Source: Hahella chejuensis KCTC 2396 | Lineage (GTDB): Bacteria > Pseudomonadota > Gammaproteobacteria > Pseudomonadales > Oleiphilaceae | Reading direction: 5' to 3' | Length of the DNA stretch: 64,000 bases | NCBI RefSeq assembly: GCF_000012985.1 | Contig: NC_007645.1 | Span: forward strand, 3,688,501 to 3,752,500 | Part shown: positions 1-64,000 of the stretch, one piece after another | Numbering within the stretch: the stretch's first letter is position 1 | How the letters are laid out: each line of letters begins with the position of its first letter | The notes under the pieces: generated by a model | Databases searched by the model: none | Seen by the model: only the letters and a program-made list of their open reading frames with translations | What the model was told of the DNA's origin: nothing | Made by a program: the position numbers and the translations under genes

Positions 1-2
1 TC

Positions 3-767
3 CACGGACATATTTCCGTCACCGGTTACTTCTCCGGTAAAGACCCCGCGTTCGGCTTGATCGGCAACACCGTTGGCGCCTGGTCGTCGCCGGATCAGTT
101 GATTACTTATATCAACTACGGCGGCGGCTACGAGCTCATGAACGAGCTGTACGAACCCTATGGCGTCAAATTCGTGGGCGGCGGCGCCACGGGACTGGAA
201 GCGTTCGTCTCCAAGAAACCATTGAATGGCGTGGCGGACTTAAAAGGCCTGAAACTACGAGCGCCGGAAGGGCTGGTGCAGTCGGTGTTCGCCGCCGCGG
301 GGGCGGCTCCGGTGAACCTGCCCGGCTCGGAAGTGTTCACCGCCTTGAGCAAAGGGGTGATCGACGCAGCGGATTACACCGTGTTCTCCACCAACCAGGA
401 GGCGGGCATGAACGATGTGGCGCCGCATCCGGTATACCCAGGCTTCCATTCCCTGCCCTTGCTGGAAATCGCCATGGGTATGAAGCAGTGGGACAAGCTG
501 CCGGCGGACATTCAGGAGATCCTCACCACCTCCGCCCGGGATTTCGCTCATGACATCAGCACACAGCTGCGTATGGCGGATATCGAGGCGGTCAAAACCG
601 CACGCGCCAATCCCAAAATCACCATCCATGACTGGCCGGCGGAAGAGCGTAAGAAATTCCGCGAAATCGCCCGCAGTCAGTGGGAGGAATTCGCCAAGCA
701 ATCTCCCAACGCCAAGAAGGTCTATGAATCCGTGACCACTTATCTGAAGCAACAAGGGCTGCTATAG
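3..767 (+). CDS. dctP: TRAP transporter substrate-binding protein, DctP family (5' end missing)
   Basis: The reading frame is open to the left edge, so the signal peptide and first domain are missing; a TTG at 57 is internal. The remaining roughly 255 residues match the second half of DctP-type periplasmic binding proteins. There is a G-x-x-x-F-V-S-x-K segment, the LKGLKLRAPEG strand-turn that carries the conserved substrate-carboxylate Arg of the family, and the GVIDAADYTVFSTNQ segment. It should capture an organic or sugar acid in the periplasm and hand it to the DctQM permease encoded next. Gluconokinase and a LacI regulator downstream suggest gluconate or a related aldonate as ligand; that is inference from context. 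Confidence 0.9.
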   Translation, partial: HGHISVTGYFSGKDPAFGLIGNTVGAWSSPDQLITYINYGGGYELMNELYEPYGVKFVGGGATGLEAFVSKKPLNGVADLKGLKLRAPEGLVQSVFAAAGAAPVNLPGSEVFTALSKGVIDAADYTVFSTNQEAGMNDVAPHPVYPGFHSLPLLEIAMGMKQWDKLPADIQEILTTSARDFAHDISTQLRMADIEAVKTARANPKITIHDWPAEERKKFREIARSQWEEFAKQSPNAKKVYESVTTYLKQQGLL

Positions 768-852
768 CCCACTGGCGTCAAACTTCCCAACTGTGCCTAT
801 GGGCGAGCGCAGGCCGCATTGACCGGCGTCGCCCTGATTCAGGAGCCGCTTT

Positions 853-1437
853 ATGTCCGATCTGATGCAAGAGCTGGAGGAGGCGAGAACGCCCGCTCCG
901 GCCAATCCGCTCGACCGCTGCATCAACTGGCTGGGCCGCCAACTCAGTCTGCTGTTTATTCTGGTCGTAGTGATTTCCTTCTATGAAGTGGCCATGCGTT
1001 ACGTGTTCAATTCGCCCACTATCTGGGTGCACGAAACCGCCACCTTTATTGGGGCGGCGCTGTTCGTCGTCGGCGGCCTCTATGCCTTCGCCAACGACCA
1101 GCATGTGCGGGTAGTGGTGATCTACGACGCCGTCGGCCCCAAAGTCCGCGCCTGGCTGAAACTGTTGCATCATCTGCTGGGGCTGAGCTTCTGCGGCATG
1201 ATGATCTACGGCTCCTGGTTCATGGCGCAAAAGGCCTGGTTCGCGCCCTGGGGCGACCTGCGACTGGAATCCTCCGGCTCCGCCTGGAATCCGCACTTCC
1301 CCGCGTATCTGAAAGGTCTGATATTCGCCGCGTTTTGCATACTGGCGGTGCAAATGATTCTGCACCTGATCCGCGATCTCAGACGACTGTTCGCCATTAA
1401 CAATCCGTCCGCCAAGGAGACGTCCGAGGATGTTTGA
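853..1437 (+). CDS. dctQ: TRAP transporter small permease, DctQ family
   Basis: 194 residues with four hydrophobic segments, the usual size and topology of the small TRAP permease. The conserved region around the second helix is visible (EVAMRYVFNSPTIWVHE), followed by the short segment with Asn-Asp-Gln-His-Val-Arg typical of DctQ. It forms the membrane complex with the large permease and receives substrate from the binding protein upstream. The ATG has the purine-rich CAGGAGCC just upstream. The gene overlaps the next one by 8 bases, so translation is probably coupled. Confidence 0.92.
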   Translation: MSDLMQELEEARTPAPANPLDRCINWLGRQLSLLFILVVVISFYEVAMRYVFNSPTIWVHETATFIGAALFVVGGLYAFANDQHVRVVVIYDAVGPKVRAWLKLLHHLLGLSFCGMMIYGSWFMAQKAWFAPWGDLRLESSGSAWNPHFPAYLKGLIFAAFCILAVQMILHLIRDLRRLFAINNPSAKETSEDV

Positions 1438-2752
1438 TTTATCTTCCATCGGCATCGCCTACGGCAGTCTGCTGATGCTGGTTATGTTGATCGTTTTGCT
1501 GCTTACCGGCATGCAACTGGCGTTCGCCACCGGGCTGGTGGCGCTGACCTTCGCCCTGGGCTGGTTCGGCCCGCAGGCGCTGCCTCTGGTCAGCAGCCGC
1601 ATGTACAGTTTTGTCGGCAGTTACGTCTTTCTGGCGGTGCCCATGTTTGTGTTGATGGCCGCCCTGCTCGATCACTCAGGCATCGCCCGCGACCTGTTCG
1701 ACGCCATGAACCGGTTGGGCCGCAAGGTCCGCGGCGGCGTGGCGGTGCAGACGCTGGTTGTAGCGGTCATTCTCGCTTCCATGTCCGGCGTCATCGGCGG
1801 TGAAACCGTGTTGCTGGGCCTGCTGGCGCTGCCGCAGATGCTGCGTCTGCGTTATCACCGTCGTCTGGCCATCGGCGTCACCTGCGCCGGCGGCGCCTTA
1901 GGCACCATGCTGCCCCCCAGTATCGTGTTGATCATTTACGGGCTGACCGCCAATGTGTCTATCGGCGACCTGTTCAAAGGCGCCTTTGCGCCGGCGTTGA
2001 TCCTGGCGGCGCTGTATATCCTCTATGTGCTCGCCGCCGCCAAGTTACGTCCTGACTGGGCGCCCTTGCCATCCGATCACGCCGACGAGGAGCCCGAGCC
2101 AACGCCTCCGAACTGGACCAAAGCGCTGATGTTTCCGATCCTCACCGTCGCGGTGGTGCTGGGCAGTATCTACACTGGCGTTGCGTCCATCACCGAGGCG
2201 TCCGCGCTGGGCGTAGTCGGCATCGCCCTCAGCGCGCTGATTCGCGGCGAACTGAACGCCACCATGCTGAAGCAAAGCTGCATCACCACCTTGCGTAGCT
2301 GCGGCATGATCATCTGGATCGGCATCGGCGCCACCGCCCTGGTGGGCGTCTACAACCTGATGGGCGGTATCGATTTTGTGCGGGAGAGCATCTTGTCCTT
2401 CAGCGATAGCGATGGTCTCACCACCATTCTATTGATGATGGCCATTCTGCTGGTGCTGGGCATGTTTCTCGACTGGGTGGGCGTGGCCTTGCTGACCATG
2501 CCGATCTTCGTGCCCATCGTGGTGGAGCTGGGCTATAACCCGATCTGGTTTGGCGTGGTGTTCTGCATGAACATGCAGGTGTCGTTTCTGTCGCCGCCAT
2601 TCGGGCCCGCCGCGTTCTACCTCAAGTCTGTAGCGCCCAAGGACATCTCCCTGGGTGAGATATTTATTTCCCTGCTGCCCTTTATCGGGTTGCAATTAAT
2701 CGCTCTGGCGCTACTGATCGCCTTCCCGCAACTGGCGTTATGGTGGGCGTAA
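1430..2752 (+). CDS. dctM: TRAP transporter large permease, DctM family
   Basis: 440 residues, normal length for the 12-helix DctM subunit that moves substrate with sodium or protons. Family hallmarks are visible: a GGALGTMLPPSI loop near residue 155, the SITEASALGVVG helix near residue 250, and the C-terminal segment FLSPPFGPAAFYLK near residue 385. It overlaps dctQ by 8 bases, and its TAA stop overlaps a possible ATG of the gluconokinase gene (TAATG at 2750-2754). Transporter and kinase therefore appear to form one transcript. Confidence 0.94.
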   Translation: MFDLSSIGIAYGSLLMLVMLIVLLLTGMQLAFATGLVALTFALGWFGPQALPLVSSRMYSFVGSYVFLAVPMFVLMAALLDHSGIARDLFDAMNRLGRKVRGGVAVQTLVVAVILASMSGVIGGETVLLGLLALPQMLRLRYHRRLAIGVTCAGGALGTMLPPSIVLIIYGLTANVSIGDLFKGAFAPALILAALYILYVLAAAKLRPDWAPLPSDHADEEPEPTPPNWTKALMFPILTVAVVLGSIYTGVASITEASALGVVGIALSALIRGELNATMLKQSCITTLRSCGMIIWIGIGATALVGVYNLMGGIDFVRESILSFSDSDGLTTILLMMAILLVLGMFLDWVGVALLTMPIFVPIVVELGYNPIWFGVVFCMNMQVSFLSPPFGPAAFYLKSVAPKDISLGEIFISLLPFIGLQLIALALLIAFPQLALWWA

Positions 2753-3357
2753 TGGACAGGAAGCCCCACCCGATGGAATCCCGTACAGAAACCCGCGATG
2801 CCCGCTTAGAAAAGAGAGAAAACAGTTTGAAAATAGTCGTAATGGGCGTGTCCGGTTGCGGTAAAAGCCGCATCGGCGCCGCCCTGGCGCAACGCCTGGA
2901 TTTGCCCTTCTTCGACGCTGATGATTTTCACAGCGCCGCCAACGTAGAAAAAATGGCCCGTGGCGCGCCGCTTACCGACGCCGACCGTGCGCAATGGTTG
3001 ACGGATCTGTCGGCGCTGATCCAACGTGAACCAAGTCTCGTGTTGGCCTGTTCCGCTTTGAAAGCAGAGTATCGGGGTCTGCTGCGCGCAGGCGCGCCCG
3101 GTTTGCAGTATGTTTATTTACAAGGAGATTTTGATACGATCCTGCAACGCCTGAGCCAGCGCCGCGGCCATTATTTCAAAGGTCCCGACATGCTGTTGAG
3201 TCAGTTCACCGCGCTGGAGGAGCCTGCTGCCGATGAAGCTATCCTTATTGATATCCGCCAGTCTGCGGAAGAGGTGCTGACGGCTTGTTTACAGGCGCTG
3301 GATGATATGGGTTCATCGCGGAGCCATCCCGCATCAGATTCAAAGGGAACGCAGTGA
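2752..3357 (+). CDS. gntK: Gluconokinase
   Basis: Phosphorylates D-gluconate to 6-phosphogluconate, feeding the pentose-phosphate and Entner-Doudoroff routes. A Walker A motif GVSGCGKS lies near the N-terminus, followed by the DADDFH motif and the NVEKMARGAPLTDADRAQWL segment diagnostic of the GntK/shikimate-kinase-like family. ACSALKAEYR and the lid segment QRRGHYF are also present. The start is uncertain: ATG at 2740, ATG at 2752 (overlapping the dctM stop) and ATG at 2773 (after AGGAAG) are in frame, and TTG at 2827 would put the P-loop at the usual distance from the N-terminus. The gene overlaps the next regulator by 4 bases. Confidence 0.93.
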   Translation: MDRKPHPMESRTETRDARLEKRENSLKIVVMGVSGCGKSRIGAALAQRLDLPFFDADDFHSAANVEKMARGAPLTDADRAQWLTDLSALIQREPSLVLACSALKAEYRGLLRAGAPGLQYVYLQGDFDTILQRLSQRRGHYFKGPDMLLSQFTALEEPAADEAILIDIRQSAEEVLTACLQALDDMGSSRSHPASDSKGTQ

Positions 3358-4349
3358 AAAAAAGAAGACCTACGCTACAGGACATCGCCGACCAGGTCGG
3401 CGCCACCAAGATGACGGTAAGCCGTTGCCTGCGACAACCGGAACTGGTTTCTGAGCCCCTGCGCCACAAGATCCAGACGGCGGTGCGGGAGTTAGGCTAC
3501 ATCCCCAACCGGGCGCCGGATATTTTGTCCAAGTCCCGCAGTCACGCCATCGGCGTGCTGATCCCGTCCCTCACCAATCAGGTGTTTTCCGATGTGATCC
3601 GCGGCATTGAGCAGGTGACGGAGAGCCGCGGCTATCATTTGATGTTCACCCATTACGGCTACAGTCCAGAGCTGGAGGAGCAGAATCTCGCCAACTTGCT
3701 CGCCTACAACGTGGATGGAGTGATCATGTCCGAAAGCCGGCATACAGAGCGCGCTCTGCAGATGATCAGAACCGCCGGAACGCCAACCGTGGAAATCATG
3801 GACACCCGCAGTCCCGCGCTGGATCAGGCCATTGGCTTTGATAACGTGCAGGCCGCCTACGATATGACCCGCACGTTGATTCAACGTGGATACCGTCGCA
3901 CCGCCTATCTCTCGGTTCGACTCGACACCCGCACGCTACAGCGTCAGGAGGGCTATCAACAGGCCATGCGCGACGCGGGGCTGGCGCCGCGCACCATGCA
4001 ATACGCCGCACGCTCGTCTTTTAGTGTGGGAGCGCATTTGATGACCCGCATTCTGGATGAAATGCCGGAGACCGACGCTATCTTCTGCACCAATGACGAC
4101 GTCGCCATCGGCGCCTATTTCGAATGCCTGCGGCGCGGCATCAAAGTCCCCCAGGAAATGGCCATCGCCGGCTTCCACGGCCACGACGTCGGCCAGGTGA
4201 TGACCCCACAACTCGCCAGCGTCCTCACCCCCCGCCACGAAATGGGTGCCCTCGCCGCCGAAGCCCTCCTCGCCCGCCTGGAAGGCCAACCAGACTTCGA
4301 ATCCGTGATAGATTTGGGGTATGTGATCTCTCCGGGAGGGACGATTTGA
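3354..4349 (+). CDS. gntR: LacI-family transcriptional regulator, GntR-type (gluconate operon repressor)
   Basis: 331 residues with an N-terminal LacI helix-turn-helix (LQDIADQVGATKMTVSRCL, residues 6-24) and hinge (SRSHAIGVLIP). A periplasmic-binding-protein-like effector domain follows and ends with the usual C-terminal strand. It starts with GTG overlapping the gluconokinase stop (GTGA). Closest in style to E. coli GntR, which is relieved by gluconate; its place at the end of the TRAP-kinase operon supports local control of that operon. I did not find a convincing operator because the promoter of the operon lies left of the window. Confidence 0.92.
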   Translation: MKKRRPTLQDIADQVGATKMTVSRCLRQPELVSEPLRHKIQTAVRELGYIPNRAPDILSKSRSHAIGVLIPSLTNQVFSDVIRGIEQVTESRGYHLMFTHYGYSPELEEQNLANLLAYNVDGVIMSESRHTERALQMIRTAGTPTVEIMDTRSPALDQAIGFDNVQAAYDMTRTLIQRGYRRTAYLSVRLDTRTLQRQEGYQQAMRDAGLAPRTMQYAARSSFSVGAHLMTRILDEMPETDAIFCTNDDVAIGAYFECLRRGIKVPQEMAIAGFHGHDVGQVMTPQLASVLTPRHEMGALAAEALLARLEGQPDFESVIDLGYVISPGGTI

Positions 4350-4537
4350 GGGAGGGGGGCGTGGAGCGTCCCTTTGGTTGGAGCCTGCAAGGAGCAAACA
4401 CACCACAAATATTCTTCACGGCGTTGAAGGTAATCTCTCTCTAAAAACGCCTTATATTCTGCTTATACAGCCTCGCTCCAGCAGCGTTCCGGCTCAGAGA
4501 GCGAGCCCTCTATGCATCTGTCTAAAGGAGAAGAAAG

Positions 4538-5086
4538 ATGGCGAGCGGATTAGGTGTTTTGGTAACGAGCGGAGACAGTCAGATCGGCGATATCTTCTCA
4601 GCGCTTGAAGGCGCTTTGGATCGGACGACATGGCGCAGCTCCACCCTTCTGAATGAACGCAACGGCGACGGCAAGCTTCCGCTGGTGCTGCTTGGCCACG
4701 CCAACGAACTTCGATTCAAAATCAACTCCAGCGAACGCAAAACCGGCGCAGATATCGTCAAGCACTTAGTGACGACACGCATGTTAACCCCTTCAAAATT
4801 CGGATTTGTCTTCCTGGCCGGGTGCCGCGGCGCGCACACCAATCGAGAAGGACTTTATATCGACGTCGGCAACGCCATCGGCCTGCCAGTGCTGGCGTCC
4901 ACCACCTCGGTCAGCATGGGAAGATCAGGAAGCAAAGTGTCATTCACTCCCATCGAAAACGGCGAATGGAAAGTCTACTATCCAGATGAAGGTGTGGTGT
5001 ACAACCTCCGACTCGAACGCTGCAAACATTTCCGGGACGTACTGGCGTCGGTGGAAATCCAGGTGAACGACGCGGCGTCGTTTTGA
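4538..5086 (+). CDS. Protein with possible caspase-like (clan CD/C80-type) fold
   Basis: 182 residues after a strong ribosome site (AAAGGAGAAGAAAG). I do not recognise a named family. Two hydrophobic strands each end in a candidate catalytic residue: LVLLGHA (His54) and FVFLAGCRG (Cys96). After the second comes a segment reading as 'assigned to a set, genuine or fake, so make another' in caspase-like inositol-phosphate-activated proteases (DVGNAIGLPVLAST, 110-123). This strand-His / strand-Cys order is the clan CD pattern, but no substrate or partner is encoded nearby. There is no signal peptide. GC content is close to the backbone, so it is probably native. Function unknown; the catalytic reading is inference. 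Confidence 0.6.
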   Translation: MASGLGVLVTSGDSQIGDIFSALEGALDRTTWRSSTLLNERNGDGKLPLVLLGHANELRFKINSSERKTGADIVKHLVTTRMLTPSKFGFVFLAGCRGAHTNREGLYIDVGNAIGLPVLASTTSVSMGRSGSKVSFTPIENGEWKVYYPDEGVVYNLRLERCKHFRDVLASVEIQVNDAASF

Positions 5087-5107
5087 GTTGAAATCCAATT
5101 GGTGGAT

Positions 5108-5134
5108 TCGAGGGGAGTTCGCTCCCTTCATTTA
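5108..5134 (+). terminator. Possible terminator after the caspase-like gene
   Basis: A GGGAG-TTCG-CTCCC hairpin is followed by the weak T-rich tract CATTTAT, 25-45 bases past the stop codon. The tail is poor, so this is a modest call. Confidence 0.4.
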
Positions 5135-5272
5135 TCTAATAACTCGGTTATAACCACCACTAAAACACATTAGATATAGTCAACGCCTCAACAACTTACG
5201 CAACATCAGAGAGCTCTTTTACATTTAAATAAAATAACATATTAGAAATATATCTTGACACAATGAATAGCC

Positions 5273-6967
5273 CTAGGCCCAGGTTTCCCTCACCCACTTA
5301 ATAATATTTTTCTCTCTTTCCTCAATTTGCTCATTAGCCCACCCTCCTTCACTTATCATATTAGCCACTTCCGTTGCACAGTGTAGTCCAGTGCTTCGAT
5401 AACTTTCCGCCTTATCCACGGGGTCTTTGTCAGCCAACACTGAGTTTAAGCCGGGAGGCAGTAGAAGCAAGTTACCAAGACGGTGAACAAATATTCCTGG
5501 TTGCCCTGGCTCGATATACTCCAAAGCCCCCTTTGACTGAGGAAATATATGTTCAATAGATTTAGCTGCACTTGCTTCCCAAATTCGAGCCCATTGTTCG
5601 TTACTAAAATCCTGACCTTTATTTTCAGATAAATGCTCTTCATATCGGTAAAGAAGATATCTCAGCTCTTCTTCCCAGCCTTCATAGCAGTTTTCATTTT
5701 GAAGCTGCCTAATTGCTTCATTTATATCGTGCTCTTTTCCTTCACTAAATCGGTCTAATCGCTGCTTGACTTCCTCAGAAGTAATTCGAGGAGTATTCAA
5801 AACATCCCAAGCCAGCCGGACGTAATCTCCTATAGCAGTTCTTGCGTCCTTCGCACACAGCCCGTAGACACGAAAAGACGTTTTTTCCCACTTGTCTAAA
5901 AGTAAGCGCTTCTCTTCATCTGAAAAGCTAGAGAGTAGAATTGAGACTGCCAGTAAGCGTGCTTGCGCAATATTTGTTACCGCTTTTGAGCGAAAGGTAT
6001 CTCCAAGAAAACTGTCAACAGCCTTTGCGACTTCCAGCAGCCAATATGATAATTTGATGGATTTTTCAGCCTTTCCGTCACATAGTTCCATAAACAGTTG
6101 AACTGCTGACTCTTCACTGTGAGGTTTGCTGGGGCGGTTTTTCGACTTAAGTGATGCTGCAAACTTCAGAGCCTCACCGCTTAGTCCTTGACGGAGTCCT
6201 ATCGCCTCATAAATATTTCCCCAAATATTATGCAACTCTTCAATATGCTCATTAACATTGCCCATACTTTTCTGGAATGCAACTCCCATAAGCATGCTTT
6301 TCAGTCTATCCAGCCATGAAACTCTAAGCCCTCGATTATTAAGCACTTCAAAAACTGTATAGACAGTTTCTTCATTATCTATTTCATGAAATATAAAAGT
6401 TAGCTGATTTTTAATAATTCTTAACAACTCTATTTTGTCTTCCCAAGCAGAAACAAAATTGTCGCAGTCTTCAATGGCACTCAGTATCTCACGGTCCGCT
6501 ATGGTCCTCACTCCTTTTATATCAACCCGCTCACCCGACCTAATATAGTTGGAGAAGTAATGACTTTTATCATGATTTGTCTGTAACAACACTAAACTCA
6601 GTTCATCTTGCTTAACTAGCAGCTCCTCCAATTCGCTTGCAAGCTTTTTTTCATCTTTTATTCTTCTATCTAAGTTTTGTTCTATTGCTTTCAACAAGAT
6701 AACCAGTGTTGTAATTCTCTGCTGACCATCTACAACTTCCACAACACGATATTGATCAGTAACTATCGTTGTCAAACCCCGCCTTAAGCCGACTACTGTC
6801 GCCATAAAATGATTAGACTCAGAATTCCCCCTTAACATCTTAATATCATTAAACATATCCTCGCGCTGCTTCCTGTGCCACGAATATGCTCTTTGATAAC
6901 GAGGAATCCGGAAAAGACGGTTTGTCAACAATGTAGATAGATTTGTAAATTGTGGCTGAATATCCAT
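5273..6967 (-). CDS. DUF262/DUF1524 domain protein, GmrSD-like nuclease (possible defence gene)
   Basis: 564 residues from the ATG at 6967, which has GGAG eight bases upstream; a GTG at 6997 would add ten. The N-terminal DUF262 (ParB/Srx-like NTPase fold) carries RIPRYQRAYSW and VDGQQRITTL. The C-terminal DUF1524 is an HNH-type nuclease with SIEHIFPQ and HRLGNLLLLP. This is the fused GmrSD architecture used by type IV restriction enzymes and several phage-defence proteins that cleave modified DNA. It stands alone in an AT-rich stretch with no methyltransferase beside it, consistent with horizontal acquisition. Anti-phage activity is inference from family and context. Confidence 0.88.
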   Translation of the reverse strand: MDIQPQFTNLSTLLTNRLFRIPRYQRAYSWHRKQREDMFNDIKMLRGNSESNHFMATVVGLRRGLTTIVTDQYRVVEVVDGQQRITTLVILLKAIEQNLDRRIKDEKKLASELEELLVKQDELSLVLLQTNHDKSHYFSNYIRSGERVDIKGVRTIADREILSAIEDCDNFVSAWEDKIELLRIIKNQLTFIFHEIDNEETVYTVFEVLNNRGLRVSWLDRLKSMLMGVAFQKSMGNVNEHIEELHNIWGNIYEAIGLRQGLSGEALKFAASLKSKNRPSKPHSEESAVQLFMELCDGKAEKSIKLSYWLLEVAKAVDSFLGDTFRSKAVTNIAQARLLAVSILLSSFSDEEKRLLLDKWEKTSFRVYGLCAKDARTAIGDYVRLAWDVLNTPRITSEEVKQRLDRFSEGKEHDINEAIRQLQNENCYEGWEEELRYLLYRYEEHLSENKGQDFSNEQWARIWEASAAKSIEHIFPQSKGALEYIEPGQPGIFVHRLGNLLLLPPGLNSVLADKDPVDKAESYRSTGLHCATEVANMISEGGWANEQIEEREKNIIKWVRETWA

Positions 6968-7251
6968 ATTTTTGTCTCCAACGCTAGCTATGCTCACAAT
7001 TCTGGTACGCTAATTAACGCAATGATCTAGCAAAATATAGCAGGATATTGGAAGTTCGCATCCCACAATCCCCCGAATTAGCATAATACTGTAGATGCTC
7101 CTAACCTTAGAGTATGTGAACATCCTCTAAGGTCCCCATAACTTTGTAGTCTTTACCCTCCCCCCATTAACAATCCGTTAGGTCTCCTCCCTCGTATAAA
7201 AATTATCCTAAAATAGGCAGACTACTCTCACGGATACGTCAGGTCGGCGCC

Positions 7252-9411
7252 ATGGTTGTGTTGACGGTGGTTCCCAGGCAGTGGCATTTCATACTTCGGG
7301 TTTGCGGAGCCCTGTTACTTTGGGTGATGGCGGGCTTTGCCTCGGCTGCCGACAGCGCCACGGGCGAGCATATCCGGGTGCAGTTGGTCAGTGAATGGGA
7401 CGGTGTGGCGCCGGGGCGGACCCATTGGGTCGGGGTGATTCTTGAGCCGGACCCGCACTGGCATACCTATTGGCGCAATCCGGGGGATTCTGGAGAGCCG
7501 CCTACCCTCACCTGGCGCCTGCCGCCAACCATTCAGGCCGGCGATATTCAGTGGCCGCTTCCTGACGAAATTCCAGTCGCCCATCTCACCAACTACGGAT
7601 ACTCCGGCGCACACTTGCTGATGGTTCCGCTACAAGTTGGCGAGCTGTCGCAGTCCAACGCAGATATTTCCGTGGATATCTCCTGGCTGGTTTGCCGGGA
7701 AGACTGCATCCCCGGCTGGGCGACTTTGTCTATGAACCTTCCCGTCGAGGCGGAACCGTCGCCAAGCGAGCATCATCCGTTGTTTGAGCAGACCCGGCTG
7801 AACTTACCGGCGCAGGAAATCATTTCCGCTCGCTATGAAGTCACCGATTCTCATCTGGTCCTCGCATTCACAGCGCCCAAGGCGGGCCCCTGGCGCGCAC
7901 TGCCTTTGGAAGGCAATGTCGTTGTACACGGCGCGTCTCAACAGTTGATTCGGGACGGCGACGTCACCCGGCTTCTGACGCCCCGCTCAGAGTACCTGTC
8001 CGCAAAGGGGCAACCTATCGCATTCCTGCTCACCAACGGCGAGCAGGGTTACTACCTGCATAGCGAGTACAACGCTGGCGCGAGCGTAAAAGAGACATCC
8101 CAGGGGGGAATTGAGAGCCTATCTCTGTGGCTGCTGATGTTAATGGCGTTCGCCGGCGGCCTGATTCTTAATCTGATGCCCTGTGTGCTGCCGGTGTTGT
8201 CCATCAAGGCGCTCGGGTTGCGTCAAGGACATCACACGCTTATGCACAAACTGGCTTACGCGTTTGGCGTATGGGGCAGCTTCATGGCTTTCGCCGCGAT
8301 CATTGTGGCGCTCAAGTCCGCAGGATCGGAGGTGGGCTGGGGATTTCATATGCAGAATCCGATAGTCATCGGATTGCTGTCCTTCCTGTTTCTGTTTATC
8401 GCGCTGAATCTGATGGATCTGGCCCCGGTTGGCGGACGACTGGCCGGGATGGGCCAGTCACTGACGCAAGGCGACAGTGCTCAAAGTCAGTTTTTCACCG
8501 GCGTCCTCGCAGTGCTGGTCGCCAGCCCTTGCACGGCGCCGTTTATGGCAGCGGCGATTGGCGTCGCTCTGGTCAGCGACGCCCTGATGGTATTCATTAT
8601 TTTCACGGCGCTGGCGTTGGGGTTCGCGCTGCCCTTATCGTTAATCTATTTCATTCCCGCGCTGCAACGACGCCTGCCCAGACCCGGCCCCTGGATGAAT
8701 ACATTCCGGCAATTTCTGGCGTTTCCCATGCTGGCCACGGTGTTGTGGCTGGCATGGATATACCAGCAACAGACCAGCGCCTATGCGCACTTATGGCTGA
8801 TGATCGCGCTACTGGGTCTGGGTTTCTGGGCCTGGAGTCGCCAACATTTGGCCAGGCTTCCCTCTTGGCTGGTTGCCGTGGCGACGCTCGCCGTCATGTC
8901 ACAGCCTTTGAGGCTGGCGCAGACATCGCAGGACGCGAGTCCGCCGCAGGCCGCACAGGCGTTCAGCGAACACAAGCTGGCGACCCTGCGCGCCCGGGGC
9001 GCAGTGGTGGTGGTGAATATGACCGCAGACTGGTGCATCACCTGCAAAGTGAACGAACAAGTGGCGTTTTCCTCCGGCCAGGTGCAGACCTTGCTGGAAT
9101 CGGAAAACGTCCACTATCTGGTGGGAGACTGGACCAACAGGAATGATGAGATCTTCGGCTACCTGCAACGCTATGGCCGCGCCGGCGTACCGCTGTATGT
9201 GGTGTACGCGGGCATGGCTGACGGACAGGTGCTGCCGCAGCTTCTCACGCCGGAGTTGTTGATCCGAGGCATTGAACAGGCGAAAGAGGAGATCCGTTAT
9301 GAAAGTCAGGCTGTTGTTACAGGCACTCTCGGCGTTAACGCTGGCGGCCAGTGTATGGACGCAGGCGGCGCCGAAAATAGACGTTCAGGCGCCCGGTTTC
9401 AGCGCTATTGA
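7252..9411 (+). CDS. DsbD-family thiol:disulfide interchange protein
   Basis: 719 residues. A signal peptide (about 1-32) precedes a periplasmic beta-sandwich domain like DsbD-alpha with a WLVCREDCIPG cysteine pair. Next come eight CcdA-type membrane helices with the two transport cysteines (LMPCVLPVLS and ASPCTAPFMAA), then a C-terminal thioredoxin domain with TADWCITCK. It passes electrons from cytoplasmic thioredoxin to periplasmic partners, probably including the thioredoxin-like protein encoded next. The frame runs 113 bases into that gene, so the last 38 or so residues look like out-of-frame tail after IEQAKEEIR. Either the native stop was lost or a small indel is present. Confidence 0.92.
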   Translation: MVVLTVVPRQWHFILRVCGALLLWVMAGFASAADSATGEHIRVQLVSEWDGVAPGRTHWVGVILEPDPHWHTYWRNPGDSGEPPTLTWRLPPTIQAGDIQWPLPDEIPVAHLTNYGYSGAHLLMVPLQVGELSQSNADISVDISWLVCREDCIPGWATLSMNLPVEAEPSPSEHHPLFEQTRLNLPAQEIISARYEVTDSHLVLAFTAPKAGPWRALPLEGNVVVHGASQQLIRDGDVTRLLTPRSEYLSAKGQPIAFLLTNGEQGYYLHSEYNAGASVKETSQGGIESLSLWLLMLMAFAGGLILNLMPCVLPVLSIKALGLRQGHHTLMHKLAYAFGVWGSFMAFAAIIVALKSAGSEVGWGFHMQNPIVIGLLSFLFLFIALNLMDLAPVGGRLAGMGQSLTQGDSAQSQFFTGVLAVLVASPCTAPFMAAAIGVALVSDALMVFIIFTALALGFALPLSLIYFIPALQRRLPRPGPWMNTFRQFLAFPMLATVLWLAWIYQQQTSAYAHLWLMIALLGLGFWAWSRQHLARLPSWLVAVATLAVMSQPLRLAQTSQDASPPQAAQAFSEHKLATLRARGAVVVVNMTADWCITCKVNEQVAFSSGQVQTLLESENVHYLVGDWTNRNDEIFGYLQRYGRAGVPLYVVYAGMADGQVLPQLLTPELLIRGIEQAKEEIRYESQAVVTGTLGVNAGGQCMDAGGAENRRSGARFQRY

Positions 9412-9913
9412 CAGTAATGGCGAAGTCGTCAACCTGAGCGATTACAAAGGCAAGTACGTGGTGTTGGAGTGGACCAACCACGAATGCCCTTACGTCGGCA
9501 AACACTACGGCAGCGGCAACATGCAGGGCCTGCAAAGCAAATACCGGGCTGAGGATGTGGTCTGGCTGACTATCATTTCCTCCGCGCCGGGAACCCAGGG
9601 CTACGTGAAAGCCGATGAAGCCAACGCGCTCACCGCCAGCCGCAACGCTAAACCCACTCATGTGGTGTTGGACCCGGACGGCGCCGTCGGCAAGATGTAC
9701 GACGCCAAAACCACGCCGCATATGTACATCATCGACCCGGAAGGCGTACTGCGCTACGCCGGCGCCATCGACAGCATCCGCTCCGCCAACAAAGCGGACA
9801 TCGCCAAAGCGGTAAACTATCTCGACAAAGGCATGCAATCCCTGTTCGAAGGCATGCCCGTAGACCCAAAAGCCACCCCACCCTACGGCTGTACGGTGAA
9901 GTATGAGAGTTGA
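9299..9913 (+). CDS. Periplasmic thioredoxin-family protein (peroxiredoxin-like)
   Basis: 204 residues from the ATG at 9299, preceded by GAGGAGATCC. Signal peptide about 1-21 (ending in TQAA), then an AhpC/TSA-type thioredoxin fold starting at APGFSAIDSNGEVVNLSDYKGKY. The region where redox enzymes carry CxxC reads TNHECPYVGKHYG, so only one cysteine is present, as in many RedB/peroxiredoxin-like relatives. The cis-Pro segment is TTPHMYIIDPEG. It follows the DsbD-type gene with overlap, so DsbD probably keeps it reduced. Confidence 0.85.
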   Translation: MKVRLLLQALSALTLAASVWTQAAPKIDVQAPGFSAIDSNGEVVNLSDYKGKYVVLEWTNHECPYVGKHYGSGNMQGLQSKYRAEDVVWLTIISSAPGTQGYVKADEANALTASRNAKPTHVVLDPDGAVGKMYDAKTTPHMYIIDPEGVLRYAGAIDSIRSANKADIAKAVNYLDKGMQSLFEGMPVDPKATPPYGCTVKYES

Positions 9914-9968
9914 AGGCGAGTGATGAGTGGGAGTGGAAGCTGAATGATGGTGGAAACTGAATAAGAGT

Positions 9969-10000
9969 GGAAAAGGCTGAGAAATCGGCCTTTTCATTCT
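9969..10000 (+). terminator. Rho-independent terminator after the DsbD/thioredoxin pair
   Basis: GAAAAGGC pairs with GCCTTTTC around a ten-base loop and is followed by the T-rich run ATTCTTTCTTCT. It lies about 57 bases past the thioredoxin-like stop. Confidence 0.75.
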
Positions 10001-10180
10001 TTCTTCTAACTATAGTTTCTTTCAATCCAAATAGGCATAGATAAATATCATACTTTTTATTAATTCAACTCTCTTCAAAACCGCTATTTCTGATTAAAAT
10101 TCGGCAGCTCACTTAACATATTTCACACACTACAAGGCGTTGCCAAACTAAAAACACATGAGACGAAAGGAGGCCAAACT

Positions 10181-10507
10181 TCAATAAACATCCTCCTCAC
10201 AAAACGAATACTTCTCTGGATCACCCCTTACATATTCAAAATTTCTTATAAAGTCAAGCAACTCCTGCTTGTCCATAGTTTTTGTATATGTGGCAGACGT
10301 CATAATTTCAACGCTGTATCTCTTCCCTGTCAGGGTCAACGTTGTTCTGCTTGTGTCTTCTTCCACATAAATAAATATGAAATCCTTTCCCTCAGACCTT
10401 AAATCGTCCATAAGGCAATAGATTTCATCTAAACCTTCAGTTAAAGGGGAGTTTCGTGACGACCTATATTTCTTGGCCGACTCAATGGAGTAGTAAACGC
10501 AGTACAT
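10181..10507 (-). CDS. Hypothetical protein in toxin/immunity-like cluster
   Basis: 108 residues, AT-rich coding, no recognised domain. Its ATG overlaps the stop of the upstream 235-residue gene (TAATG), so the two are translationally coupled. Predicted mixed alpha/beta, soluble, with no signal peptide. It is the last gene of the minus-strand cluster that starts with a toxin-like protein at 14315, so an immunity or accessory role is possible, but this rests on position only. Confidence 0.6.
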   Translation of the reverse strand: MYCVYYSIESAKKYRSSRNSPLTEGLDEIYCLMDDLRSEGKDFIFIYVEEDTSRTTLTLTGKRYSVEIMTSATYTKTMDKQELLDFIRNFEYVRGDPEKYSFCEEDVY

Positions 10508-11214
10508 TAGTATACACTCCCCCAGGTATATTCACCTTTCCCTTCAAAGGTTATGACCAGCGCCCCGTAATCAACCTTAAAGCGTTCAATATTAGTGACT
10601 TCAACAGAGCCATCTTTTTCAACAAGCTCCGCCAGAACGGTCACTTTCTCTCGAATTTCAGGCCAGTCAACCGTCGGGTTAAAGTTATTCTCAACCACTT
10701 CGTGAATATCAGGTTGAACGATTCTAATAACGTCAGCATCATTAATATTGGCGTCGATTCTATCTGACAGAAAAACACCGTCCTTTACGTCAACAAGATA
10801 GCCGCTTATCCATGTTTTTCCTCCTTTTTCAACCATTAACCGACATATCGCCTCTGACGCATCAGTTTCCAGATCTCTCTCGCGACCATCAAAGTAGAGA
10901 TCATAGCTAATCCATTTTGTTTTCAGCGTCATGTGTTTTATGTCAGATAACGTCGCGTTCCCATCACATATCAGAAGGGTTCCGCTGACTTCACAAAAAT
11001 CGACATACTCCCATTCGCCGCCGGTTCTGGGCTCAATGTGCACTGACAAAGTTTCATAAAAATTAGTATCTTTTATTACAATTCTATTAGCATTTAAAAA
11101 ATCATCAGAATCACATATAAACATTGATTTTTCATTGGCAAAAATGATCCCCATTACTCTTAATGGCCGCCCCACACAACCGTCAATTCCGTTAAATCCA
11201 CCGATTAGTTTCAC
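10507..11214 (-). CDS. Hypothetical protein, putative immunity protein (paralogue of the 207-residue neighbour)
   Basis: 235 residues, soluble and acidic. The C-terminal third aligns by eye with the 207-residue protein at 11449-12072: VTVLAELVEKDGSVEVTNI here against VTLIADVESEEHDGVRNVT there. Both also share a short 'xLVDxxD/E' strand earlier. Two diverged paralogues in tandem downstream of a large toxin-like gene is a common immunity-gene pattern. No named family recognised. Confidence 0.65.
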   Translation of the reverse strand: MKLIGGFNGIDGCVGRPLRVMGIIFANEKSMFICDSDDFLNANRIVIKDTNFYETLSVHIEPRTGGEWEYVDFCEVSGTLLICDGNATLSDIKHMTLKTKWISYDLYFDGRERDLETDASEAICRLMVEKGGKTWISGYLVDVKDGVFLSDRIDANINDADVIRIVQPDIHEVVENNFNPTVDWPEIREKVTVLAELVEKDGSVEVTNIERFKVDYGALVITFEGKGEYTWGSVY

Positions 11215-11244
11215 GATATAATTACAATAAAAAAGTTAACTCAA

Positions 11245-11439
11245 TCACACATCCAGTTCTTTCAGAGCTTCATTCAATTCGCCACATGGAATTTCGATAA
11301 ATCTAGAATCAACTCCAGCTGTGAGTTTATAGTTTCTTCCCATTTCTAAATTTAGTCTATTACCTACGCTCTCTGACAAGTCACCCTTATTATCGCCTGA
11401 TACATGTAAAGAAAAAATATTATCATCCAAGTGAACCAA
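11245..11439 (-). CDS. Small hypothetical ORF in frame behind an upstream stop
   Basis: 64 residues from a TTG. The frame is the same as that of the upstream 207-residue gene, separated only by its TAA (11449-11451) and three codons, and no ATG is available. It may be a separate small gene, or a C-terminal piece detached by a nonsense mutation. AT content matches its neighbours. No recognised domain. Confidence 0.4.
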   Translation of the reverse strand: MVHLDDNIFSLHVSGDNKGDLSESVGNRLNLEMGRNYKLTAGVDSRFIEIPCGELNEALKELDV

Positions 11440-11448
11440 TACTTCGCA

Positions 11449-12072
11449 TTATGCATGAATAGCTTGTTCATTCCATTCAAACACTGCATTTCCCACAACA
11501 GCTTTGGCTTTGTGAATATCCGTGACGTTGCGTACGCCATCATGTTCTTCTGACTCTACATCAGCAATGAGAGTCACTGTCTTGTCAAAAAAGTCGTGAC
11601 ACTCAAGGAAGTCAACCAAAAAGCCATAAGGTTTCTCATCAAAACTTACTTTGCTTCCATCTACTGTGCGAAAGCTCAAGACTATCCCATCTAGGCTTAT
11701 ATCACCGCAAATCACTTTATCGAACTCAAAGTTACTCAAAACTGATTCAAGCGAGTGAGGATTATCAGGCGGACATATAAATACAGAGGCTCCCGTTCTC
11801 ACATAAAATTTAATATAGCCAATTTCGTCTATGTATAAATCGTTCCTGTCCTCTGCAATCTTACCGTGCAATTTAACATCATAGTTAAGGAGAGATCTTC
11901 CACCGACTAAAACAGACAAGAACTCGAAAAAAGTATCTTCAAAACTCTCGACATTAAGTTTTACAGTGTTATCCAGACTAAATGGCGGCCCTGAAAAACA
12001 CCCTTTGACGGTTTGAAACGTGTCAATGTAACGGAGTTTATTAGTTTTAATTTCTGAAGCTAATACTGTCAT
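11449..12072 (-). CDS. Hypothetical protein, putative immunity protein
   Basis: 207 residues, soluble, beta-rich, no signal peptide. Its C-terminal segment resembles that of the 235-residue protein downstream, so the two are probably diverged paralogues. The ATG lies six bases after the stop of a broken gene fragment (12079-12225). Function unknown; immunity is inferred from position behind the toxin-like gene. Confidence 0.65.
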   Translation of the reverse strand: MTVLASEIKTNKLRYIDTFQTVKGCFSGPPFSLDNTVKLNVESFEDTFFEFLSVLVGGRSLLNYDVKLHGKIAEDRNDLYIDEIGYIKFYVRTGASVFICPPDNPHSLESVLSNFEFDKVICGDISLDGIVLSFRTVDGSKVSFDEKPYGFLVDFLECHDFFDKTVTLIADVESEEHDGVRNVTDIHKAKAVVGNAVFEWNEQAIHA

Positions 12073-12078
12073 TCTACT

Positions 12079-12225
12079 TTATCCGATTATATCGTCATGA
12101 CCATGCTCATCACCTCCTACAAAAGCCATAAAGCCCTCGTATGGCTCGACTTCAAACTCTTCACCCACTTCCACCTGTCCATTTTTGGGTTGACCAGTTC
12201 ATAGAGTTCAAATAAAAGGTGTATT
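12079..12225 (-). pseudogene. Frame-broken gene remnant between toxin-cluster genes
   Basis: Read on the minus strand, one frame gives HLLFELYELVNPK. Adding a single A in the A5 run near 12182-12186 joins it to NGQVEVGEEFEVEPYEGF and on to a Gly/Asp/His-rich end followed by TAA at 12079. The joined product of about 48 residues looks like the C-terminus of a real protein, with no start codon of its own. I take it as the leftover tail of a displaced toxin or immunity gene. Family not recognised. Confidence 0.45.
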
Positions 12226-12229
12226 CGTC

Positions 12230-12625
12230 TTATTTTTCATTAATGCATATGGTTAGAGAATTATTGCCATCCGCATCTCTAATGATCGTTATCCAACCAG
12301 CCTTCTCCCACTCGTGAATCAGTTTTTGATACAAGGGAGCCAAGCTTGAATGATCGACTTTTTTAAGCTCCGCCCCACTGGCTTTAATAAAGCTCTCAAC
12401 TTTAACGCTACCCTCTTTAACACTCAAAAATGGTTCAGCTGGGGCAAGGATGTAATTCTCAATCACGTCTCTGGAGAAAATATCAAAAATATTGTATTCC
12501 GTGACGTCAAACTGACTCAATTCAACGACTACCGCATCAGCCAACATCCATTCAGGCTGATAATACTCGACGCAGAATTTTTCTTTTTCTTTTAACCTTT
12601 CAATTGCTTTTTCAATACTCTTCAT
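12230..12625 (-). CDS. Hypothetical protein, putative cognate immunity protein of the toxin-like gene
   Basis: 131 residues from the ATG at 12625, one base after the TGA of the toxin-like gene, with AAGGGG upstream; a longer frame to 12661 overlaps the toxin. The N-terminus is a charged helix (IEKAIERLKEKEKFC). The rest is mixed alpha/beta and ends in a strand ITIIRDADGNNSLTICI. No named family. Immediate coupling to the toxin-like gene makes it the best candidate for its specific immunity protein; this is inference. Confidence 0.65.
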   Translation of the reverse strand: MKSIEKAIERLKEKEKFCVEYYQPEWMLADAVVVELSQFDVTEYNIFDIFSRDVIENYILAPAEPFLSVKEGSVKVESFIKASGAELKKVDHSSLAPLYQKLIHEWEKAGWITIIRDADGNNSLTICINEK

Positions 12626-12626
12626 T

Positions 12627-14315
12627 TCAATACCCCTTCTTTTTAGCAATGGCGTCTCCAATATCTACCGCCTGCCCGTGCAAACCATCAATTTCCAACT
12701 GCAAGTCACGATATAAAATACCATTTTTCGTTACTTTCTTATACAGCCCATATACTTCATGGAATTCATGAGAAAGAATACATGCTATACCTTGATCTGA
12801 CTTAAGCAAGCTTTTCTTAACACTAACAGTAATTGTTTTATTGCTAAATATATCATCCACACCCATTACCTTATCTGGGGAGACAGGAAACACTCCGCTT
12901 TCAATTAAATCCGCATCAGCTGCTGTTGCAAATCGCTTGCCTGGTTGATAATACGCCCACACATCATCAAAAACGCCGCCCTGTGCCACTATTGTATTAA
13001 CAGCTTCGTCTTCAAGAAAAGCGAATCTAGCAGTTAGCCCATCATGCGTAATAACTTCAATAACATTTGGATTTAGTTTTGATGGCCTTATATCATCGAC
13101 AACATCTTTAAATGCGCCAAACTCATCTGCTAAGAATACTGCGTCTTCTGGTGATTTAGCATTTTGATTCCACTTCCACAACGATTCATCCTGCTTCCGA
13201 GACGCTGCTGCGCCATAGACTGCCTTGGTGTTGCTACCCTCCTTATTCTCTCCCTTGAGGGCTGGCTTCAACCCCATTAACGCCGGATGCCCAACCACTG
13301 CAGTAATGGCCCCAGCATAGATCTCTTCCAACTCTCCCAGTCTGGGTGGAATTTCGGTGACAAATGAGCCGACGTCTTCCAGTGCTACGCGTTCGCTCAG
13401 TCCTTCCAGTGAGATGACTTCGATGCTGCGTCTGGCGGCGATGGGGTCTGAACTGGCGTTGATCAGGTCTTTACGGATGTTTCTGATCTTGTTATCGAAT
13501 GCTCTTACATCGTCAATGGGGCTTCCCCGTTCAATGACGCGTAGCCCTTCCAGCATCAGCTCCGCTCGCTCCTTCGGTATAGCATAGTACTTCCCGAAAG
13601 GGCCACCCCCGCCGGTTTCCAGCGAGTGGTAAAACTCATCCCCCAACTTTTCTTCCATTGCCAGAATAGCGGAGGCGTCTCCTTGTTTTTTGGCCTCCCA
13701 GAAATCTCTGTAGGCCTCCTCACGCTCATCTTCGGTCAGACTGGTCGCCTCATCAGGTTCTGCTTGAGCGATCTCAGGCGTTTCAGACCTTTTGAATGGC
13801 GGGGGGAGATAATTACGGCGTTCAGCAGGAACACTTTCCCACCACAAATTACCGTTCAATGAGGGAATGTCTTTTAGTAGTCCGTTTAATACTGGCGGCG
13901 GAGGTGGCTCTGGGTTCGCCCGAGCGATCAGTCGCTCAGCCAATACAGGATCTGAGTTAGTAGGAAAGACGCCTTCGTCTTCCTGCCTTGCAATCGGACT
14001 AAATGGCTTTTTACCGTCTTTAAACACCAGAAGAATGTCGCCGCGCTCAACCAGCCTGACGAAATCTTCCTTCCATTTCCGAAAGTACGGCGTCCCTCTC
14101 CCGGGAAAGGCGCCGAAAGCAGAGCGAAAATTAGACCCCGAGAGGTTACCGACGATTTCGCTGACCTTCATATCGTGGTTTAAACAGCGTTCAGCGTAGC
14201 TGGCGGCGAAGAATGGAGACTCAACAAAAGACAAGTCAACAATGGTTAAATCTGTCCAATGTTTGAACTCGTACTGACGAGTGGAATACATGAAACGACA
14301 TCCCTGATTAAGCAA
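12627..14315 (-). CDS. Large multi-domain protein, putative polymorphic toxin
   Basis: 562 residues, no signal peptide or membrane helix. The N-terminal 120 or so residues form a compact domain (MYSTRQYEFKHWTDLTIVDL onward), then a proline-rich linker (PEPPPPPVLNG) and a charged middle region. The C-terminal 130 residues hold an ILSHEFHEVYGLYKK segment and a later DGLHGQAVDIGDA. Clustered His/Glu suggest a metal or nuclease centre, but it is not a standard HExxH. Linker plus small C-terminal domain plus a string of small downstream genes is the layout of polymorphic toxins delivered by contact-dependent or type VI systems. Domains not matched to a named family. Confidence 0.6.
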   Translation of the reverse strand: MLNQGCRFMYSTRQYEFKHWTDLTIVDLSFVESPFFAASYAERCLNHDMKVSEIVGNLSGSNFRSAFGAFPGRGTPYFRKWKEDFVRLVERGDILLVFKDGKKPFSPIARQEDEGVFPTNSDPVLAERLIARANPEPPPPPVLNGLLKDIPSLNGNLWWESVPAERRNYLPPPFKRSETPEIAQAEPDEATSLTEDEREEAYRDFWEAKKQGDASAILAMEEKLGDEFYHSLETGGGGPFGKYYAIPKERAELMLEGLRVIERGSPIDDVRAFDNKIRNIRKDLINASSDPIAARRSIEVISLEGLSERVALEDVGSFVTEIPPRLGELEEIYAGAITAVVGHPALMGLKPALKGENKEGSNTKAVYGAAASRKQDESLWKWNQNAKSPEDAVFLADEFGAFKDVVDDIRPSKLNPNVIEVITHDGLTARFAFLEDEAVNTIVAQGGVFDDVWAYYQPGKRFATAADADLIESGVFPVSPDKVMGVDDIFSNKTITVSVKKSLLKSDQGIACILSHEFHEVYGLYKKVTKNGILYRDLQLEIDGLHGQAVDIGDAIAKKKGY

Positions 14316-14699
14316 AATATCCAGTCATGGCGGCGATATAGCAGGACAACCGCGACAAGATACAATTAATTACAATGCAAGAATATTTTACTTTTTTGGG
14401 ACGTTACTCTGAATCGTCCGCTCCCTCTAGGACATTGGAACTACAAGTAGGATTGGCACGTGTGAACAAGGTGAACTCAGCTAATAGCACCGATCCCTCC
14501 TGTACTGAGAGCGACCTAACGAAGAAAACAATCGAATGATGTGGGGCAGGATGAAATCTGAAGATTGGAAGCAGCCGTCCACACACTGCTACAAGCATGG
14601 ACGGCGAACTTATTTAGACAGGTGGAAGCGGCTTAGTTCAAGCGATTTGAGCCCTGTTTCCACAACGACCTTTTAGACTTATTTATAAAATCGTTCTAA
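14316..14699. other. Intergenic region, nothing recognised
   Basis: A 64-codon minus-strand frame (14404-14598) has no ribosome site and implausible composition. No repeat or clear terminator seen. Confidence 0.5.
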
Positions 14700-15182
14700 T
14701 CAATCCATCACGATCAATGACATGTCGTCAATACTGACGCTCTCCCCTGCGCCGTAGCCGATCAGCTGCGCCTGCACGCGCACCCGGTACCAGCCTACGG
14801 TGGAGGCGTAGTAGGTTCCGTGGGTTTCATTGCTGGACCAGTTGCCGAGGACGCCATTGCCTTTGCCGGTGCAGAAGGCGTTATCGCTGTTGGAAGGCGC
14901 AATGACAGTCACTACGCCGCTGGGGCTGGTGACTTCGATATTGATGTCGTACCAGGTCGAATTATCGTTGGATTGCACGGCGCATTCGCCGTTGAAGAAG
15001 ATCGCCCGCGTGCCGGTAGTGCTGGCGTAGAACGACAGGTTAACCGGCAGATAGTGCGCTGCGCCGTTGGCGGTGACAACATGACTCAGATAGGTGGTGG
15101 AGCCTTCCACATCCGCATAACTGGCGGACGATGCAACGCTGATCGCCGCGCCCATGACGAGAGAAATGAGTGTTGTTTTCAT
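14700..15182 (-). CDS. Secreted hypothetical beta-rich protein
   Basis: 160 residues with a clear Sec signal peptide (MKTTLISLVMGAAISVASSASYA, cut near residue 23-24). The mature part is rich in Ser/Thr/Asn and beta strands and has two cysteines (GECAVQ and NAFCTG) that could form one disulfide. The end reads SVSIDDMSLIVMD, typical of an extracellular beta-sandwich. No named family. Monocistronic, with a long leader upstream. Confidence 0.7.
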   Translation of the reverse strand: MKTTLISLVMGAAISVASSASYADVEGSTTYLSHVVTANGAAHYLPVNLSFYASTTGTRAIFFNGECAVQSNDNSTWYDINIEVTSPSGVVTVIAPSNSDNAFCTGKGNGVLGNWSSNETHGTYYASTVGWYRVRVQAQLIGYGAGESVSIDDMSLIVMD

Positions 15183-15487
15183 GGTGAACCCCTATATCCA
15201 TGGAGGTCGATATATATCGTCGAGGCGACTGAGCAGGTCATCATGGCCGTCTCGACGAGTTCCATCTCACTGAGCTGACCGCCGCGCCGGCTAACGCTAC
15301 TTCCCTACCCGCGCGGCGTTGGTCTCATTCAGGATGTGTTATGAGTGTATGGAGGGGCGGTTTGGCGGGCAGTTAAATACTGGGAGGCGATTTTGTGACT
15401 TTTTATCTGTTTTTTTGGAGGAAAATTTTGCGCGTCATGGAACCGCTGTACTGACGCGCACAGAGAGTGAATCGTAACACAGCCAGG
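15183..15487. other. Intergenic region between secreted protein and four-gene operon
   Basis: This holds the promoter side of the secreted-protein gene and the 3' side of the operon. A 93-codon plus-strand frame inside it is antisense to the operon and is rejected. Confidence 0.4.
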
Positions 15488-15832
15488 TTACACCACCGCC
15501 GCCAGCACGCCGCCAAAGGCATTCCTCAGCACTTTCATGATCGCGTTCAATGCCTTTTGCACCGTTATCAACGTAAGTTGGGTGATAGCGACCAGCACGG
15601 CTTCACAGGAGGTTCTTTGCATTTTGACCAGTATCTTCGCGGTCTTCGGCGAATAGCCCTGGTTCTTGTCCGCCTGATACAGCGCCACGTTCTGCGCCAC
15701 ATCCGCCAATTGCACGGACATCTTCCTGAATTCAGCGGGGGCGTATGATTTCACCGCCAGCCAGCCTTCTTTGAAGGAGGCTTCCGCCGCCTGGATAATT
15801 TTTTCATAGATATCATTCGCGTCTATTTCCAT
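15488..15832 (-). CDS. Small helical hypothetical protein
   Basis: 114 residues from the ATG at 15832, preceded by GAAAAGGAGACAGCC. Acidic helical N-terminus and a hydrophobic C-terminal helix (VLVAITQLTLITVQKAL onward). It is the last of four genes with near-identical strong ribosome sites (the next one upstream has GAAAAGGAGACCACC), so they are probably expressed together. Family not recognised; it could sit at or in the membrane through its C-terminus. Confidence 0.65.
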   Translation of the reverse strand: MEIDANDIYEKIIQAAEASFKEGWLAVKSYAPAEFRKMSVQLADVAQNVALYQADKNQGYSPKTAKILVKMQRTSCEAVLVAITQLTLITVQKALNAIMKVLRNAFGGVLAAVV

Positions 15833-15872
15833 GGCTGTCTCCTTTTCTTTCAAGGGTTAGTTCTTCTCAGGA

Positions 15873-16433
15873 TTAGTTCTTCTTCGCGTTTTCGACGACG
15901 GATACGGCGTTAATGGACTGGTTGGCGATAGCCAGCGCAGTCTTGGATGTCGCCGGTCTTAGGCAGGAAAGGTTTTTGGGACCGCATTTATCGCCGTCAC
16001 GATGAATTTCTTCAATGAACTGCAGTTGGTCTTTCACCAGCGACAACAGCTTCTCATTACAGCCATCCGCATTGCCGTTCGCTTCCATGCCGCTCTGTGC
16101 GATTTCAGTAGGTATTTTGTCGCGCATCATGGTGGTCACCCGCTTGTAGAGCTTTTTCTCCAGTTTGCAGGCTTTGCCTTCCGACGCGGCGGAAGCGCGT
16201 GCGATCATGGCGTCCAGCTTGGATTCCAGCGCATTATAGGCTGGCCTGTTTTTCTCGTAGGTTCCCTCCGGCGTCCCCGCCAGATCCGCCATGTTCTTCA
16301 CGTGGGTATTCAATTGCTCGGAAAGCTCCATGCTTCCCCTGTCTATAACCTCATCATAATCACTGACCAGTGAAAGCCCTGAGCAAGCGCTTAAAGCCAG
16401 CGCTAAAACGAGGGTAGCCAATGCCTTGTTCAT
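15873..16433 (-). CDS. Predicted lipoprotein of unknown function
   Basis: 186 residues from the ATG at 16433. Signal peptide with lipobox LALSAC, so lipid-anchored at Cys17 and, with Ser at +2, probably sorted to the outer membrane. The mature part is helical with three further cysteine pairs' worth of Cys (GKACKLEKK, NADGCNEK, DKCGPKNLSCLR). The likely role is periplasmic, partnered by the SH3-like and membrane proteins of the same operon. Family not recognised. Confidence 0.72.
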   Translation of the reverse strand: MNKALATLVLALALSACSGLSLVSDYDEVIDRGSMELSEQLNTHVKNMADLAGTPEGTYEKNRPAYNALESKLDAMIARASAASEGKACKLEKKLYKRVTTMMRDKIPTEIAQSGMEANGNADGCNEKLLSLVKDQLQFIEEIHRDGDKCGPKNLSCLRPATSKTALAIANQSINAVSVVENAKKN

Positions 16434-16479
16434 GGTGGTCTCCTTTTCTCCGGGTCTTTTTGCAGGATTTGCGCGTGTG

Positions 16480-16797
16480 TTATGCCGGTTGCAGTTTGGC
16501 GTTGAAACGTTCACAGACGGCTTCGTTCATAAACAGACCGTGCTCGATGATCACGCCGATGGTGATCAGGTAGGCGGACAAATTCTCCGCGTCGGTGATG
16601 GCCTGCCCCAACGTCACGATCAATGGCGCGATCACCATGACGCTCAGAGGAATCGCCACTAGAAACTGATGTTTCATAACCAGACTTTGCGGGGAGGGAA
16701 AAACGGTTATGCGGATATAGACGCCGAGAAAGTAGGCGGCGAAAGGAATCACGCCCAGCAAGACCATCTGGGTGATAAAAGGCGTAAACTCGTTCAT
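16480..16797 (-). CDS. Small inner-membrane protein
   Basis: 105 residues with three hydrophobic helices (about 8-29, 45-65 and 72-92). The ATG has GGAGGAACGACA upstream and lies just past the end of the SH3-like gene, whose stop it overlaps by 4 bases. No named family. Part of the four-gene operon. Confidence 0.7.
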   Translation of the reverse strand: MNEFTPFITQMVLLGVIPFAAYFLGVYIRITVFPSPQSLVMKHQFLVAIPLSVMVIAPLIVTLGQAITDAENLSAYLITIGVIIEHGLFMNEAVCERFNAKLQPA

Positions 16798-17138
16798 TGT
16801 CGTTCCTCCATCAGGATGGACTCGCCGCCGTCCTTACCGATGTAAACCCAGCCGCTCTTGTCGTTCGCAGCCCCGGGTTCGGCCTGCTCAACGTTGATCC
16901 AATACTGAGTCCCCGTCAGGGTGTTGATCTTTTTGACTTCTTTCACGACGACGCTGTCGTCTTTCGCCACGGAGCCTTTTTTGTCTCCGAGAATGTAGAG
17001 AAAGGTGCTGGGCGGCGAATCACGAACATTGGCGGGCGCGGACAATGAATAAGCGCGGTTAGCCTCCACTTTGGAAGGCTCCGTCGACCACACGACGGTT
17101 GAGATGATCAGCGCTGATAACAGACCTGTTTGTCGCAT
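16794..17138 (-). CDS. Periplasmic SH3-like domain protein
   Basis: 114 residues. An N-terminal hydrophobic signal (LLSALIISTVVWS) precedes one bacterial SH3-type domain: ANVRDSPPSTFLYILGDKKG, then a WINVEQ strand and SGWVYIG at the end. Such domains usually bind peptidoglycan or partner proteins. First gene of the operon that continues with the membrane protein, the lipoprotein and the small helical protein. Confidence 0.72.
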   Translation of the reverse strand: MRQTGLLSALIISTVVWSTEPSKVEANRAYSLSAPANVRDSPPSTFLYILGDKKGSVAKDDSVVVKEVKKINTLTGTQYWINVEQAEPGAANDKSGWVYIGKDGGESILMEERQ

Positions 17139-17573
17139 AGCTCCTTCCCTCCTGGTCCGATGTTTTAGGCAAGCGGCGAAAGCTCAGGGAATTCTATGTA
17201 CAACTTTTATATTGTTTTCTTTGCGGCCAGTTTATGACGCATAAAACCAACCTGTCATCCGGGACATTAGGGCTAAACTAACGCTTAGATCGGTTTTTAT
17301 TAATATGGCAATGATATTGACATGTTTTTATCTGGCGCATGGATGCGCCTGCGCGGCGGAGAGCCGCGGGAGACAGGGCCTGACATGGGCAGGCCCTGTC
17401 GTTGCAGACAAATAGAAGGTTGAAGACAAATAGAAGGAAGCTATTTGTCTGCCTGATTAATAGTTGCAGCTTGCGTCTATCGCGAGCAAGTGGGGGGAAA
17501 TCTTCGGGGACGCGTTTTGCAGAGGGCTAATTCAGGGAATGAGCGGCGCGGGTTAGGCCGCTCATTTCTTCCA
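17139..17573. other. Intergenic region carrying a multi-hairpin element
   Basis: The right part is the promoter region of the SH3-like operon. The rest is dominated by the dispersed element at 17343-17463 described separately. No gene seen. Confidence 0.6.
17343..17463 (+). repeat. Dispersed multi-hairpin element, copy 1 (fullest copy)
   Basis: Three hairpins in a row: CGCGGCGG with a paired CCGCGG; GACAGGGCCTG with a perfect 11-base partner CAGGCCCTGTC around a seven-base loop; and CAGACAAATAG with CTATTTGTCTG. It ends in CCTGATTAATAG. The AGACAAATAGAAGG unit is partly duplicated. Further copies at 38126-38263 and 48390-48445, with a variant at 22146-22198, all between genes. Confidence 0.75.
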
Positions 17574-18032
17574 TCACATTTCGTCCAGTCGATTGCCGTT
17601 CTGCGACATCAACATCGCCTCGTGCTCTTCCAGCTTCATCAGGTTCTCCAATAGCTCCTGAGTGGATGGCGTCGCCGCCTTGGCGTGCAGATAACGATAC
17701 AGTTCAACAATATGCCGGTGCTTATCCATCACCGTTTCCATAATTTCCGCGGCATTCAGCGTTTCGTAATGGATTTCTCCATCGGCCAAGGGGTGAGTCG
17801 GATGCATCTCCAGATATTCGTAACACCAAGTGTTAAGAGCCTTAACCTCACTGGTTTGTTCGAAGCCGTTGATCACGTCGAAGAGCAGCGTTTCGTGCCG
17901 AGCCAGATAGTCCAGCAGCAAACGGACTCCTTCATTCTCATGGAGCCCTGCGGACTGAGAAAGGGATTTTGAAAGTCGTTGATGGTATTCCTTGGTCCAG
18001 TGCAGAACGTTTCTTAATGTCTCGGCATGCAT
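17574..18032 (-). CDS. Helical hypothetical protein, ferritin/hemerythrin-like
   Basis: 152 residues, almost entirely helical, no signal peptide. His and Glu recur in helical spacing (YLARHETLLFDV, MDKHRHIVELYRYLH, LEEHEAML), which suggests a four-helix bundle able to hold a di-iron site, as in ferritin-like or hemerythrin-like proteins. I cannot assign it to a named family; iron binding is inference. Monocistronic. Confidence 0.65.
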   Translation of the reverse strand: MHAETLRNVLHWTKEYHQRLSKSLSQSAGLHENEGVRLLLDYLARHETLLFDVINGFEQTSEVKALNTWCYEYLEMHPTHPLADGEIHYETLNAAEIMETVMDKHRHIVELYRYLHAKAATPSTQELLENLMKLEEHEAMLMSQNGNRLDEM

Positions 18033-18121
18033 TCAGAGCTCCTATCAAACTATTTCTCTTAGATTATTAATCTAATACTCAATAGAGAAATCTCAATGTC
18101 TCCGGTCATAAAAAACTCAAA

Positions 18122-18877
18122 TCACCAGCTCTGATCGCAACGACCGCTTTTCTCACGATAGCCGCTGTCGCACTCCCAACCGTTGCCGGAGTTATCAAGA
18201 TGCGCATGCTGGGGAAGTTTAATGGGACTACATGTGTCTCTGTCCGCCTTATAGCCGCGGGCGCATTCCCAGTCGTCGCCTTTTTCCGTCAGGAAGGCGT
18301 TTGCGGGCAGGTTGACCGCCACGCAACGATCACCATCCTCCTTAAAGCCCCGCAGACAGGCCCAGCCATTTCCATATACCTCATAGACAGGGTGACCATT
18401 GGCGGGAACCTTTACCGCCAGGCAGGCGTTATCCATTTCCCTGAAGCCGCGTTCACATTTCCAGCCTCTGCCATGGGACTCGTAGGTAGGGTACGCATTC
18501 GCCGGCACATGCACGGCCGCACACTGACCGTCCTGCTTTCTAAATCCGATCTCACAGCGCCAGCCATGAAAGGCGCTTTTATCCAAATAGCCATTGACTG
18601 GAACGGTAATCGCCACGCAGCTTTCGCTCTCCTTGTGAAATCCTCTGTCGCAGTCCCAGGAACGGCCGTAGGCGCTCAGGTAGGCATGTGCAGGAACCTC
18701 AACGGCGATACAGGATTTATTCTTCTGACGATAGCCACGATCGCATTCCCAGTTGTCACCATAAGGGAGAGGATGAGAGTTGGCGGGATGCCCGTCTTTA
18801 GCATTGGCGCCGCCGACAATGCAGAGCAACAATATTAGGCTGCTTACCGCGCTACGCCAGATCGAAAAGTACTTCAT
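18122..18877 (-). CDS. Secreted cysteine-repeat protein
   Basis: 251 residues with a signal peptide (cut near GGANA). The mature protein is six to seven tandem repeats of about 33 residues with the pattern W-x-C-x-R-G-[YF]-x(5-6)-C-x-A-[VI]-x-V-P-[AV]-[NH]-[AG]-[YHF]. Each repeat has two cysteines, so one disulfide per repeat is likely. Similar repeats occur in exported proteins of other proteobacteria, with unknown role. Confidence 0.8.
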   Translation of the reverse strand: MKYFSIWRSAVSSLILLLCIVGGANAKDGHPANSHPLPYGDNWECDRGYRQKNKSCIAVEVPAHAYLSAYGRSWDCDRGFHKESESCVAITVPVNGYLDKSAFHGWRCEIGFRKQDGQCAAVHVPANAYPTYESHGRGWKCERGFREMDNACLAVKVPANGHPVYEVYGNGWACLRGFKEDGDRCVAVNLPANAFLTEKGDDWECARGYKADRDTCSPIKLPQHAHLDNSGNGWECDSGYREKSGRCDQSW

Positions 18878-18990
18878 AAATCGCGTCCATTTAGTTTATG
18901 GACTCTTAGGAAGCCCTGATTCCTCCAAAATAGCACGCTTTCACTTGGACCGGGCGAATCATTTCAAGAGCGCAAGAAATTTAAGCCGTA

Positions 18991-19027
18991 AAACGAAAAC
19001 GGCGCGCCACCGGGCAGTGACGCGCCA
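18991..19027 (-). terminator. Terminator of the aerolysin-like gene
   Basis: On the minus strand, GGCGCG and CGCGCC arms, extended inside by TCAC/GTGG, are followed by GTTTTCGTTTT. It begins about 40 bases past the stop at 19068. Confidence 0.7.
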
Positions 19028-19067
19028 AAGGGGAGCTGATCAGAATCAGCGTGCGAGCTCGCTTGAA

Positions 19068-20351
19068 TTACATAGACTTCAAGCCATCGTCCAATGTGAA
19101 GGTAAGATTGGTGACTGTGTCATCGTAGCTGTAGTCATCCACGCGTACGATTTCCATCTCCAGGTTACCGCCAAGGCTGCGTTTGGTGCGGGCGGACTGC
19201 TGCGCCATCTGCATCTCGTCGCCGTCCAGAGAGATCGGCGCACTGGCGTCGATGTTGAACTGACTGCCGTCGACCGTGGTGAACTTACCAGTCAGCGGCG
19301 CAATGAATCGGCGTTTGCTGATATTGCCCACCGCCCACTTCACGCCGCCGGCGCCGTATTCGTTCAACATCCAGTTCCAGTCCCACTGGCCGTAGTTCTG
19401 GATACTGCGATGCGCGTACTGGTCCAGGATATCTTCCGCACCGTTCAGATTGTTGCGGGCGCCAAAGGTATAGTTCTCCCAAGGGCGATCTGTGGGATGG
19501 TCGTTTCTGGCGTTGCCGCCCCAGCGCAGAAAGTTCTCCATGGCCACGTTGTATCCCAGCACCATTTCCGATTCATAAGGAATGTCGGCTTTCTGCTTGA
19601 ATACCGTCAGAGTGATGATGCGCTTGGAGTTCGCCGGCATCAGCGCCCGATACTGCGCGGACTGAGTGACGGTTTCGCTGTTGCCGTTGGATTCGCTCCA
19701 TCCCTGATTGGCGGTAAAGCCTGCTGTAATTTCAGTGCTTCCTCCGAAAATCTTAAGATCAAATTCATATGTGTTTTTGATGCTTATTGTTTCAGAGAAA
19801 GAATAATCTTCCTGTTTCGACCAGCTTTTCGTTTCGTCATATTGTAATGTGGCGACGGCGGTATCTTCCGTATCGCCACGGTTATATACCACCGCAGTAA
19901 TGGTCTTTAACGGCTCGCGGTCATAGACCTGGGGATCGCCCAATTTAAGTGAGCCGGGGTTGGTATAAAACTTAAGATCGGATAGCGACATTTTTAAGCG
20001 CTTATCCGCCCAGTATCCTCCAGAGTAAGGATCACTGCCATTATAATTAGCTTGTAACGTATATTGTTGATCGCCATTGCGGGTAATACTGAAATCTTCA
20101 CCCACATTCTGGGAAGCGGTTCCGCCGCACCAGCCGTAGCCCAGGAAGTGCGCCAGATAAGTCAAAGGAACATAAAAGTCCGGATCGCGAACGATAGTAT
20201 CCTTCAAGGCGGCGATATCCTGGGCTGCGTATACTTTATCCTGATACTTGGGTATATCGTCATTCGCCTGAGCGGTTGAGACGGGCGCTAGCAGTGAAAT
20301 CACGCTGGCTGCGAGCGCCGAGGGGACAAAAGATTTCGACAGGTAATGCAT
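19068..20351 (-). CDS. Aerolysin-family beta-pore-forming toxin
   Basis: 427 residues with a Sec signal peptide (cut after STAQA). It matches Aeromonas aerolysin from memory of the family: GYGWCGGT and VGEDFSITRNGD in the receptor-binding lobe, TKSWSKQEDYSFSE leading the transmembrane hairpin region, FLRWGGNARNDHPTDRP, then WDWNWMLNEYG. The C-terminal region has a KRSLGGNLEME segment near residue 390 placed like the aerolysin activation region. It lacks the small N-terminal APT domain, so it resembles alpha-toxin-type members. Expected to be secreted, oligomerise on target cells and form beta-barrel pores. Monocistronic, with a terminator. Confidence 0.88.
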   Translation of the reverse strand: MHYLSKSFVPSALAASVISLLAPVSTAQANDDIPKYQDKVYAAQDIAALKDTIVRDPDFYVPLTYLAHFLGYGWCGGTASQNVGEDFSITRNGDQQYTLQANYNGSDPYSGGYWADKRLKMSLSDLKFYTNPGSLKLGDPQVYDREPLKTITAVVYNRGDTEDTAVATLQYDETKSWSKQEDYSFSETISIKNTYEFDLKIFGGSTEITAGFTANQGWSESNGNSETVTQSAQYRALMPANSKRIITLTVFKQKADIPYESEMVLGYNVAMENFLRWGGNARNDHPTDRPWENYTFGARNNLNGAEDILDQYAHRSIQNYGQWDWNWMLNEYGAGGVKWAVGNISKRRFIAPLTGKFTTVDGSQFNIDASAPISLDGDEMQMAQQSARTKRSLGGNLEMEIVRVDDYSYDDTVTNLTFTLDDGLKSM

Positions 20352-20980
20352 AATTAGGTCCTTATATTTATCATCGTCCTTTTATTCATTCAGAGAACGA
20401 CCCACCAAAACGTTTATACATATCTATCATTGGGCCTATCCTGTTGGCTGGCTGATTAATACATATGGTTTATTTCAGCAATCATTACATCCAAATAAAT
20501 AAACGCAAATTCAGTTAATCAATCAAAAAATAATCAGGGAATTAGCCTTTAGTCTAACACCTATTGACATTCAAAAATCCTAATTAAGCCACAACTAATT
20601 TACCAACAAGATAACTATTACAACTCAAATTATTTAACTTATTGAATATTCATAAGAATAAATTAATCATTGATCAATAAAACTTGTCCAAGCAGACAGA
20701 TTCTGTTGATCAGGCATACCCATAGAGCAAACATTAAAATTTAAATTATCAATCACACAGAGCGGCGCACCGCCCTATGAAAAGCATTTCATAACAATAT
20801 ATAACTTGTTTCAATATGTAACTCGCCCGGCAACCGGTCACTTATTGATCCAGACGATGAAAATGAGAAGAATGCGACGATGATGAAATGATTAAGTTTC
20901 ACTATTACGGGTGAGAAGCTCAGAGGTCAGTTCAGTGAGAAAAAGCAGGTTAGGTTAGAAGAAGATAAGAAAGAATAAGG
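20352..20980. other. AT-rich intergenic region upstream of the aerolysin-like gene
   Basis: About 630 bases without a plausible gene, much more AT-rich than the backbone. The toxin promoter should lie at its left end. No repeat or motif recognised. Confidence 0.5.
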
Positions 20981-21105
20981 AACGCTCGCCGTTGGAAGCG
21001 GGTAAGCAGGTCTCCTGGACCGCTTACACCTTAGGCTATCGGCACCCGGAGAACTTCAGCGCCGCCTTTCGTAAGTATTTCGGTTATTCGCCGAAAGAGC
21101 GTTAA
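20981..21105 (+). pseudogene. Remnant of an AraC-family regulator (C-terminal helix-turn-helix only)
   Basis: An open frame ends VSWTAYTLGYRHPENFSAAF then RKYFGYSPKER and TAA at 21103. This is the second helix-turn-helix of an AraC/XylS regulator. Upstream of about 20981 the frame loses family resemblance and reaches TAG near 20954, so only about 41 codons remain. No start codon or ribosome site. Confidence 0.7.
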
Positions 21106-21122
21106 CATTCGGCGCTTTCCTA

Positions 21123-21374
21123 TCAGTCCCCGCCACCGCCGCCTCCGTCGCCGCCACATCCCCCATCGCCGCCAAAGAAGCCGCCGCCGCCTCCGCCGTC
21201 GCGGGAGTAGCCGCGAGAGCCGTTGGTGGCTACGGCGGTTTTCAACGCAATAGAGATTAAAAACAGCGCAATCAGAACAGGACAGATGATGCTTGCAAAA
21301 ACAGACTCGGACGTCAGATCCGTGAAATAGAAGGACAGACATAATCCAACTACGTTAACTACCCATGAAATCAT
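21123..21374 (-). CDS. Small membrane protein with glycine-rich tail
   Basis: 83 residues: two hydrophobic helices (about 3-22 and 27-47), then a tail of nearly pure Gly/Asp ending GGGGGGD. A second, unrelated-looking small membrane protein at 29250-29633 ends the same way. No named family. The tail is probably disordered and exposed. Confidence 0.6.
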   Translation of the reverse strand: MISWVVNVVGLCLSFYFTDLTSESVFASIICPVLIALFLISIALKTAVATNGSRGYSRDGGGGGGFFGGDGGCGGDGGGGGGD

Positions 21375-21505
21375 ATCGCCTCCACATAACTATCAGGTTG
21401 GCTGTGAGTCTAACTTTAAAACATATCGGCTTCCAGGTAACCAAGCGGTAAACAACAAGATTCCAAGGCCGCAATGGCGCACCTTTTCATGCGGCGCCCA
21501 TCACG

Positions 21506-21643
21506 TCACCGCCCTTGCTGTTTCACCAACATCCCCAACTCCTGCAAAGTCGGCACTCCGCCGTCCGCTGATTTATAGATAATTTCCGCCGCCATCGCCG
21601 TCCCCCAAAGAGTCATGAGAATGAATAAAATGCATCCCTTCAA
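21506..21643 (-). CDS. Very small secreted protein
   Basis: 45 codons from a TTG at 21643 with AAGGAGAG ten bases upstream, seven bases past the end of the 103-residue gene, so probably coupled to it. A signal peptide is obvious (CILFILMTLWGTAMAA), followed by EIIYKSADGGVPTLQELG. The start of the mature part recalls the DUF4124 strand (IYK-x-x-D-x-x-G-x-P) but is cut short. Confidence 0.5.
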   Translation of the reverse strand: MKGCILFILMTLWGTAMAAEIIYKSADGGVPTLQELGMLVKQQGR

Positions 21644-21647
21644 CCAA

Positions 21648-21959
21648 CTACTCTCCTTCGCCACTTCCCAAAGAACTCCCCGCCAGGGCGATATTCAGCG
21701 CGACGGTCTTGGCTTCGGCGTAGTTCATGATTTTACCGCCGGGTTGTGGCATGGCTTTTTCGTATTCGTCTTTGCTGCAATAGAGCGCCAATGCGAAGGC
21801 AATGAATTTTTCGGACAATTCCAGGGCGGCCAGGGCCTGTTTTACTTCGTCGCCGCTATAGTATTTTTTCTTGTCGTGCCGCTTTCTCAGTTCGGGTCCC
21901 AATACGCCAATATATTTCCGAATGGCGTCTTTTCTTTTTACTTTATCTTCGATATCCAT
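21648..21959 (-). CDS. Hypothetical protein, helical
   Basis: 103 residues, no signal peptide. Basic N-terminal helix (DKVKRKDAIRKYIGVLGPEL), then GDEVKQALAALELSEKFIAFALALYCSKDEYE and a short C-terminal region. It looks like a small cytoplasmic adaptor-type protein; family not recognised. Followed directly by the very small secreted ORF. Confidence 0.65.
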   Translation of the reverse strand: MDIEDKVKRKDAIRKYIGVLGPELRKRHDKKKYYSGDEVKQALAALELSEKFIAFALALYCSKDEYEKAMPQPGGKIMNYAEAKTVALNIALAGSSLGSGEGE

Positions 21960-22145
21960 TGATTACCTTGTCTGCTTGTCTACTACGCTTATGCCCTCAC
22001 TAAGAGTAAAGGTCTTGGAGAAAAAGAAAAGGTTTATACCCGTCATTTCACCATGGCTTCGTTACGCGCAGGTTTCGTAATGCCTTTCAATATCTTGGGT
22101 AGCGCTTGTTCTACCGCGCTTAAATCATCATGTGGGACAATATTA

Positions 22146-22198
22146 ATCAGGCAGACAAATAGATAGAAGGAAGGCTATTTGCCCGCCGGATTAACAGG
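22146..22198 (+). repeat. Multi-hairpin element, variant copy
   Basis: Only the third hairpin is present, but with longer arms: TTAATCAGGCAGACAAATAG pairs with CTATTTGCCCGCCGGATTAA with three mismatches. It lies just past the stop of the lysozyme-fold gene (22201) and may act as its transcript end. Confidence 0.65.
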
Positions 22199-22200
22199 CG

Positions 22201-23112
22201 CTATGCGGCTCTGTTCTTGTACAGCTCGTATATCTCGTTAGCTTTGTTGAGGCGCTCCTGATCCGCTGAGGAGCCTACCGCCGCCCGTTCGAAATCCTGC
22301 CTGAACACCACCATGGCGTCAGCCACCGAGTCCGTTTGCTTCAGCTTGCCGATCACCGCGCTTTCTGAGGTGGAAGACAACTCATGCTTCAGAAAGCCAT
22401 AGTTGGCGGCGGCGCTGCCCGGGTCCATGCCGTTGTTCTCGGCGAAGGCGATGAGTCCATCCTTACGCGACTCGCCCCACTGCGCCCAGCCATAACCGGT
22501 GCTGTCCTGCACCCGGTCGTTGGTGGGATTCCCGAAAGCGCGCGGATCAGAAGCGCCCTGGCTGAACTGAGAGTACTGGTTAATGTGCGGGTTCATGCCG
22601 TCGCTCTCCATATACAGATTGCCGACAACGCCCGCCGCCTGCTCCGGCGTCAGACCAAAGTCCTTGATGAGATTATCCATCACCTGCATCGCCACCTCTT
22701 TGCCTTCGGAATCGGACAGACGTCCCTTGGGCATGGCGTTGCTCAGGGTTGAATCAAAGCTGATCGGCGTGTCCTGTGGATCAATTTCAGCGATTTTATT
22801 GGATTTATGCACGCCCAGATTCAGCGCAGGCGGATCGCTGACGCCGCATACGCCGTCAATGCCTCCGGTCTTCTTGTTTTGGGAATGATCGGAGGCTCCT
22901 TGTGAGCCGTCCGCATTCAGGATCATCCGTAGCTGCTGCAGAATCATCTCCAGCAAATCCTGCATGGCGCCCAGGTTGCCGCCGTTGCTTTTGACTTGAT
23001 CGTATTGACGGTTGAACTCGTCACGATAGATCTCCGTCAACGCCGACACCTGCGAATCAGGACTTCGCTGGCTCAGGTCGTCCAGGTAGGAATTAAAGTC
23101 TTTTATATCCAT
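22201..23112 (-). CDS. Lysozyme-fold protein (phage tail lysozyme type), possible secreted effector
   Basis: 303 residues, no signal peptide. Residues about 140-300 match the phage-tail lysozyme domain: GLTPEQAAGVVGNLYMESDG with the candidate catalytic Glu, then GYGWAQWGESRKDGL and a helix FLKHELSS. Expected to cleave peptidoglycan. The N-terminal 70 residues hold an amphipathic helix MQDLLEMILQQLRMIL, like the helices of harpin-type type III secreted proteins, before a loose linker. No phage genes are nearby, so a secreted muramidase is more likely than a virion part; the secretion route is inference. Confidence 0.78.
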   Translation of the reverse strand: MDIKDFNSYLDDLSQRSPDSQVSALTEIYRDEFNRQYDQVKSNGGNLGAMQDLLEMILQQLRMILNADGSQGASDHSQNKKTGGIDGVCGVSDPPALNLGVHKSNKIAEIDPQDTPISFDSTLSNAMPKGRLSDSEGKEVAMQVMDNLIKDFGLTPEQAAGVVGNLYMESDGMNPHINQYSQFSQGASDPRAFGNPTNDRVQDSTGYGWAQWGESRKDGLIAFAENNGMDPGSAAANYGFLKHELSSTSESAVIGKLKQTDSVADAMVVFRQDFERAAVGSSADQERLNKANEIYELYKNRAA

Positions 23113-23313
23113 CGCCTTTCCTCATATCTGTTTCTGATTAGCGGTTAAATATACGGGACGGGCGACGATTCCGACCGACAGAGGTCAATCAGGTTAAGGC
23201 GTTCAGGCGATCGGAATCTTGGAGCTCCCTCCACCTTGACTCAGTAACCAGGCGGAGGGCGAAGTTGCGGCGCGGATCATTGCGCCGCCGTAATGAGATA
23301 AGGGGAGATAAGA

Positions 23314-23772
23314 CTATTGCAGCCAGTTGCGAATGGCGTCTTCGGACAGCAGGCCGCTGCGGCCTTTACGTTCGCCGTTGGAGGACACAAAGTAACTGCG
23401 CGGCAACTCCCCATACCAGGAGGGATCAATCGCCTGCCGCAGGCGCGCCGGAACCGGATCGGCGAAGCGCCAGTTATCGGCGGACTCAATCTTATACTGG
23501 GCCAGGGTTTCCCTGACCTGCGCTTCGGGCATGTCCTGATCCGTCGACACCAGCGTCACCGCCAGGTCGGGATCATCCTTCAGCAGACTGCCCAACATCT
23601 CCAGCTCTTTGTGACAAGGCGGGCAATCAATGGACCACAGCACCATCAGGTAGGGTTCGCCATCCCATTGTTGTTGAATGGCTTTGACGCTGTCCGCGGT
23701 GAACGGCTTGACCTCGGCGCTGGCGGCGGAAGCGATCATCCATGCCGCCAGCATCAGCAATACCCGTCGCAT
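23314..23772 (-). CDS. TlpA-like periplasmic thioredoxin
   Basis: 152 residues. Signal peptide about 1-19, then a thioredoxin fold with the active site WSIDCPPCHKE and a cis-Pro segment ELPRSYFV. The stop of the upstream gene overlaps its start by one base, so it belongs to the TonB-receptor operon. It may reduce cysteines of the propeller protein or deliver metal. Redox function is firm from the motif; the partner is inferred. Confidence 0.88.
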   Translation of the reverse strand: MRRVLLMLAAWMIASAASAEVKPFTADSVKAIQQQWDGEPYLMVLWSIDCPPCHKELEMLGSLLKDDPDLAVTLVSTDQDMPEAQVRETLAQYKIESADNWRFADPVPARLRQAIDPSWYGELPRSYFVSSNGERKGRSGLLSEDAIRNWLQ

Positions 23773-25094
23773 TACAACGACTCCTTATGCTTATGATGAT
23801 CCCCGGCGTCCTTGATCGAGGCGCTGGCCGCCACTTCCGCGCTGGAGTCCAGCGGCGTCAAACGATAGCCTTCCTGCGCCGTCTGCCATGACAGATAAAT
23901 CTTGGCGCCATCGTTGACCAGCAAGGGATGATCCGACGCGCCTTCGGTATTGACCACTTCGGCGGCGGCGCTCCAGGTATCTCCGCCGTCTTCGGACACC
24001 TGCATGAAAGTGCGGGTGCGGTCGTCAGCGAAGGCTTTCCAGGTGAGTACGACACGGTCGCCCAAGGCTTCAATCATCGGTCGCTCCGCGCCAGGGCCGC
24101 CGAACGCCATGGGCTTGCTGAAGCCGTCTTGGGTTGAGTGGGCGTAGAACAGTCCCTGACGGTTTTCTCCCGCGGTGAACCAGGCCAGATGTTGTCTGCC
24201 GTCCGCCGCCGCCAACGCCGGGCCGTGATGAGGACAGCCATCCAGCTTCCACTGATCGTCGCTGACCCGCTGCGGCGCGCTATGGGTGGTCAGGTCGCTG
24301 AAGCTGATCAGCGCATGGTCGCGCACGCCGCCGTCAAACACTTGTCGGTACAAAATTACCGGCAGTCCCTGTTCGTCCAGCTCCATGGCGATGCGGCAGC
24401 ATTCGCAGGAGTGATCCGACAACTTGCGGCTGGCCTGAAAGGACGCGCCATTGTCCGTGGAGACGCCATAATACAGGGCCGCGCCGGCGTATTCCCTGTT
24501 AGCGGCTTTGGCGGCGACCAGATCCCGTTTGTCCACCCAGACCACAAAGATCTCGCCGCGGTCATTCACGCGAAATGTCGGAAAGCGATGGGCGATGACG
24601 TCTTTGTCGTCATTTACATTGATCGGCGCGCTGAAGGTGCGGCCGCCGTCCAAAGAGCGACTGAAGCGGATATGCCCGGTATAGGGCTTGTCCAGCTTAC
24701 GGGTCCACAACAGATAGATTTCGTTTTTCGGGCCCAGCGCCAACTGCGGCCTGTCCTCGCCCTGATCGTCCACCGGCTCGGGGGTCGCATTCACCGCCTG
24801 CGGCGCACTGAATGTCGCGCCGTTATCGTCGGAATGCTGAATGTAGATATGACCGCGGGAATACCAGGTGATCCACAAGCGTCCATCGCGGCCAAACGCC
24901 GGTGTGGGCGACTTGGCGCAGTTCAGCGACGGCAGCGCCGTGGGGTCGGCGCAAGGACCTGCCGGCGCCGCGGCGCCGTGGTGGCCGCCTTTTTTATCGT
25001 CATGGCCGCCATGGGCGCTGACGGCGCCGGATGCGATAGCCGCTGTGGCCGCTATCACAGCGACCCGCAGCAGGCGCAGATTCAATATTTCCAT
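23772..25094 (-). CDS. Exported Asp-box (sialidase-like) propeller protein, His-rich
   Basis: 440 residues. Signal peptide ends ASGAVSA, and the mature N-terminus is HGGHDDKKGGHHG, a likely metal-binding tail. At least four Asp-box repeats are visible (HSDDNGATF, RSLDGGRTF, STDNGASF, SEDGGDTW), giving a six-bladed propeller like sialidases. No sialidase catalytic Arg triad is obvious. A Cys cluster SCECCRIAME near residue 225 could bind copper or iron. It overlaps the TonB receptor by 13 bases. Confidence 0.85.
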   Translation of the reverse strand: MEILNLRLLRVAVIAATAAIASGAVSAHGGHDDKKGGHHGAAAPAGPCADPTALPSLNCAKSPTPAFGRDGRLWITWYSRGHIYIQHSDDNGATFSAPQAVNATPEPVDDQGEDRPQLALGPKNEIYLLWTRKLDKPYTGHIRFSRSLDGGRTFSAPINVNDDKDVIAHRFPTFRVNDRGEIFVVWVDKRDLVAAKAANREYAGAALYYGVSTDNGASFQASRKLSDHSCECCRIAMELDEQGLPVILYRQVFDGGVRDHALISFSDLTTHSAPQRVSDDQWKLDGCPHHGPALAAADGRQHLAWFTAGENRQGLFYAHSTQDGFSKPMAFGGPGAERPMIEALGDRVVLTWKAFADDRTRTFMQVSEDGGDTWSAAAEVVNTEGASDHPLLVNDGAKIYLSWQTAQEGYRLTPLDSSAEVAASASIKDAGDHHKHKESL

Positions 25095-27331
25095 TTGACC
25101 TCCGCATAATAGGTTCGACCCGGATACGGGTGATAGACGTAATAGCGTTCGTCGGTGAAGTTATCCACTCCGCCGGCGACAGAGAAATGCTCATTCAGGG
25201 CGTAAACCGCGCGAGCGTCGAACACCAGAAAGCTGTCCGTGTAGCCGAAGCCGCTGCGGTCGCCGTCGCTGTTGTCGAGGCTGTCATAGGGGTCGCTGGC
25301 GTAACGGACGCCGCCGCCGAAACGCAGCTGCTCGGTGGCCTGATAGCCCGCCAGCAGGTTGGCGCGCCATTTGGGAACCCGGGGAAACTGCTTGCCTTGC
25401 GATTCCGGCGACGCGCTGTTTTTCATGATTTCCGCATCGGTGAAGGACAGGTTGAAATCCAGGTCCAGACCCGCCGTCAGCACGTCTTTGAAACCGGTGA
25501 CCACTTCCACGCCCCGTGAGCGCACGCGGTCGATATTCTGGTAGTTGGTGACGCCGGTGAAGACATTGGTCTGACGGTAGATGGCGTCGTCCACATCGTT
25601 TTCCCACAGGCTGACAGTCAACGACGCATCTTCAAAGTGGCGTTTCACAGTCAGGTTCTTGGCGAAGCTTTTTTCTTTCTTCAAATCCGGGTCAAAGCTG
25701 GCGTTGAAAGCGCCGGTATTGTCGATAGAGCCCTGGTACAACTCGCCCACGGTGGGATAACGATAGGCCAGCGCCAGCGACAAGGTGGCGCTCCAGTCCG
25801 CATTGGGGCGGTAGCTGAAACTGGCTTTCGGCGACAAATCGGATTCGCTTCTCTCTGGATAGGCCGCGCTCACGCGATCGGCGCCGAAGTCCCGCGCCAG
25901 CACGCCGTCATAGGCGCGCCACCACTCCTGACGGGCGCCCAGGGTCATGCTCCAGGCCGGCGCCAGCGTCCATTCATTCTCTACGAACAGCGCATGGGTG
26001 CGCGTAGTCCCTTCTGAATCTCCGCTCAGGCTGGCGATATCGTCGCTGCGCCAGTGCGAGGTATTGTAGCTGGCCTGATCCAGGCGATAGCGGTCGAAAT
26101 GGTATCCAAACAGAACGCGGTCGCCCATCCAGCCGCCGTCGTGGCGATGAGCGAATTTAACATCAAAGGTTTCCCAGCCGGTTCCCTGATCTTCCGTCAA
26201 GGTTCCCGCGCCGTTGCTTTGCGCCTCTTCGTAGTTCGTGCCTGAGCGACGTTGCTTTTGCTCCAGCACATCATAAAAGGACAAAGCGGATTTGATTTCC
26301 CACCCCTGCCCCAGCGCGCCTTCCAGCTCAGCGCCATAGATCAGATCCCGCGCTTCGGATTCGCCCAGACGCTGACTGCTGACTTTATAGCTGGCGCCGT
26401 CGATGTCCACTTCGCCGTTGTAAACGGGCTGGCCGTCCGCATCGCGCAGATAGGTTTCCGGGTTGAGGTTATCTTCGTTGCGATCCAGATACGCCAGGGT
26501 CATTCTGGCCTGCAGACGGTCGTTGATGTCATAACCGAGTTTGATTTTGGTGACGCTTTCGCCGATGTCGCTGCGTCCGGCGGAGTTGTACAGATATCCG
26601 CCCGCCGGATACTCATGCGCGCCGTCCACAGGATTGCCTACTGGCGCGCCGCCGCTGCCGGAGGCGATGCCAAAGCTTTGCGGATGCCCTTCGTTCTGCA
26701 GCCAGTCCGTCGCCAGGAAATAGCTCCAGGGGCCCTGTCTGTCGCCAAAGGAAGCGTGGGTTTTGTAGCCGAAATAGGTGTCCTCGGTTCCGTAGGCGCT
26801 GAAGTCCTGCAGGAACACGCCAGCGCTCACCTGCGCCTCACGCTGTTCCGGCATGCGGCCGTGCATGATAACGGCGCCGCCCATGGCGTTGCCGCTGTAT
26901 TCTGCGGAATAAGGGCCGTATAACACTTCGATCCACTCTATCTCTTCCGGTTGCATCAGCCCCCACCGCGGCGCGAAGTTGAAGCTGGAGCCCAGAAAGT
27001 TGCTCAGCATAATGCCGTCGCCCATCACCACCGCGCGGGCGGTCTGGGTGGTGTGCGTTTCGCGGAAGGACAAGGTGGCGTTGCGGTCGCCGATATAACG
27101 TTTGCGCACGACCAGGTTGGGCTCGTATTTAAGCGCATCGGATACCTCTGGACTGTTGATGTCCTCCAGTTTCTCCGCCATGACTTCCGTTTGTAAAGCC
27201 GTCGGCTCCTTCACCAGCGCGGGCCGTTCACCCACCACTTCCACGGTTTGCAATACGGTGGCCTCTTCCGCCGCCGCCCCCAATGGCAGCGCAAGGCTTG
27301 CTACAGCTCCAATCGCGCGGTTCAGGCGCAT
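25082..27331 (-). CDS. TonB-dependent outer-membrane receptor
   Basis: 749 residues. Signal peptide (cut after LGAAA), plug domain about 35-160 with EWIEVLYGPYSAEYSGNAMG, then a 22-strand barrel ending in the terminal aromatic YAEVKWKY. First gene of a three-gene operon with the His-rich propeller and TlpA-like thioredoxin. Substrate unknown. The His/Cys-rich partner favours a metal or metal complex (copper or iron) over a sugar; that is inference. No Fur box was identified with confidence. Confidence 0.93.
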   Translation of the reverse strand: MRLNRAIGAVASLALPLGAAAEEATVLQTVEVVGERPALVKEPTALQTEVMAEKLEDINSPEVSDALKYEPNLVVRKRYIGDRNATLSFRETHTTQTARAVVMGDGIMLSNFLGSSFNFAPRWGLMQPEEIEWIEVLYGPYSAEYSGNAMGGAVIMHGRMPEQREAQVSAGVFLQDFSAYGTEDTYFGYKTHASFGDRQGPWSYFLATDWLQNEGHPQSFGIASGSGGAPVGNPVDGAHEYPAGGYLYNSAGRSDIGESVTKIKLGYDINDRLQARMTLAYLDRNEDNLNPETYLRDADGQPVYNGEVDIDGASYKVSSQRLGESEARDLIYGAELEGALGQGWEIKSALSFYDVLEQKQRRSGTNYEEAQSNGAGTLTEDQGTGWETFDVKFAHRHDGGWMGDRVLFGYHFDRYRLDQASYNTSHWRSDDIASLSGDSEGTTRTHALFVENEWTLAPAWSMTLGARQEWWRAYDGVLARDFGADRVSAAYPERSESDLSPKASFSYRPNADWSATLSLALAYRYPTVGELYQGSIDNTGAFNASFDPDLKKEKSFAKNLTVKRHFEDASLTVSLWENDVDDAIYRQTNVFTGVTNYQNIDRVRSRGVEVVTGFKDVLTAGLDLDFNLSFTDAEIMKNSASPESQGKQFPRVPKWRANLLAGYQATEQLRFGGGVRYASDPYDSLDNSDGDRSGFGYTDSFLVFDARAVYALNEHFSVAGGVDNFTDERYYVYHPYPGRTYYAEVKWKY

Positions 27332-27571
27332 AACGTCCCCTTACTATAAATGTTAGAAAAAGGGCATAGTAATGAAGCCATTACGTGAGATGGATGCGGC
27401 AAAATGTCGCAGGGATTTTTAGCTAGTCCGGTTGGGTGAACAGGAATAGCTCAATTCCAATTCCCAACAGCGACCATTTTTCTTCCCGTGTATTCCAGCG
27501 GATTCATGCAATTTTATCGAGAGCCGGTGAGATCGTTACTATACTGACTCTAATGGCTGGGAGGAGAATCA

Positions 27572-28363
27572 ATGCGTTATGCTCTGTGGCTCTGGTTTGC
27601 GCTGTTTACGCAGGGAGCGCTTGCGCAAACCTTAATTCTCGGCATGGAGGAGGCCAACAATAGGCCCTTTGAATTTGTTGCGGAATCCGGGGAGCTGACC
27701 GGCTTTCATACTGAGGTCGTCAAGCAGGCGGCGGCTGGTATGGGATGGAAAGTGGAGTTCGTGCGCCTGCCCTGGACCCGCGTTATTAAGATGCTGGAAA
27801 GCGGTGAAGTGAACGCCGTGACCTACATGGCGAAGTCCATTGAGCGGGAGAAATTCGCCCTTTATCTGCCCGACAATCTTCTGCACATTTCACAGAGCAC
27901 GATCTACATTAAAAAATCCCGCGCCAGTGAAATTCTATACGACCCGCCACTGGAGCATTTCGTCTCTCGCTGGCGCGTCGCCGTCCCCACCGGCTATCAC
28001 ATCAATGACGAGGCGATGGCGTTAATCCGCAACAATTACCCACTGCAACAACGCACCGTCACCATGGCGCAACTTTTCCTTATGCTGGTCAACGACCGCT
28101 ACGACGCCATACTGGGCGGCTCCAACGCCATGCTGCGCAGTAAAACCGCCATCGAAAATCTTGAAGACGTCGTACAACCGCTGCAAGGCGCCCTCTTCCC
28201 CTCCGAACCCATGTACATCGCCTTCAGCCGCCAAAGCGGCTCTAAACTCGCCTACGAATTCGCCATCGCCTATAAACAATTCCGCCAGCAACCGGAATAC
28301 CGGGAAATCGCCGAGCGTTTTAACGTGATTGCGTGGTTGCCTGGCGAGAGGGATTTTGATTAG
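27572..28363 (+). CDS. Periplasmic solute-binding protein, SBP_bac_3-like, orphan
   Basis: 263 residues from an ATG after GGGAGGAG. Signal peptide ends QGALA. The mature part has the extracellular solute-binding family 3 pattern: LILGMEEANNRPFEF, GELTGFHTEVVKQAA, LPWTRVIKMLESGEV. No permease or ATPase lies beside it, as with the other three relatives in this window. It overlaps the tail of the convergent Nmad2 gene by 44 bases. Confidence 0.85.
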   Translation: MRYALWLWFALFTQGALAQTLILGMEEANNRPFEFVAESGELTGFHTEVVKQAAAGMGWKVEFVRLPWTRVIKMLESGEVNAVTYMAKSIEREKFALYLPDNLLHISQSTIYIKKSRASEILYDPPLEHFVSRWRVAVPTGYHINDEAMALIRNNYPLQQRTVTMAQLFLMLVNDRYDAILGGSNAMLRSKTAIENLEDVVQPLQGALFPSEPMYIAFSRQSGSKLAYEFAIAYKQFRQQPEYREIAERFNVIAWLPGERDFD

Positions 28364-29069
28364 GGGGAGCACACGTCGTTTTGGGCGTTTTTTCCGCAGG
28401 TTTGGGGGCGCAGCTACCACATGTTTTTTCGTCGGCGTCGAATGTGTGGGGTAGATGAATGAGGCCTGTTTTGTATTGATCGCAAATGAAGCCAATAAAC
28501 GCTTTGGCTCTGTCCCCTTCCGTTAGATTTCCATAAACTGATGAGCCTTTAGGGACAGAGGGACGATATTCGTCTGGGATCACCAGCGGCTCGCAACCGA
28601 AGTAATAAAACGTTTTCGCGATTAACACATACTTACCTGAGATATCTTCCTCCTGACACCCCATATGAGGCTTATCCTGCTTTATATCCCAGTGGCTAGG
28701 ATTCTTGACCTGCCGATAGTGTGTGTAATCTTTTGGGTCGCCTGACGGCAGTAATTCGTAAATGTTATCTCCGGCTCGCTCTATCGCGCTCTTCGCCGAC
28801 ATATCTGGAATCTTATTCTGAAAGCGAGAGTCTTTATAATAGTCCCCGATGGATAGCCTCTCCGACACTTCCATCAAATAGACAAGTCGCTCGCAACCTA
28901 CTGCATCGTGATTTAAAGCAACGGATGAAAAGCCAGCAATCCACGTTCCCTTCTCAACGTTATCGTTCATTCGTATATAGGGTTTGCAAGTCGCCAACGT
29001 CAACCACTCGCCAAATGGATTGGGCGCAAAGCCTGAATCGTGGGTCATTTTGTAGCTATACAAACGCAT
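28320..29069 (-). CDS. Nmad2-family (nucleotide modification associated domain 2) protein
   Basis: 249 residues from the ATG at 29069, which follows GGGAGG. The start MRLYSYKMTHDSGFAPNPFG and the next segment LTLATCKPYIR, with a GTWIAGFSS strand, are the hallmark of Nmad2. This domain is predicted to act with modified-base (hypermodified DNA) systems. The end is a low-complexity Pro/Thr/Cys tail (CGSCAPKPAEK) that may be a frame extension. No base-modification partner is seen, so it stands alone. Confidence 0.8.
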   Translation of the reverse strand: MRLYSYKMTHDSGFAPNPFGEWLTLATCKPYIRMNDNVEKGTWIAGFSSVALNHDAVGCERLVYLMEVSERLSIGDYYKDSRFQNKIPDMSAKSAIERAGDNIYELLPSGDPKDYTHYRQVKNPSHWDIKQDKPHMGCQEEDISGKYVLIAKTFYYFGCEPLVIPDEYRPSVPKGSSVYGNLTEGDRAKAFIGFICDQYKTGLIHLPHTFDADEKTCGSCAPKPAEKTPKTTCAPPNQNPSRQATTQSR

Positions 29070-29249
29070 AAAACCTCCCTCAGCCAGTATTACCACCGTG
29101 TTTAAAAACTAGGCTAGAAAGAGGAATTGGCAAGGGTTTCAGGCCCGGAAAGTTGTTATGTTTGGTTGGCTTTTGCTACAGGACGAAACTGAGTGAGTAT
29201 TGGCGTATTTGTGGGGTGATGAGAGGGAGCGCCGAGCGGTTATCGAGAC

Positions 29250-29633
29250 CTAGTCGCCTCCTCCACCGCCGCCGCCATCTGACCCCATATCGAACACACC
29301 GCCATCCTGACGTGAACTAATGGCCAGGTCGAATCCCTGGTCGTCATTATCATCGCGGCTGGAGTTACGTATAGGACTGGCGCTGTTCAGGAAGCTTTTG
29401 AACGGCCATGGGATCAGCCGGTGCGGTATGGCTTCAGGCGAGTACTGGTTTATCAGATAGAGCGCCATTAAGGAGCCGAAAAGAGGAACAATGAGTATGA
29501 TAAAAACCTGTAGCGCCTTTTGGCCCCGTTCCAATGTGTCATCGTTTTTCACCGCCACAATGGCCATTAACGCCAGCCACAGCCATGCGGCCACTGTTAG
29601 GCCAATCAGCGTCATTAATACGACCGCCATCAT
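29250..29633 (-). CDS. Small membrane protein with glycine-rich tail
   Basis: 127 residues: two hydrophobic helices (about 4-27 and 42-63), a polar region, then MGSDGGGGGGGD at the C-terminus. The same kind of Gly-Asp tail ends the protein at 21123-21374. An ATG pair at the start follows GAGGAATG. Function unknown; no named family. Confidence 0.6.
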   Translation of the reverse strand: MMAVVLMTLIGLTVAAWLWLALMAIVAVKNDDTLERGQKALQVFIILIVPLFGSLMALYLINQYSPEAIPHRLIPWPFKSFLNSASPIRNSSRDDNDDQGFDLAISSRQDGGVFDMGSDGGGGGGGD

Positions 29634-29873
29634 TCCTCCTCAAATCCTTATTCGCCTGATTTCTGGTTCGATTTCGAATAACGAGGTAAATCAGTGAAGT
29701 AGAAACAGATTAATCACCTTATAGGGATTTCTTACTGAATGCTAGCTGGCTGTGGCACGCGCTGCCCTCCAATCACTCGACAACATAACCTTCTAATTTC
29801 AAAAGCGCTTTAGGTAAAATGCAGCGTTTTTTTGATTCTAGAAAACCAGTAAAGAAAGGATTTTCGCCGAAAG

Positions 29874-30581
29874 ATGGACCCATATCAGTTATATCAAGCG
29901 CACTCATGCGAGTTCTCAGACGACCTGAATTACTATCTGGATTTTTGCCGGGGGCATGCAACGCTTGAGTTGTTCGCCGGGTTTGGCCGGGTCAGCAACT
30001 TTCTGGTTAAACAGGGCGTCTCGTTAGAAACCGTCGAAATATTACCCTGCTACTCTGATCAGATAAGCCTGCCAGACGCCTCAAAGCACGTCGGCGATGT
30101 CCTGACATTTTCCAGCGATAAGAGGTTTGGTCGCATTTTCGCCGCCTATAACTCATTTTGCCTGCTGACCAGTGATGTAGACCTGCGCAACTTCTTCACC
30201 ATGATAGACCGACAGTTGCAGCCTGGCGGCAAAGCCTCCCTCAGCTACTTTCATCCGGATTACTGGGATCAGGCGATAGATTATGAGTTCACGCTTAATG
30301 GAAAATCCGTGAGAGCGACGCCAGCTTTCGACCTCTCGCGCCGGGAGCAAAAACAAGGCGTTTGGACGGACCTTTACTATCTAAACGACACCGGCGATAA
30401 ACCTGCTTTGGAAAAGAACGTAGTGGAGTGCAGCTATCCGGTTCGTATTGTTGAAGATGCAACCGACCTCCTTCCCTTCTTGCACGGTTTGGAACTTGAG
30501 TTTGTTGAAACGGTAGAGAGTTTTGGTAGGGAGCGAGTCGTTGAGCCGGGGTGGGTGGATTTTGTTTTTGTTAAGGGTTGA
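29874..30581 (+). CDS. Class I SAM-dependent methyltransferase
   Basis: 235 residues. Motif I is TLELFAGFGRVSNFL (residues 31-45), followed by an acidic strand end VETVEILP, then FGRIFAAYNSFCLL and FFTMIDRQLQPGGKASLSYF, the post-motif and GG-K strand of the Rossmann methyltransferase fold. The C-terminus ends in a strand WVDFVFVKG. Substrate unknown. AT-richer than the backbone and surrounded by accessory genes. Confidence 0.82.
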   Translation: MDPYQLYQAHSCEFSDDLNYYLDFCRGHATLELFAGFGRVSNFLVKQGVSLETVEILPCYSDQISLPDASKHVGDVLTFSSDKRFGRIFAAYNSFCLLTSDVDLRNFFTMIDRQLQPGGKASLSYFHPDYWDQAIDYEFTLNGKSVRATPAFDLSRREQKQGVWTDLYYLNDTGDKPALEKNVVECSYPVRIVEDATDLLPFLHGLELEFVETVESFGRERVVEPGWVDFVFVKG

Positions 30582-30672
30582 TGCTGCCTGGGGAAAGTAA
30601 TGAGAATTGCTGTGCCGTCTTGTTCGTATCACTAGCTGATAAGTCAACGCACCACCGAGATGGAGTAATAGT

Positions 30673-31194
30673 ATGAGCGATTTTTGGCCACAGTTTTGTC
30701 CAAGCAACTGGTGTGACGAATATGGCGTCTTTGGAATTCCATTTACCAATGAAGTTTCAATTGGCTTCGTGAAAGTTATCGAGTCTGGCTATTCTTATCT
30801 GTTAACGAGCGAATTTGATGGCCTTGGATACAATAGAGACAGTCTCCTGAGTTCATCGATTGACGCTTTGGGAGACGATACGTCAAAAGTTCACATGAAG
30901 GTAGCAAGGCCAACAGGAGCGACTGTCGTCTGGCTGGAAGCCGAGGATAACTTTGCAGCTGTTCGCATGCTGCTGCCCGCGGTTCAAGCGTTCGTTAAAA
31001 AGCACGTGGGTGATGAAGTCCTTTTTACAATACCAAGCCGTGATTTGGTTTTGCTCTGGAATGCGGATGCTCCAGTTTCATTAACTAATAAACATCGCCT
31101 TGAGGCTCAGGAAGACTTTAAGAACGATGATTACGCATTAAGCCCAGATGTCTATAAGTTCACAGCACAATGGCCGTGTATGGCAGTTCGGTAA
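30673..31194 (+). CDS. Hypothetical protein, DUF1444-like
   Basis: 173 residues, cytoplasmic. The C-terminal half, AAVRMLLPAVQAFVKKHVG then EVLFTIPSRDLVLLWN, resembles DUF1444 (YtpQ-type) proteins, which share a strand and 'IPxRDxxLxW' signature. The resemblance is by eye only. Function unknown; it lies in an accessory island, so an immunity role is possible. Confidence 0.5.
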   Translation: MSDFWPQFCPSNWCDEYGVFGIPFTNEVSIGFVKVIESGYSYLLTSEFDGLGYNRDSLLSSSIDALGDDTSKVHMKVARPTGATVVWLEAEDNFAAVRMLLPAVQAFVKKHVGDEVLFTIPSRDLVLLWNADAPVSLTNKHRLEAQEDFKNDDYALSPDVYKFTAQWPCMAVR

Positions 31195-31274
31195 AAATTC
31201 GATAGCTGGTGGCGATTCAAACAACACGAGCAAGGGACCATAATGCGCCCCTCCAATTTTGAGGTTTCGAGATT

Positions 31275-31616
31275 ATGAGCTTAAAAAATACAGATTTAAT
31301 AGATGTGATTGCTCAAAGCCCTCACTTTGATGGCTACGATATTATTGCCGTTGACTCTGGTGATATTGTTGATGAGATTGAGCGTTACAATCTTATGATT
31401 AAGAAACTTTCGTCATATATGGAATACATAGCCAGTGGACAGGTATTGGAGAATAATCCGGATATGGAAGGAAAGAACTTTCGCTTGTGTGTACTTTGTA
31501 AAACTGAGCCAAATGAAGCAATGCTGCAAGTGGAGGCGCTGAAAACGAGAACAGAGCCATCCTTTAGATTTCCAGTATTGGTTACAACCCAACAAGCTTA
31601 CCTTGAGAGTACATAA
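31275..31616 (+). CDS. Hypothetical protein
   Basis: 113 residues, acidic, mixed alpha/beta, no signal peptide or membrane segment. A Cys-rich strand FRLCVLCKTEPNEAM is the only notable feature. It follows the DUF1444-like gene by 80 bases on the same strand. AT-rich coding. Family not recognised. Confidence 0.5.
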   Translation: MSLKNTDLIDVIAQSPHFDGYDIIAVDSGDIVDEIERYNLMIKKLSSYMEYIASGQVLENNPDMEGKNFRLCVLCKTEPNEAMLQVEALKTRTEPSFRFPVLVTTQQAYLEST

Positions 31617-31671
31617 CAAGTTGGTGAAGCACACTTCGATGGCTATCGCCACCTGAGCGGGACAGGGACGA

Positions 31672-32148
31672 CTATTTAACCACCTTAAACGGATTTTTCT
31701 TTTTTCTTTTTTTGCCAGGCTTGTTAAACACCTTCCAAGCAAGAACCCCATCAAACTTCCAAACAGGGAGTAAATTTAAGATTATAAGTTTTACATTAAC
31801 GGTAACCATGAACCAACAGAATGCGAATAATAACCAATTAGCTTTATTAAGTCCTACAGCCATTAATATCGATGACAGAACAAATAATATGAACTGAAAT
31901 AAAACCCCTCCCCACGCCATAAAATATTTTCTTCTATCATTCTCTGAGTTAAAGCCATTACATGTGCAGGAACCATGTATAATACCGATACGCAACTCCA
32001 ACACATTCAACCCCAAAAACTTAGCAACGACTGCGTGACCTATTTCGTGAAAAACAATCAACAATAAGTAAAAATAGAATATTGCAACTGTGTACTTAGC
32101 ATTCGCAAAAAACAAAGAAAGAGGAAGCAAAAATACCGCCACCGCCAA
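31672..32148 (-). CDS. Membrane metalloprotease-like protein, M50 family
   Basis: 158 residues with four hydrophobic helices. A HEIGH zinc motif (34-38) sits inside a helix, and a later NLLPVWKFDG segment supplies the third ligand Asp of site-2 proteases (N-x-x-P-x(4)-DG). It is short for the family and lacks a PDZ domain, like minimal bacterial M50 members used in peptide maturation or defence islands. AT-rich. The tail is strongly basic (KPGKKRKKKNPFK). Confidence 0.75.
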   Translation of the reverse strand: MAVAVFLLPLSLFFANAKYTVAIFYFYLLLIVFHEIGHAVVAKFLGLNVLELRIGIIHGSCTCNGFNSENDRRKYFMAWGGVLFQFILFVLSSILMAVGLNKANWLLFAFCWFMVTVNVKLIILNLLPVWKFDGVLAWKVFNKPGKKRKKKNPFKVVK

Positions 32149-32258
32149 GCTCGCATGTATTTTTATATCCGCCCCATTAATATTTGTTAAATTAAAATAT
32201 TAAAAAAGCAAAAAACGTAAAATTTTATCGGATATAATCATAAACTATTCGTACCGCG

Positions 32259-32456
32259 TTACAATTTAGCAATATCATTAACCTTATCTGACAAGTTGAG
32301 AAAATCCTTTTGCAGTTGACTTTTAGACAATTTCTCATACTTAAAAGGCACAAACATTATTCTCGAAGCTGGCAAATCAATACTATATTTTCTATCGCCA
32401 TATAAATTATAGCAGTCCCACTCATATTTCCTCAGCCAGCGGCGAATACGACTCAC
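32259..32456 (-). pseudogene. Short ORF, probably 3' end of a gene cut by a dispersed repeat
   Basis: 65 residues from a GTG. The frame stays open back through the 27-bp repeat at 32480-32513, where it would read the repeat-encoded peptide FALSLSKG. This suggests the repeat landed in an older gene of which only the C-terminus is left. Basic N-terminus (RIRRWLRKYEW). Family not recognised. Confidence 0.4.
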
Positions 32457-32479
32457 AGCGTTTCCAGTCTTTCTCTCTG

Positions 32480-32513
32480 GAAGGCCCTTCGACAGGCTCA
32501 GGGCGAACGGTGG
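32480..32513 (+). repeat. 27-bp dispersed repeat, copy A
   Basis: Core GCCCTTCGACAGGCTCAGGG followed by CGAACGG. Four copies in the window, all in the same orientation (also 33570, 34053 and 36739). GCCCT and AGGGC arms can pair. The same core is common in intergenic DNA of many proteobacteria. Confidence 0.85.
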
Positions 32514-32609
32514 AGTAGAAACCTCTCTACATTGTTCTATTTCTAGGAAAGGCCGTTAAGCCGCTCTACTTTCTCGCTCTCAGTTGACCCTAAGTCCCTA
32601 ACCCTTTGG

Positions 32610-33503
32610 CTAATTCAAGTTGTAGCCATGTGTGCGGGACAACAAGACTTCCTTCCAATGGGTTTCGCGCGTAATAACTTCATTTTTATTGGCGTGCACA
32701 TCCGCTACTTCAAGAATTGAAAAACGAAATGCTTCAGCGCTTTTGGCGCCAAGGTTGTTCAAGAGCGTTCGAAGTTCTACATTGTTGCCATGTCCCGAGG
32801 ACGAGTACTGTGACCAGCGGCTCCATATACCGCCTTCTCCATACGCACAGCCAACATAAAGTTTGCCTGACATCGTGTCTGATATTACATAAACCCCAGA
32901 GACTGAGGAGAGCGCGCCTTTCCAAGATGGGATGCTCTGACGAATGACACAATCTAATTCCCGCTTAGACAAATTCACTGATTTAAAACCTGGAAACTCC
33001 GATAAGGTGAGTCGCTCTGATTTGAGTTCCGATACCAATAGATCTTCACTCCACCGCTCAGCCAACAAGTATGACGCCCGGAAATTTCGGCTAAATTTAA
33101 CAACCAAGCGGCCGGAGAGCTCAGCACAGTATTGCACTTGCTCTAAGTCATAATAGAAATCATTGCTTTCTTTCTTGTACTCAACCCCTATTTGCTCGTA
33201 TAGACCGCCAAAGACCCAGTTGTCCGTGCCATGAATGTTAATTAGAGAGACTACAAACCGGCGCTCAAAATTTCGTTTCGTTTGCCATCGCTGCCACTCC
33301 TCGAAATCTCCCGCAAGAAAGACATCAAGGGGATGCTCTTTTCCGTTCCACACGGCCATATGTAATTTACAGTCGGCTGGCGACAGTGTGGGGCTAAGCA
33401 ACCGTAATAAATCAAATAGCTTGAACAAGTTTCTGCACCTCGTCAGCACTCGATCACCATCAACTTCGATAACATGTCTAGTTATGAGCAAAAGATAGCA
33501 CAC
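32610..33503 (-). CDS. GIY-YIG nuclease domain protein
   Basis: 297 residues. The C-terminal 100 residues are a GIY-YIG domain: SGVYVISDTMSGKLYVGCAYG, then GIWSRWSQYSSSGHGNNVEL with the catalytic Arg, and later a helix with Glu (VITRETHWKEVL). The N-terminal 190 residues are unassigned, perhaps a target-recognition part. AT-rich and solo, so possibly a mobile-element or defence nuclease. DNA cleavage is expected from the family. Confidence 0.8.
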   Translation of the reverse strand: MCYLLLITRHVIEVDGDRVLTRCRNLFKLFDLLRLLSPTLSPADCKLHMAVWNGKEHPLDVFLAGDFEEWQRWQTKRNFERRFVVSLINIHGTDNWVFGGLYEQIGVEYKKESNDFYYDLEQVQYCAELSGRLVVKFSRNFRASYLLAERWSEDLLVSELKSERLTLSEFPGFKSVNLSKRELDCVIRQSIPSWKGALSSVSGVYVISDTMSGKLYVGCAYGEGGIWSRWSQYSSSGHGNNVELRTLLNNLGAKSAEAFRFSILEVADVHANKNEVITRETHWKEVLLSRTHGYNLN

Positions 33504-33569
33504 CCTCCAACGTCTGCTTCATTCAACGACAGTGCGGCTCAAGCGCTCCTCGCTCATAAGCCCTGAAAA

Positions 33570-33599
33570 GCCCTTCGACAGGCTCAGGGCGAACGGTGG
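33570..33599 (+). repeat. 27-bp dispersed repeat, copy B
   Basis: Same core as copy A. It starts a segment that is duplicated at 34053-34280 together with the 3' end of the adjacent membrane-protein gene. Confidence 0.85.
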
Positions 33600-33674
33600 T
33601 GGGGTTTGTTTTTGGGGATGGGGCTTTAGTTTGTGGGGTTGGGTTGATTGTCTAGCTTAGGTAGGCTTCGGTGG

Positions 33675-34001
33675 CTATGCGGTGATGATGAACATTGTTA
33701 CAGCAATCAAGTACACGAGGGCTACGCCTTTGAATGATGTTTTTCTGAATAGGTATGCCAGGCATAGAGCGGTGAATAGTGGAAAAAACCAGTACACAAG
33801 CAGAACGTATTCAGTGACATGCGCAGCGATGGTTTCCGTATAGGACTCCAGGAAGCTAAGGCGATCAAACGTCCTCGACGCGCTTCTGGCCAGAATGAAG
33901 AAGCCGTGACCCAGAAGGAGTAGTCGGATGATTGTGACTGCGACGTTGCCTGCTGCTTGGTCCCATTGTTTGAGTTTGGCGATGGTTTGTTTTATTTCCA
34001 A
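33675..34001 (-). CDS. Small membrane protein
   Basis: 108 residues with three hydrophobic segments (about 18-38, 64-84 and 90-107). The C-terminus, FTALCLAYLFRKTSFKGVAL onward, is duplicated as a broken copy at 34169-34280. No named family; it may be a DoxX-like or similar four-helix relative, but that is a guess. Confidence 0.6.
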   Translation of the reverse strand: MEIKQTIAKLKQWDQAAGNVAVTIIRLLLLGHGFFILARSASRTFDRLSFLESYTETIAAHVTEYVLLVYWFFPLFTALCLAYLFRKTSFKGVALVYLIAVTMFIITA

Positions 34002-34052
34002 TGTTTGGTCTTACCTCGCTTAGCTTGGAGCGCACTGTTTTTTTTGGCGCTC

Positions 34053-34089
34053 TGGAAGGCCCTTCGACAGGCTCAGGGCGAACGGTGGT
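34053..34089 (+). repeat. 27-bp dispersed repeat, copy C
   Basis: Same core as copies A, B and D; the flanking TCTGGAAG matches copy A, and the downstream DNA matches copy B. Confidence 0.85.
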
Positions 34090-34168
34090 GAGGTTGTTGG
34101 TATTTGGGGGATGGTTCTTTGTTTGGTGGTGTTGGGTTGTTCGTCTAGCTGTGGTTGGGTTTCGGTTG

Positions 34169-34280
34169 TTATGGGGTGAGGATAAATATTGTTATTGCAA
34201 TCATATGCACGAGGGCTACGCCTTTGAGTGATGCTTTTCTGAATAGGTGCGTCGGGCATAGTGCGGTGAGTACTGGAAAA
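34169..34280 (-). pseudogene. Truncated duplicate of the 108-residue membrane-protein gene
   Basis: On the minus strand the frame reads FPVLTALCPTHLFRKASLKG, then VALVHMIAITIFILTP and TAA. This matches the C-terminal 37 residues of the protein at 33675-34001 in the same order with about a dozen changes. The 5' two thirds are absent and no start codon remains. Confidence 0.8.
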
Positions 34281-34455
34281 ACGTCTTATGCGATGAAAAC
34301 GCTCTATGAAAAGTGTCCGGTGAGATTTGATCGGAACACCACTGACGGGCCTCTCATTCTCTGACATAAGAATTCCCTTTTTGGAAGAGCAGGACGCCAG
34401 GTTGAAGCTCATGCTGAGCTGAGCCGAGTCAATCAACCTCAGCGACCTGAGTCAT

Positions 34456-36546
34456 TCAGTGATGGCCCGGGGCGACCGAGCCGCCTTGGCCGTCTGGCAG
34501 GACAATACTGACGTTCTGCATCATTCCTTGATCCTCATGGTCGAGAATGTGGCAATGCAGAACATATTCGCCGATATAGCGCTGGTAGCGGGTTCGCACC
34601 ACCACGGTGTAGATACCCTTTGGCGCCTGGACCGTGGGAATAAGACTTTTCACCCACAAGGTATCCTTCCACACCCCCTTCAATCCCGGATATTGGGGAT
34701 CTGCAGCGCCACTCGCGTCATCCACAGCGTCGGGAGCGCTGACATCCCGGCCGTTAGGGTCGAGAATTTTCACAATTTGAAAAGGATTGACATGGATATG
34801 GAACGGATGGCTGGCGTACTGGGATTCCAGCACCCATTCATCCACTCCCCCCAGGGTCAAAAGCCGGTCTACCCGATCGGGGTCGTAGGGATTCGGGTCG
34901 ATGGGCATGCCAGGCTCGGTTTTCGACATCCCCGTAAAGTTGCTGACTTCAAACTTCACATCGGACGTGGTCGTATCAATAAAAAATGTCAGCTCCTGCT
35001 TACCGGTGACTTCACTCTCCGCAATATCCTGATGAGGCGTGAACCTGGTGAATTTCAAATCGTCCTGCAAGTCAGCCACAACGTCGTCGCGCACTGACGC
35101 CGGCATAAATTTATTCGCGGAAGCGATCAAGCGTTTCTTCAAGTATTCGTGAATGTCGTGAACTGTCTCCCCTGACGCTACCTTCACCATCCCCAAGAGC
35201 TGCCGGCTTTCCGCCGTCTGAGAAACGCTGGCCGCCGCCTGGGCCGAGGTATCGATGACACAGTAATTACCATCATCGGGGAAGACCACCAAGGCATCGA
35301 CACGATAGCCCGGCTGCAAGGTAGACAGTTTGGTTTGCCAGGCTTTGGCGCGGGTCAGTCCATCATCGGCGATAACATGATAGGGAATAGCATCGCCTGT
35401 GCAGTTATCGTTGATGTAGCGATCGGCGTCCTTCGCTTTGAGGGTATTGAAGCTACTCTCTGCGATGCTCGGTTTTAATTTGCGGAATTCCAGACTGATG
35501 GTATCGCGCACGCCCGCATGAATCATCCGCCAGCGTTCAATCTCCCCCGCCTTGGCGGTGAAGATAGGTAAGATGACGCCATTGATGCTTGTGTAACGGC
35601 CGGAATCCCCCCAGGAACCAGGGCCGAATTGATCGTAGGATTCAACACCGTAGATTGGATTTTTGACGCTCGCTGGACAATCCCACAGGACATTGCCGTC
35701 GCTGTCCTCCATTACCTGGCCATTTTCCAAGCAGGCGTACTGTATTTGTTGCAACACCAGGATACGCTCCTGGAAGCTCTTTCCTTCGCTGTCTTTCAAC
35801 AGCGTATCGATATCCCCATTGCTCGTTTTAGATGGCGGACGATCGCCGTGCATGATCAGTGCGCCCGCCATTCCACTGGAAACCTGTAATGCGGTTGATC
35901 CATGTAAATGCGTGTGGTACCAAAATGTTCCGGCAGGGTGATCAGGCGGAATATTGTATTCATACTGAAAACTAACGCCGGGATCGATTTTCAGCAGAAC
36001 ATTATCACTGTTTCCGGTGGGACTGATCCACAGACCGTGGGTATGCAAATTGGTCCCGTTAAAACAATGGGGATCATTGACGTCGCCATCGTGTTTGATA
36101 CAGCTTGGATCAGCAGGTAGCTTATTATTCAACGTCACACGCACCGTATCACCGGGGGTTACCTCAATCGTTGGGGCGACAAAGGGACGGGTTGGACTGG
36201 TGTCGGTTCCTACATAACTGCGCAGGTGGACATTGTCATAACTAGCGGTGGCCGGATTGTACAAGCGACCGTCGGTATAGACGATATCGAGATCCAGATG
36301 TCGTTCAGTACCAACCCTGGGCGACCCTGACGTGGGGATCGACTTCAGGTTGGTGGTCGCCAGTGGAGCGCCCTTTTTGAGTTCAAGCACTGGAGGATTC
36401 GAGATGCTGCGCCGAGATGTTTCTGCATGAACAGGCAAAACGAGTGCAAGCAGAGTTAGATTTACCAGAATCCAAATAATCCGGGTTCGCAATAACAATG
36501 GGTTACCAATTGCCGTAGCCAGACTCCGCCGAACGATTCCACTCAT
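34456..36546 (-). CDS. Multicopper oxidase
   Basis: 696 residues with a signal peptide (cut near VHAET). All four copper-binding motifs are present: NLHTHG (His168, His170), WYHTHLHG (211-216), HPFHIH (580-585) and HCHILDHEDQGMM (664 on) with the axial Met. A laccase/bilirubin-oxidase-type enzyme that oxidises phenols, metals or metal complexes in the periplasm and reduces O2 to water. It is larger than CueO, with a long insert around 330-520. Monocistronic; no copper regulator adjacent. Confidence 0.92.
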   Translation of the reverse strand: MSGIVRRSLATAIGNPLLLRTRIIWILVNLTLLALVLPVHAETSRRSISNPPVLELKKGAPLATTNLKSIPTSGSPRVGTERHLDLDIVYTDGRLYNPATASYDNVHLRSYVGTDTSPTRPFVAPTIEVTPGDTVRVTLNNKLPADPSCIKHDGDVNDPHCFNGTNLHTHGLWISPTGNSDNVLLKIDPGVSFQYEYNIPPDHPAGTFWYHTHLHGSTALQVSSGMAGALIMHGDRPPSKTSNGDIDTLLKDSEGKSFQERILVLQQIQYACLENGQVMEDSDGNVLWDCPASVKNPIYGVESYDQFGPGSWGDSGRYTSINGVILPIFTAKAGEIERWRMIHAGVRDTISLEFRKLKPSIAESSFNTLKAKDADRYINDNCTGDAIPYHVIADDGLTRAKAWQTKLSTLQPGYRVDALVVFPDDGNYCVIDTSAQAAASVSQTAESRQLLGMVKVASGETVHDIHEYLKKRLIASANKFMPASVRDDVVADLQDDLKFTRFTPHQDIAESEVTGKQELTFFIDTTTSDVKFEVSNFTGMSKTEPGMPIDPNPYDPDRVDRLLTLGGVDEWVLESQYASHPFHIHVNPFQIVKILDPNGRDVSAPDAVDDASGAADPQYPGLKGVWKDTLWVKSLIPTVQAPKGIYTVVVRTRYQRYIGEYVLHCHILDHEDQGMMQNVSIVLPDGQGGSVAPGHH

Positions 36547-36738
36547 GGTCGTCGCCTCCTTGGACGCATCCAGACAGATTGCAAATCACAAAGAGTGGCA
36601 CGCGATCACTGCTCAAAGATTCGTGGCGCACAAATACAAAGATAGCAGTTCCACGAATGCCTGCATTGGATCACAACCAGGCATTGCCCACTTGGTATTG
36701 ACCGGTTTAATAGCACACTTTTCTTATGCGCTTTGGGA

Positions 36739-36766
36739 GGCCCTTCGACAGGCTCAGGGCGAACGG
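36739..36766 (+). repeat. 27-bp dispersed repeat, copy D
   Basis: Same core as copies A-C, immediately followed by the 17-base tandem repeat. Confidence 0.85.
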
Positions 36767-36815
36767 GGACATAGTGTTAACGGGGACATGGTATTAACGG
36801 GGACAGGGTATTGGC
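36765..36815 (+). repeat. Three 17-bp tandem repeats
   Basis: GGGGACATAGTGTTAAC, GGGGACATGGTATTAAC and GGGGACAGGGTATTGGC in a row, diverging with position. Resembles the GGGGACA arrays found near REP-associated transposase sequences, but no transposase is present. Confidence 0.7.
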
Positions 36816-36875
36816 GCTCTACGCCAAGGCTTATAGCGGCTCACGATTCAGCTGGTTTATCAGTGTGAGCCGCCT

Positions 36876-37397
36876 CTACCCTTCCCCCTCCAATAATCTT
36901 AGTAGCCGCCTCATGCACTCATCCAGTTGTTGGCGTTCTTCTGGGTTCAGGGGTTGCAGGATGTTGTGTTCGTTTTGTACGTGGGCGTCGACGGCGCGGT
37001 CGATGAGTTCGAGGCCTTTGGGGGTGAGTTGGACGAGTTTGCTGCGGGCGTCTTCTTTGTTGGCGGTGCGTTCGATCAGGCCGCTGGCTTCCAGCCGTTG
37101 CAGGCGGTGGGTCATGGCGCCGGAGGTGATCATGAGGGTTGAGAACAGGGCTGTGGGGGCGAGGCAGTAGGGTTTGCCGGAGCGTCTCAGGGTGGCGAGG
37201 ACGTCGAATTCCCAGCCGGTCATGTCGAATTGACTAAAGGTGGCGTCCAGTCTCCGTTGCATCAGGGCGGCGCAGCGTTTCAGGCGTCCGATGGAGCCCA
37301 TGGGGGTGACGTCCAGGTCGGGGCGTTCTACGTTCCACTGTTGCAGAATCTTATCTACAGCGTCGGGCGGGCGTTTTTCAGTCATCAGAGGCTCCAT
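36876..37397 (-). CDS. MarR-family transcriptional regulator
   Basis: 173 residues with a MarR winged helix: GWEFDVLATLRRSG, then LFSTLMITSGAMTHRLQRLE (recognition helix) and a wing DARSKLVQLTPKG. It is divergent from a nitroreductase, and the 97-base gap holds two palindromes (37405-37420 and 37442-37459), so it probably represses itself and the nitroreductase and is released by a phenolic or quinone ligand. The ligand is inference. Confidence 0.9.
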   Translation of the reverse strand: MEPLMTEKRPPDAVDKILQQWNVERPDLDVTPMGSIGRLKRCAALMQRRLDATFSQFDMTGWEFDVLATLRRSGKPYCLAPTALFSTLMITSGAMTHRLQRLEASGLIERTANKEDARSKLVQLTPKGLELIDRAVDAHVQNEHNILQPLNPEERQQLDECMRRLLRLLEGEG

Positions 37398-37404
37398 TTA
37401 TTTT

Positions 37405-37420
37405 ATCTTGATATCAAGAT
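37405..37420. promoter_or_regulatory. Probable MarR operator, perfect palindrome
   Basis: ATCTTGATATCAAGAT is a perfect 16-base palindrome eight bases upstream of the MarR start codon, of the type bound by MarR dimers. Confidence 0.7.
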
Positions 37421-37441
37421 TTATCTATGCAAAACTGATTT

Positions 37442-37459
37442 TATCTTGAATTTAAGATA
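37442..37459. promoter_or_regulatory. Second probable MarR operator half-site pair
   Basis: TATCTT and AAGATA flank six bases (GAATTT). The same TATCTTGA half-site as the first palindrome, 36 bases upstream of the nitroreductase ATG. Confidence 0.6.
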
Positions 37460-37494
37460 AATGCATTGCTTAGCCGTAAATCAAGGAACCTGAT

Positions 37495-38112
37495 ATGTAC
37501 GAGACCGTAAAAGACCTTATCGAAAACCGCGTATCCACTGGCCGTTACGACGCGGAGAAATCCCTGTCTGAAGAGCAGATCACCGAGTTGGTGAGACTGG
37601 CCACCCGCGCGCCCTCCGCTTACAACTTTCAAAACTGGAAGTTCATCGCGGTGCGTTCGCCTGAGGCGAAGGCGCGTTTGCAGGCGGTTTCCTATGGACA
37701 GAAGCAGGTGGTGGACGCCGCGGTGACTTTTATTATCTGCGGTACGCTGGCGGCGCATGAAGGTCTGGCCAGTGCGTTGCAGCCTTCCGTCGCCGCGGGT
37801 TTTCTGCCGCAGGCGTTCAGTGACGGCTGGGTTGCGCAGGCCAGTTCCTCGCATGAAAACAATCCTGCACTGCAACGGGACGAAGCGTTCCGTTCCGCGT
37901 CCCTCGCCGCTATGACGCTGATGTTCGCCGCGCAAGGCATGGGGCTGTCCACCGGCGCCATGAGCGGTTTCGATCCGCAGGCGCTGGCGCAGGAGTTTGG
38001 GCTGTCGGAGCGAGAAGTGCCGGTGATGTTGGTGACGGCGGGTTATCCGGCTGAAGGCAACTGGCCGCAGAAGCTGCGTCGTCCTGTGGAAGAGGTGATG
38101 GCGTTGGTGTGA
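37495..38112 (+). CDS. Nitroreductase-family oxidoreductase
   Basis: 205 residues from an ATG after CAAGGAACC. FMN-binding family features: ATRAPSAYNFQNWKFIAV near residue 35 (phosphate/flavin Arg and Ser-x-x-Asn), AAMTLMFAAQGMGLSTGAMSGF near 130, and a closing strand PVMLVTAGYPAEGNWP. Reduces nitro compounds or quinones with NAD(P)H. Under likely control of the divergent MarR protein. Confidence 0.9.
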   Translation: MYETVKDLIENRVSTGRYDAEKSLSEEQITELVRLATRAPSAYNFQNWKFIAVRSPEAKARLQAVSYGQKQVVDAAVTFIICGTLAAHEGLASALQPSVAAGFLPQAFSDGWVAQASSSHENNPALQRDEAFRSASLAAMTLMFAAQGMGLSTGAMSGFDPQALAQEFGLSEREVPVMLVTAGYPAEGNWPQKLRRPVEEVMALV

Positions 38113-38125
38113 TCTCAGCCTGGCA

Positions 38126-38263
38126 GGGACGCGCCTGCGCGGCGGCTAGCCGCGGAAGACAGGGCCTGACCTGTGCCCGACCTGTCGTTGCAGACAAATA
38201 GAAGGACGCGATTTGTCTGCCTGATTATTTGTCTGCCTGATTATTTGTCTGCCTGATTAATAG
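38126..38263 (+). repeat. Dispersed multi-hairpin element, copy 3, with tripled 16-bp end
   Basis: Starts with GCGCCTGCGCGGCGGCTAGC, as copy 1; the second hairpin is degraded (GACAGG/CCTGTC remain) and the third is intact. Its right end is three perfect copies of ATTTGTCTGCCTGATT (38211-38258). Lies after the nitroreductase stop. Confidence 0.75.
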
Positions 38264-38341
38264 TCCCTTGAGTTTGTAATAGCCCGAGCCCCGCCTATAT
38301 TTATAACACGAGCGTTTTGGCGTTCAGCTAAGGGAATTTAT

Positions 38342-40678
38342 GTGAGCGGGAAACTCAATCATAAGGCCGGGGGGAGCGGCTTCAGGTCGGAATCCGACAG
38401 CCGGGTGCGCGCTATTGTCGAAGCGGTGGCGGATGGCATCATCACCATCGACAACCAGGGCGTCATTGAATCCTTCAACCCCGCAGCGGAGCGCATCTTC
38501 GGTTACGACGCGGAAGAAGCCGTCGGCCGCAACGTACAAATGCTGATGCCTTCCCCCTTTCGCGAACACCACGACAGCTACCTCGCCAACTACCTGCAAA
38601 CCGGAAACGCGCAAATCATTGGCGTGGGGCGTGAAGTGCTTGGTCTGCGCAAGGACGGCAGCCTGTTCCCTCTCGATCTGGCGGTGACGGAAATGCAGGT
38701 GGAAGGCCGCCGTATGTTCACCGGCGTGGTGCGCGACATCAGTGAACGCAAAGCGTCGGAACTCGCCCTGCAGGACCGGGAAGCCCGCGTCCGCGCCATT
38801 GTAGACACCGTCGTCGACGGCATTATCACTATTGATGGCGCCGGACTGATCGACACCTTCAACCCCGCGGCGGAACGCATCTTCGGCTATGCCGCCAGCG
38901 ACGTGATCGGCGTTAATGTGAGCATCCTGATGCCGGAGCCATATCACAGCGAACACGATGGCTATATCGCCAAATTCATGCACACCGGGGAGGCGAAGGT
39001 TATTGGCGTTGGCCGGGAAGTCACCGGCCGCCGACGCGACGGCTCGACATTTCCCATGGAGTTGGCGGTCAGCGAGATGACAGTCGAGGGCCGCCGCATG
39101 TTCACCGGCGTCGTACGCGACATCACTGATCGCAAACGCATGGAGCGGCAAAAAGATGAATTTATCGCTACCGTCAGCCATGAACTGCGAACGCCCCTGA
39201 CTGCGATTGGCGGCGCGCTGGGCCTGGTGCTGGGCAAGCATGGCGGCGAGCTGCCGAAAACTGTCCTTAAAATGTTGAAGGTCGCGCATCGCAATTGCGA
39301 CCGACTCACCCTGCTCATCAACGACATTCTGGAAATAGAAAAGCTGGAGTCCGGCGCGCTCAAGTTTGAGCTGGAGGACCAGGATCTGGCGACGCTGATT
39401 CAGCGCAGTCTGGAGGACCACAAGGAATTCGCCGGCAAGTATCAGGTAGAACTTCGCTTTTCCAATTCACCACCCAGGCCCTGGGTCCATGTCGATGAGC
39501 GGCGTTTCCATCAAGTCATGTCCAACCTGATCTCCAATGCAGTGAAGTATTCGCCTCGCGGCGGCGCCGTCGATATCGCCGTTTCCGATGTCGCCAATAG
39601 AGTGCGCGTTCACGTCAAAGATTACGGCAAAGGCATCCCCGAAGACTTTCATTCGCGCGTCTTCGAGCGCTTCTCGCAGGCAGACAGCTCCGATACCCGG
39701 GAACAGGGAGGAACCGGTCTGGGATTGAGCATCGCCAAGGCTATCGTTGAACACCATGGCGGCGAAATCGGCTTCTTCAGCAAAACCAACGAAGGCGCTG
39801 AATTCTACTTCGATCTCCCCATAAGGAGCCCCGAAAAGAGACCAAAAGTCAGCGCGCGCCCCTGCGCTCTGGTATGCGAAAAAGATAAAGTACTGGCCGA
39901 TCTTCTGGCCAAGGCGGTGCGCGCAGAGGGACTGTGCTGTGAAGTCGCCTCCGACGCAACGAACGCGCTACGCTGCCTGGAAGAAAACCAATATTGTCTG
40001 TTGATTATCGACAGCGCCCTGTCCGATGACGGCGGTTTTACATTCATGAGAACCTTGCGTCATGTACCCGCCGCGGCGCAACTGCCAATGCTGGTGATAT
40101 CTGACGACGGATACCGCAACGGAGCGGACCCCAGACTGGAACGCGGCGGCCTCGCCCCCCAGGCCTGGTTAAGTCGCTCTCATCCGGACCTGGCGCAGTT
40201 CCGCTCAATCATCCACCAAGTTCTGTTGAGACAGGAACGTCCCCGCATCCTGCACGTAGAAGATGATCCGGATCTGGTGCAAGTGGCCCGCTCCGTTCTG
40301 GAGGAGATCGCCGATATTCAGCAGGCGGACGCCTTGGAGCAGGCGCGCCGAATGCTGAAGGAACAGAAATATGATCTGGTGATACTGGATCTGGAGTTGC
40401 TGGACGGCCCTGGCGACGAGTTGGTGGATGAGCTCAAACCAGAAGAAATTCCCGTGATAATTTTTTCGTCTTACCCTGCCTCCCCGCAACTGTGCGCCAA
40501 AGTTCAGGCTACGCTGGTCAAAACCATGGCGGATAACGCCAAACTCAGAATGACAGTGCGTAATCTGCTGAGCGCGCGGGGGCGGGCCAGACCGCCGGAC
40601 CTGGCAGCCACTTCCGCGCCTGAAACTGATCCAGTCCGTAACGCTGCAGCAGGTGACGCCAGTCAGGATGCTCATTAA
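38342..40678 (+). CDS. Hybrid sensor histidine kinase (PAS-PAS-HisKA-HATPase-REC-REC)
   Basis: 778 residues from a GTG after AAGGGAA. Two near-identical PAS domains (about 20-138 and 147-265) share [11 protein letters not shown] and a haem- or FAD-type GREV region. HisKA has His280 in [16 protein letters not shown], and the ATPase has an [11 protein letters not shown]-box and [13 protein letters not shown]-box. Two receiver domains follow (about 505-620 and 640-755; the phospho-Asp in the second is [10 protein letters not shown]). No membrane segment, so cytoplasmic. Similar PAS pairs resemble FixL-type sensors, so oxygen or redox sensing is possible. Its last 134 bases overlap the convergent solute-binding gene. 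Confidence 0.92.
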
Positions 40679-41372
40679 GCGCATCCCACTGGGAGTCCAT
40701 ATAATCTCTCACGCCTTTGAGGCCTTTCGTCACCAACATCTTGCGCTCATACTTTTGATGCGGTTTTTCGGAAACATAAAGTTGCGCCCCCACCCGCTCG
40801 TTCGCCATTAAATAGAACAGCTCCTCACGGGGAATCATGGTCACATCAATACGGCGCAAGAGCAGTTTGCCAAAGTTACTGGAGAAGGAAGAGGCGTCTT
40901 CGCGCCTGATGAGCCCCTCCGCCACCAACTCGTCGATGCCGACATAGCGATGTCCCAGCACGCCGCCAAAACTTTTCCCTATCAAGGATTCCGGCCCGGT
41001 GTATTCCACTGGCTGCGTCTTAAGAGAGACAATCTCGTTGCGCCCCGGCGCCACACCCCGCGTCCAGTCGTAGCGCGTCTCATCCATATCGCCGAACCAG
41101 GAGGGGTTCACCCAGACCACCACCGCCTGATCGCCCCGCTCCAGATAACTGTCTATGCGTTTTCTGGGCAGGCTCTGAGGCTCAAAGCGCCATTTTCCGC
41201 CGCTGCGTTTGGTGAGTTCCGCGCACATAATGGTGGTCAGATCATAACCGTCGCCGTGCAGGTCATAAGGCGGCGAGGTGTAATAGGTCCACACCGGCGC
41301 GACCGTTTCCCCGCGGCTATCAGCTCCAAGCAACAGCCAGATCATCAACGCCAGCCCAAAACGACTTCGCAT
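40545..41372 (-). CDS. Periplasmic solute-binding protein, SBP_bac_3-like, orphan (tandem copy 1)
   Basis: 275 residues with a signal peptide (cut near ADSRG). Mature part: VWTYYTSPPYDLHGDGYDLT, SGGKWRFEPQSLPRKRI, VEYTGPESLIGKSFGGVLGH, SEKPHQKYERKML. About half identical to its neighbour at 41439-42197, so a tandem duplication. The C-terminal 25 residues extend past the paralogue and overlap the kinase gene on the other strand. No transporter partner. Confidence 0.85.
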   Translation of the reverse strand: MRSRFGLALMIWLLLGADSRGETVAPVWTYYTSPPYDLHGDGYDLTTIMCAELTKRSGGKWRFEPQSLPRKRIDSYLERGDQAVVVWVNPSWFGDMDETRYDWTRGVAPGRNEIVSLKTQPVEYTGPESLIGKSFGGVLGHRYVGIDELVAEGLIRREDASSFSSNFGKLLLRRIDVTMIPREELFYLMANERVGAQLYVSEKPHQKYERKMLVTKGLKGVRDYMDSQWDALNEHPDWRHLLQRYGLDQFQARKWLPGPAVWPAPARSADYALSF

Positions 41373-41438
41373 CGGCTATTCATCCTCCCCGGAATATCCG
41401 TCCTTGATAAGGTTATGTTGTCGAAGTGGTGATCAGGG

Positions 41439-42197
41439 TTATGGCTGCAAGCCATATTTTTCCAATAACGCGCGCCATTCCGCGTCCTCATTCAACGCGG
41501 GAAGCTGGGCGTTAATAAAGTCCCGCACCGCCGCCAGCTTTTGCGTCGCCAGAATTTTACGTTCGTATTGCTGATGGGGTTTTGAGGAAATAAACACTCT
41601 TTCGCCAAGATTGCCTTGCGAGACCATATGAAACAGTTCCCCGCGAGGTATCAGCATGGCGTCAAGCCGGTTGCTCAGCAGTTTATCAAGGTTCTTGGAA
41701 AACGACGTAGTGTCCTCCCGCTTGATGCGTCCGGCCTGCACGAGATCGTCGATGCCGACATAATGATGTCCCGCCACGCCGCCGAAGCGTTTGCCCGCCA
41801 GAGACTCCGGGCCGGTGTATTCCACTGGGTTATCCCGTTGGGACACAATTTCATTGGCCCCCCAGATAACGCGGTTGCTCCAGGCGTACTTGGTTTCTTC
41901 CTTGTCTTGAAACCACAGGGGATTCGCCCACAACACCAGCCCTTGCTCGGCGCCGCTTTCCAAGTAGTGATTAATGCGTTTACGAGGAAGATATTGGGGT
42001 TTGAAAATCCATTCACCGCCGCTCTTCGCCGTCAGCACCCGGCACAAGGTAGAGGTGAGGTCATCCCCTTTGGGGTCAATCGCAAACGGCGGCGAGTCAT
42101 AATAGGTCCACACCTGAACCGTGGATGCAGCCTGAGCCAAAGCGCCGAATACAATGCAAAACAGCCCAAAGACAGCGGAAATCAAAGAACGTTGCAT
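41439..42197 (-). CDS. Periplasmic solute-binding protein, SBP_bac_3-like, orphan (tandem copy 2)
   Basis: 252 residues with a signal peptide ending LAQAA. Same landmarks as copy 1 (VWTYYDSPPFAIDPKGDDLT, PRKRINHYLESG, VEYTGPESLAGKRFGGVAGH, KPHQQYERKIL), so the pair arose by duplication and both kept full-length frames. Whether it feeds a transporter or a sensor is unknown; the adjacent hybrid kinase lacks a periplasmic domain. Confidence 0.86.
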   Translation of the reverse strand: MQRSLISAVFGLFCIVFGALAQAASTVQVWTYYDSPPFAIDPKGDDLTSTLCRVLTAKSGGEWIFKPQYLPRKRINHYLESGAEQGLVLWANPLWFQDKEETKYAWSNRVIWGANEIVSQRDNPVEYTGPESLAGKRFGGVAGHHYVGIDDLVQAGRIKREDTTSFSKNLDKLLSNRLDAMLIPRGELFHMVSQGNLGERVFISSKPHQQYERKILATQKLAAVRDFINAQLPALNEDAEWRALLEKYGLQP

Positions 42198-42339
42198 GCC
42201 ATCCCCCCATGTCTGTTAAACCCAGTCAACGAATGGTGAAGCTCGAGCAATAAGTATAGATCAGGGAAAAGAAGTGAATTGGCGGCTATCAGGCTCTATC
42301 TGCTTCTACCCGTCTCAGCTAAGCGGCAGGCAAGGATGC

Positions 42340-42378
42340 AAAAAAAAACCGCATGGGCGAAAGCAGAGCCGCATGCGG
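42340..42378 (-). terminator. Rho-independent terminator of the OmpW gene
   Basis: On the minus strand CCGCATG pairs with CATGCGG across a 16-base loop and is followed by a run of nine Ts. It lies about 110 bases past the ompW stop. Confidence 0.8.
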
Positions 42379-42489
42379 GGATGAAGCGAGGTGAAGCTGA
42401 CCTGCTCTCATCCCTGAGGGCGGGCCGCAAAATTCATTGGCGGTTGGCTCCGCCGGCTGATCCAGGGAGCCGCTTACAAGACGCTGGAA

Positions 42490-43161
42490 TTAGAATTTGT
42501 AGCCAACGCCGACCATGTACACCAGCGGATCGATATCCACGTCGGTTTTGATCTGCGCGCCGGAATCCAGGTCGATGGTGGCGGTGGTGTCGATGCCGAT
42601 TTTCCAGACCGCGGCGTTAACCACCAGGTTATCCGTCAATTGATAGTCAACGCCCAACTGGAACGCCGCGCCGAAGGAGTTGTCCAGCTTGATCTTGCCG
42701 TCGCCCATGGCGCCTTTGAAATCCGACGTCAGCTCTTCGTCGAAGAACAGGGTGTAGTTCACGCCCACGCCCACATAAGGCTGGAAGGCGGCGCCGGCTT
42801 CCATCGGGTAGTACTGTACGCTGACGGTGGGAGGAAGGTGCGTGACCTCCGCGGTTTTCAGGTCATCGCCCAGACCATGGGCGGTTACTTCATGAGAAAA
42901 CGGCGTCGCCGCCAGCACTTCCAGACCGATATGCTCACGCAACATGTAGGTGAAGGTCAGACCCAGCTGTGTATCGTTATCCACTGATACGCTGGTGCCG
43001 TCTACGGAAGTCCCATTCACGCGCAGGGTTGAGCTGTCATCCTGGGGGTCCACCATCGCAGCGCCGACGCGCAGCACCATATCTCCCGGCTGGTGCGCCA
43101 TCGCGGAGCCCGCGCAGACCAGCAGTCCCAGAGCCAACATAGATTTACTTAGCTTATGCAT
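42490..43161 (-). CDS. ompW: OmpW-family outer-membrane protein
   Basis: 223 residues with a signal peptide (cut after SAMA). OmpW features: HQPGDMVLRVGAAMVDPQDD at the mature N-terminus, LTFTYMLREHIGLEVLAATPF, PYVGVGVNYTLFF, and a terminal strand MVGVGYKF ending in Phe. Forms an eight-stranded barrel for small hydrophobic molecules. Monocistronic with its own terminator. Confidence 0.93.
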   Translation of the reverse strand: MHKLSKSMLALGLLVCAGSAMAHQPGDMVLRVGAAMVDPQDDSSTLRVNGTSVDGTSVSVDNDTQLGLTFTYMLREHIGLEVLAATPFSHEVTAHGLGDDLKTAEVTHLPPTVSVQYYPMEAGAAFQPYVGVGVNYTLFFDEELTSDFKGAMGDGKIKLDNSFGAAFQLGVDYQLTDNLVVNAAVWKIGIDTTATIDLDSGAQIKTDVDIDPLVYMVGVGYKF

Positions 43162-43456
43162 AACATACCCCTACTCTTCACATTCAACTGCAAAATTAAG
43201 AATTGATGACGGGGCGGGAGTCTATGCCTTTGCCGGCGAAGAATTATGATTTGGATCAAGTGATTAGGGGTGGCGGGGCGCAGCCCGGGTCAGCTTTGAC
43301 CCAGATCAACGGACGCATTCTTTCCATCCATCGCCCGGCAGATATCCCGTTATCCTGCGAGAGCGTCCCGCCAGAGCGAGGTTGAATCAATGTTCGACGA
43401 TATTGGCCATGCCGACGAGGCGCGCGGACTTCACGCGCCTCTCCCTCACAGAGGGG

Positions 43457-44908
43457 TTAATAGATCTTATCAACGCCGCCTTCGTTGACAATTAACACTT
43501 CAACCCGACGGTTATCGGCGCGGCCTTCCATTGTGTCATTGGTGGACACAGGACGCTGCTCGCCGTAGCCCATCGCGGTAATTTTATCAGAAGGTATGCG
43601 GCCGATTTCGTTCAGCATTTTGGCCACTTCCTCCGCCCGTTGTTGCGACAACCCCTGGTTCAGCTCGGTGGAGCCGCGATTATCGGTATGACCGGACACC
43701 ACCACTTGCGCGTTGGGGAACTCTTTCACCGCTTCGATGATTTTATTCACCAGGGCGAAGTTTTCTCCCTGAATTTCGCTTTTGCCGGAGGGGAAGTTAA
43801 AGCCGTGGGCGCGAATCAGCACGTTGTCTTTCTGTCTGTATACATCCGCTTCTTTGTCCGTGAACAGAGATTGCACCACGGCGAATTTCGCAGTGATGGC
43901 CTGCTTGCGCTGATCTTCCCGCTGCTGCTGCGCCATCAGTTCGTCTTTTTCCGACGCCACTCTCATCTCACGGGTCTTGGCGTTTTCCAGCGCCAGCAAC
44001 GCGGAGTCACGATCCACCATCAGCCCTTGAATATTCGCATTGACTTGACGCACTACTTCCTTGTTGGGCTGATCGAAAGGCAATTGTTGGTTAATCGGGC
44101 CAACGGCTGTCGCCAGTTGTTGCTGATACCACAGCACTTTGTCTTCTTCGTCGAAGTCGGATTCATCGAAGTATTTGACGGTGTCGGCGATGTATTCCGC
44201 CCGCATGACGTTCCACAGGGATTTCTGCGCATGGCTCTGCGCCCGCTCTGTATCAGTCCTGTCCGCATCCAGGGTTTTCAGAGCCAGCTGATATTCTTCT
44301 TGCGCCATTTCCATGGTTTTTGGCGCAAGATCGTCGATGTCGCGGCTTCTGGCCGATTCCAGCGCGTCACGGGCGCGGTCCACAATATTGCCCTTGAGCG
44401 CGTTCAGCTCCGCTTGCGAGTACAGGCGCGCCACTTCCGCACGACCGGCTTTGGCGTCTTCGATGGCGCCTTTTTCAATCATTCCGGTGAGCTTGACGAG
44501 GCTGTCCTCCGCTTTCATGAACTCGCCGGGGATGACTTTGTCCGCATTGGCTGACAAAGCTTTTTGACGGGCGTTGAGAACATCTTCGAGGTTATAGGCG
44601 GCGACATCCGCATTGGTGCGGGCTTCGCTGATAGAGGCCAGTCCCTGTCTGGCGATGCCGGTGGCTTTGGCGTTATCGGCCTGGGCCCACTGCAGCGCAT
44701 CCTGGTAGGACTTTCTGGCCTGGCTGTAGCGTTGCGGCGACAATACGTTGAGATTCTGTGATTTCCCCTGCTCGACCTGATCCCTCAGTTCTTCCAGGGC
44801 GGGATATTGCTGGTAGGCGGCCTGCTCAGTGAGCGCGGTCTGCGAAGCGCAGCCTGTGAGCGTTACGGCGGTGATTACTGCGGCGAGATAGGCGTCTACT
44901 CCTTTCAT
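43457..44908 (-). CDS. OmpA-family lipoprotein with long coiled-coil N-terminus
   Basis: 483 residues. Lipobox LTGCAS with lipid Cys20. Residues about 30-330 are Ala/Glu/Gln-rich helices, probably coiled-coil (DUF4398-like start). The C-terminal OmpA domain (about 365-475) binds peptidoglycan: VVVSGHTDNRGSTELNQGLS, ITAMGYGEQRPVSTN, NRRVEVLI. It should tie the outer membrane to the wall. A degenerate region upstream carries no linked gene. Confidence 0.92.
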   Translation of the reverse strand: MKGVDAYLAAVITAVTLTGCASQTALTEQAAYQQYPALEELRDQVEQGKSQNLNVLSPQRYSQARKSYQDALQWAQADNAKATGIARQGLASISEARTNADVAAYNLEDVLNARQKALSANADKVIPGEFMKAEDSLVKLTGMIEKGAIEDAKAGRAEVARLYSQAELNALKGNIVDRARDALESARSRDIDDLAPKTMEMAQEEYQLALKTLDADRTDTERAQSHAQKSLWNVMRAEYIADTVKYFDESDFDEEDKVLWYQQQLATAVGPINQQLPFDQPNKEVVRQVNANIQGLMVDRDSALLALENAKTREMRVASEKDELMAQQQREDQRKQAITAKFAVVQSLFTDKEADVYRQKDNVLIRAHGFNFPSGKSEIQGENFALVNKIIEAVKEFPNAQVVVSGHTDNRGSTELNQGLSQQRAEEVAKMLNEIGRIPSDKITAMGYGEQRPVSTNDTMEGRADNRRVEVLIVNEGGVDKIY

Positions 44909-45079
44909 TCTGAAGTCTCCTTACGATGGTTGGATACTTACATCGTGTTGACTGGCTTTTGACGGCTTGAAACCAGTTATACGGTAAGTAGATGCAACAT
45001 AGATTTATTTTTTTTCGATTCTCCTGAACATCCTTGGAGGGTCACAGCACAGAGTAGTCAAGAAAGTCAGGAACCGCCA

Positions 45080-45337
45080 TTAATTGCGGCTCCGACGACT
45101 TAGCGAGTTGAACTTTGGAAGCGCCTTGCCGCCTCCTTCGCGCATGGCCAGGATGCCGTGCTCCTGGTTCACGGCGCTCACCAGCTGATCGTCGATAACC
45201 CGCCCCTGCCCGTCGCACACCACACCATAGAGTTGCTCCACAAACAGGCGCGCAATGTTGGCGTTAAAGCAGGTCTTGCCCACCGCCAGAAACGGTGTGT
45301 CGATCGTATTCAAACCCTCTGCAGGCGTTGCGTTCAC
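45080..45337 (-). CDS. Small hypothetical protein
   Basis: 85 residues from a GTG after AGCGGG. LFVEQLYGVVCDGQGRVIDD reads like a real enzyme fragment, but no family is recognised and the end is very basic. It may be the remnant of a larger gene. Weak call. Confidence 0.3.
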   Translation of the reverse strand: MNATPAEGLNTIDTPFLAVGKTCFNANIARLFVEQLYGVVCDGQGRVIDDQLVSAVNQEHGILAMREGGGKALPKFNSLSRRSRN

Positions 45338-45384
45338 AAAATTTTCCCGCTGCGGTTACTTATTCATCACTGCGCGTAGTTGAC

Positions 45385-45455
45385 TGGTGCGTCTACTCAT
45401 CTACGTATCCACTCATCTACGCACCTACTCATCTCTACGTATCTACACATCATCG
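45385..45455 (+). repeat. Degenerate tandem repeat
   Basis: Four to five imperfect copies of a 15-18-base unit built on ACTCATCTACGTATC, between two minus-strand genes. Confidence 0.55.
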
Positions 45456-45456
45456 C

Positions 45457-45843
45457 CTACTCAACGTCGCCATATGCGCTGGCCAGCACCACCACATAGC
45501 CATCCGGGTCGCGCAGCCAGATTTCACGATGCTGCGCGCGAAGGTTCAGTTTTGGCCCTTCAAGGATGTCCGCCTGCAGCTTTCTGGCTCGCGCCACCGC
45601 CGCATCAAACTCATCCACCTGAAACCATAACAGCACGCCGTACCCATGTGGCGCGGCGTCCGGGTCGCCCAGGTTAGGATGATCGTGGGCATGCCAGGCG
45701 TGCAGCTGCATGAACATGTCATCGCCGCGCATTAACTGTTCATATTCCGGGCCGCCATGCCCGCTCCGGCAATCGAGCAATGTCTGATACCAACGACTGC
45801 TGGCGGCGACATCGCGAACGGCGATAAGCGTTTGTGATTTCAT
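45457..45843 (-). CDS. VOC (glyoxalase/bleomycin-resistance fold) protein
   Basis: 128 residues from the ATG at 45843 after AAGGAGCG. One beta-alpha-beta-beta-beta pair per half: VRDVAASSRWYQTLLDC, GYGVLLWFQVDEFDAAVAR, and a last strand WLRDPDGYVVVLAS carrying the usual metal Glu position replaced by Val. A dioxygenase, lyase or binding protein; substrate unknown. Confidence 0.85.
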   Translation of the reverse strand: MKSQTLIAVRDVAASSRWYQTLLDCRSGHGGPEYEQLMRGDDMFMQLHAWHAHDHPNLGDPDAAPHGYGVLLWFQVDEFDAAVARARKLQADILEGPKLNLRAQHREIWLRDPDGYVVVLASAYGDVE

Positions 45844-45970
45844 CTTTCGCTCCTTGTGCATCCATCATGTTATTAACGTGGCGCGGATAGCAGCACGTCA
45901 AGAAAACGATATGAATTATTTATATATCATCCAGTTACATTAATTTATTAAAGTTACACATTAATAAAAA

Positions 45971-47047
45971 TCAAACTGGTAAACGCGCATCGCGCACGGT
46001 CAGATGCACAAACTCCAGTTTCTGTAACACTTGCGGCCCCAGCACGAATGGATACGCATGGGCATGGCCCATACTGCGGTTCAGGCTGTTGAGGGCGAAA
46101 GTAAGGGGCAGCCAGTGGTCCACCAGCACGGAGAACACCGGCTGATTGCAGGGATCGAAGTCATGGCGCACGTCCAGGTTGGCGTCGTCGCCAGCGCGGG
46201 GATGTATCATCAGGCCGAACTGATAGGCCGTCTCCAAAGTGTCGATCATATGCAGATAATGCGCCCAGGTTTCCGCCCAGTCTTCCCAGGGATGGCTGCT
46301 GGCGTAGGCGCTGACGAAACGCTGCGTCCAGTCTTCCGGCGGCGCGGACTGATAATGACGCTCCAGAGCGTCGCTGTAATTCAGGGTTTCATCGCCAAAT
46401 TGGCGGCGAAACGCTGGTAAACGGTCGCTATCCCGTATCAGTTTATCCCAGTAATAATGCCCCGACTCATGGCGAAAGTGGCCCAGGATTGTACGATAGG
46501 GCTCCCCCATCTGCTCCCGCATGCTGACCCGCACCGCCGGGTCCGCCTCCGCAATGTTCAGGGTGATGACTCCCTGCGCATGGCCCGTCAACACCCTGCC
46601 TCGTTCATTGAAGCTGGGGTCAGGGTCCGCCAGGAAATCAAACGCCAGTCCGGCGTCGTCCTGGCTGCGAGGGGTCAATGGCAGGCCCAGGCGCATCAGC
46701 GTAAACACCAGACGGCGTTTTTCCGTTTCCAGCGTGCGCCACAAAGGAAGATTTTCCACAATGCTCAGGTCAGGGATGGTGCGGTTGAGCTGGCAGGCGG
46801 CGCATAGCTCGGCGGGCCCGTCGGCGTTCAGCATCCAGTTGCAGGCGGCGTGGACAGCGTAATTGGAGCACTTTCTATACTGCCCATTAGCGTCCCCCAC
46901 GCGCCGCCAAAGCCTGTCTCCATCAGGCGTAAACGCCGCCATGACCATCTCACCGGGTACGAACCCCAAGGTTGCGCCGCAACGGGTGCAGGCGACGTTT
47001 TCAAAATAGACGAGATTACCGCATGCCGGACAGGTGAATAGTTTCAT
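45971..47047 (-). CDS. Zinc-binding metallopeptidase with N-terminal zinc ribbon
   Basis: 358 residues. Zinc ribbon CPACGN and CTRCGA at 5-24, a second Cys set (CSNYAVHAACNW, CAACQL) around 60-85, then the peptidase part with HFRHESGHYYWDKLI, an HExxH zinc motif, followed by a downstream WEDWAETWAHYLH segment supplying the third ligand Glu. This is the putative zinc-binding metallopeptidase family (DUF2248-type). Cytoplasmic. The substrate is unknown. Confidence 0.88.
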   Translation of the reverse strand: MKLFTCPACGNLVYFENVACTRCGATLGFVPGEMVMAAFTPDGDRLWRRVGDANGQYRKCSNYAVHAACNWMLNADGPAELCAACQLNRTIPDLSIVENLPLWRTLETEKRRLVFTLMRLGLPLTPRSQDDAGLAFDFLADPDPSFNERGRVLTGHAQGVITLNIAEADPAVRVSMREQMGEPYRTILGHFRHESGHYYWDKLIRDSDRLPAFRRQFGDETLNYSDALERHYQSAPPEDWTQRFVSAYASSHPWEDWAETWAHYLHMIDTLETAYQFGLMIHPRAGDDANLDVRHDFDPCNQPVFSVLVDHWLPLTFALNSLNRSMGHAHAYPFVLGPQVLQKLEFVHLTVRDARLPV

Positions 47048-47301
47048 AAACGGCGAGGCTCCCTGCGACCTTCAGTTGATGAGTCAGCGAAGATTCCGGG
47101 CACGCCCCAAACCCCGGCGCGCTGGTCCAGTATAACTTTTTAGCTTTGCAGCGCCTGCATAATGGTGGGCCTGAAGATGAATGACAGCGAGATAGACAAG
47201 CCGGAACGGCTCAGCCCGCGCCGCAGAGAGCGGCCTCAGGCGAGGCTCATTTCATCATAAATCGGCTGCGTGTCAATAAGAGCTTTGAGCGCCTCAATAG
47301 G

Positions 47302-47646
47302 TCAGCTGGTCGCCGCCTCCAGCGTCTCATCCTCGGTCCCCTGCTCTGAATAAGCCGGGAAACGATCCAGCTCTTCCATCGCCCTCACCTGCGCGACGTT
47401 TTCGGGACTCACCAACACCTCCACGCGCACCAGCCCCAACGCTTCCAGGCGCTTGGCGTAGTTGGCCAGCACATTCTTTTCAATCTGGCCGATTCGGGTG
47501 TTCGACAACCCTGTGCGTCGCACGATCAGCTTCCTGCGAACGTGTTTAACCAATAAGTCATGCGCGATAATACGATTGGATTCGGCCAGTTCCATGCCGG
47601 AGATGGCGATCCGGAATTGTTCTTCTGTCATGGGAGCGATTACCAC
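47302..47646 (-). CDS. KorA/TrfB-like DNA-binding regulator
   Basis: 114 residues. The start MTEEQFRIAISGMELAESNR and the helix-turn-helix region VRRKLIVRRTGLSNTRIGQIEKN follow the pattern of plasmid RK2 KorA/TrfB proteins, which repress plasmid maintenance operons. Finding one on what looks like chromosome suggests plasmid ancestry or a local regulator. It is divergent from the MatP-like gene. Two CCTTAAGCTT copies in the gap may be its operators. Confidence 0.7.
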   Translation of the reverse strand: MVIAPMTEEQFRIAISGMELAESNRIIAHDLLVKHVRRKLIVRRTGLSNTRIGQIEKNVLANYAKRLEALGLVRVEVLVSPENVAQVRAMEELDRFPAYSEQGTEDETLEAATS

Positions 47647-47668
47647 CTGGATCTAAAAAGAGATGCGT

Positions 47669-47732
47669 CCTTAAGCTTGATTGATGTCTCGGCGTCGCCG
47701 TTGCTATCAAAACGGCAATATACCTTAAGCTT
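47669..47732. promoter_or_regulatory. Paired CCTTAAGCTT sites, possible KorA-like operators
   Basis: CCTTAAGCTT occurs at 47669-47678 and 47723-47732, 54 bases apart, each holding an AAGCTT palindrome, between the divergent KorA-like and MatP-like genes. Confidence 0.5.
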
Positions 47733-47791
47733 ATCAGAGTTATAAATGGGGATTATTGTTGTAGTTTAAAGTATTAAGATAAATCAATTGC

Positions 47792-47804
47792 GTTACCCGG
47801 TAAC
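47792..47804. promoter_or_regulatory. matS-like 13-bp palindrome upstream of the MatP-like gene
   Basis: GTTACCCGGTAAC has the five-three-five layout of E. coli matS (GTGAC-RNY-GTCAC) and differs by one symmetric base per arm. It lies 38 bases before the ATG of the MatP-like gene. Confidence 0.5.
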
Positions 47805-47842
47805 ATATTAGAAAATGACCAAAATTCAAACAGGTTGCCGCG

Positions 47843-48256
47843 ATGCGAAAAAAGTACGACATTCAAGCGCTGGATTATGAGTACGCCAAACGCTGGATCG
47901 ACAATAAATTCCACGACGCCTCTTTCCCCAGTGAAACCGACGCCGCCCCTGAGCGCCGCAGACGCGCCGGCAGGGAGCTGGCCCGGGCCGCCAGCCATGG
48001 CTCCTTGAACGCCTGGTGCGAGAAGTGGATGTCCTCACGGGAATGGAGCGCCATGAAGAACGCCATCCGCGCCGCCCGTCTGCGCCGGGAAAAGCAAAGA
48101 GGAACCGCCATCCCCACCCGCGGCGTCGACCTGAACGTCATGGCCCACCAGATCGTCAGCGCCCTGGCCAAGGCTGAAGGCGTGACCATTAGTGAATTGA
48201 TAGAGAGGAAGTTGAAGAAGGATTATGCAAAGTTGAAGAAATCTCGCAAAGCCTGA
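47843..48256 (+). CDS. MatP-like (macrodomain Ter) DNA-binding protein
   Basis: 137 residues, close to E. coli MatP (150). The middle LNAWCEKWMSSREWSAMKNA followed by IRAARLRREKQR aligns with the MatP helices before its ribbon-helix-helix. VDLNVMAHQIVSALAKAEGV then TISELIERKL is the ribbon-helix-helix itself. The C-terminal coiled-coil tail of MatP is short here. MatP organises the terminus region by binding matS and acting with the divisome. This diverged copy may serve a plasmid-like or local function rather than be the main MatP. Confidence 0.7.
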   Translation: MRKKYDIQALDYEYAKRWIDNKFHDASFPSETDAAPERRRRAGRELARAASHGSLNAWCEKWMSSREWSAMKNAIRAARLRREKQRGTAIPTRGVDLNVMAHQIVSALAKAEGVTISELIERKLKKDYAKLKKSRKA

Positions 48257-48389
48257 AGCTCTCCCTGCAGCTCGCTTTTCAAAACCCGCCGCCTGCATTC
48301 CGCCGCCTCTACGCCAACGCCAACCTGAGCAGACTTGACGCATCACCAGATGTGCGGCTATGGGCTACCTCATTTCGCGTTTTATTAAG

Positions 48390-48445
48390 CGGCGGCTAGC
48401 CGCAGCAGACAAATAGAAAGAAGCTATTTGTCTGCCTGATTAAAT
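48390..48445 (+). repeat. Dispersed multi-hairpin element, copy 4 (short)
   Basis: GCGGCGGCTAGCCGC, then directly the third hairpin CAGACAAATAG/CTATTTGTCTG and CCTGATTAA; the middle hairpin is missing. Lies upstream of the biosynthetic operon. Confidence 0.75.
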
Positions 48446-48548
48446 TACACATTCCAAGTGGAAGAACCCAAGAAGAGAGACTAGGGTTTATTACAGAAAT
48501 CAAAAGCATGCAGTCAGGTATTACAACGAACATTCACAAGGGAACTTC

Positions 48549-50207
48549 ATGGACGACCAAACGCTTCACCATCATCAAGAAAAGTCCGTTGCAACGTTAC
48601 TTGTAGAGGCGCTAAAAAGCAGCCCACAACCGTATATTCTGACCTACCTGAACAAAGGCGGCGAGCTTGGGGAGACCCGATATACCCCGAGCCAGTTGTT
48701 GGCCGAGAGCGCCCAGTACGCCGAACGCTTGCGCGCAGACATGAACGGCGCCCGCACAGCTTTGCTCTCAATGGAGCCGGGCTGCCATTTTGTCATCGCC
48801 CTGCTGGGATGCATATTTTCCGGCATTACGGCCATCCCCGTCCCGGCGCCTCGCTCTCCCAAAGAAATGGTTCGACTACAGGCGATCATGAGTGACAGCC
48901 ATACGCGCCAAATTATTTGTGACGCGAATACACTGGCGTACTTTCAAAAAGAGACTTCAGACGATGATCGACTTCAGTTAATTCATATTTCAATCGACGC
49001 AAACGAAGTCGACAGTCGGGCGGGCGCTTTCATACAGGAACCAACGATCACGCCTTTTATCTCTCCACATGAGCCCGTCATCATTCAGTACACCTCCGGC
49101 TCGACCAAAGCGCCAAGAGGCGTCAAAGTCTCGGAGAGAAACATTCTCGCAAACCAGCGCATCTCCGCGGAGAAGTGGCGCTTCGCCCCAGAAAAAAACA
49201 TGTTGTCCTGGCTGCCTCATTACCATGACATGGGGTTGTTCGGGAGCATTATTTACCCGCTTATGACGGGCATGCAGTGCATATTGATGAGCCCTGTCGA
49301 CTTTATCAAGCAGCCGCTGCGCTGGTTGTCCGCCGTCAGTAAGCACCGCGCCGCCATCAGCGGAGGCCCCGCTTTCGCTTATCAGTTATGCCTGGATATA
49401 GCGCCGGATGACTTTATCAGGGGACTGGATCTCTCCTGCTGGCAGGCGGCGTATTGCGGCGCAGATTATGTGCCGCACCAGCTACTTGAAAATGTCAGGA
49501 AAAGATTCAGCGCAGCGGGTTTACACTCTCGCTCCGTCCTGGCTTGTTACGGTCTCGCCGAAAGCACACTGTATGTGGGGGGGGAAAAGATCTGGGAAGA
49601 CTTGCCGGAGGTGTTCGCCCAGCGCAGTAATCCACTCACTACCTGTGAGGGCTGCTATCTCGGGCGGACATTTGATCACATAAGAATACTGTCGAGCGAG
49701 GGCGGGAAAGAGCAACCGCCCGGAGAAACCGGAAAGATCTATATCAGCAGCGATAGCGTTACGGAAGGCTACGTCAACGCGGAATTGCCTGTATTCGAGG
49801 AAAACGGAAGAACTTGGCTGGACACAGGGGACATTGGCTTCATCAAGGATAACTTCCTGTTTATCACCGGTCGTGAGAAAGACATGGTGGTGATTCACGG
49901 AAAAAACATATTCACCAACGATCTGGCGTTGAACGCAGCGAACACTATCAACACGCTGAACCCCAACGCCTGTGTGCTCTACAAACGGGAGCCGGACCAT
50001 AGGCTGACGATGTTGATAGAAACCAAGAACAAGACCGCTGAGTTCGATGAAGAGCAAGTCGCCTTGATCAAACGGCAGGTGTTTGATGAGTTCGGCGTCA
50101 GTCTCATGGATGTCTCTATTCTTCCAAGAGGCTCAATGCCCCGGACTTCAAGCGGCAAAGTACAAGCCGATCTGGTTCGGCGCAGCTACGCGGAACAAGC
50201 AGTATGA
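48549..50207 (+). CDS. Fatty acyl-AMP ligase (FAAL)
   Basis: 552 residues. Adenylation motifs: IQYTSGSTKAPRGVKVSERN (A3), WLPHYHDMGLFG (the FAAL-type form), ACYGLAESTLYVGG (A5), FITGREKDMVVIHGKN (A8 with the FAAL form), and RTSSGK as A10. FAALs activate fatty acids as adenylates and load them on a carrier protein instead of CoA. The ACP is three genes downstream. First gene of a seven-gene operon; ATG after AAGGGAAC. Confidence 0.92.
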   Translation: MDDQTLHHHQEKSVATLLVEALKSSPQPYILTYLNKGGELGETRYTPSQLLAESAQYAERLRADMNGARTALLSMEPGCHFVIALLGCIFSGITAIPVPAPRSPKEMVRLQAIMSDSHTRQIICDANTLAYFQKETSDDDRLQLIHISIDANEVDSRAGAFIQEPTITPFISPHEPVIIQYTSGSTKAPRGVKVSERNILANQRISAEKWRFAPEKNMLSWLPHYHDMGLFGSIIYPLMTGMQCILMSPVDFIKQPLRWLSAVSKHRAAISGGPAFAYQLCLDIAPDDFIRGLDLSCWQAAYCGADYVPHQLLENVRKRFSAAGLHSRSVLACYGLAESTLYVGGEKIWEDLPEVFAQRSNPLTTCEGCYLGRTFDHIRILSSEGGKEQPPGETGKIYISSDSVTEGYVNAELPVFEENGRTWLDTGDIGFIKDNFLFITGREKDMVVIHGKNIFTNDLALNAANTINTLNPNACVLYKREPDHRLTMLIETKNKTAEFDEEQVALIKRQVFDEFGVSLMDVSILPRGSMPRTSSGKVQADLVRRSYAEQAV

Positions 50208-51286
50208 GGCCTCCGACCGTCCAGAGTCAGGAGCTGGCCCTTAAGCTCTTAAGCCATAAAAAACTGGCGGCGTTTTCCATTGAAGATTATGTGGAAAAGC
50301 TACACCAGGAGAGCGGAGAGGACTTCTCCTACCTTATCCAGGTCACGCGCGCCATGCTGTCCTTCATGGAAGGAGCGTCGCACCTGGCGTTGAAAAAGGT
50401 CGCGCTCTCGTCTCTACAGCACGGGCTGATCATCATGGACAAGCTCTGTCTGCACGCTGTTACGCGGGAGCGTCTGCAACAGCTGAAGCTTCAATCGCAG
50501 GTAGATCTGGTCAACGATCTGTGCGATCCCCTTTTCACCGACATGATCAGCATCCTGTTTGGGCTTGATATCCCTGATCGAGCGGACTTCCTCGCCCTGA
50601 TTGATAAAGCCGCCGCCATCACGGAGCCATTATTACCAATAAGACGTTTAAAAGAAGTGCAAAACGCCTTTCTGACATTGCGCGACATGATAGGCGGGCA
50701 ATGGCGAACGCTGAGGCCCGGGATATTATCCGCCATGCAGCAGCATGGCGACGGACTGGGTCAGGAAGAGCTGCTTATATTGATGGCGACTCTGGTGATA
50801 GCTTCGCGTACGACCACAGAGACGCTGGCGGGCGTCATGCTGGAAAACAGCGGGAAAGACGGCTGCCGACATGGGTTGATGGGCGACCCGCAATGGGTGG
50901 AAGAGCATATAGAGGGCATGATCAGACTGTGCGCCTCTACGGAATACCTCACCCGTGTCGCCAAAGAGTCGGTCCAGATCGGTGACCTGCCCCTTGCAGC
51001 GGCGGGTCAGGTATTTATCCACGCCCCTTCCGCCAACCGCGACCCCAGCTACTACCCCGACAATCATTTTTCAGGATTGGAGCGCAGTAAACATTGCCGC
51101 CACATCGCCTTTGGCGGCGGCAGTCATCGCTGTCCCGGGGCGAATCTCGCAAAAGTCACGCTCAGCGCCGTAATTCCGATTATTTATTCCACTCTGGAGC
51201 GTATCGACATAGATCCAAAGGCCGTGCGATACAAAAACTCAACCTTCGCCAAACGACCAGCGAGTATTCCCGCATATGTTTGCTGA
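50204..51286 (+). CDS. Cytochrome P450-like protein with altered core motifs (copy 1)
   Basis: 360 residues, about 40 shorter than usual, with an ATGA overlap with the FAAL. The haem loop is intact: FGGGSHRCPGANLAK. ANRDPSYYPDNHF is typical. The oxygen-activating I-helix reads ASRTTTET where A-G-x-[DE]-T-T is expected, so the acidic residue is Thr. At the ExxR position the protein reads GMIR, so Glu is missing by one place. It probably binds haem but may not be a normal monooxygenase. Family clear, chemistry unknown. Confidence 0.85.
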   Translation: MRPPTVQSQELALKLLSHKKLAAFSIEDYVEKLHQESGEDFSYLIQVTRAMLSFMEGASHLALKKVALSSLQHGLIIMDKLCLHAVTRERLQQLKLQSQVDLVNDLCDPLFTDMISILFGLDIPDRADFLALIDKAAAITEPLLPIRRLKEVQNAFLTLRDMIGGQWRTLRPGILSAMQQHGDGLGQEELLILMATLVIASRTTTETLAGVMLENSGKDGCRHGLMGDPQWVEEHIEGMIRLCASTEYLTRVAKESVQIGDLPLAAAGQVFIHAPSANRDPSYYPDNHFSGLERSKHCRHIAFGGGSHRCPGANLAKVTLSAVIPIIYSTLERIDIDPKAVRYKNSTFAKRPASIPAYVC

Positions 51287-52379
51287 CGAACCAACGCTTG
51301 TACGCAGAAGTAAGTTCGAAAACAAAAACGGCATCGTCATCCTGGACAACTATCACGACGCTGCGATGGTGTTATCAGACAAAGCGTTCCACGTTCCGGA
51401 TCTGCCTGGCTTCCTGCGCAAACTGGAAACCCACGCCACGGTGGATTTGCGCTATCTGAAGCTATATGTCGATAACTCGCCTTTCTTTCTGGAAGGAGAA
51501 AAACACAAACAGCTGAGAGACATCTGCCTTCGCTACCTCAGCGGCCAGGGTCTGAAAGAGTTGGACGACGTTATTTCCTCCCAGACCGGCGTCATCCTGG
51601 AGAGCTTACCGAGCGCCCCTTTTGACGCAATCACTTTGATAGGCAAACCTGTCTTCACCCTGATTATCAAACCGATTCTCGGGCTACGCCCCGCCGAGAG
51701 CGATAAATTCGATCGCCTGGCTATGGTGCTGCAACGTCTGATAGAGCCCATGCTATCCCTGAACAACCTTGCCAGAATTAATTCCGAGCTGGAATGGCTG
51801 ACCCATCAGATTCAGCGACAGTTCGAAAAAGAACCCTCGCCGGGCGGTGTATTGGCGAGGTTAATGGCGGATGAGGAAACACCGCTTTCGGGCGAAGAAA
51901 AGATCGCCCTTGTCATCACCCTGTACGCCGCAGTGGCGCCATTGGCGCAAACGCTGTGCAATATGATCGACGTTCTGTACCGAAATGGAGCGCCCGCCCC
52001 TTGCGAACCAGCGCAATTGCTGGAACAACTGCCTTTCTACATTCATCAGGGCGCCGCCCCCCGCTTCATACACCGGGTCGCGTCAGAGTCCCGCAGAATC
52101 GGCGGAGTCGCCATCCGTCAAGGCGACACGGTGATGATCGACATAGCAAGAGCGGCCCTGACGGAAGCAGGCCCGCCAGGACAACGTTTAAGGCACTACA
52201 GTTTCGGGCATGGCGCGCATTTCTGCATTGGCGCGCCATTATCCAAACGCATTGTCAGCGAGTTTATTCCGCGATTTTTTCAGCAGTTCCCCAGTTTACG
52301 AGTCATCGAAAAGCAGTATGACGAGAACAATCATATCGCCAGAGCATTAACTTCGTTAATTGTGAGCCCAGATCCATGA
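51276..52379 (+). CDS. Cytochrome P450-like protein with altered core motifs (copy 2)
   Basis: 367 residues, overlapping copy 1 by 11 bases. The haem loop FGHGAHFCIGAPLSK is intact. The I-helix is YAAVAPLAQTL, with no A-G-x-[DE]-T-T at all, and the K-helix region LEQLPFYIHQGAAPRF has no ExxR. The rest (FIHRVASESRRIGGVAIRQG) is P450-like. Strong loss of canonical residues suggests a non-oxygenating or peroxide-dependent role, or a partner for copy 1. Confidence 0.85.
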   Translation: MFADEPTLVRRSKFENKNGIVILDNYHDAAMVLSDKAFHVPDLPGFLRKLETHATVDLRYLKLYVDNSPFFLEGEKHKQLRDICLRYLSGQGLKELDDVISSQTGVILESLPSAPFDAITLIGKPVFTLIIKPILGLRPAESDKFDRLAMVLQRLIEPMLSLNNLARINSELEWLTHQIQRQFEKEPSPGGVLARLMADEETPLSGEEKIALVITLYAAVAPLAQTLCNMIDVLYRNGAPAPCEPAQLLEQLPFYIHQGAAPRFIHRVASESRRIGGVAIRQGDTVMIDIARAALTEAGPPGQRLRHYSFGHGAHFCIGAPLSKRIVSEFIPRFFQQFPSLRVIEKQYDENNHIARALTSLIVSPDP

Positions 52380-52627
52380 AACTAGAAAAAGAATATATCG
52401 TTAGCTTTATTCTTGATCGCGCCTCTGAACTGACCAAAACGTCCCGCGAACAACTTATTGGAGACACGGCATTAGCCTCAATTGGGGTGGATTCGTTATA
52501 CGCCGTCTTGATTTGCGGGCGGCTGGAGGATCATTTCGGGATTGAGATTGAACCAATCCTGATGTTCGAGCACCGCACCGCCAATGAGGTCGCTGACGCA
52601 TTATTAAAGATGGCGCAGCCCGTATGA
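52376..52627 (+). CDS. Acyl carrier protein
   Basis: 83 residues, ATGA overlaps on both sides. Ser of GVDSLYAV carries phosphopantetheine (residue 42). The FGIEIEPILMFEHRTANEVA part is standard ACP helix III-IV. Likely substrate carrier for the FAAL product and the site where the P450-like proteins act. Confidence 0.92.
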   Translation: MKLEKEYIVSFILDRASELTKTSREQLIGDTALASIGVDSLYAVLICGRLEDHFGIEIEPILMFEHRTANEVADALLKMAQPV

Positions 52628-54309
52628 GTCGCTACTACATTGGTCTGTCCACATCTGGCCATGACCCTTCTTTCTGCATCGTCAACAGTGACGGCCAGGT
52701 CCTCTTCGCTGAAGCGACCGAGCGGTTTTTACAGGACAAAAGAGCCTGGGGCGTCATGCCGGACCATATCAGCCACATTGAAAGCGTCCTGAAACCCTTG
52801 ATTTCCAAGGATAATAAAGCGGAATTTATAGTCGCCACCAGTTGGAAAGCCGTCAAGGAAGAATTGCCGGTGCAAATATCCGACGCACTGCTACCCGCCT
52901 CCCTGGGAGAGTGGATTCGCCACCAGCAGGGCTATGTGCAAGCCAGAGCCGGCAATCATTGTAGAATGGCGCTGGGAGAGCGGATGCTTGGCGATGTGCG
53001 CCACTATGACCATCACCTGTGTCACGCCGCCAACGCCTTGTATTCTTCGCCCTTCACTGATGGCCTTTGCCTGGTGCTGGATGGCGAGGGCGAAGTGGGC
53101 GCCGCCAGTTTATTTGAGTTAAACGACGGCGCACTCAAGAGAGCCTGGCGCTCATGGGGACCAGGCAGTTTAGGCGCTCTCTACGGCTGGTTGACCGAAT
53201 TATGCGGGTTCAGCACGCGTCATGGAGAAGAGTGGAAAGTGATGGGTCTGGCGGCATACGGTCAGGCGGACGAGCATCTTGTCGCCGACATCAAGTCCAT
53301 TATTCAGGTTGATTCGGGCCGCCTGCAATTATCTGACAAGGAGCGGATAAGGGAGGTCGTGACATCCTTGCAGCGTCTGGCCAGAAAGCCTGAAGACTCC
53401 ATACTAAGTCAGGCGCGACTCGCCATGTCCGCGCAACAGGCTTACACAGAGCTTGTCGACCAGATCCTTGATGACATTAAGACACAGTACCCCCAAGCCG
53501 CTAACCTTTTGCTATCCGGCGGGTGTGCGCTCAACTCGCTCTACAATGGACGCATCCGGCGACAACATGGGTACGAACAGGTCCATGCGCCGCCCGCCCC
53601 AGCGGACGACGGTAACTCTCTTGGCGCAGCCATTCTCGCATGGGCCGAGGACAACAGCGCCTCCCGACTGCCCAGTGGCTATCTCTCACCCTATCTCGGA
53701 TCAACCATAGCATCATCGGATATCGAAGCGGTTGCACGATACTCCGGGCTTACGGTCACCACACTCCCCGATGAGCATGCGGAATTGGTCGCCAATGAAC
53801 TCGCTTCAGGAAAAGTCATTGGGGTAGCTCGCGGCAGAGCGGAATTCGGCCCCCGCGCACTAGGAAACCGGTCGATCCTGGCCGACCCCAGAAGCCCTGA
53901 AATGAAAGACAGGATTAACGCGATCATTAAAGGACGAGAGTCTTATCGTCCGTTTGCGCCCGCGCTCCCTGAAGAACTCATTCAGGACTGGTTCGATGAT
54001 GCGCACCCGTCCCCTTACATGTCATTCGCATTGCCCTGGAAAAAGGAAAAACGCGCTTTCGCGCCCGCCGTCGTACACAATGATGGAAGCGGAAGACTGC
54101 AAAGCGTTTCTCCCGCCCGATCCCCCTGGTTTCATCGTTTATTACACGCCTTTGCAGATATAACCGGAACGCCTGTTCTCTTGAACACCAGTTTCAATGT
54201 GATGGGCAAACCCATTGTCCACTCGGCCCACGACGCCATTTCTGTGCTGATGACCACAGGCTTGGACGCGGTTCTCCTGGACAATCATTACATTCAGAAA
54301 AAGAGGTAG
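52624..54309 (+). CDS. Carbamoyltransferase, NodU/CmcH/TobZ family
   Basis: 561 residues. The N-terminal Kae1-like domain has YIGLSTSGHDPSFCIVNSDG, HHLCHAANALYSS (metal His) and CLVLDGEGE; the C-terminal YrdC-like region has GRAEFGPRALGNRSILADPR and LLNTSFNVMGKPIVHS. Uses carbamoyl phosphate and ATP to add a carbamoyl group to a hydroxyl of a natural product. It implies the acyl chain or a partner carries a hydroxyl. ATGA overlap with the ACP gene. Confidence 0.93.
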   Translation: MSRYYIGLSTSGHDPSFCIVNSDGQVLFAEATERFLQDKRAWGVMPDHISHIESVLKPLISKDNKAEFIVATSWKAVKEELPVQISDALLPASLGEWIRHQQGYVQARAGNHCRMALGERMLGDVRHYDHHLCHAANALYSSPFTDGLCLVLDGEGEVGAASLFELNDGALKRAWRSWGPGSLGALYGWLTELCGFSTRHGEEWKVMGLAAYGQADEHLVADIKSIIQVDSGRLQLSDKERIREVVTSLQRLARKPEDSILSQARLAMSAQQAYTELVDQILDDIKTQYPQAANLLLSGGCALNSLYNGRIRRQHGYEQVHAPPAPADDGNSLGAAILAWAEDNSASRLPSGYLSPYLGSTIASSDIEAVARYSGLTVTTLPDEHAELVANELASGKVIGVARGRAEFGPRALGNRSILADPRSPEMKDRINAIIKGRESYRPFAPALPEELIQDWFDDAHPSPYMSFALPWKKEKRAFAPAVVHNDGSGRLQSVSPARSPWFHRLLHAFADITGTPVLLNTSFNVMGKPIVHSAHDAISVLMTTGLDAVLLDNHYIQKKR

Positions 54310-54319
54310 GCCGGACGAG

Positions 54320-55876
54320 ATGAAAATCTCCTACCTCACCTTCTACCTGCTGGTGTTTCCGGCGATCTTCTGCCTCTTCTCCTTGTTCAGAAAAATAGCC
54401 CCCGCCTACGCCCGACTGAGCGTCGCCTTTGCGTCGATGTTGTTTCTCGCCTTCGCTGACTTGGTTTCGCTCGCCATTCTGCTCGCCGTCGTTCTGATCA
54501 ACTTGAACCTGATTCGGAGCATGGAGGCCAATCCTCACAGGAAAAAGCTGTATAAACTGGCGGGAATTACAGTGAGCCTTGCTCCGTTGATCTTCTATAA
54601 GCTGTTCGGAGGTAAGGTTCACTTCGACAGCGGGCTTGCCCAATCCCTTTTGCTCCCGCTGGGTCTTGCGTTCTACTCACTGCAACAGGTCACCGCGATT
54701 GTCGACTCCGCCAACGGGCAGGTTAAGTCTATTCAAGTAGGCGACTATCTGTTCTTTTCTTTCTTCTTCGCCACACTCACCTCCGGCCCCATCATCACCT
54801 ATAAAGACATGATGGGACAGTTGCGGCAAGGGGCCTCGCCTTCCACCTACAACACAGATTTGGGAATCAGCCTGTTTATTCTCGGCTTCGCCAAGAAAAC
54901 ACTGATCGCAGACCCAATAGAAAGCATGACAGGCGCTTTATTGCAGGTCAGTAGAATCAATCCGGAAACCTACTTTTCCCTAACGGAGCTTCTATATATT
55001 TTCTGGGGCGGCATGCTGAGCTTCTACTACGTTTTCTCCGCCTATTCAGATATGGCCATTGGCATCGCCTTATTTTTCGGCGTCCGCTTGCCCGTCAACT
55101 TTAACTCGCCCCTAAAAGCCAAAACCCCGCAACAGTACGTCATGTCCTGGCATATGAGTTTCATGGCGTTTGTCAGACAATATGTCTTTCAACCGGTTTA
55201 TCTCCTATTGAAAAAAGCGCCTGTCAAAGACCTCAATACGCGTTATCTCTTAGCATGGGCCGGGGCTGTCTTTTGCTCTTTTGGCGTAGTCGGCGTCTGG
55301 CATGCGCCAGATATTGTCACTGTGGCGATCAGCCTGTGCGTCGCACTCACCATTGTATGCGTTGAATCGTCATCCTTATTACTCAGAAGACGCAAGGTCC
55401 CCTCATCACATTTCCCCGGCATATTCTCAAGAGTAATTTTGCTCAGCTTTATTTGCCTTTGCGCGATTAAGTTCACTCATCCTGATTTTGAGATAGTCCG
55501 CGCATTCACCGACATGCTTGCGCATAATCCAACCCTTTTCGTATCTGACAGGCTTGCCTTCCTCTCCGACTATCTTCATGGCGAATGGATCGAGTACTAC
55601 AGCTTTTTCCCAACGCTCACAACCGTCAATCGTTATGAGATTGCGCAGCCGACGCTATCGCCGGATCTCAGTATGCTTCACATTCTGATCGTTACCGCGA
55701 TTACCTTTTGTTGCCCTAACTCTATGCAAATATTTGGGTTGCTGGAGGAAAAAGGGACGTCCGATGTTACGCCGCGCTGGAGTAATCGCTTGCGCGCCGC
55801 CATAGCTGCGGGCGTCTTGCTGTGTCTGTCCCTATCCTTCGCCAATAATGGCTCCAGCTTCAGTTATGGCGGGTGA
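54320..55876 (+). CDS. MBOAT-family membrane O-acyltransferase
   Basis: 518 residues with about eleven hydrophobic segments. MBOAT landmarks: PLGLAFYSLQQVTAIVDSAN, FVRQYVFQPVYLLLKK after SWHMSFMAF, and the catalytic His in VVGVWHAPD. Like AlgI or DltB it should pass an acyl group across the inner membrane to a secreted acceptor. Followed after three bases by the SGNH-like gene, the usual partner of such proteins. Confidence 0.9.
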   Translation: MKISYLTFYLLVFPAIFCLFSLFRKIAPAYARLSVAFASMLFLAFADLVSLAILLAVVLINLNLIRSMEANPHRKKLYKLAGITVSLAPLIFYKLFGGKVHFDSGLAQSLLLPLGLAFYSLQQVTAIVDSANGQVKSIQVGDYLFFSFFFATLTSGPIITYKDMMGQLRQGASPSTYNTDLGISLFILGFAKKTLIADPIESMTGALLQVSRINPETYFSLTELLYIFWGGMLSFYYVFSAYSDMAIGIALFFGVRLPVNFNSPLKAKTPQQYVMSWHMSFMAFVRQYVFQPVYLLLKKAPVKDLNTRYLLAWAGAVFCSFGVVGVWHAPDIVTVAISLCVALTIVCVESSSLLLRRRKVPSSHFPGIFSRVILLSFICLCAIKFTHPDFEIVRAFTDMLAHNPTLFVSDRLAFLSDYLHGEWIEYYSFFPTLTTVNRYEIAQPTLSPDLSMLHILIVTAITFCCPNSMQIFGLLEEKGTSDVTPRWSNRLRAAIAAGVLLCLSLSFANNGSSFSYGG

Positions 55877-55879
55877 GCA

Positions 55880-56836
55880 GTGACCCGTTATATGAAGTGC
55901 ATCGCCTGTGTCGTCGCCCTTTTTTACGCCGTGGTCATTCCTGTAAACATCTTTATGGACCCGCTGGGTTTGGGTTGGGTAACGGAGGTGACGGACGAAC
56001 CTGGAATCTATGATGAAATTAATACGCGACTGGTTTTCGAGGACATACGCGCCGCACTGACCAAGACCTCCGCCGCCAAAGTGCTGATCGGATCGTCCCG
56101 GGTGATGAGAGGCTTCGACACCTGCGCTCTTAACTCCATTCTTAACATAGGCGTCAGTACTATCACTTCCGCGCAGACAGAATACCTTGTCGATTATGCG
56201 GTGCGTCTGAACAAGTTCGACGTCATTCTTGTGGAGGCACTGCCTTACACGCCGCCGGAGAATATCTTGTCCGCCCAAAAAGGCCTTGTCGCCAAATTGA
56301 TCAGCCTGAGAACGTTCTTCTTATCTTTTAAGGCGCTGAGAGACAAATTCAGTCCCAAACCTCTTGCGAAGTTTGATTGCAGCCAGTCCGGTTCGGCTGG
56401 CTCTTTCTTTACTGAAGTGAGCACGCTTGACAAAAGAGTGTATCGACAATATCGCTATATCTCGAGGTATGCGAGCAACATTGCTCTGGAGATCAAACGG
56501 ATTCAAAGAAAGGCAAGTGCGCAAACCAAGGTTATTCCATTTATTCCACCAGTCCATCCAGACTTATTGAGCCCGGAGGAGGTCGACCAATTACTGATGG
56601 AAATAAGCGGCATGCTGGGTGAGAAAAACAGCCTGGTGTCATACTCAGAAATATATGATCGCGAATTTCTGGATAAGCCGACACTGTGGCAGGACGCCAA
56701 TCATTTCAGCCCCGAATTAGGCGCAAGCTACCTTCAGTATCTTGTCCAAGTCAGCAAATCCGAGGAAAGGCATCCTATGCGCGGTCACGACACTATAAAA
56801 ATTAACTACACTAATTCTTATATCAAAATCCTGTGA
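55880..56836 (+). CDS. SGNH-like membrane-anchored protein, probable MBOAT partner
   Basis: 318 residues from a GTG. One N-terminal membrane anchor (ACVVALFYAVVIPVNIF), then a periplasmic domain with VLIGSSRVMRGFDTC (the GSSR Ser-strand of AlgJ/DltD-type SGNH relatives) and a C-terminal DANHFSPELGASYL (Asp-x-x-His). These two motifs would form the SGNH Ser/Asp/His site. Last gene of the operon. It probably completes acyl transfer outside the membrane. Confidence 0.75.
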   Translation: MTRYMKCIACVVALFYAVVIPVNIFMDPLGLGWVTEVTDEPGIYDEINTRLVFEDIRAALTKTSAAKVLIGSSRVMRGFDTCALNSILNIGVSTITSAQTEYLVDYAVRLNKFDVILVEALPYTPPENILSAQKGLVAKLISLRTFFLSFKALRDKFSPKPLAKFDCSQSGSAGSFFTEVSTLDKRVYRQYRYISRYASNIALEIKRIQRKASAQTKVIPFIPPVHPDLLSPEEVDQLLMEISGMLGEKNSLVSYSEIYDREFLDKPTLWQDANHFSPELGASYLQYLVQVSKSEERHPMRGHDTIKINYTNSYIKIL

Positions 56837-56868
56837 ACCCCACGCATACCTGAGCAGCTAGCGCCGAT

Positions 56869-57696
56869 ATGGATACTCTAACTTTGCAGCCGGCCTCAAA
56901 GCAGCGCGCCCAGTTACTGCTGTGCGCTTTGCGCACGCTTACCTTTTGCCTTTCCTTTAGTTGTATTTCAGTATCCGCCCAGGCTGGTGAAACCATTTCC
57001 ATCGCTACTGGCGAGTATATCCCCTGGACGTCGCAGAAAGGCCCCCATGGCGGCTTCATAAGCCATGTCGTTACGGAGGTTTTTAAGCGCCAGGGGATCG
57101 ACGTCACTTTCGAATACTACCTTTGGGCCCGCAGCTATGAGCAGGCGAAGCAGGGCCTGCATAACGCCGCATCCTATTGGGCGTGCAGCGAAGAGCGGAA
57201 GAAGGATTTTTATTGCAGCGAGCCTCTGGCGGAGGAGGACACTGTCTTCTTTCACCTTAAGACCACTCCGCTGGAAAAATGGAACGCCCTCGACGACCTG
57301 CGTCCTTACAGCATCGGCGCCACGATTGGTTATACCTATACCAAAGAATTCTGGGCGGCGGCGGAGTCCGGGATGTTGCGAGTCAGCACCGTCCCGGAGG
57401 ATGAACAGAACTTCAACATGCTGGCGCTGAATCGCATTGACCTGTGCCTGATGGGCCCGGTCGCCGGTCTGACATTGCTGCGCCAGCAGTTTCCCAAAGC
57501 CATCAGGGAATCCATCACTTACAACCCCAAACCCCTCGTCACCACTCATCTGAGCCTGCTGTTTCCCAAGGCCCACAAGGATTCCTTGCGTCTGATGTTG
57601 ATCTTCAACGAGGGGCTCCGGCAGGTCCGCGCCGAGGGGCTCTATGATCGTTACATGACGGACCTGCTGGCTGGAGAATACGATCCGAAAAACTGA
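56869..57696 (+). CDS. Periplasmic solute-binding protein, SBP_bac_3-like, orphan
   Basis: 275 residues with a signal peptide ending SVSAQAG. SIATGEYIPWTSQKGPHGGF, VTEVFKRQGIDVTFEYYLWARSYEQ and DLCLMGPVAGLTLLRQQFP are family 3 features. Its ATG follows the operon end by 32 bases, so it may be co-transcribed, but nothing links its function to the pathway. Fourth orphan of this family in the window. Confidence 0.85.
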   Translation: MDTLTLQPASKQRAQLLLCALRTLTFCLSFSCISVSAQAGETISIATGEYIPWTSQKGPHGGFISHVVTEVFKRQGIDVTFEYYLWARSYEQAKQGLHNAASYWACSEERKKDFYCSEPLAEEDTVFFHLKTTPLEKWNALDDLRPYSIGATIGYTYTKEFWAAAESGMLRVSTVPEDEQNFNMLALNRIDLCLMGPVAGLTLLRQQFPKAIRESITYNPKPLVTTHLSLLFPKAHKDSLRLMLIFNEGLRQVRAEGLYDRYMTDLLAGEYDPKN

Positions 57697-57701
57697 GCGG
57701 G

Positions 57702-58217
57702 TCAGCCCTGTCTGTAACGGATATCCCTGTAAAACTCATGGGAGTCCGCATCAATTTCATCTCCTGCGGCGAACAGCGTTTCCTGTTCTCGGTCCGTCAG
57801 CGGGATATCTACATAAGCGCCTGATGAGGGCTGAAATCGCGTTGTACAAATCATCCACTCCTGACTCTGGTTCTTCAGAAATCCCCGTCCGGGATGGTCG
57901 CCGCAAAGCCAGCGCTGGCATTCGCTGCAGGCATTAAAATACTCGCTGTTGTCGTTCAGAGCGAAGAACACCATGTTATCCAGCGCCTCGCCATAGGCCA
58001 TCGCAAGGTATGCCGCGCGGTTTTCCGCACACCCGCCTGTTCCCCAGTCTGTCGTATTCAATTCCGCCATGTTGTAGCCGACATAGCAGCGGCCCGTTAC
58101 TGTGGAAACGGCGTAGCACATGGTAAAGCCGCGCTTGTTGGTGTTCGCTTCCCGCACACGACGCTTGTACATACGCTGGGCGATCGCTTCAATGATTTGC
58201 TTGTGGGTTTTGGCCAT
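57702..58217 (-). CDS. Free-standing cytidine-deaminase-like protein
   Basis: 171 residues from the ATG at 58217 after AAGGAG (spacing 8). Zinc site of the cytidine deaminase fold: GGCAENRAAYLAMA (C-A-E, residues 63-65) and ACSECQRWL (C-x-x-C, 97-100). Before it is VTGRCYVGYNMAEL, the usual strand. Expected to deaminate a cytosine-type base or nucleoside, or act as a toxin-type deaminase. No immunity gene adjacent. Its substrate is unknown. Confidence 0.75.
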   Translation of the reverse strand: MAKTHKQIIEAIAQRMYKRRVREANTNKRGFTMCYAVSTVTGRCYVGYNMAELNTTDWGTGGCAENRAAYLAMAYGEALDNMVFFALNDNSEYFNACSECQRWLCGDHPGRGFLKNQSQEWMICTTRFQPSSGAYVDIPLTDREQETLFAAGDEIDADSHEFYRDIRYRQG

Positions 58218-58460
58218 GGGACACACTCCTTGCAGTGAGAAAGGTTGCTCCTTCGGCGTCAACGAAACAGCATGAGCCGATTATCATTATAGGCGTGAAT
58301 GAATAAGCGAAACCTTCAAGAAAAGATCATATTTTGTACAACCCTATTATCCACACCGTAATAACTACGACTCCCCTCGCCAAAGCCGCCCAAGCCAGCG
58401 CCCGTGGACTATACTCCTTCCAAATAAGAACAATTCGGAACGGATACGGCAGGAAGCAAA

Positions 58461-58778
58461 ATGGACACGACATTAGAGTTTGCGCTCAAATTCTGGTTTT
58501 TAGCCCCTCTTGCAGGGATTATCGCCTTACTGCAAACGCCTTGGTTCAACCGTCTGATACAGCGCATCACTGAACAGCAAGAACCGCCGGCGCCGTCTCC
58601 ACTGCAGGTCATGAAGGTTGCCGGCGCCACCCCACCCAAGCCCACTCAAAGAGTGAGAATATGCCCCCAATGCGGCGCCAGAATGGTCAGTCGCAGAGTC
58701 AAAAAAGGCCCCAGCGCCGGCCGCGAGTTCTTCAGCTGCAGCGCCTATCCGAAGTGCACCGGCGTGCGGGCGGCTTAA
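58461..58778 (+). CDS. Membrane-anchored topoisomerase-type zinc-ribbon protein
   Basis: 105 residues: an N-terminal hydrophobic helix (FWFLAPLAGIIALLQ), a linker, then a topoisomerase-type C4 zinc finger: CPQCGARMVSRRVKKGPSAG, then FFSCSAYPKC. Such ribbons occur at the end of DNA topoisomerase I and in restriction-like and nuclease-like proteins. Here it stands alone on a membrane anchor. Confidence 0.85.
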   Translation: MDTTLEFALKFWFLAPLAGIIALLQTPWFNRLIQRITEQQEPPAPSPLQVMKVAGATPPKPTQRVRICPQCGARMVSRRVKKGPSAGREFFSCSAYPKCTGVRAA

Positions 58779-59026
58779 TGGTCAGCACCGCAAAGCTGAC
58801 CTCGCCTGCGCCTGAATAAACCCGCAAATTACACGGCGCTTTCGTCACAAACAGCATGTGGATTTACCCGATTCGACGTTAATTGCCTGGCGCACCACGG
58901 TTTCTTAAACTACACGGAATATGCGGCTGGTCATGCGTGCGGCTTCGGCGATGGGAGCCTCTTCGCTCCCTAAAGAACTCCGCCCAGGTTGCCGCACATC
59001 CCAGGCTATCAACAGGAGAACACTTA

Positions 59027-59503
59027 TTGTCCGACACCCTATCTGAGCTGCTATTCAGCCCAAACCCCATATGGCATTACTTCTGGATAGCCTGGATGCT
59101 GGTCTTGTTTTCAGTGTTGCTCATTCAGCTTCCACTGGCTTACTTCGCCTTGGTCAGACCTTTCGACAAGAAGTTCGAAATGAAAAATATCATTCTGGAA
59201 AGGGGGATTTTCTATGGCAGCTTTATCGTCCGCCTGACCAACTACGTTCACGGCATTGTATTTGAGCCTTATCGCGGCAAGCTTTCCAACCCGATCGCCA
59301 AAAGGCTCATTGATGGCAAGTTTGCATATCAGGATCGGCTGTATGAAAAGAGAATTAATATGCGATCCTCCGCCAGCCCCCTTCAAATAGTCCTGAGCTA
59401 CATTTTAGTAGCCAGCACTATCGTGATGGTCGGCGGCATGATTCCGTTGCTTATCCATAACTTTATTCTCTACCCTGACTTCGCTGCAGCGCATGGCGGC
59501 TAA
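59027..59503 (+). CDS. Membrane protein, tandem paralogue 1
   Basis: 158 residues from a TTG after CAGGAGAA; the aligned second copy also begins with TTG. Two hydrophobic helices (about 14-37 and 120-146) flank a basic segment LVRPFDKKFE, and the C-terminus reads LIHNFILYPDFAAA. Three copies follow each other with about 50-60 percent identity by eye. Family not recognised. A longer frame back to 58883 lacks a ribosome site. Confidence 0.75.
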   Translation: MSDTLSELLFSPNPIWHYFWIAWMLVLFSVLLIQLPLAYFALVRPFDKKFEMKNIILERGIFYGSFIVRLTNYVHGIVFEPYRGKLSNPIAKRLIDGKFAYQDRLYEKRINMRSSASPLQIVLSYILVASTIVMVGGMIPLLIHNFILYPDFAAAHGG

Positions 59504-59624
59504 AGTTCCACTACCTTCATGACGACCTCTGTTACTCTGCATTTGTATCGAAGTCCGCACATTAGTTGGGTCCGTGCCGGTTGTATGACCCCATGCCGCC
59601 GCATATTTTGACAGGAGTAACGTA

Positions 59625-60101
59625 TTGGCTGACGCCCCACCTGAGCTGCTTCTTAGCCCAAACCCACTATGGCATTACTATTGGGTATCTTGGGGGCTGG
59701 TTTTATTTTCAATATTATTAGTCCAGCTTCCTGTCGCCTATTTCACGCTCGTCAGGCCCTTTGATAAGAAGTTTGAGATTAAGTATTACACGCTGGAAAA
59801 AGGGATTTTCTATGTCAGCTTTTTGATGCGACTGTTCAATTACGTGGCGGGGATATTGGTGCAGCCTTATAAAGACAAGCCTTTGAAAGGTCTCGCGCAA
59901 CGATTTGTGAATGGACGTCTCGGCTATCAGGAGCGCGTCTATAAGAAGACCGTTAACTTTCGCGCTCATGCCTCCGGGTTTCAAATCTCGCTGTGCTATA
60001 TCATGCTGATCAGCACAGTTATATTGTTTGTGGGCGTCATCCCCTTACTCATACATGACTTTATTCTCTACCCTGACTTCGCCGCAGCCCGGAATAATTA
60101 G
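59625..60101 (+). CDS. Membrane protein, tandem paralogue 2
   Basis: 158 residues from a TTG after AGGAGTAA. Same layout as copies 1 and 3: SPNPLWHYYWVSWGLVLFSI, LVRPFDKKFEIKYYTLEKGI, LIHDFILYPDFAAA. Closest to copy 3. Confidence 0.78.
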   Translation: MADAPPELLLSPNPLWHYYWVSWGLVLFSILLVQLPVAYFTLVRPFDKKFEIKYYTLEKGIFYVSFLMRLFNYVAGILVQPYKDKPLKGLAQRFVNGRLGYQERVYKKTVNFRAHASGFQISLCYIMLISTVILFVGVIPLLIHDFILYPDFAAARNN

Positions 60102-60134
60102 TCGCCAGACCATTTTGAGTCACGAGAGTTGTCC

Positions 60135-60608
60135 ATGCCTTCACCTTCAATGCTCTTTTTAAGCCCCAACGCCTATTGGCATTACGGGTTGCTTATCTGG
60201 GGGCTGGTCATGTTCTCAATTCTGCTTATTCAGTTGCCTGTGGCTTATTTCTCCATCGTCAGGCCTTTCGATAAGAAGTTTGAGATTCGGCAATACACGC
60301 TGGAGAAAGGGATCTTCTATCTCAGCTTCCTGATTCGACTATTCAACTATGTGTCGGGCATTTTGCTGCAACCTTACAAAGGCAGGCCCCTTAAAGGGCT
60401 CGCCAAAAGGTTTGTGGAGGGGCGCTTCAATTACCAGAAAAGCGTTTACAGGAAGAGCATTAACTTTCGCGCTCACGCTTCAAGGTTTCAAATCGGTCTC
60501 TGTTATGTCCTGGTTGTCAGCACCGTCATTATGTTTGGCGGGCTGATTCCGCTGCTTATCCATAACTTTATTCTCTACCCGGATTTCGCCGCGGCGCGCG
60601 GAGGATAA
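60135..60608 (+). CDS. Membrane protein, tandem paralogue 3
   Basis: 157 residues from the ATG at 60135; a TTG at 60129 would match the start of copies 1 and 2. Same pattern: IVRPFDKKFEIRQYTLEKGI and LIHNFILYPDFAAARGG. Each paralogue has its own ribosome site, and the gaps are 120 and 30 bases. Confidence 0.78.
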   Translation: MPSPSMLFLSPNAYWHYGLLIWGLVMFSILLIQLPVAYFSIVRPFDKKFEIRQYTLEKGIFYLSFLIRLFNYVSGILLQPYKGRPLKGLAKRFVEGRFNYQKSVYRKSINFRAHASRFQIGLCYVLVVSTVIMFGGLIPLLIHNFILYPDFAAARGG

Positions 60609-60611
60609 GTC

Positions 60612-60640
60612 TCCTGCGCCCTGGAGGCGCGCTTTATTTA
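60612..60640. terminator. Possible bidirectional terminator between convergent genes
   Basis: GCGCC and GGCGC arms around CTGGA, followed by GCTTTATTT. Weak T tract, and one side overlaps the kinase stop. Confidence 0.35.
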
Positions 60641-62040
60641 CCCGGCATTTTCATCACAAATTGCGTGTGGTTTTGTTCTGAGTTGGCGGCGATGCAGCCG
60701 CCGTGGGCTTCTACGATGGATTTGACGATCGCCAGTCCCAGGCCGGCGCCTTCGTCGGTGCGGCAGCGGGAGTCGTCGACGCGGTAGAAGCGGTCGAACA
60801 CGCGGGACAGGTGTTCCGGCGGAATGCCGGGGCCGGGGTTGGCGACGCTGACCACGGCGAAGCCGGGAGTGTCGCAGAGGGAGACGGACACCGTCCCCCC
60901 TTCGGGGGTGTGGCGTATGGCGTTGGACAGCAGGTTGCTGACGGCGCGGCGCAGCATCATGCGGTCTCCCCGCACTTTGCGACAGCGCCCCTTCAGCGTC
61001 AGCAATACGCCCTGGGCTTCCGCCCAGGCTTCGAAGTAGTCAAACAGATCCTGCACTTCCTGGCGCAAGCTTACCTTTTCTGGCGACAGGCGTCCCAGAC
61101 CACTCTCCGTGCGCGCCAGCAATAACATATCGTCGATCATTTTGGAGATGCGCTCAAACTCCTCCAGACCGGAGTACAGCACCTCCCGATATTCCTCCAC
61201 GCCCCGTCCTTTGCTCAGCGCTACCTGGGTCTGGGTCATCAGGTTGGTAACCGGCGTGCGCAACTCGTGGGCGATATCCGCCGCGAAATTGGACAGGCGC
61301 TGATAGGACGTTTCCACGCGCTGCATCATATCGTTGAAAGACGCCGCCAGCTCCACCAGTTCCACCGGCGCTTCATCCAGCTCCAGGCGCACATGCAGCC
61401 GGTCCGACGACACCCCGCGAATGCGATTGCTGACCCGCCGCAACGGCGCCAGCCCCCTGCCCACGCCCACCCACACGCCGCAGATACCCACCAGCGCCGC
61501 CAATAAAGTGGACGCCCACAAGGTATGGCGATAGCTCTTCATGAACTTCCGATGGGCGCTGATTTCCAGGGCCAATGTGACGAGATAGTAGGAGGACGGA
61601 GCCGCTTCGGGAGCGCTCAATTTCAGACGAATTCCCCGGTACAGATTCTGACCGTCCCGCCACATACGCAGATTATCTGCGGTAATGACGGTGCGCACTT
61701 CAAGATCTCCGGGAGAACCTCTGCCCCGGAACTCAGGGGAGGCGTAAATCACTTCGTTGGAGGGCTTGCTGAGTTTACAAATCACGCCGAGACGACCCGG
61801 CAGGGCGCGATCCAGCTTGCGTTGCAGCATGCCCAGATCTTCAGCGGGCCAGTGTTGGAACAACATGTCCTCCACCACCGCCGCCGCTTCCTTCAGCACC
61901 GCGCCGTCCTGCTCCATGAAATGCTGATCAATAGTGCGCTCGATCAGCCAGCCGAACACCAAAAACACCGCCAGTATGGCCACGCCCACCAAAGCGGTGA
62001 TGCGCACCGCAAGCGGCAACGGCCGTTTAGTGGAACTCAT
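60634..62040 (-). CDS. Heavy-metal-type sensor histidine kinase (CusS-like)
   Basis: 468 residues from the ATG at 62040. Two membrane helices (about 12-32 and 161-181) frame a periplasmic sensor, then HAMP (about 180-232), HisKA with [20 protein letters not shown], and an ATPase with [37 protein letters not shown] and [12 protein letters not shown]. Same architecture as CusS/CopS. It overlaps the response-regulator gene by 14 bases. It may sense copper or silver, but no metal pump is beside it. Confidence 0.9.
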
Positions 62041-62713
62041 TGCGCACATCCAGCCGATAACCCATGCCCCTTACGGTCTGAATCAATTTAATGTCATGGC
62101 CGTCGTCCACTTTCATACGCAGGCGACGCACCGCCACATCAATGACATTGGTGTCGCTGTCAAAATTCATATCCCACACCTGAGAGGCGATCAGAGACCG
62201 CGGCAACACTTCCCCCTGCCGCCGCACGAACAACTCCAGCAAGGTGAACTCTTTCGTGGTGAGCTGTATCTCCGACCCTCCCCGACGCGCGCTGCGGCGG
62301 GAGATATCCAATGTCAGATCGCCTACGCTCAGCTGGTTCCCACTCAACGGAACCAGACCCCGCCGCAGGATATTGCGCACGCGCGCCAGCAGTTCGGAGA
62401 AGGCGAACGGCTTCACCAGATAATCATCGGCGCCTGACTCCAGTCCCTGCACCCGGTCCGACACGCTGTCGCGGGCGGTCAGAAACAGCACCGGGGTAGC
62501 GTTGCCCGCTTCCCGCAATGACCCCAGCAGACGCCAGCCGTCCAGGTCCGGCAGCATGATGTCCATGACAATCAGGTCGAAATGCTCGGTCATGGCCAGA
62601 TGTCGGCCATCCAGGCCATTGGCGGCGGTATCCACGACAAAGCCCGCTTCCGTCAGGCCTTTCCGCAGGTATTCCCTGGTTTTCGCTTCGTCTTCCACGA
62701 CCAGCAGTTTCAT
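62027..62713 (-). CDS. OmpR-family response regulator (CusR-like)
   Basis: 228 residues from the ATG at 62713. Receiver domain with [17 protein letters not shown], phospho-Asp in [12 protein letters not shown], and [14 protein letters not shown]. Winged helix with [20 protein letters not shown] and [18 protein letters not shown]. Pairs with the adjacent kinase. Divergent from a small secreted-protein gene, so the 336-base gap may hold its targets. Confidence 0.92.
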
Positions 62714-63049
62714 GTTGGGCCTCCGGGCTGCCTGGGGTTGTCGCATAGGGGGTGTTTGAAGAATCGAGCCGCGCGTGCGGGCGCGGCGGCGCAAAGATAA
62801 CCCGTGACGCCGTGCGTAAAGATGACGCGCGCATTACGACCCTGTAATCCATGCGTCATGCCGCGGTCAGCGCCGACGCGACATAGTGTCGCCATCCTTT
62901 TCGAATTACCGGCGCAGCCGGCCTGTTGCGAGGGAGTTGCCAGCAGCGGAAACCAAAAGGATTCGGATTAAGCCGGGCCAAACCCGTAGCGAAAAATACT
63001 GTCCGTAAAGGTTTAACGAGATACACCCTGTAACTGGAGAATTGAAACG
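62714..63049. other. Divergent promoter region of the two-component system
   Basis: Holds the promoters of the response regulator (left) and the small secreted protein (right). No repeat or clear binding box found. Confidence 0.5.
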
Positions 63050-63277
63050 ATGAAAACCAAAGCAATGATTTTAGCGACGCTGATGGCGACCAGCTACGCC
63101 ATGACTACCAACGCCAGCGAACAAGGCGGCGGCTATCTGTGGGAGAAGAAAGCGGAGCAGAAAGAGCAGTCCGCCGCCAAATCCGGCGACTCCACTGCGA
63201 GCCAGATGGGCCACACTGCGGTGCAGCACAAACGCTGGTTATTTGACGACGCGCCCAGCAGCGACACGCAGTCTTAA
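63050..63277 (+). CDS. Small secreted protein, possible target of the CusRS-type system
   Basis: 75 residues after an ACTGGAGAATTGAAACG leader (GGAG). Signal peptide with TSYAMTTNASE cleavage region. The mature part is short and polar, with KKAEQKEQSAAKSG and a His-containing GHTAVQHKRWLFDD. No family. Its place divergent to the two-component regulator suggests it may be controlled by it. Confidence 0.7.
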   Translation: MKTKAMILATLMATSYAMTTNASEQGGGYLWEKKAEQKEQSAAKSGDSTASQMGHTAVQHKRWLFDDAPSSDTQS

Positions 63278-63352
63278 TACCCTTTCCAAAACCCTTAGCA
63301 TTAAGAGCGATCAGACATCACATAACGGTTCCACCTGAGATGTCCACTCAGT

Positions 63353-63378
63353 CGGGGGCTTCCCAGCCCCCTTTTTTT
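63353..63378 (+). terminator. Rho-independent terminator
   Basis: GGGGGCT and AGCCCCC around TCCC, followed by seven Ts. About 75 bases past the small secreted-protein stop and close to the 3' end of the convergent gene, so it may serve both. Confidence 0.85.
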
Positions 63379-63401
63379 GATCGGCTTTTGATCGGCGGCG
63401 A

Positions 63402-64000
63402 CTAGCCGTTGGAAGGCGCCGCAATCAGCGCCAGTTTCTCCGTCAAATCCTGCAACGCCTCCGCCGCCACCACAAACGGCACATGCAGCCCTGACATCAT
63501 CAACCTGAATTCCGCCAGCGAGAAGTCGTCTCCCTCTTCCAGTTGCTCTTTGATCAGCTGCAACATAGGCAGCAGTGAGATTTGCAGACTGGTCAGATTA
63601 AGCCCGCCCACTCCTTCCCGAGTCGCTTTCTTTTGCTCCCGAATGATCTCTCGCCAGGGGTTATTACAGGCAAGATCCTTGATCGCCTCCAGCACGTCCT
63701 GTTCTGGCCCGGAAGTAGTATCAGCCACTGTCCAGGGTGCGCTATCCGCAGTGGAAAAGTTATAATTACTGGTAAATATATTCATTTTTTTCAATATATT
63801 GGATGATATATTTAAAGTCAGCTCTAGTATTTGCGGCGACAGTGCTGAGCCTCCCGGACGCGCCACAATACGGCCTCCTACCTCTTCTTCCAGCCTCCAG
63901 GCCAGCCAGGGTCCCTGTGCGACCTGTCTGGCCGCCACTTCCCGCAAGATGGGATTAGCCGCAAACATCTGCGGCTGGTCCAATAACACATTCCAGCTGG
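63402..64000 (-). CDS. Hypothetical protein (5' end missing at right edge)
   Basis: At least 199 residues; the frame stays open past the GTG at 63989 to the edge, so the true start lies outside. Helical overall, with EEVGGRIVARPGGSALSPQI and an Asn/Ser-rich middle (NYNFSTADSAPW). No membrane segment or signal in the visible part. Family not recognised. Confidence 0.6.
   Translation of the reverse strand, partial: SWNVLLDQPQMFAANPILREVAARQVAQGPWLAWRLEEEVGGRIVARPGGSALSPQILELTLNISSNILKKMNIFTSNYNFSTADSAPWTVADTTSGPEQDVLEAIKDLACNNPWREIIREQKKATREGVGGLNLTSLQISLLPMLQLIKEQLEEGDDFSLAEFRLMMSGLHVPFVVAAEALQDLTEKLALIAAPSNG

Follow-up and report, generated by a model that had tools for sequence, protein, structure and literature searches.

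Seven genes on the forward strand of the window (the whole 64,000-nucleotide stretch of Hahella chejuensis KCTC 2396 DNA that was analysed) were found to be tightly packed. The series begins with a fatty acyl-AMP ligase (FAAL, 552 aa; 48549..50207; Pfam AMP-binding, 1.1e-46), followed by two cytochromes P450 that were assigned by Pfam and by their motifs: P450-1 (type a, 360 aa; 50204..51286; Pfam p450, 1.1e-9) and P450-2 (type b, 367 aa; 51276..52379). Next come a stand-alone acyl carrier protein (ACP, 83 aa; 52376..52627; Pfam PP-binding, 5.4e-12) with its attachment residue at Ser40 and an O-carbamoyltransferase (561 aa; 52624..54309; Pfam Carbam_trans_N, 1.9e-33, and Carbam_trans_C, 1.4e-65). 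The last two genes encode an MBOAT acyltransferase (518 aa; 54320..55876; Pfam MBOAT, 1e-12) and its putative SGNH-like acyltransferase partner (318 aa; 55880..56836), the latter recognized by alignment, a predicted model, and Foldseek. From FAAL to SGNH, the intergene distances are -4, -11, -4, -4, +10, and +3 bases. The coordinates and spacing agree with an earlier sequence-only reading, which had described seven overlapping or abutting genes. That reading had also noted the absence of ketosynthase and condensation domains and of any PKS or NRPS module; likewise, none of the seven operon proteins matched a ketosynthase or condensation family in Pfam. No redox partner gene was found within the seven-gene operon.

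The loading of a fatty acid by FAAL and ACP, suggested previously, is supported by the sequence relatives of both proteins. The best solved relatives of the FAAL are FAAL-type enzymes (7r7g, 1.4e-73; 3kxw, 1.7e-71), and the DltA models scored 96.4 and 94.2, below their cutoffs of 476 and 559.85; the PP-binding domain of the ACP carries Ser40, which is invariant in 18/18 aligned sequences. The predicted carbamoylation is similarly supported by the presence of both carbamoyltransferase domains in the 52624..54309 protein (Carbam_trans_N, 116.8 bits, cutoff 24; Carbam_trans_C, 220.5 bits, cutoff 27); among solved structures, this protein is closest to 9s2t, GdmN, and TobZ.

The seven-gene set is a true unit with shared inheritance. 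All seven genes are kept in two congeners, with protein identities of 75-95%. In a third congener (G008), blastn revealed about 225 bases in place of window positions 48224..56977, which is an empty site and marks this stretch as a presence/absence unit. The claim of a single conserved operon thus held. Since the genes are conserved together in two congeners and the whole stretch is absent from the third, their adjacency is not due to chance; a chance co-location of common genes is also ruled out by the co-occurrence of the core genes and by the carbamoyltransferase clade described below. The "plasmid-type regulators" previously noted beside the cluster are indeed present, as a KorA homologue and a MatP-like gene, but they lie in a 7.2-Mb single-contig genome and outside the operon, because both remain at the operon-free site of the congener. 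A plasmid origin is ruled out by the single contig and by the KorA homologue occupying the same place in the operon-free congener. Searches of the window DNA and of the SGNH protein against plasmids, and of the type-b P450 against viral contigs, gave no match. A solute-binding protein gene (56869..57696) was rejected as an eighth member, as the operon-free congener retains it.

The MBOAT protein scored above the Pfam MBOAT cutoff. DltB was the only relative of its profile in the PDB at E 0.01, and the NCBIfam DltB model gave 119.9 bits versus a cutoff of 375. The histidines of WH278 and WH328 are invariant in 16/16 aligned MBOATs, as is the C-terminal tyrosine (Tyr516 in the window); the full FXYXXF hexapeptide occurs in 7/16, and the window copy ends in FSYGG instead. 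In the SGNH-like protein, Ser73, Asp272, and His275 are invariant in 16/16 sequences, and an N-terminal helix is predicted at residues 2-26. This protein matched no Pfam family, and its profile gave an unconvincing best E of 0.03 against the PDB. Its predicted model (pLDDT 76.5) matched SGNH hydrolases in Foldseek with modest scores (best E 1e-3, query TM about 0.4), DltD being at rank 10. The proposed MBOAT-SGNH pair is thus supported, by Pfam for the first protein and by a model with modest scores for the second. Pairs of MBOAT and SGNH proteins are known to carry activated acyl groups across the membrane and attach them to polymers outside the cell (PMC12148441). The idea that the cluster lacks a release or export step was therefore not borne out; in addition, related clusters carry a thioesterase-like or TPR protein in the place of MBOAT-SGNH.

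A search for relatives revealed that FAAL, P450, ACP, and carbamoyltransferase genes occur together in 28 of the 30 loci with carbamoyltransferase identity of at least 47%. Such core loci were found in Pseudomonadota, Bacteroidota, and Verrucomicrobiota; all seven kinds of gene also occur in the Idiomarina locus, arranged in a different order. Among 33 core loci, the last-step genes are MBOAT and SGNH in 17, a thioesterase-like protein in 7, and a TPR protein in 8 (the TPR proteins share a C-terminal region), and no locus among the 33 was seen with two end modules. Judged by gene content, the end step is exchanged between clusters. The 33 cluster carbamoyltransferases separate from 8 outside enzymes with a support of 100/100. 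More general P450 or MBOAT relatives were rejected as markers of the cluster, for their scores are far below those of its members. Non-window P450s in a class sample (E 1e-30; window genome set aside, at most five candidates scored per genome) reached at most 132.7 bits, versus 405 for the window type b, and 20 non-cluster MBOAT loci in an alphaproteobacterial sample reached at most 389 bits, versus at least 521 for nine cluster MBOATs. The non-cluster MBOATs were also rejected for want of an adjoining carrier or loader: although they are close relatives, the cluster profiles detected neither ACP nor FAAL within about 1.5 kb of any of these 20 loci.

On balance, we lean towards a carrier-protein-fed acylation at the membrane, in which a carbamoylated acyl group would pass from the ACP through MBOAT-SGNH to an extracytoplasmic acceptor. 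What the sequences show is the components with their conserved catalytic residues, their joint inheritance, and the exchange of the end step; the substrate, the acceptor, the order of the steps, and the places where oxidation and carbamoylation occur are what we infer. FAAL would activate a fatty acid and charge the ACP encoded in the same operon. The ACP-bound chain may then be oxidized by either P450 or by both to give a hydroxyl, which the carbamoyltransferase would carbamoylate. The MBOAT is proposed to receive this carbamoylated group from the ACP on the inner side of the membrane and to bind it to the tyrosine near its own C-terminus. A putative donor role of the ACP is favored by the lack of ACP and FAAL beside the non-cluster MBOATs. 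The SGNH protein would accept the acyl group from this tyrosine on its own serine and hand it to a hydroxyl of the acceptor outside the cytoplasm; a polysaccharide, either secreted or on the cell surface, is the likeliest acceptor.

The sequence-only reading had instead suggested a small carbamoylated lipid at the membrane or outside the cell. On this view the product would be diffusible or membrane-bound, and the MBOAT would acylate a lipid or another small molecule. We regard this as unlikely; a small, free lipid is probably not what the operon makes. Two observations would fit a small lipid: the sister clusters have a thioesterase-like protein, which hints that what the core makes can be released, and a Pfam scan of 13 window neighbors revealed no polysaccharide gene. 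However, the MBOAT and SGNH proteins carry the residues of polymer-acylating pairs (PMC12148441), and 5 of the 15 MBOAT-type loci have neighboring genes of polysaccharide type. The clusters of Pedobacter polysacchareus and Marinomonas, for instance, adjoin polysaccharide genes. Because MBOAT and SGNH are known as a transmembrane acyl route, an acyl decoration on an exported polymer is the more likely product. Polysaccharide genes are not a clean mark of MBOAT-type clusters only. Nine flanking proteins, scanned individually in seven other MBOAT-type loci (L013, L020, L028, L029, L035, L037, and L051), are unrelated or unassigned, several of these loci showing unrelated neighbors only, and an epimerase-family gene flanks the MBOAT-less locus L025, which lies on a cut contig and was left out of the flank tally.

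The P450 pair bears on how the acyl hydroxyl might arise. The heme-ligand cysteine (FGxGxHxCxG) is kept in 60/60 cluster P450 domains, and the column of the I-helix acid is gapped in 60/60; a complete ExxR is found in 2/60, versus 8/9 reference P450s. All 30 type-b domains are without the I-helix acid, the threonine, and a complete ExxR. In the window, P450-1 has the heme cysteine and no I-helix acid, and P450-2 has the cysteine and neither the acid, the threonine, nor ExxR. Ordinary oxygenation is therefore not assured. Only one full P450 domain is present in 8/33 core loci. These features would suit P450s that serve as docking or shaping proteins for acyl-ACP rather than as oxygenases, the hydroxyl then coming with the acid loaded by FAAL (e.g., a 3-hydroxy acid). 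P450-1 also matches an NCBIfam model of P450-derived glycosyltransferase activators, far below cutoff (1.9e-16, 60.4 bits versus 343). The conserved heme cysteine argues against a docking or shaping role, as does the Tateyamaria locus (L036), one P450 of which groups with the reference P450s instead, and we consider such a role improbable.

By resemblance to P450BioI (CYP107H1), acyl-ACP may be the substrate of P450-2. Among solved structures, P450BioI is closest to the type-b profile (3.5e-36), and by fold the P450-2 model matches the acyl-ACP complexes of P450BioI best (three entries, 12 chains), with a small margin (2.7e-16 to 4.2e-15, next match 3.8e-14, similar TM-scores). A single-sequence search with P450-2 placed CYP164A2 first, and P450BioI was absent among the 60 matches listed. 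The type-b proteins differ from P450BioI in an I-helix that is one residue shorter and has no acid, in the incomplete ExxR, and in a second P450 that usually adjoins or is fused.

Carbamoylation of the acyl group itself is what we infer from the carbamoyltransferase being kept next to P450 and ACP in 16 core loci that have no MBOAT (with FAAL in 14/16 as well). It is quite doubtful that this enzyme modifies a sugar acceptor while FAAL, ACP, MBOAT, and SGNH independently attach an acyl group, plain or oxidized, to the same polymer: NodU, which carbamoylates Nod factors, is its sole NCBIfam match, and the polysaccharide-type genes near some MBOAT-type clusters would agree with a sugar target, but the NodU match is far under the cutoff (169.7 versus 1000 bits), the MBOAT-less loci keep the enzyme, and the stop codon of the ACP gene overlaps the start of the nearest carbamoyltransferase gene in 27/29 loci measured.

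Taken further, the carrier-fed acylation points to a modular acyl-tailoring core, composed of FAAL, degenerate P450s, ACP, and carbamoyltransferase, that would deliver a carbamoylated acyl thioester to one of three end modules that can replace one another. Where that module is MBOAT-SGNH, the dedicated carrier would feed an exported glycan through an MBOAT with a built-in shuttle tyrosine, and the P450s would form an acyl-ACP branch without the usual proton-relay acid. We hold this wider proposal tentatively, as a possibility somewhat short of an even chance. We know of no other system in which an oxidized, carbamoylated, lipid-like acyl group passes from a dedicated carrier to an exported glycan through such an MBOAT. 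If true, it would add a new type of donor to bacterial surface acylation, a tailored fatty acyl group from a dedicated carrier, whereas the described MBOAT-SGNH pairs draw either on acetyl-CoA, for acetyl, or on DltC, for D-alanine. A polysaccharide bearing carbamoylated lipid tails would alter the behavior of the bacterial surface or secreted gum, such as its adhesion and amphiphilicity. The P450s would be a natural test of whether acyl-ACP can be oxidized without the I-helix acid, and the mutually exclusive end modules would be a swap system for how acyl carriers meet their acceptors. No description of the seven-gene set was found in the open-access papers searched; a term search of PMC9030710 and PMC7998510 turned up none of carbamoyl, AMP ligase, and MBOAT.

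The operon shares features with several known systems. Its carbamoyltransferase has both domains of TobZ, GdmN, NodU, and the novobiocin enzyme; it differs from them in that the cluster enzymes form their own clade and have starts overlapping the ACP stop. Cyanobacterial lipopeptide clusters with FAAL and carbamoyltransferase also exist. Two Nostocales carbamoyltransferases outside the cluster clade (L043 and L045) adjoin a FAAL-containing ORF, which we take to be a PKS/NRPS assembly line; there, the FAAL lies inside an ORF of more than 2,100 residues. The available part of a laxaphycin review mentions FAAL, carbamoyltransferase, and lipopeptide terms together (PMC8471579). The operon differs from FAAL-started PKS/NRPS lipopeptide clusters in having no ketosynthase or condensation family by Pfam.

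Closer parallels are found among surface acylation systems. PatA-PatB, AlgI-AlgX/J, and WssH likewise have an MBOAT with a C-terminal shuttle tyrosine and a separate SGNH protein (PMC12148441), and this arrangement in O-acetylation pairs also appears in the available part of PMC9558356. PatA uses acetyl-CoA, and the non-Dlt pathways "lack a similar carrier protein" (PMC12148441); the present operon differs in encoding FAAL and ACP within itself. The Dlt system (DltA, DltB, DltC, DltD, and DltX), which D-alanylates teichoic acids, also combines an adenylating enzyme that loads a carrier with an MBOAT and an SGNH protein that carry the acyl group outward (PMC12148441), and FAAL and ACP occupy the positions of DltA and DltC. 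The operon adds the P450s and the carbamoyltransferase, which are likely tailoring enzymes; with no gap longer than 10 bases, it cannot accommodate a separate DltX gene between its own, and the putative shuttle tyrosine is at the MBOAT's own C-terminus. As far as its sequence indicates, the operon is a variant of MBOAT-SGNH acylation with a dedicated carrier and a fused shuttle tyrosine.

The window belongs to a single-contig genome of 7,215,267 bases, and the gene listing agreed with the sequence-only reading in placing seven genes on the + strand at 48549-56836. The seven genes form one unit, with successive intergenic distances of -4, -11, -4, -4, +10, and +3 bases. Pfam assigned the first six products, in gene order, to FAAL, P450, P450, ACP, O-carbamoyltransferase, and MBOAT; the seventh has no Pfam family, and its predicted model and a fold search revealed an SGNH fold. 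The SGNH gene is present in three of the seven genomes of the genus, and both other genomes that bear it contain all seven genes at 75-95% identity. In G008, a Hahella congener without the operon, the MatP-like gene directly adjoins the solute-binding-protein gene and about 225 bases replace window positions 48224-56977, indicating that the gain or loss involved the operon and hardly anything more. The G+C content of the operon (52.8%) equals that of the window.

Upstream, a homologue of the plasmid repressor KorA (TrfB) and the MatP-like gene (47302-47646 and 47843-48256) are chromosomal; the KorA homologue was found in four of the seven genomes of the genus. Downstream, 58883-60608 encodes three tandem paralogous small membrane-like proteins of 158-206 aa, each with a TTG start in the gene listing, which have a common WHYxWxxWxLVLFS...VRPFDKKFE-like pattern; Pfam gave no family for the first of them.

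Plasmids were searched with the P450s and the MBOAT, and two from roseobacters proved to carry the same FAAL, P450, ACP, and carbamoyltransferase core. A carbamoyltransferase scan with a five-row alignment against 84,980 genomes gave 259 relatives, a lower bound because the scan depends on exact short peptides, and the best 80 were kept. Thirty of these 80 (loci L012-L040 and L051, fetched around the relatives) showed at least 47% identity, and 28 of the 30 carry the four core genes on one strand within 6 kb; the exceptions are L019, which lacks FAAL, and L040, which lacks FAAL and is frameshifted. The ACP of L036 is weak in the cluster ACP profile, yet is PP-binding in Pfam. None of the other 50, some of them short contigs with cut flanks, had all four genes with the ACP standing alone; in three, a P450 lies near a weak match to the FAAL profile (26-42 bits). 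In a carbamoyltransferase tree that left out L040, 33 cluster enzymes split from eight outside enzymes with a support of 100/100. The hosts belong to Pseudomonadota, Bacteroidota (Galbibacter, Pedobacter), and Verrucomicrobiota (Puniceicoccaceae), and Idiomarina has all seven kinds of gene, with FAAL positioned downstream. The cluster is rare: a sample of 369 genomes from the class that includes the window yielded no further match at E 1e-30 that was near the cluster type.

Some single loci deserve mention. L019 and L021 are two different cluster copies in one Rhodobacter genome (NTK016B), one without FAAL. L040 7709-11700, from a Breoghania MAG, is a decayed copy whose carbamoyltransferase and P450 run across several frames, with no FAAL match. 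At L003 2854-3533, near 2.905 Mb of Hahella's own genome, another carbamoyltransferase paralogue adjoins repeated FQSTPPRGRR / FNPRLRVGGD frames, which look like a CRISPR array read as ORFs.

End modules were counted over 33 core loci (L009-L040 and L051; L008 and L012 come from one genome), among which L010 and L030, and L011 and L016, are near copies. The end modules are exchanged: MBOAT plus SGNH occurs in 17 of the 33, a thioesterase-like protein in seven (L011, L016, L017, L019, L026, L031, L036), and a TPR protein with a common C-terminal region in eight (L014, L018, L021, L023, L025, L027, L038, L040), that of L025 being matched by pairwise BLAST only (E 9e-5) and not by profile. No end module was seen in L022, whose contig starts inside FAAL. 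No core locus of the 33 was seen with two of the three modules, with the qualification that L010 and L030, both with MBOAT plus SGNH, encode, several kb further on, a TPR protein whose profile match (35 and 34 bits) is confined to the TPR part and leaves out the C-terminal region. This exchange argues that the core would produce an acyl thioester whose destination would be set by the last module. The C-terminal region of the TPR proteins (L018 12066-14453, L021 11744-14458, L027 11720-14338, L038 3053-5845, L014 3765-5801) has an STHxG-like motif, and Pfam matched only the TPR part in the three scanned, L014, L018, and L027; these proteins are possibly an unrecognised acyltransferase. A B12-binding radical SAM protein, found beside the core in 14 of the 33 loci, MBOAT-type and MBOAT-less alike (L010 7570-9090; homologues in L014, L017, L018, L020, L021, L023, L026, L027, L030, L031, L038, L040, L051), may modify the acyl group further. 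The flank of the MBOAT-less cluster L014 also contains a FeeM-type N-acyl amino acid synthase gene (670-1266).

In each of the 16 core loci that lack MBOAT, the carbamoyltransferase remains together with P450 and ACP (and with FAAL in 14 of them). In 27 of the 29 loci measured, the ACP stop overlaps the nearest in-frame start of the carbamoyltransferase gene. Both observations argue that the carbamate would sit on the acyl group.

Two full P450 domains, separate or fused, were found in 25 of the 33 loci and one in eight. Type b, the kind of cluster P450 domain to which P450-2 belongs, forms a single group of 30 (support 99/97). The 60 cluster domains were aligned with nine other bacterial or archaeal P450s. 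The haem Cys is kept in all 60. The I-helix acid position is gapped in all 60, and the acid is present in six of the nine references; the same one-residue gap appears in a HMMER alignment to the acyl-ACP enzyme P450BioI. Thr at the next position occurs in none of the 30 type-b domains and 21 of the 30 others, and a complete ExxR in none of type b, two of the 30 others, and eight of the nine references. Against the PDB, the type-b profile ranked P450BioI first, and the 12 best fold matches of the window's P450-2 model (pLDDT 87.8) were all P450BioI in complex with acyl-ACP (three entries), with other P450s close behind. A single-sequence search with P450-2 placed CYP164A2 first, and P450BioI was not among the 60 matches listed. 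Profile and model support, without showing, acyl-ACP as the type-b substrate. In Tateyamaria L036 (6154-11704), the cluster's P450 falls among the reference P450s and shows GGDT and DEMIR motifs.

An alignment of 16 MBOATs (window plus 15 loci) has no variation at either WH histidine or at a tyrosine close to the C-terminus; seven of the 16 have the full FXYXXF ending, and the window protein ends in FSYGG. Ser, Asp, and His are kept in all 16 SGNH proteins. With the MBOAT profile, a PDB search at E 0.01 found DltB as the sole relative, and the window MBOAT scored far under the NCBIfam DltB cutoff. The SGNH model (pLDDT 76.5) matched SGNH hydrolases with modest scores, DltD ranking tenth (E 3.5e-3). 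As a control, 385 alphaproteobacterial genomes were searched for MBOATs; 37 gave a match at E 1e-90, and 20 loci, one per genome, were taken from the best matches. Each of the 20 control MBOATs ends in the shuttle motif, and cluster profiles detected ACP, FAAL, P450, or carbamoyltransferase in none of the 20 loci within ~1.5 kb or to the nearer contig end, although the ACP profile, built from three cluster seeds, could miss other carriers.

The tally of flanking genes took up to four ORFs on each side: 15 MBOAT-type loci contributed 97 listed out of 100, and 14 MBOAT-less loci 104 out of 106 (L025, with its contig cut, left out). Polysaccharide-synthesis and epimerase families top the MBOAT-type flanks with five members (25 of 152 families listed), which trace, as far as traceable, to L024, L032, and L033 only; they are absent from the MBOAT-less flanks among the 25 of 90 families listed. 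In a check of individual proteins, genes of polysaccharide type lay near five of the 15 MBOAT-type loci: L024 (glycosyltransferase, epimerase, sugar transferase, Polysacc_synt_2), L033 (UDP-sugar dehydrogenase, DegT, Polysacc_synt_2), L032 (UDP-sugar dehydrogenase, dehydratase, nucleotidyltransferase, PAPS reductase family), and two weaker cases, L034 (Asn synthase, sugar-transfer ATP-grasp, sulfotransferase) and L039 (glycosyltransferase 8 with sulfotransferase, Asn synthase). Nine flanking proteins of L013, L020, L028, L029, L035, L037, and L051, scanned singly, were unrelated or without an assigned family; L015 has a nucleotidyltransferase/HEPN gene and a transposase-type gene, one protein was looked at for L012, and for L030 the coverage came from the tally plus its second MBOAT. 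A Pfam scan of 13 window neighbours turned up no polysaccharide-type protein. A glycan acceptor is thus a lead from some relatives, and for Hahella a candidate.

We infer that an acyl group would be loaded first, then oxidised and carbamoylated, and then passed to Tyr, to Ser, and finally to an external glycan. No description of this gene set was found in the open-access literature searched. The nearest known kind is MBOAT-SGNH surface acylation, of which the operon is a new variant. PMC12148441 shows that in PatA the corresponding C-terminal tyrosine hands the acyl group on to the partnering SGNH protein. The Hahella operon has a carrier as well as a tyrosine on its MBOAT.
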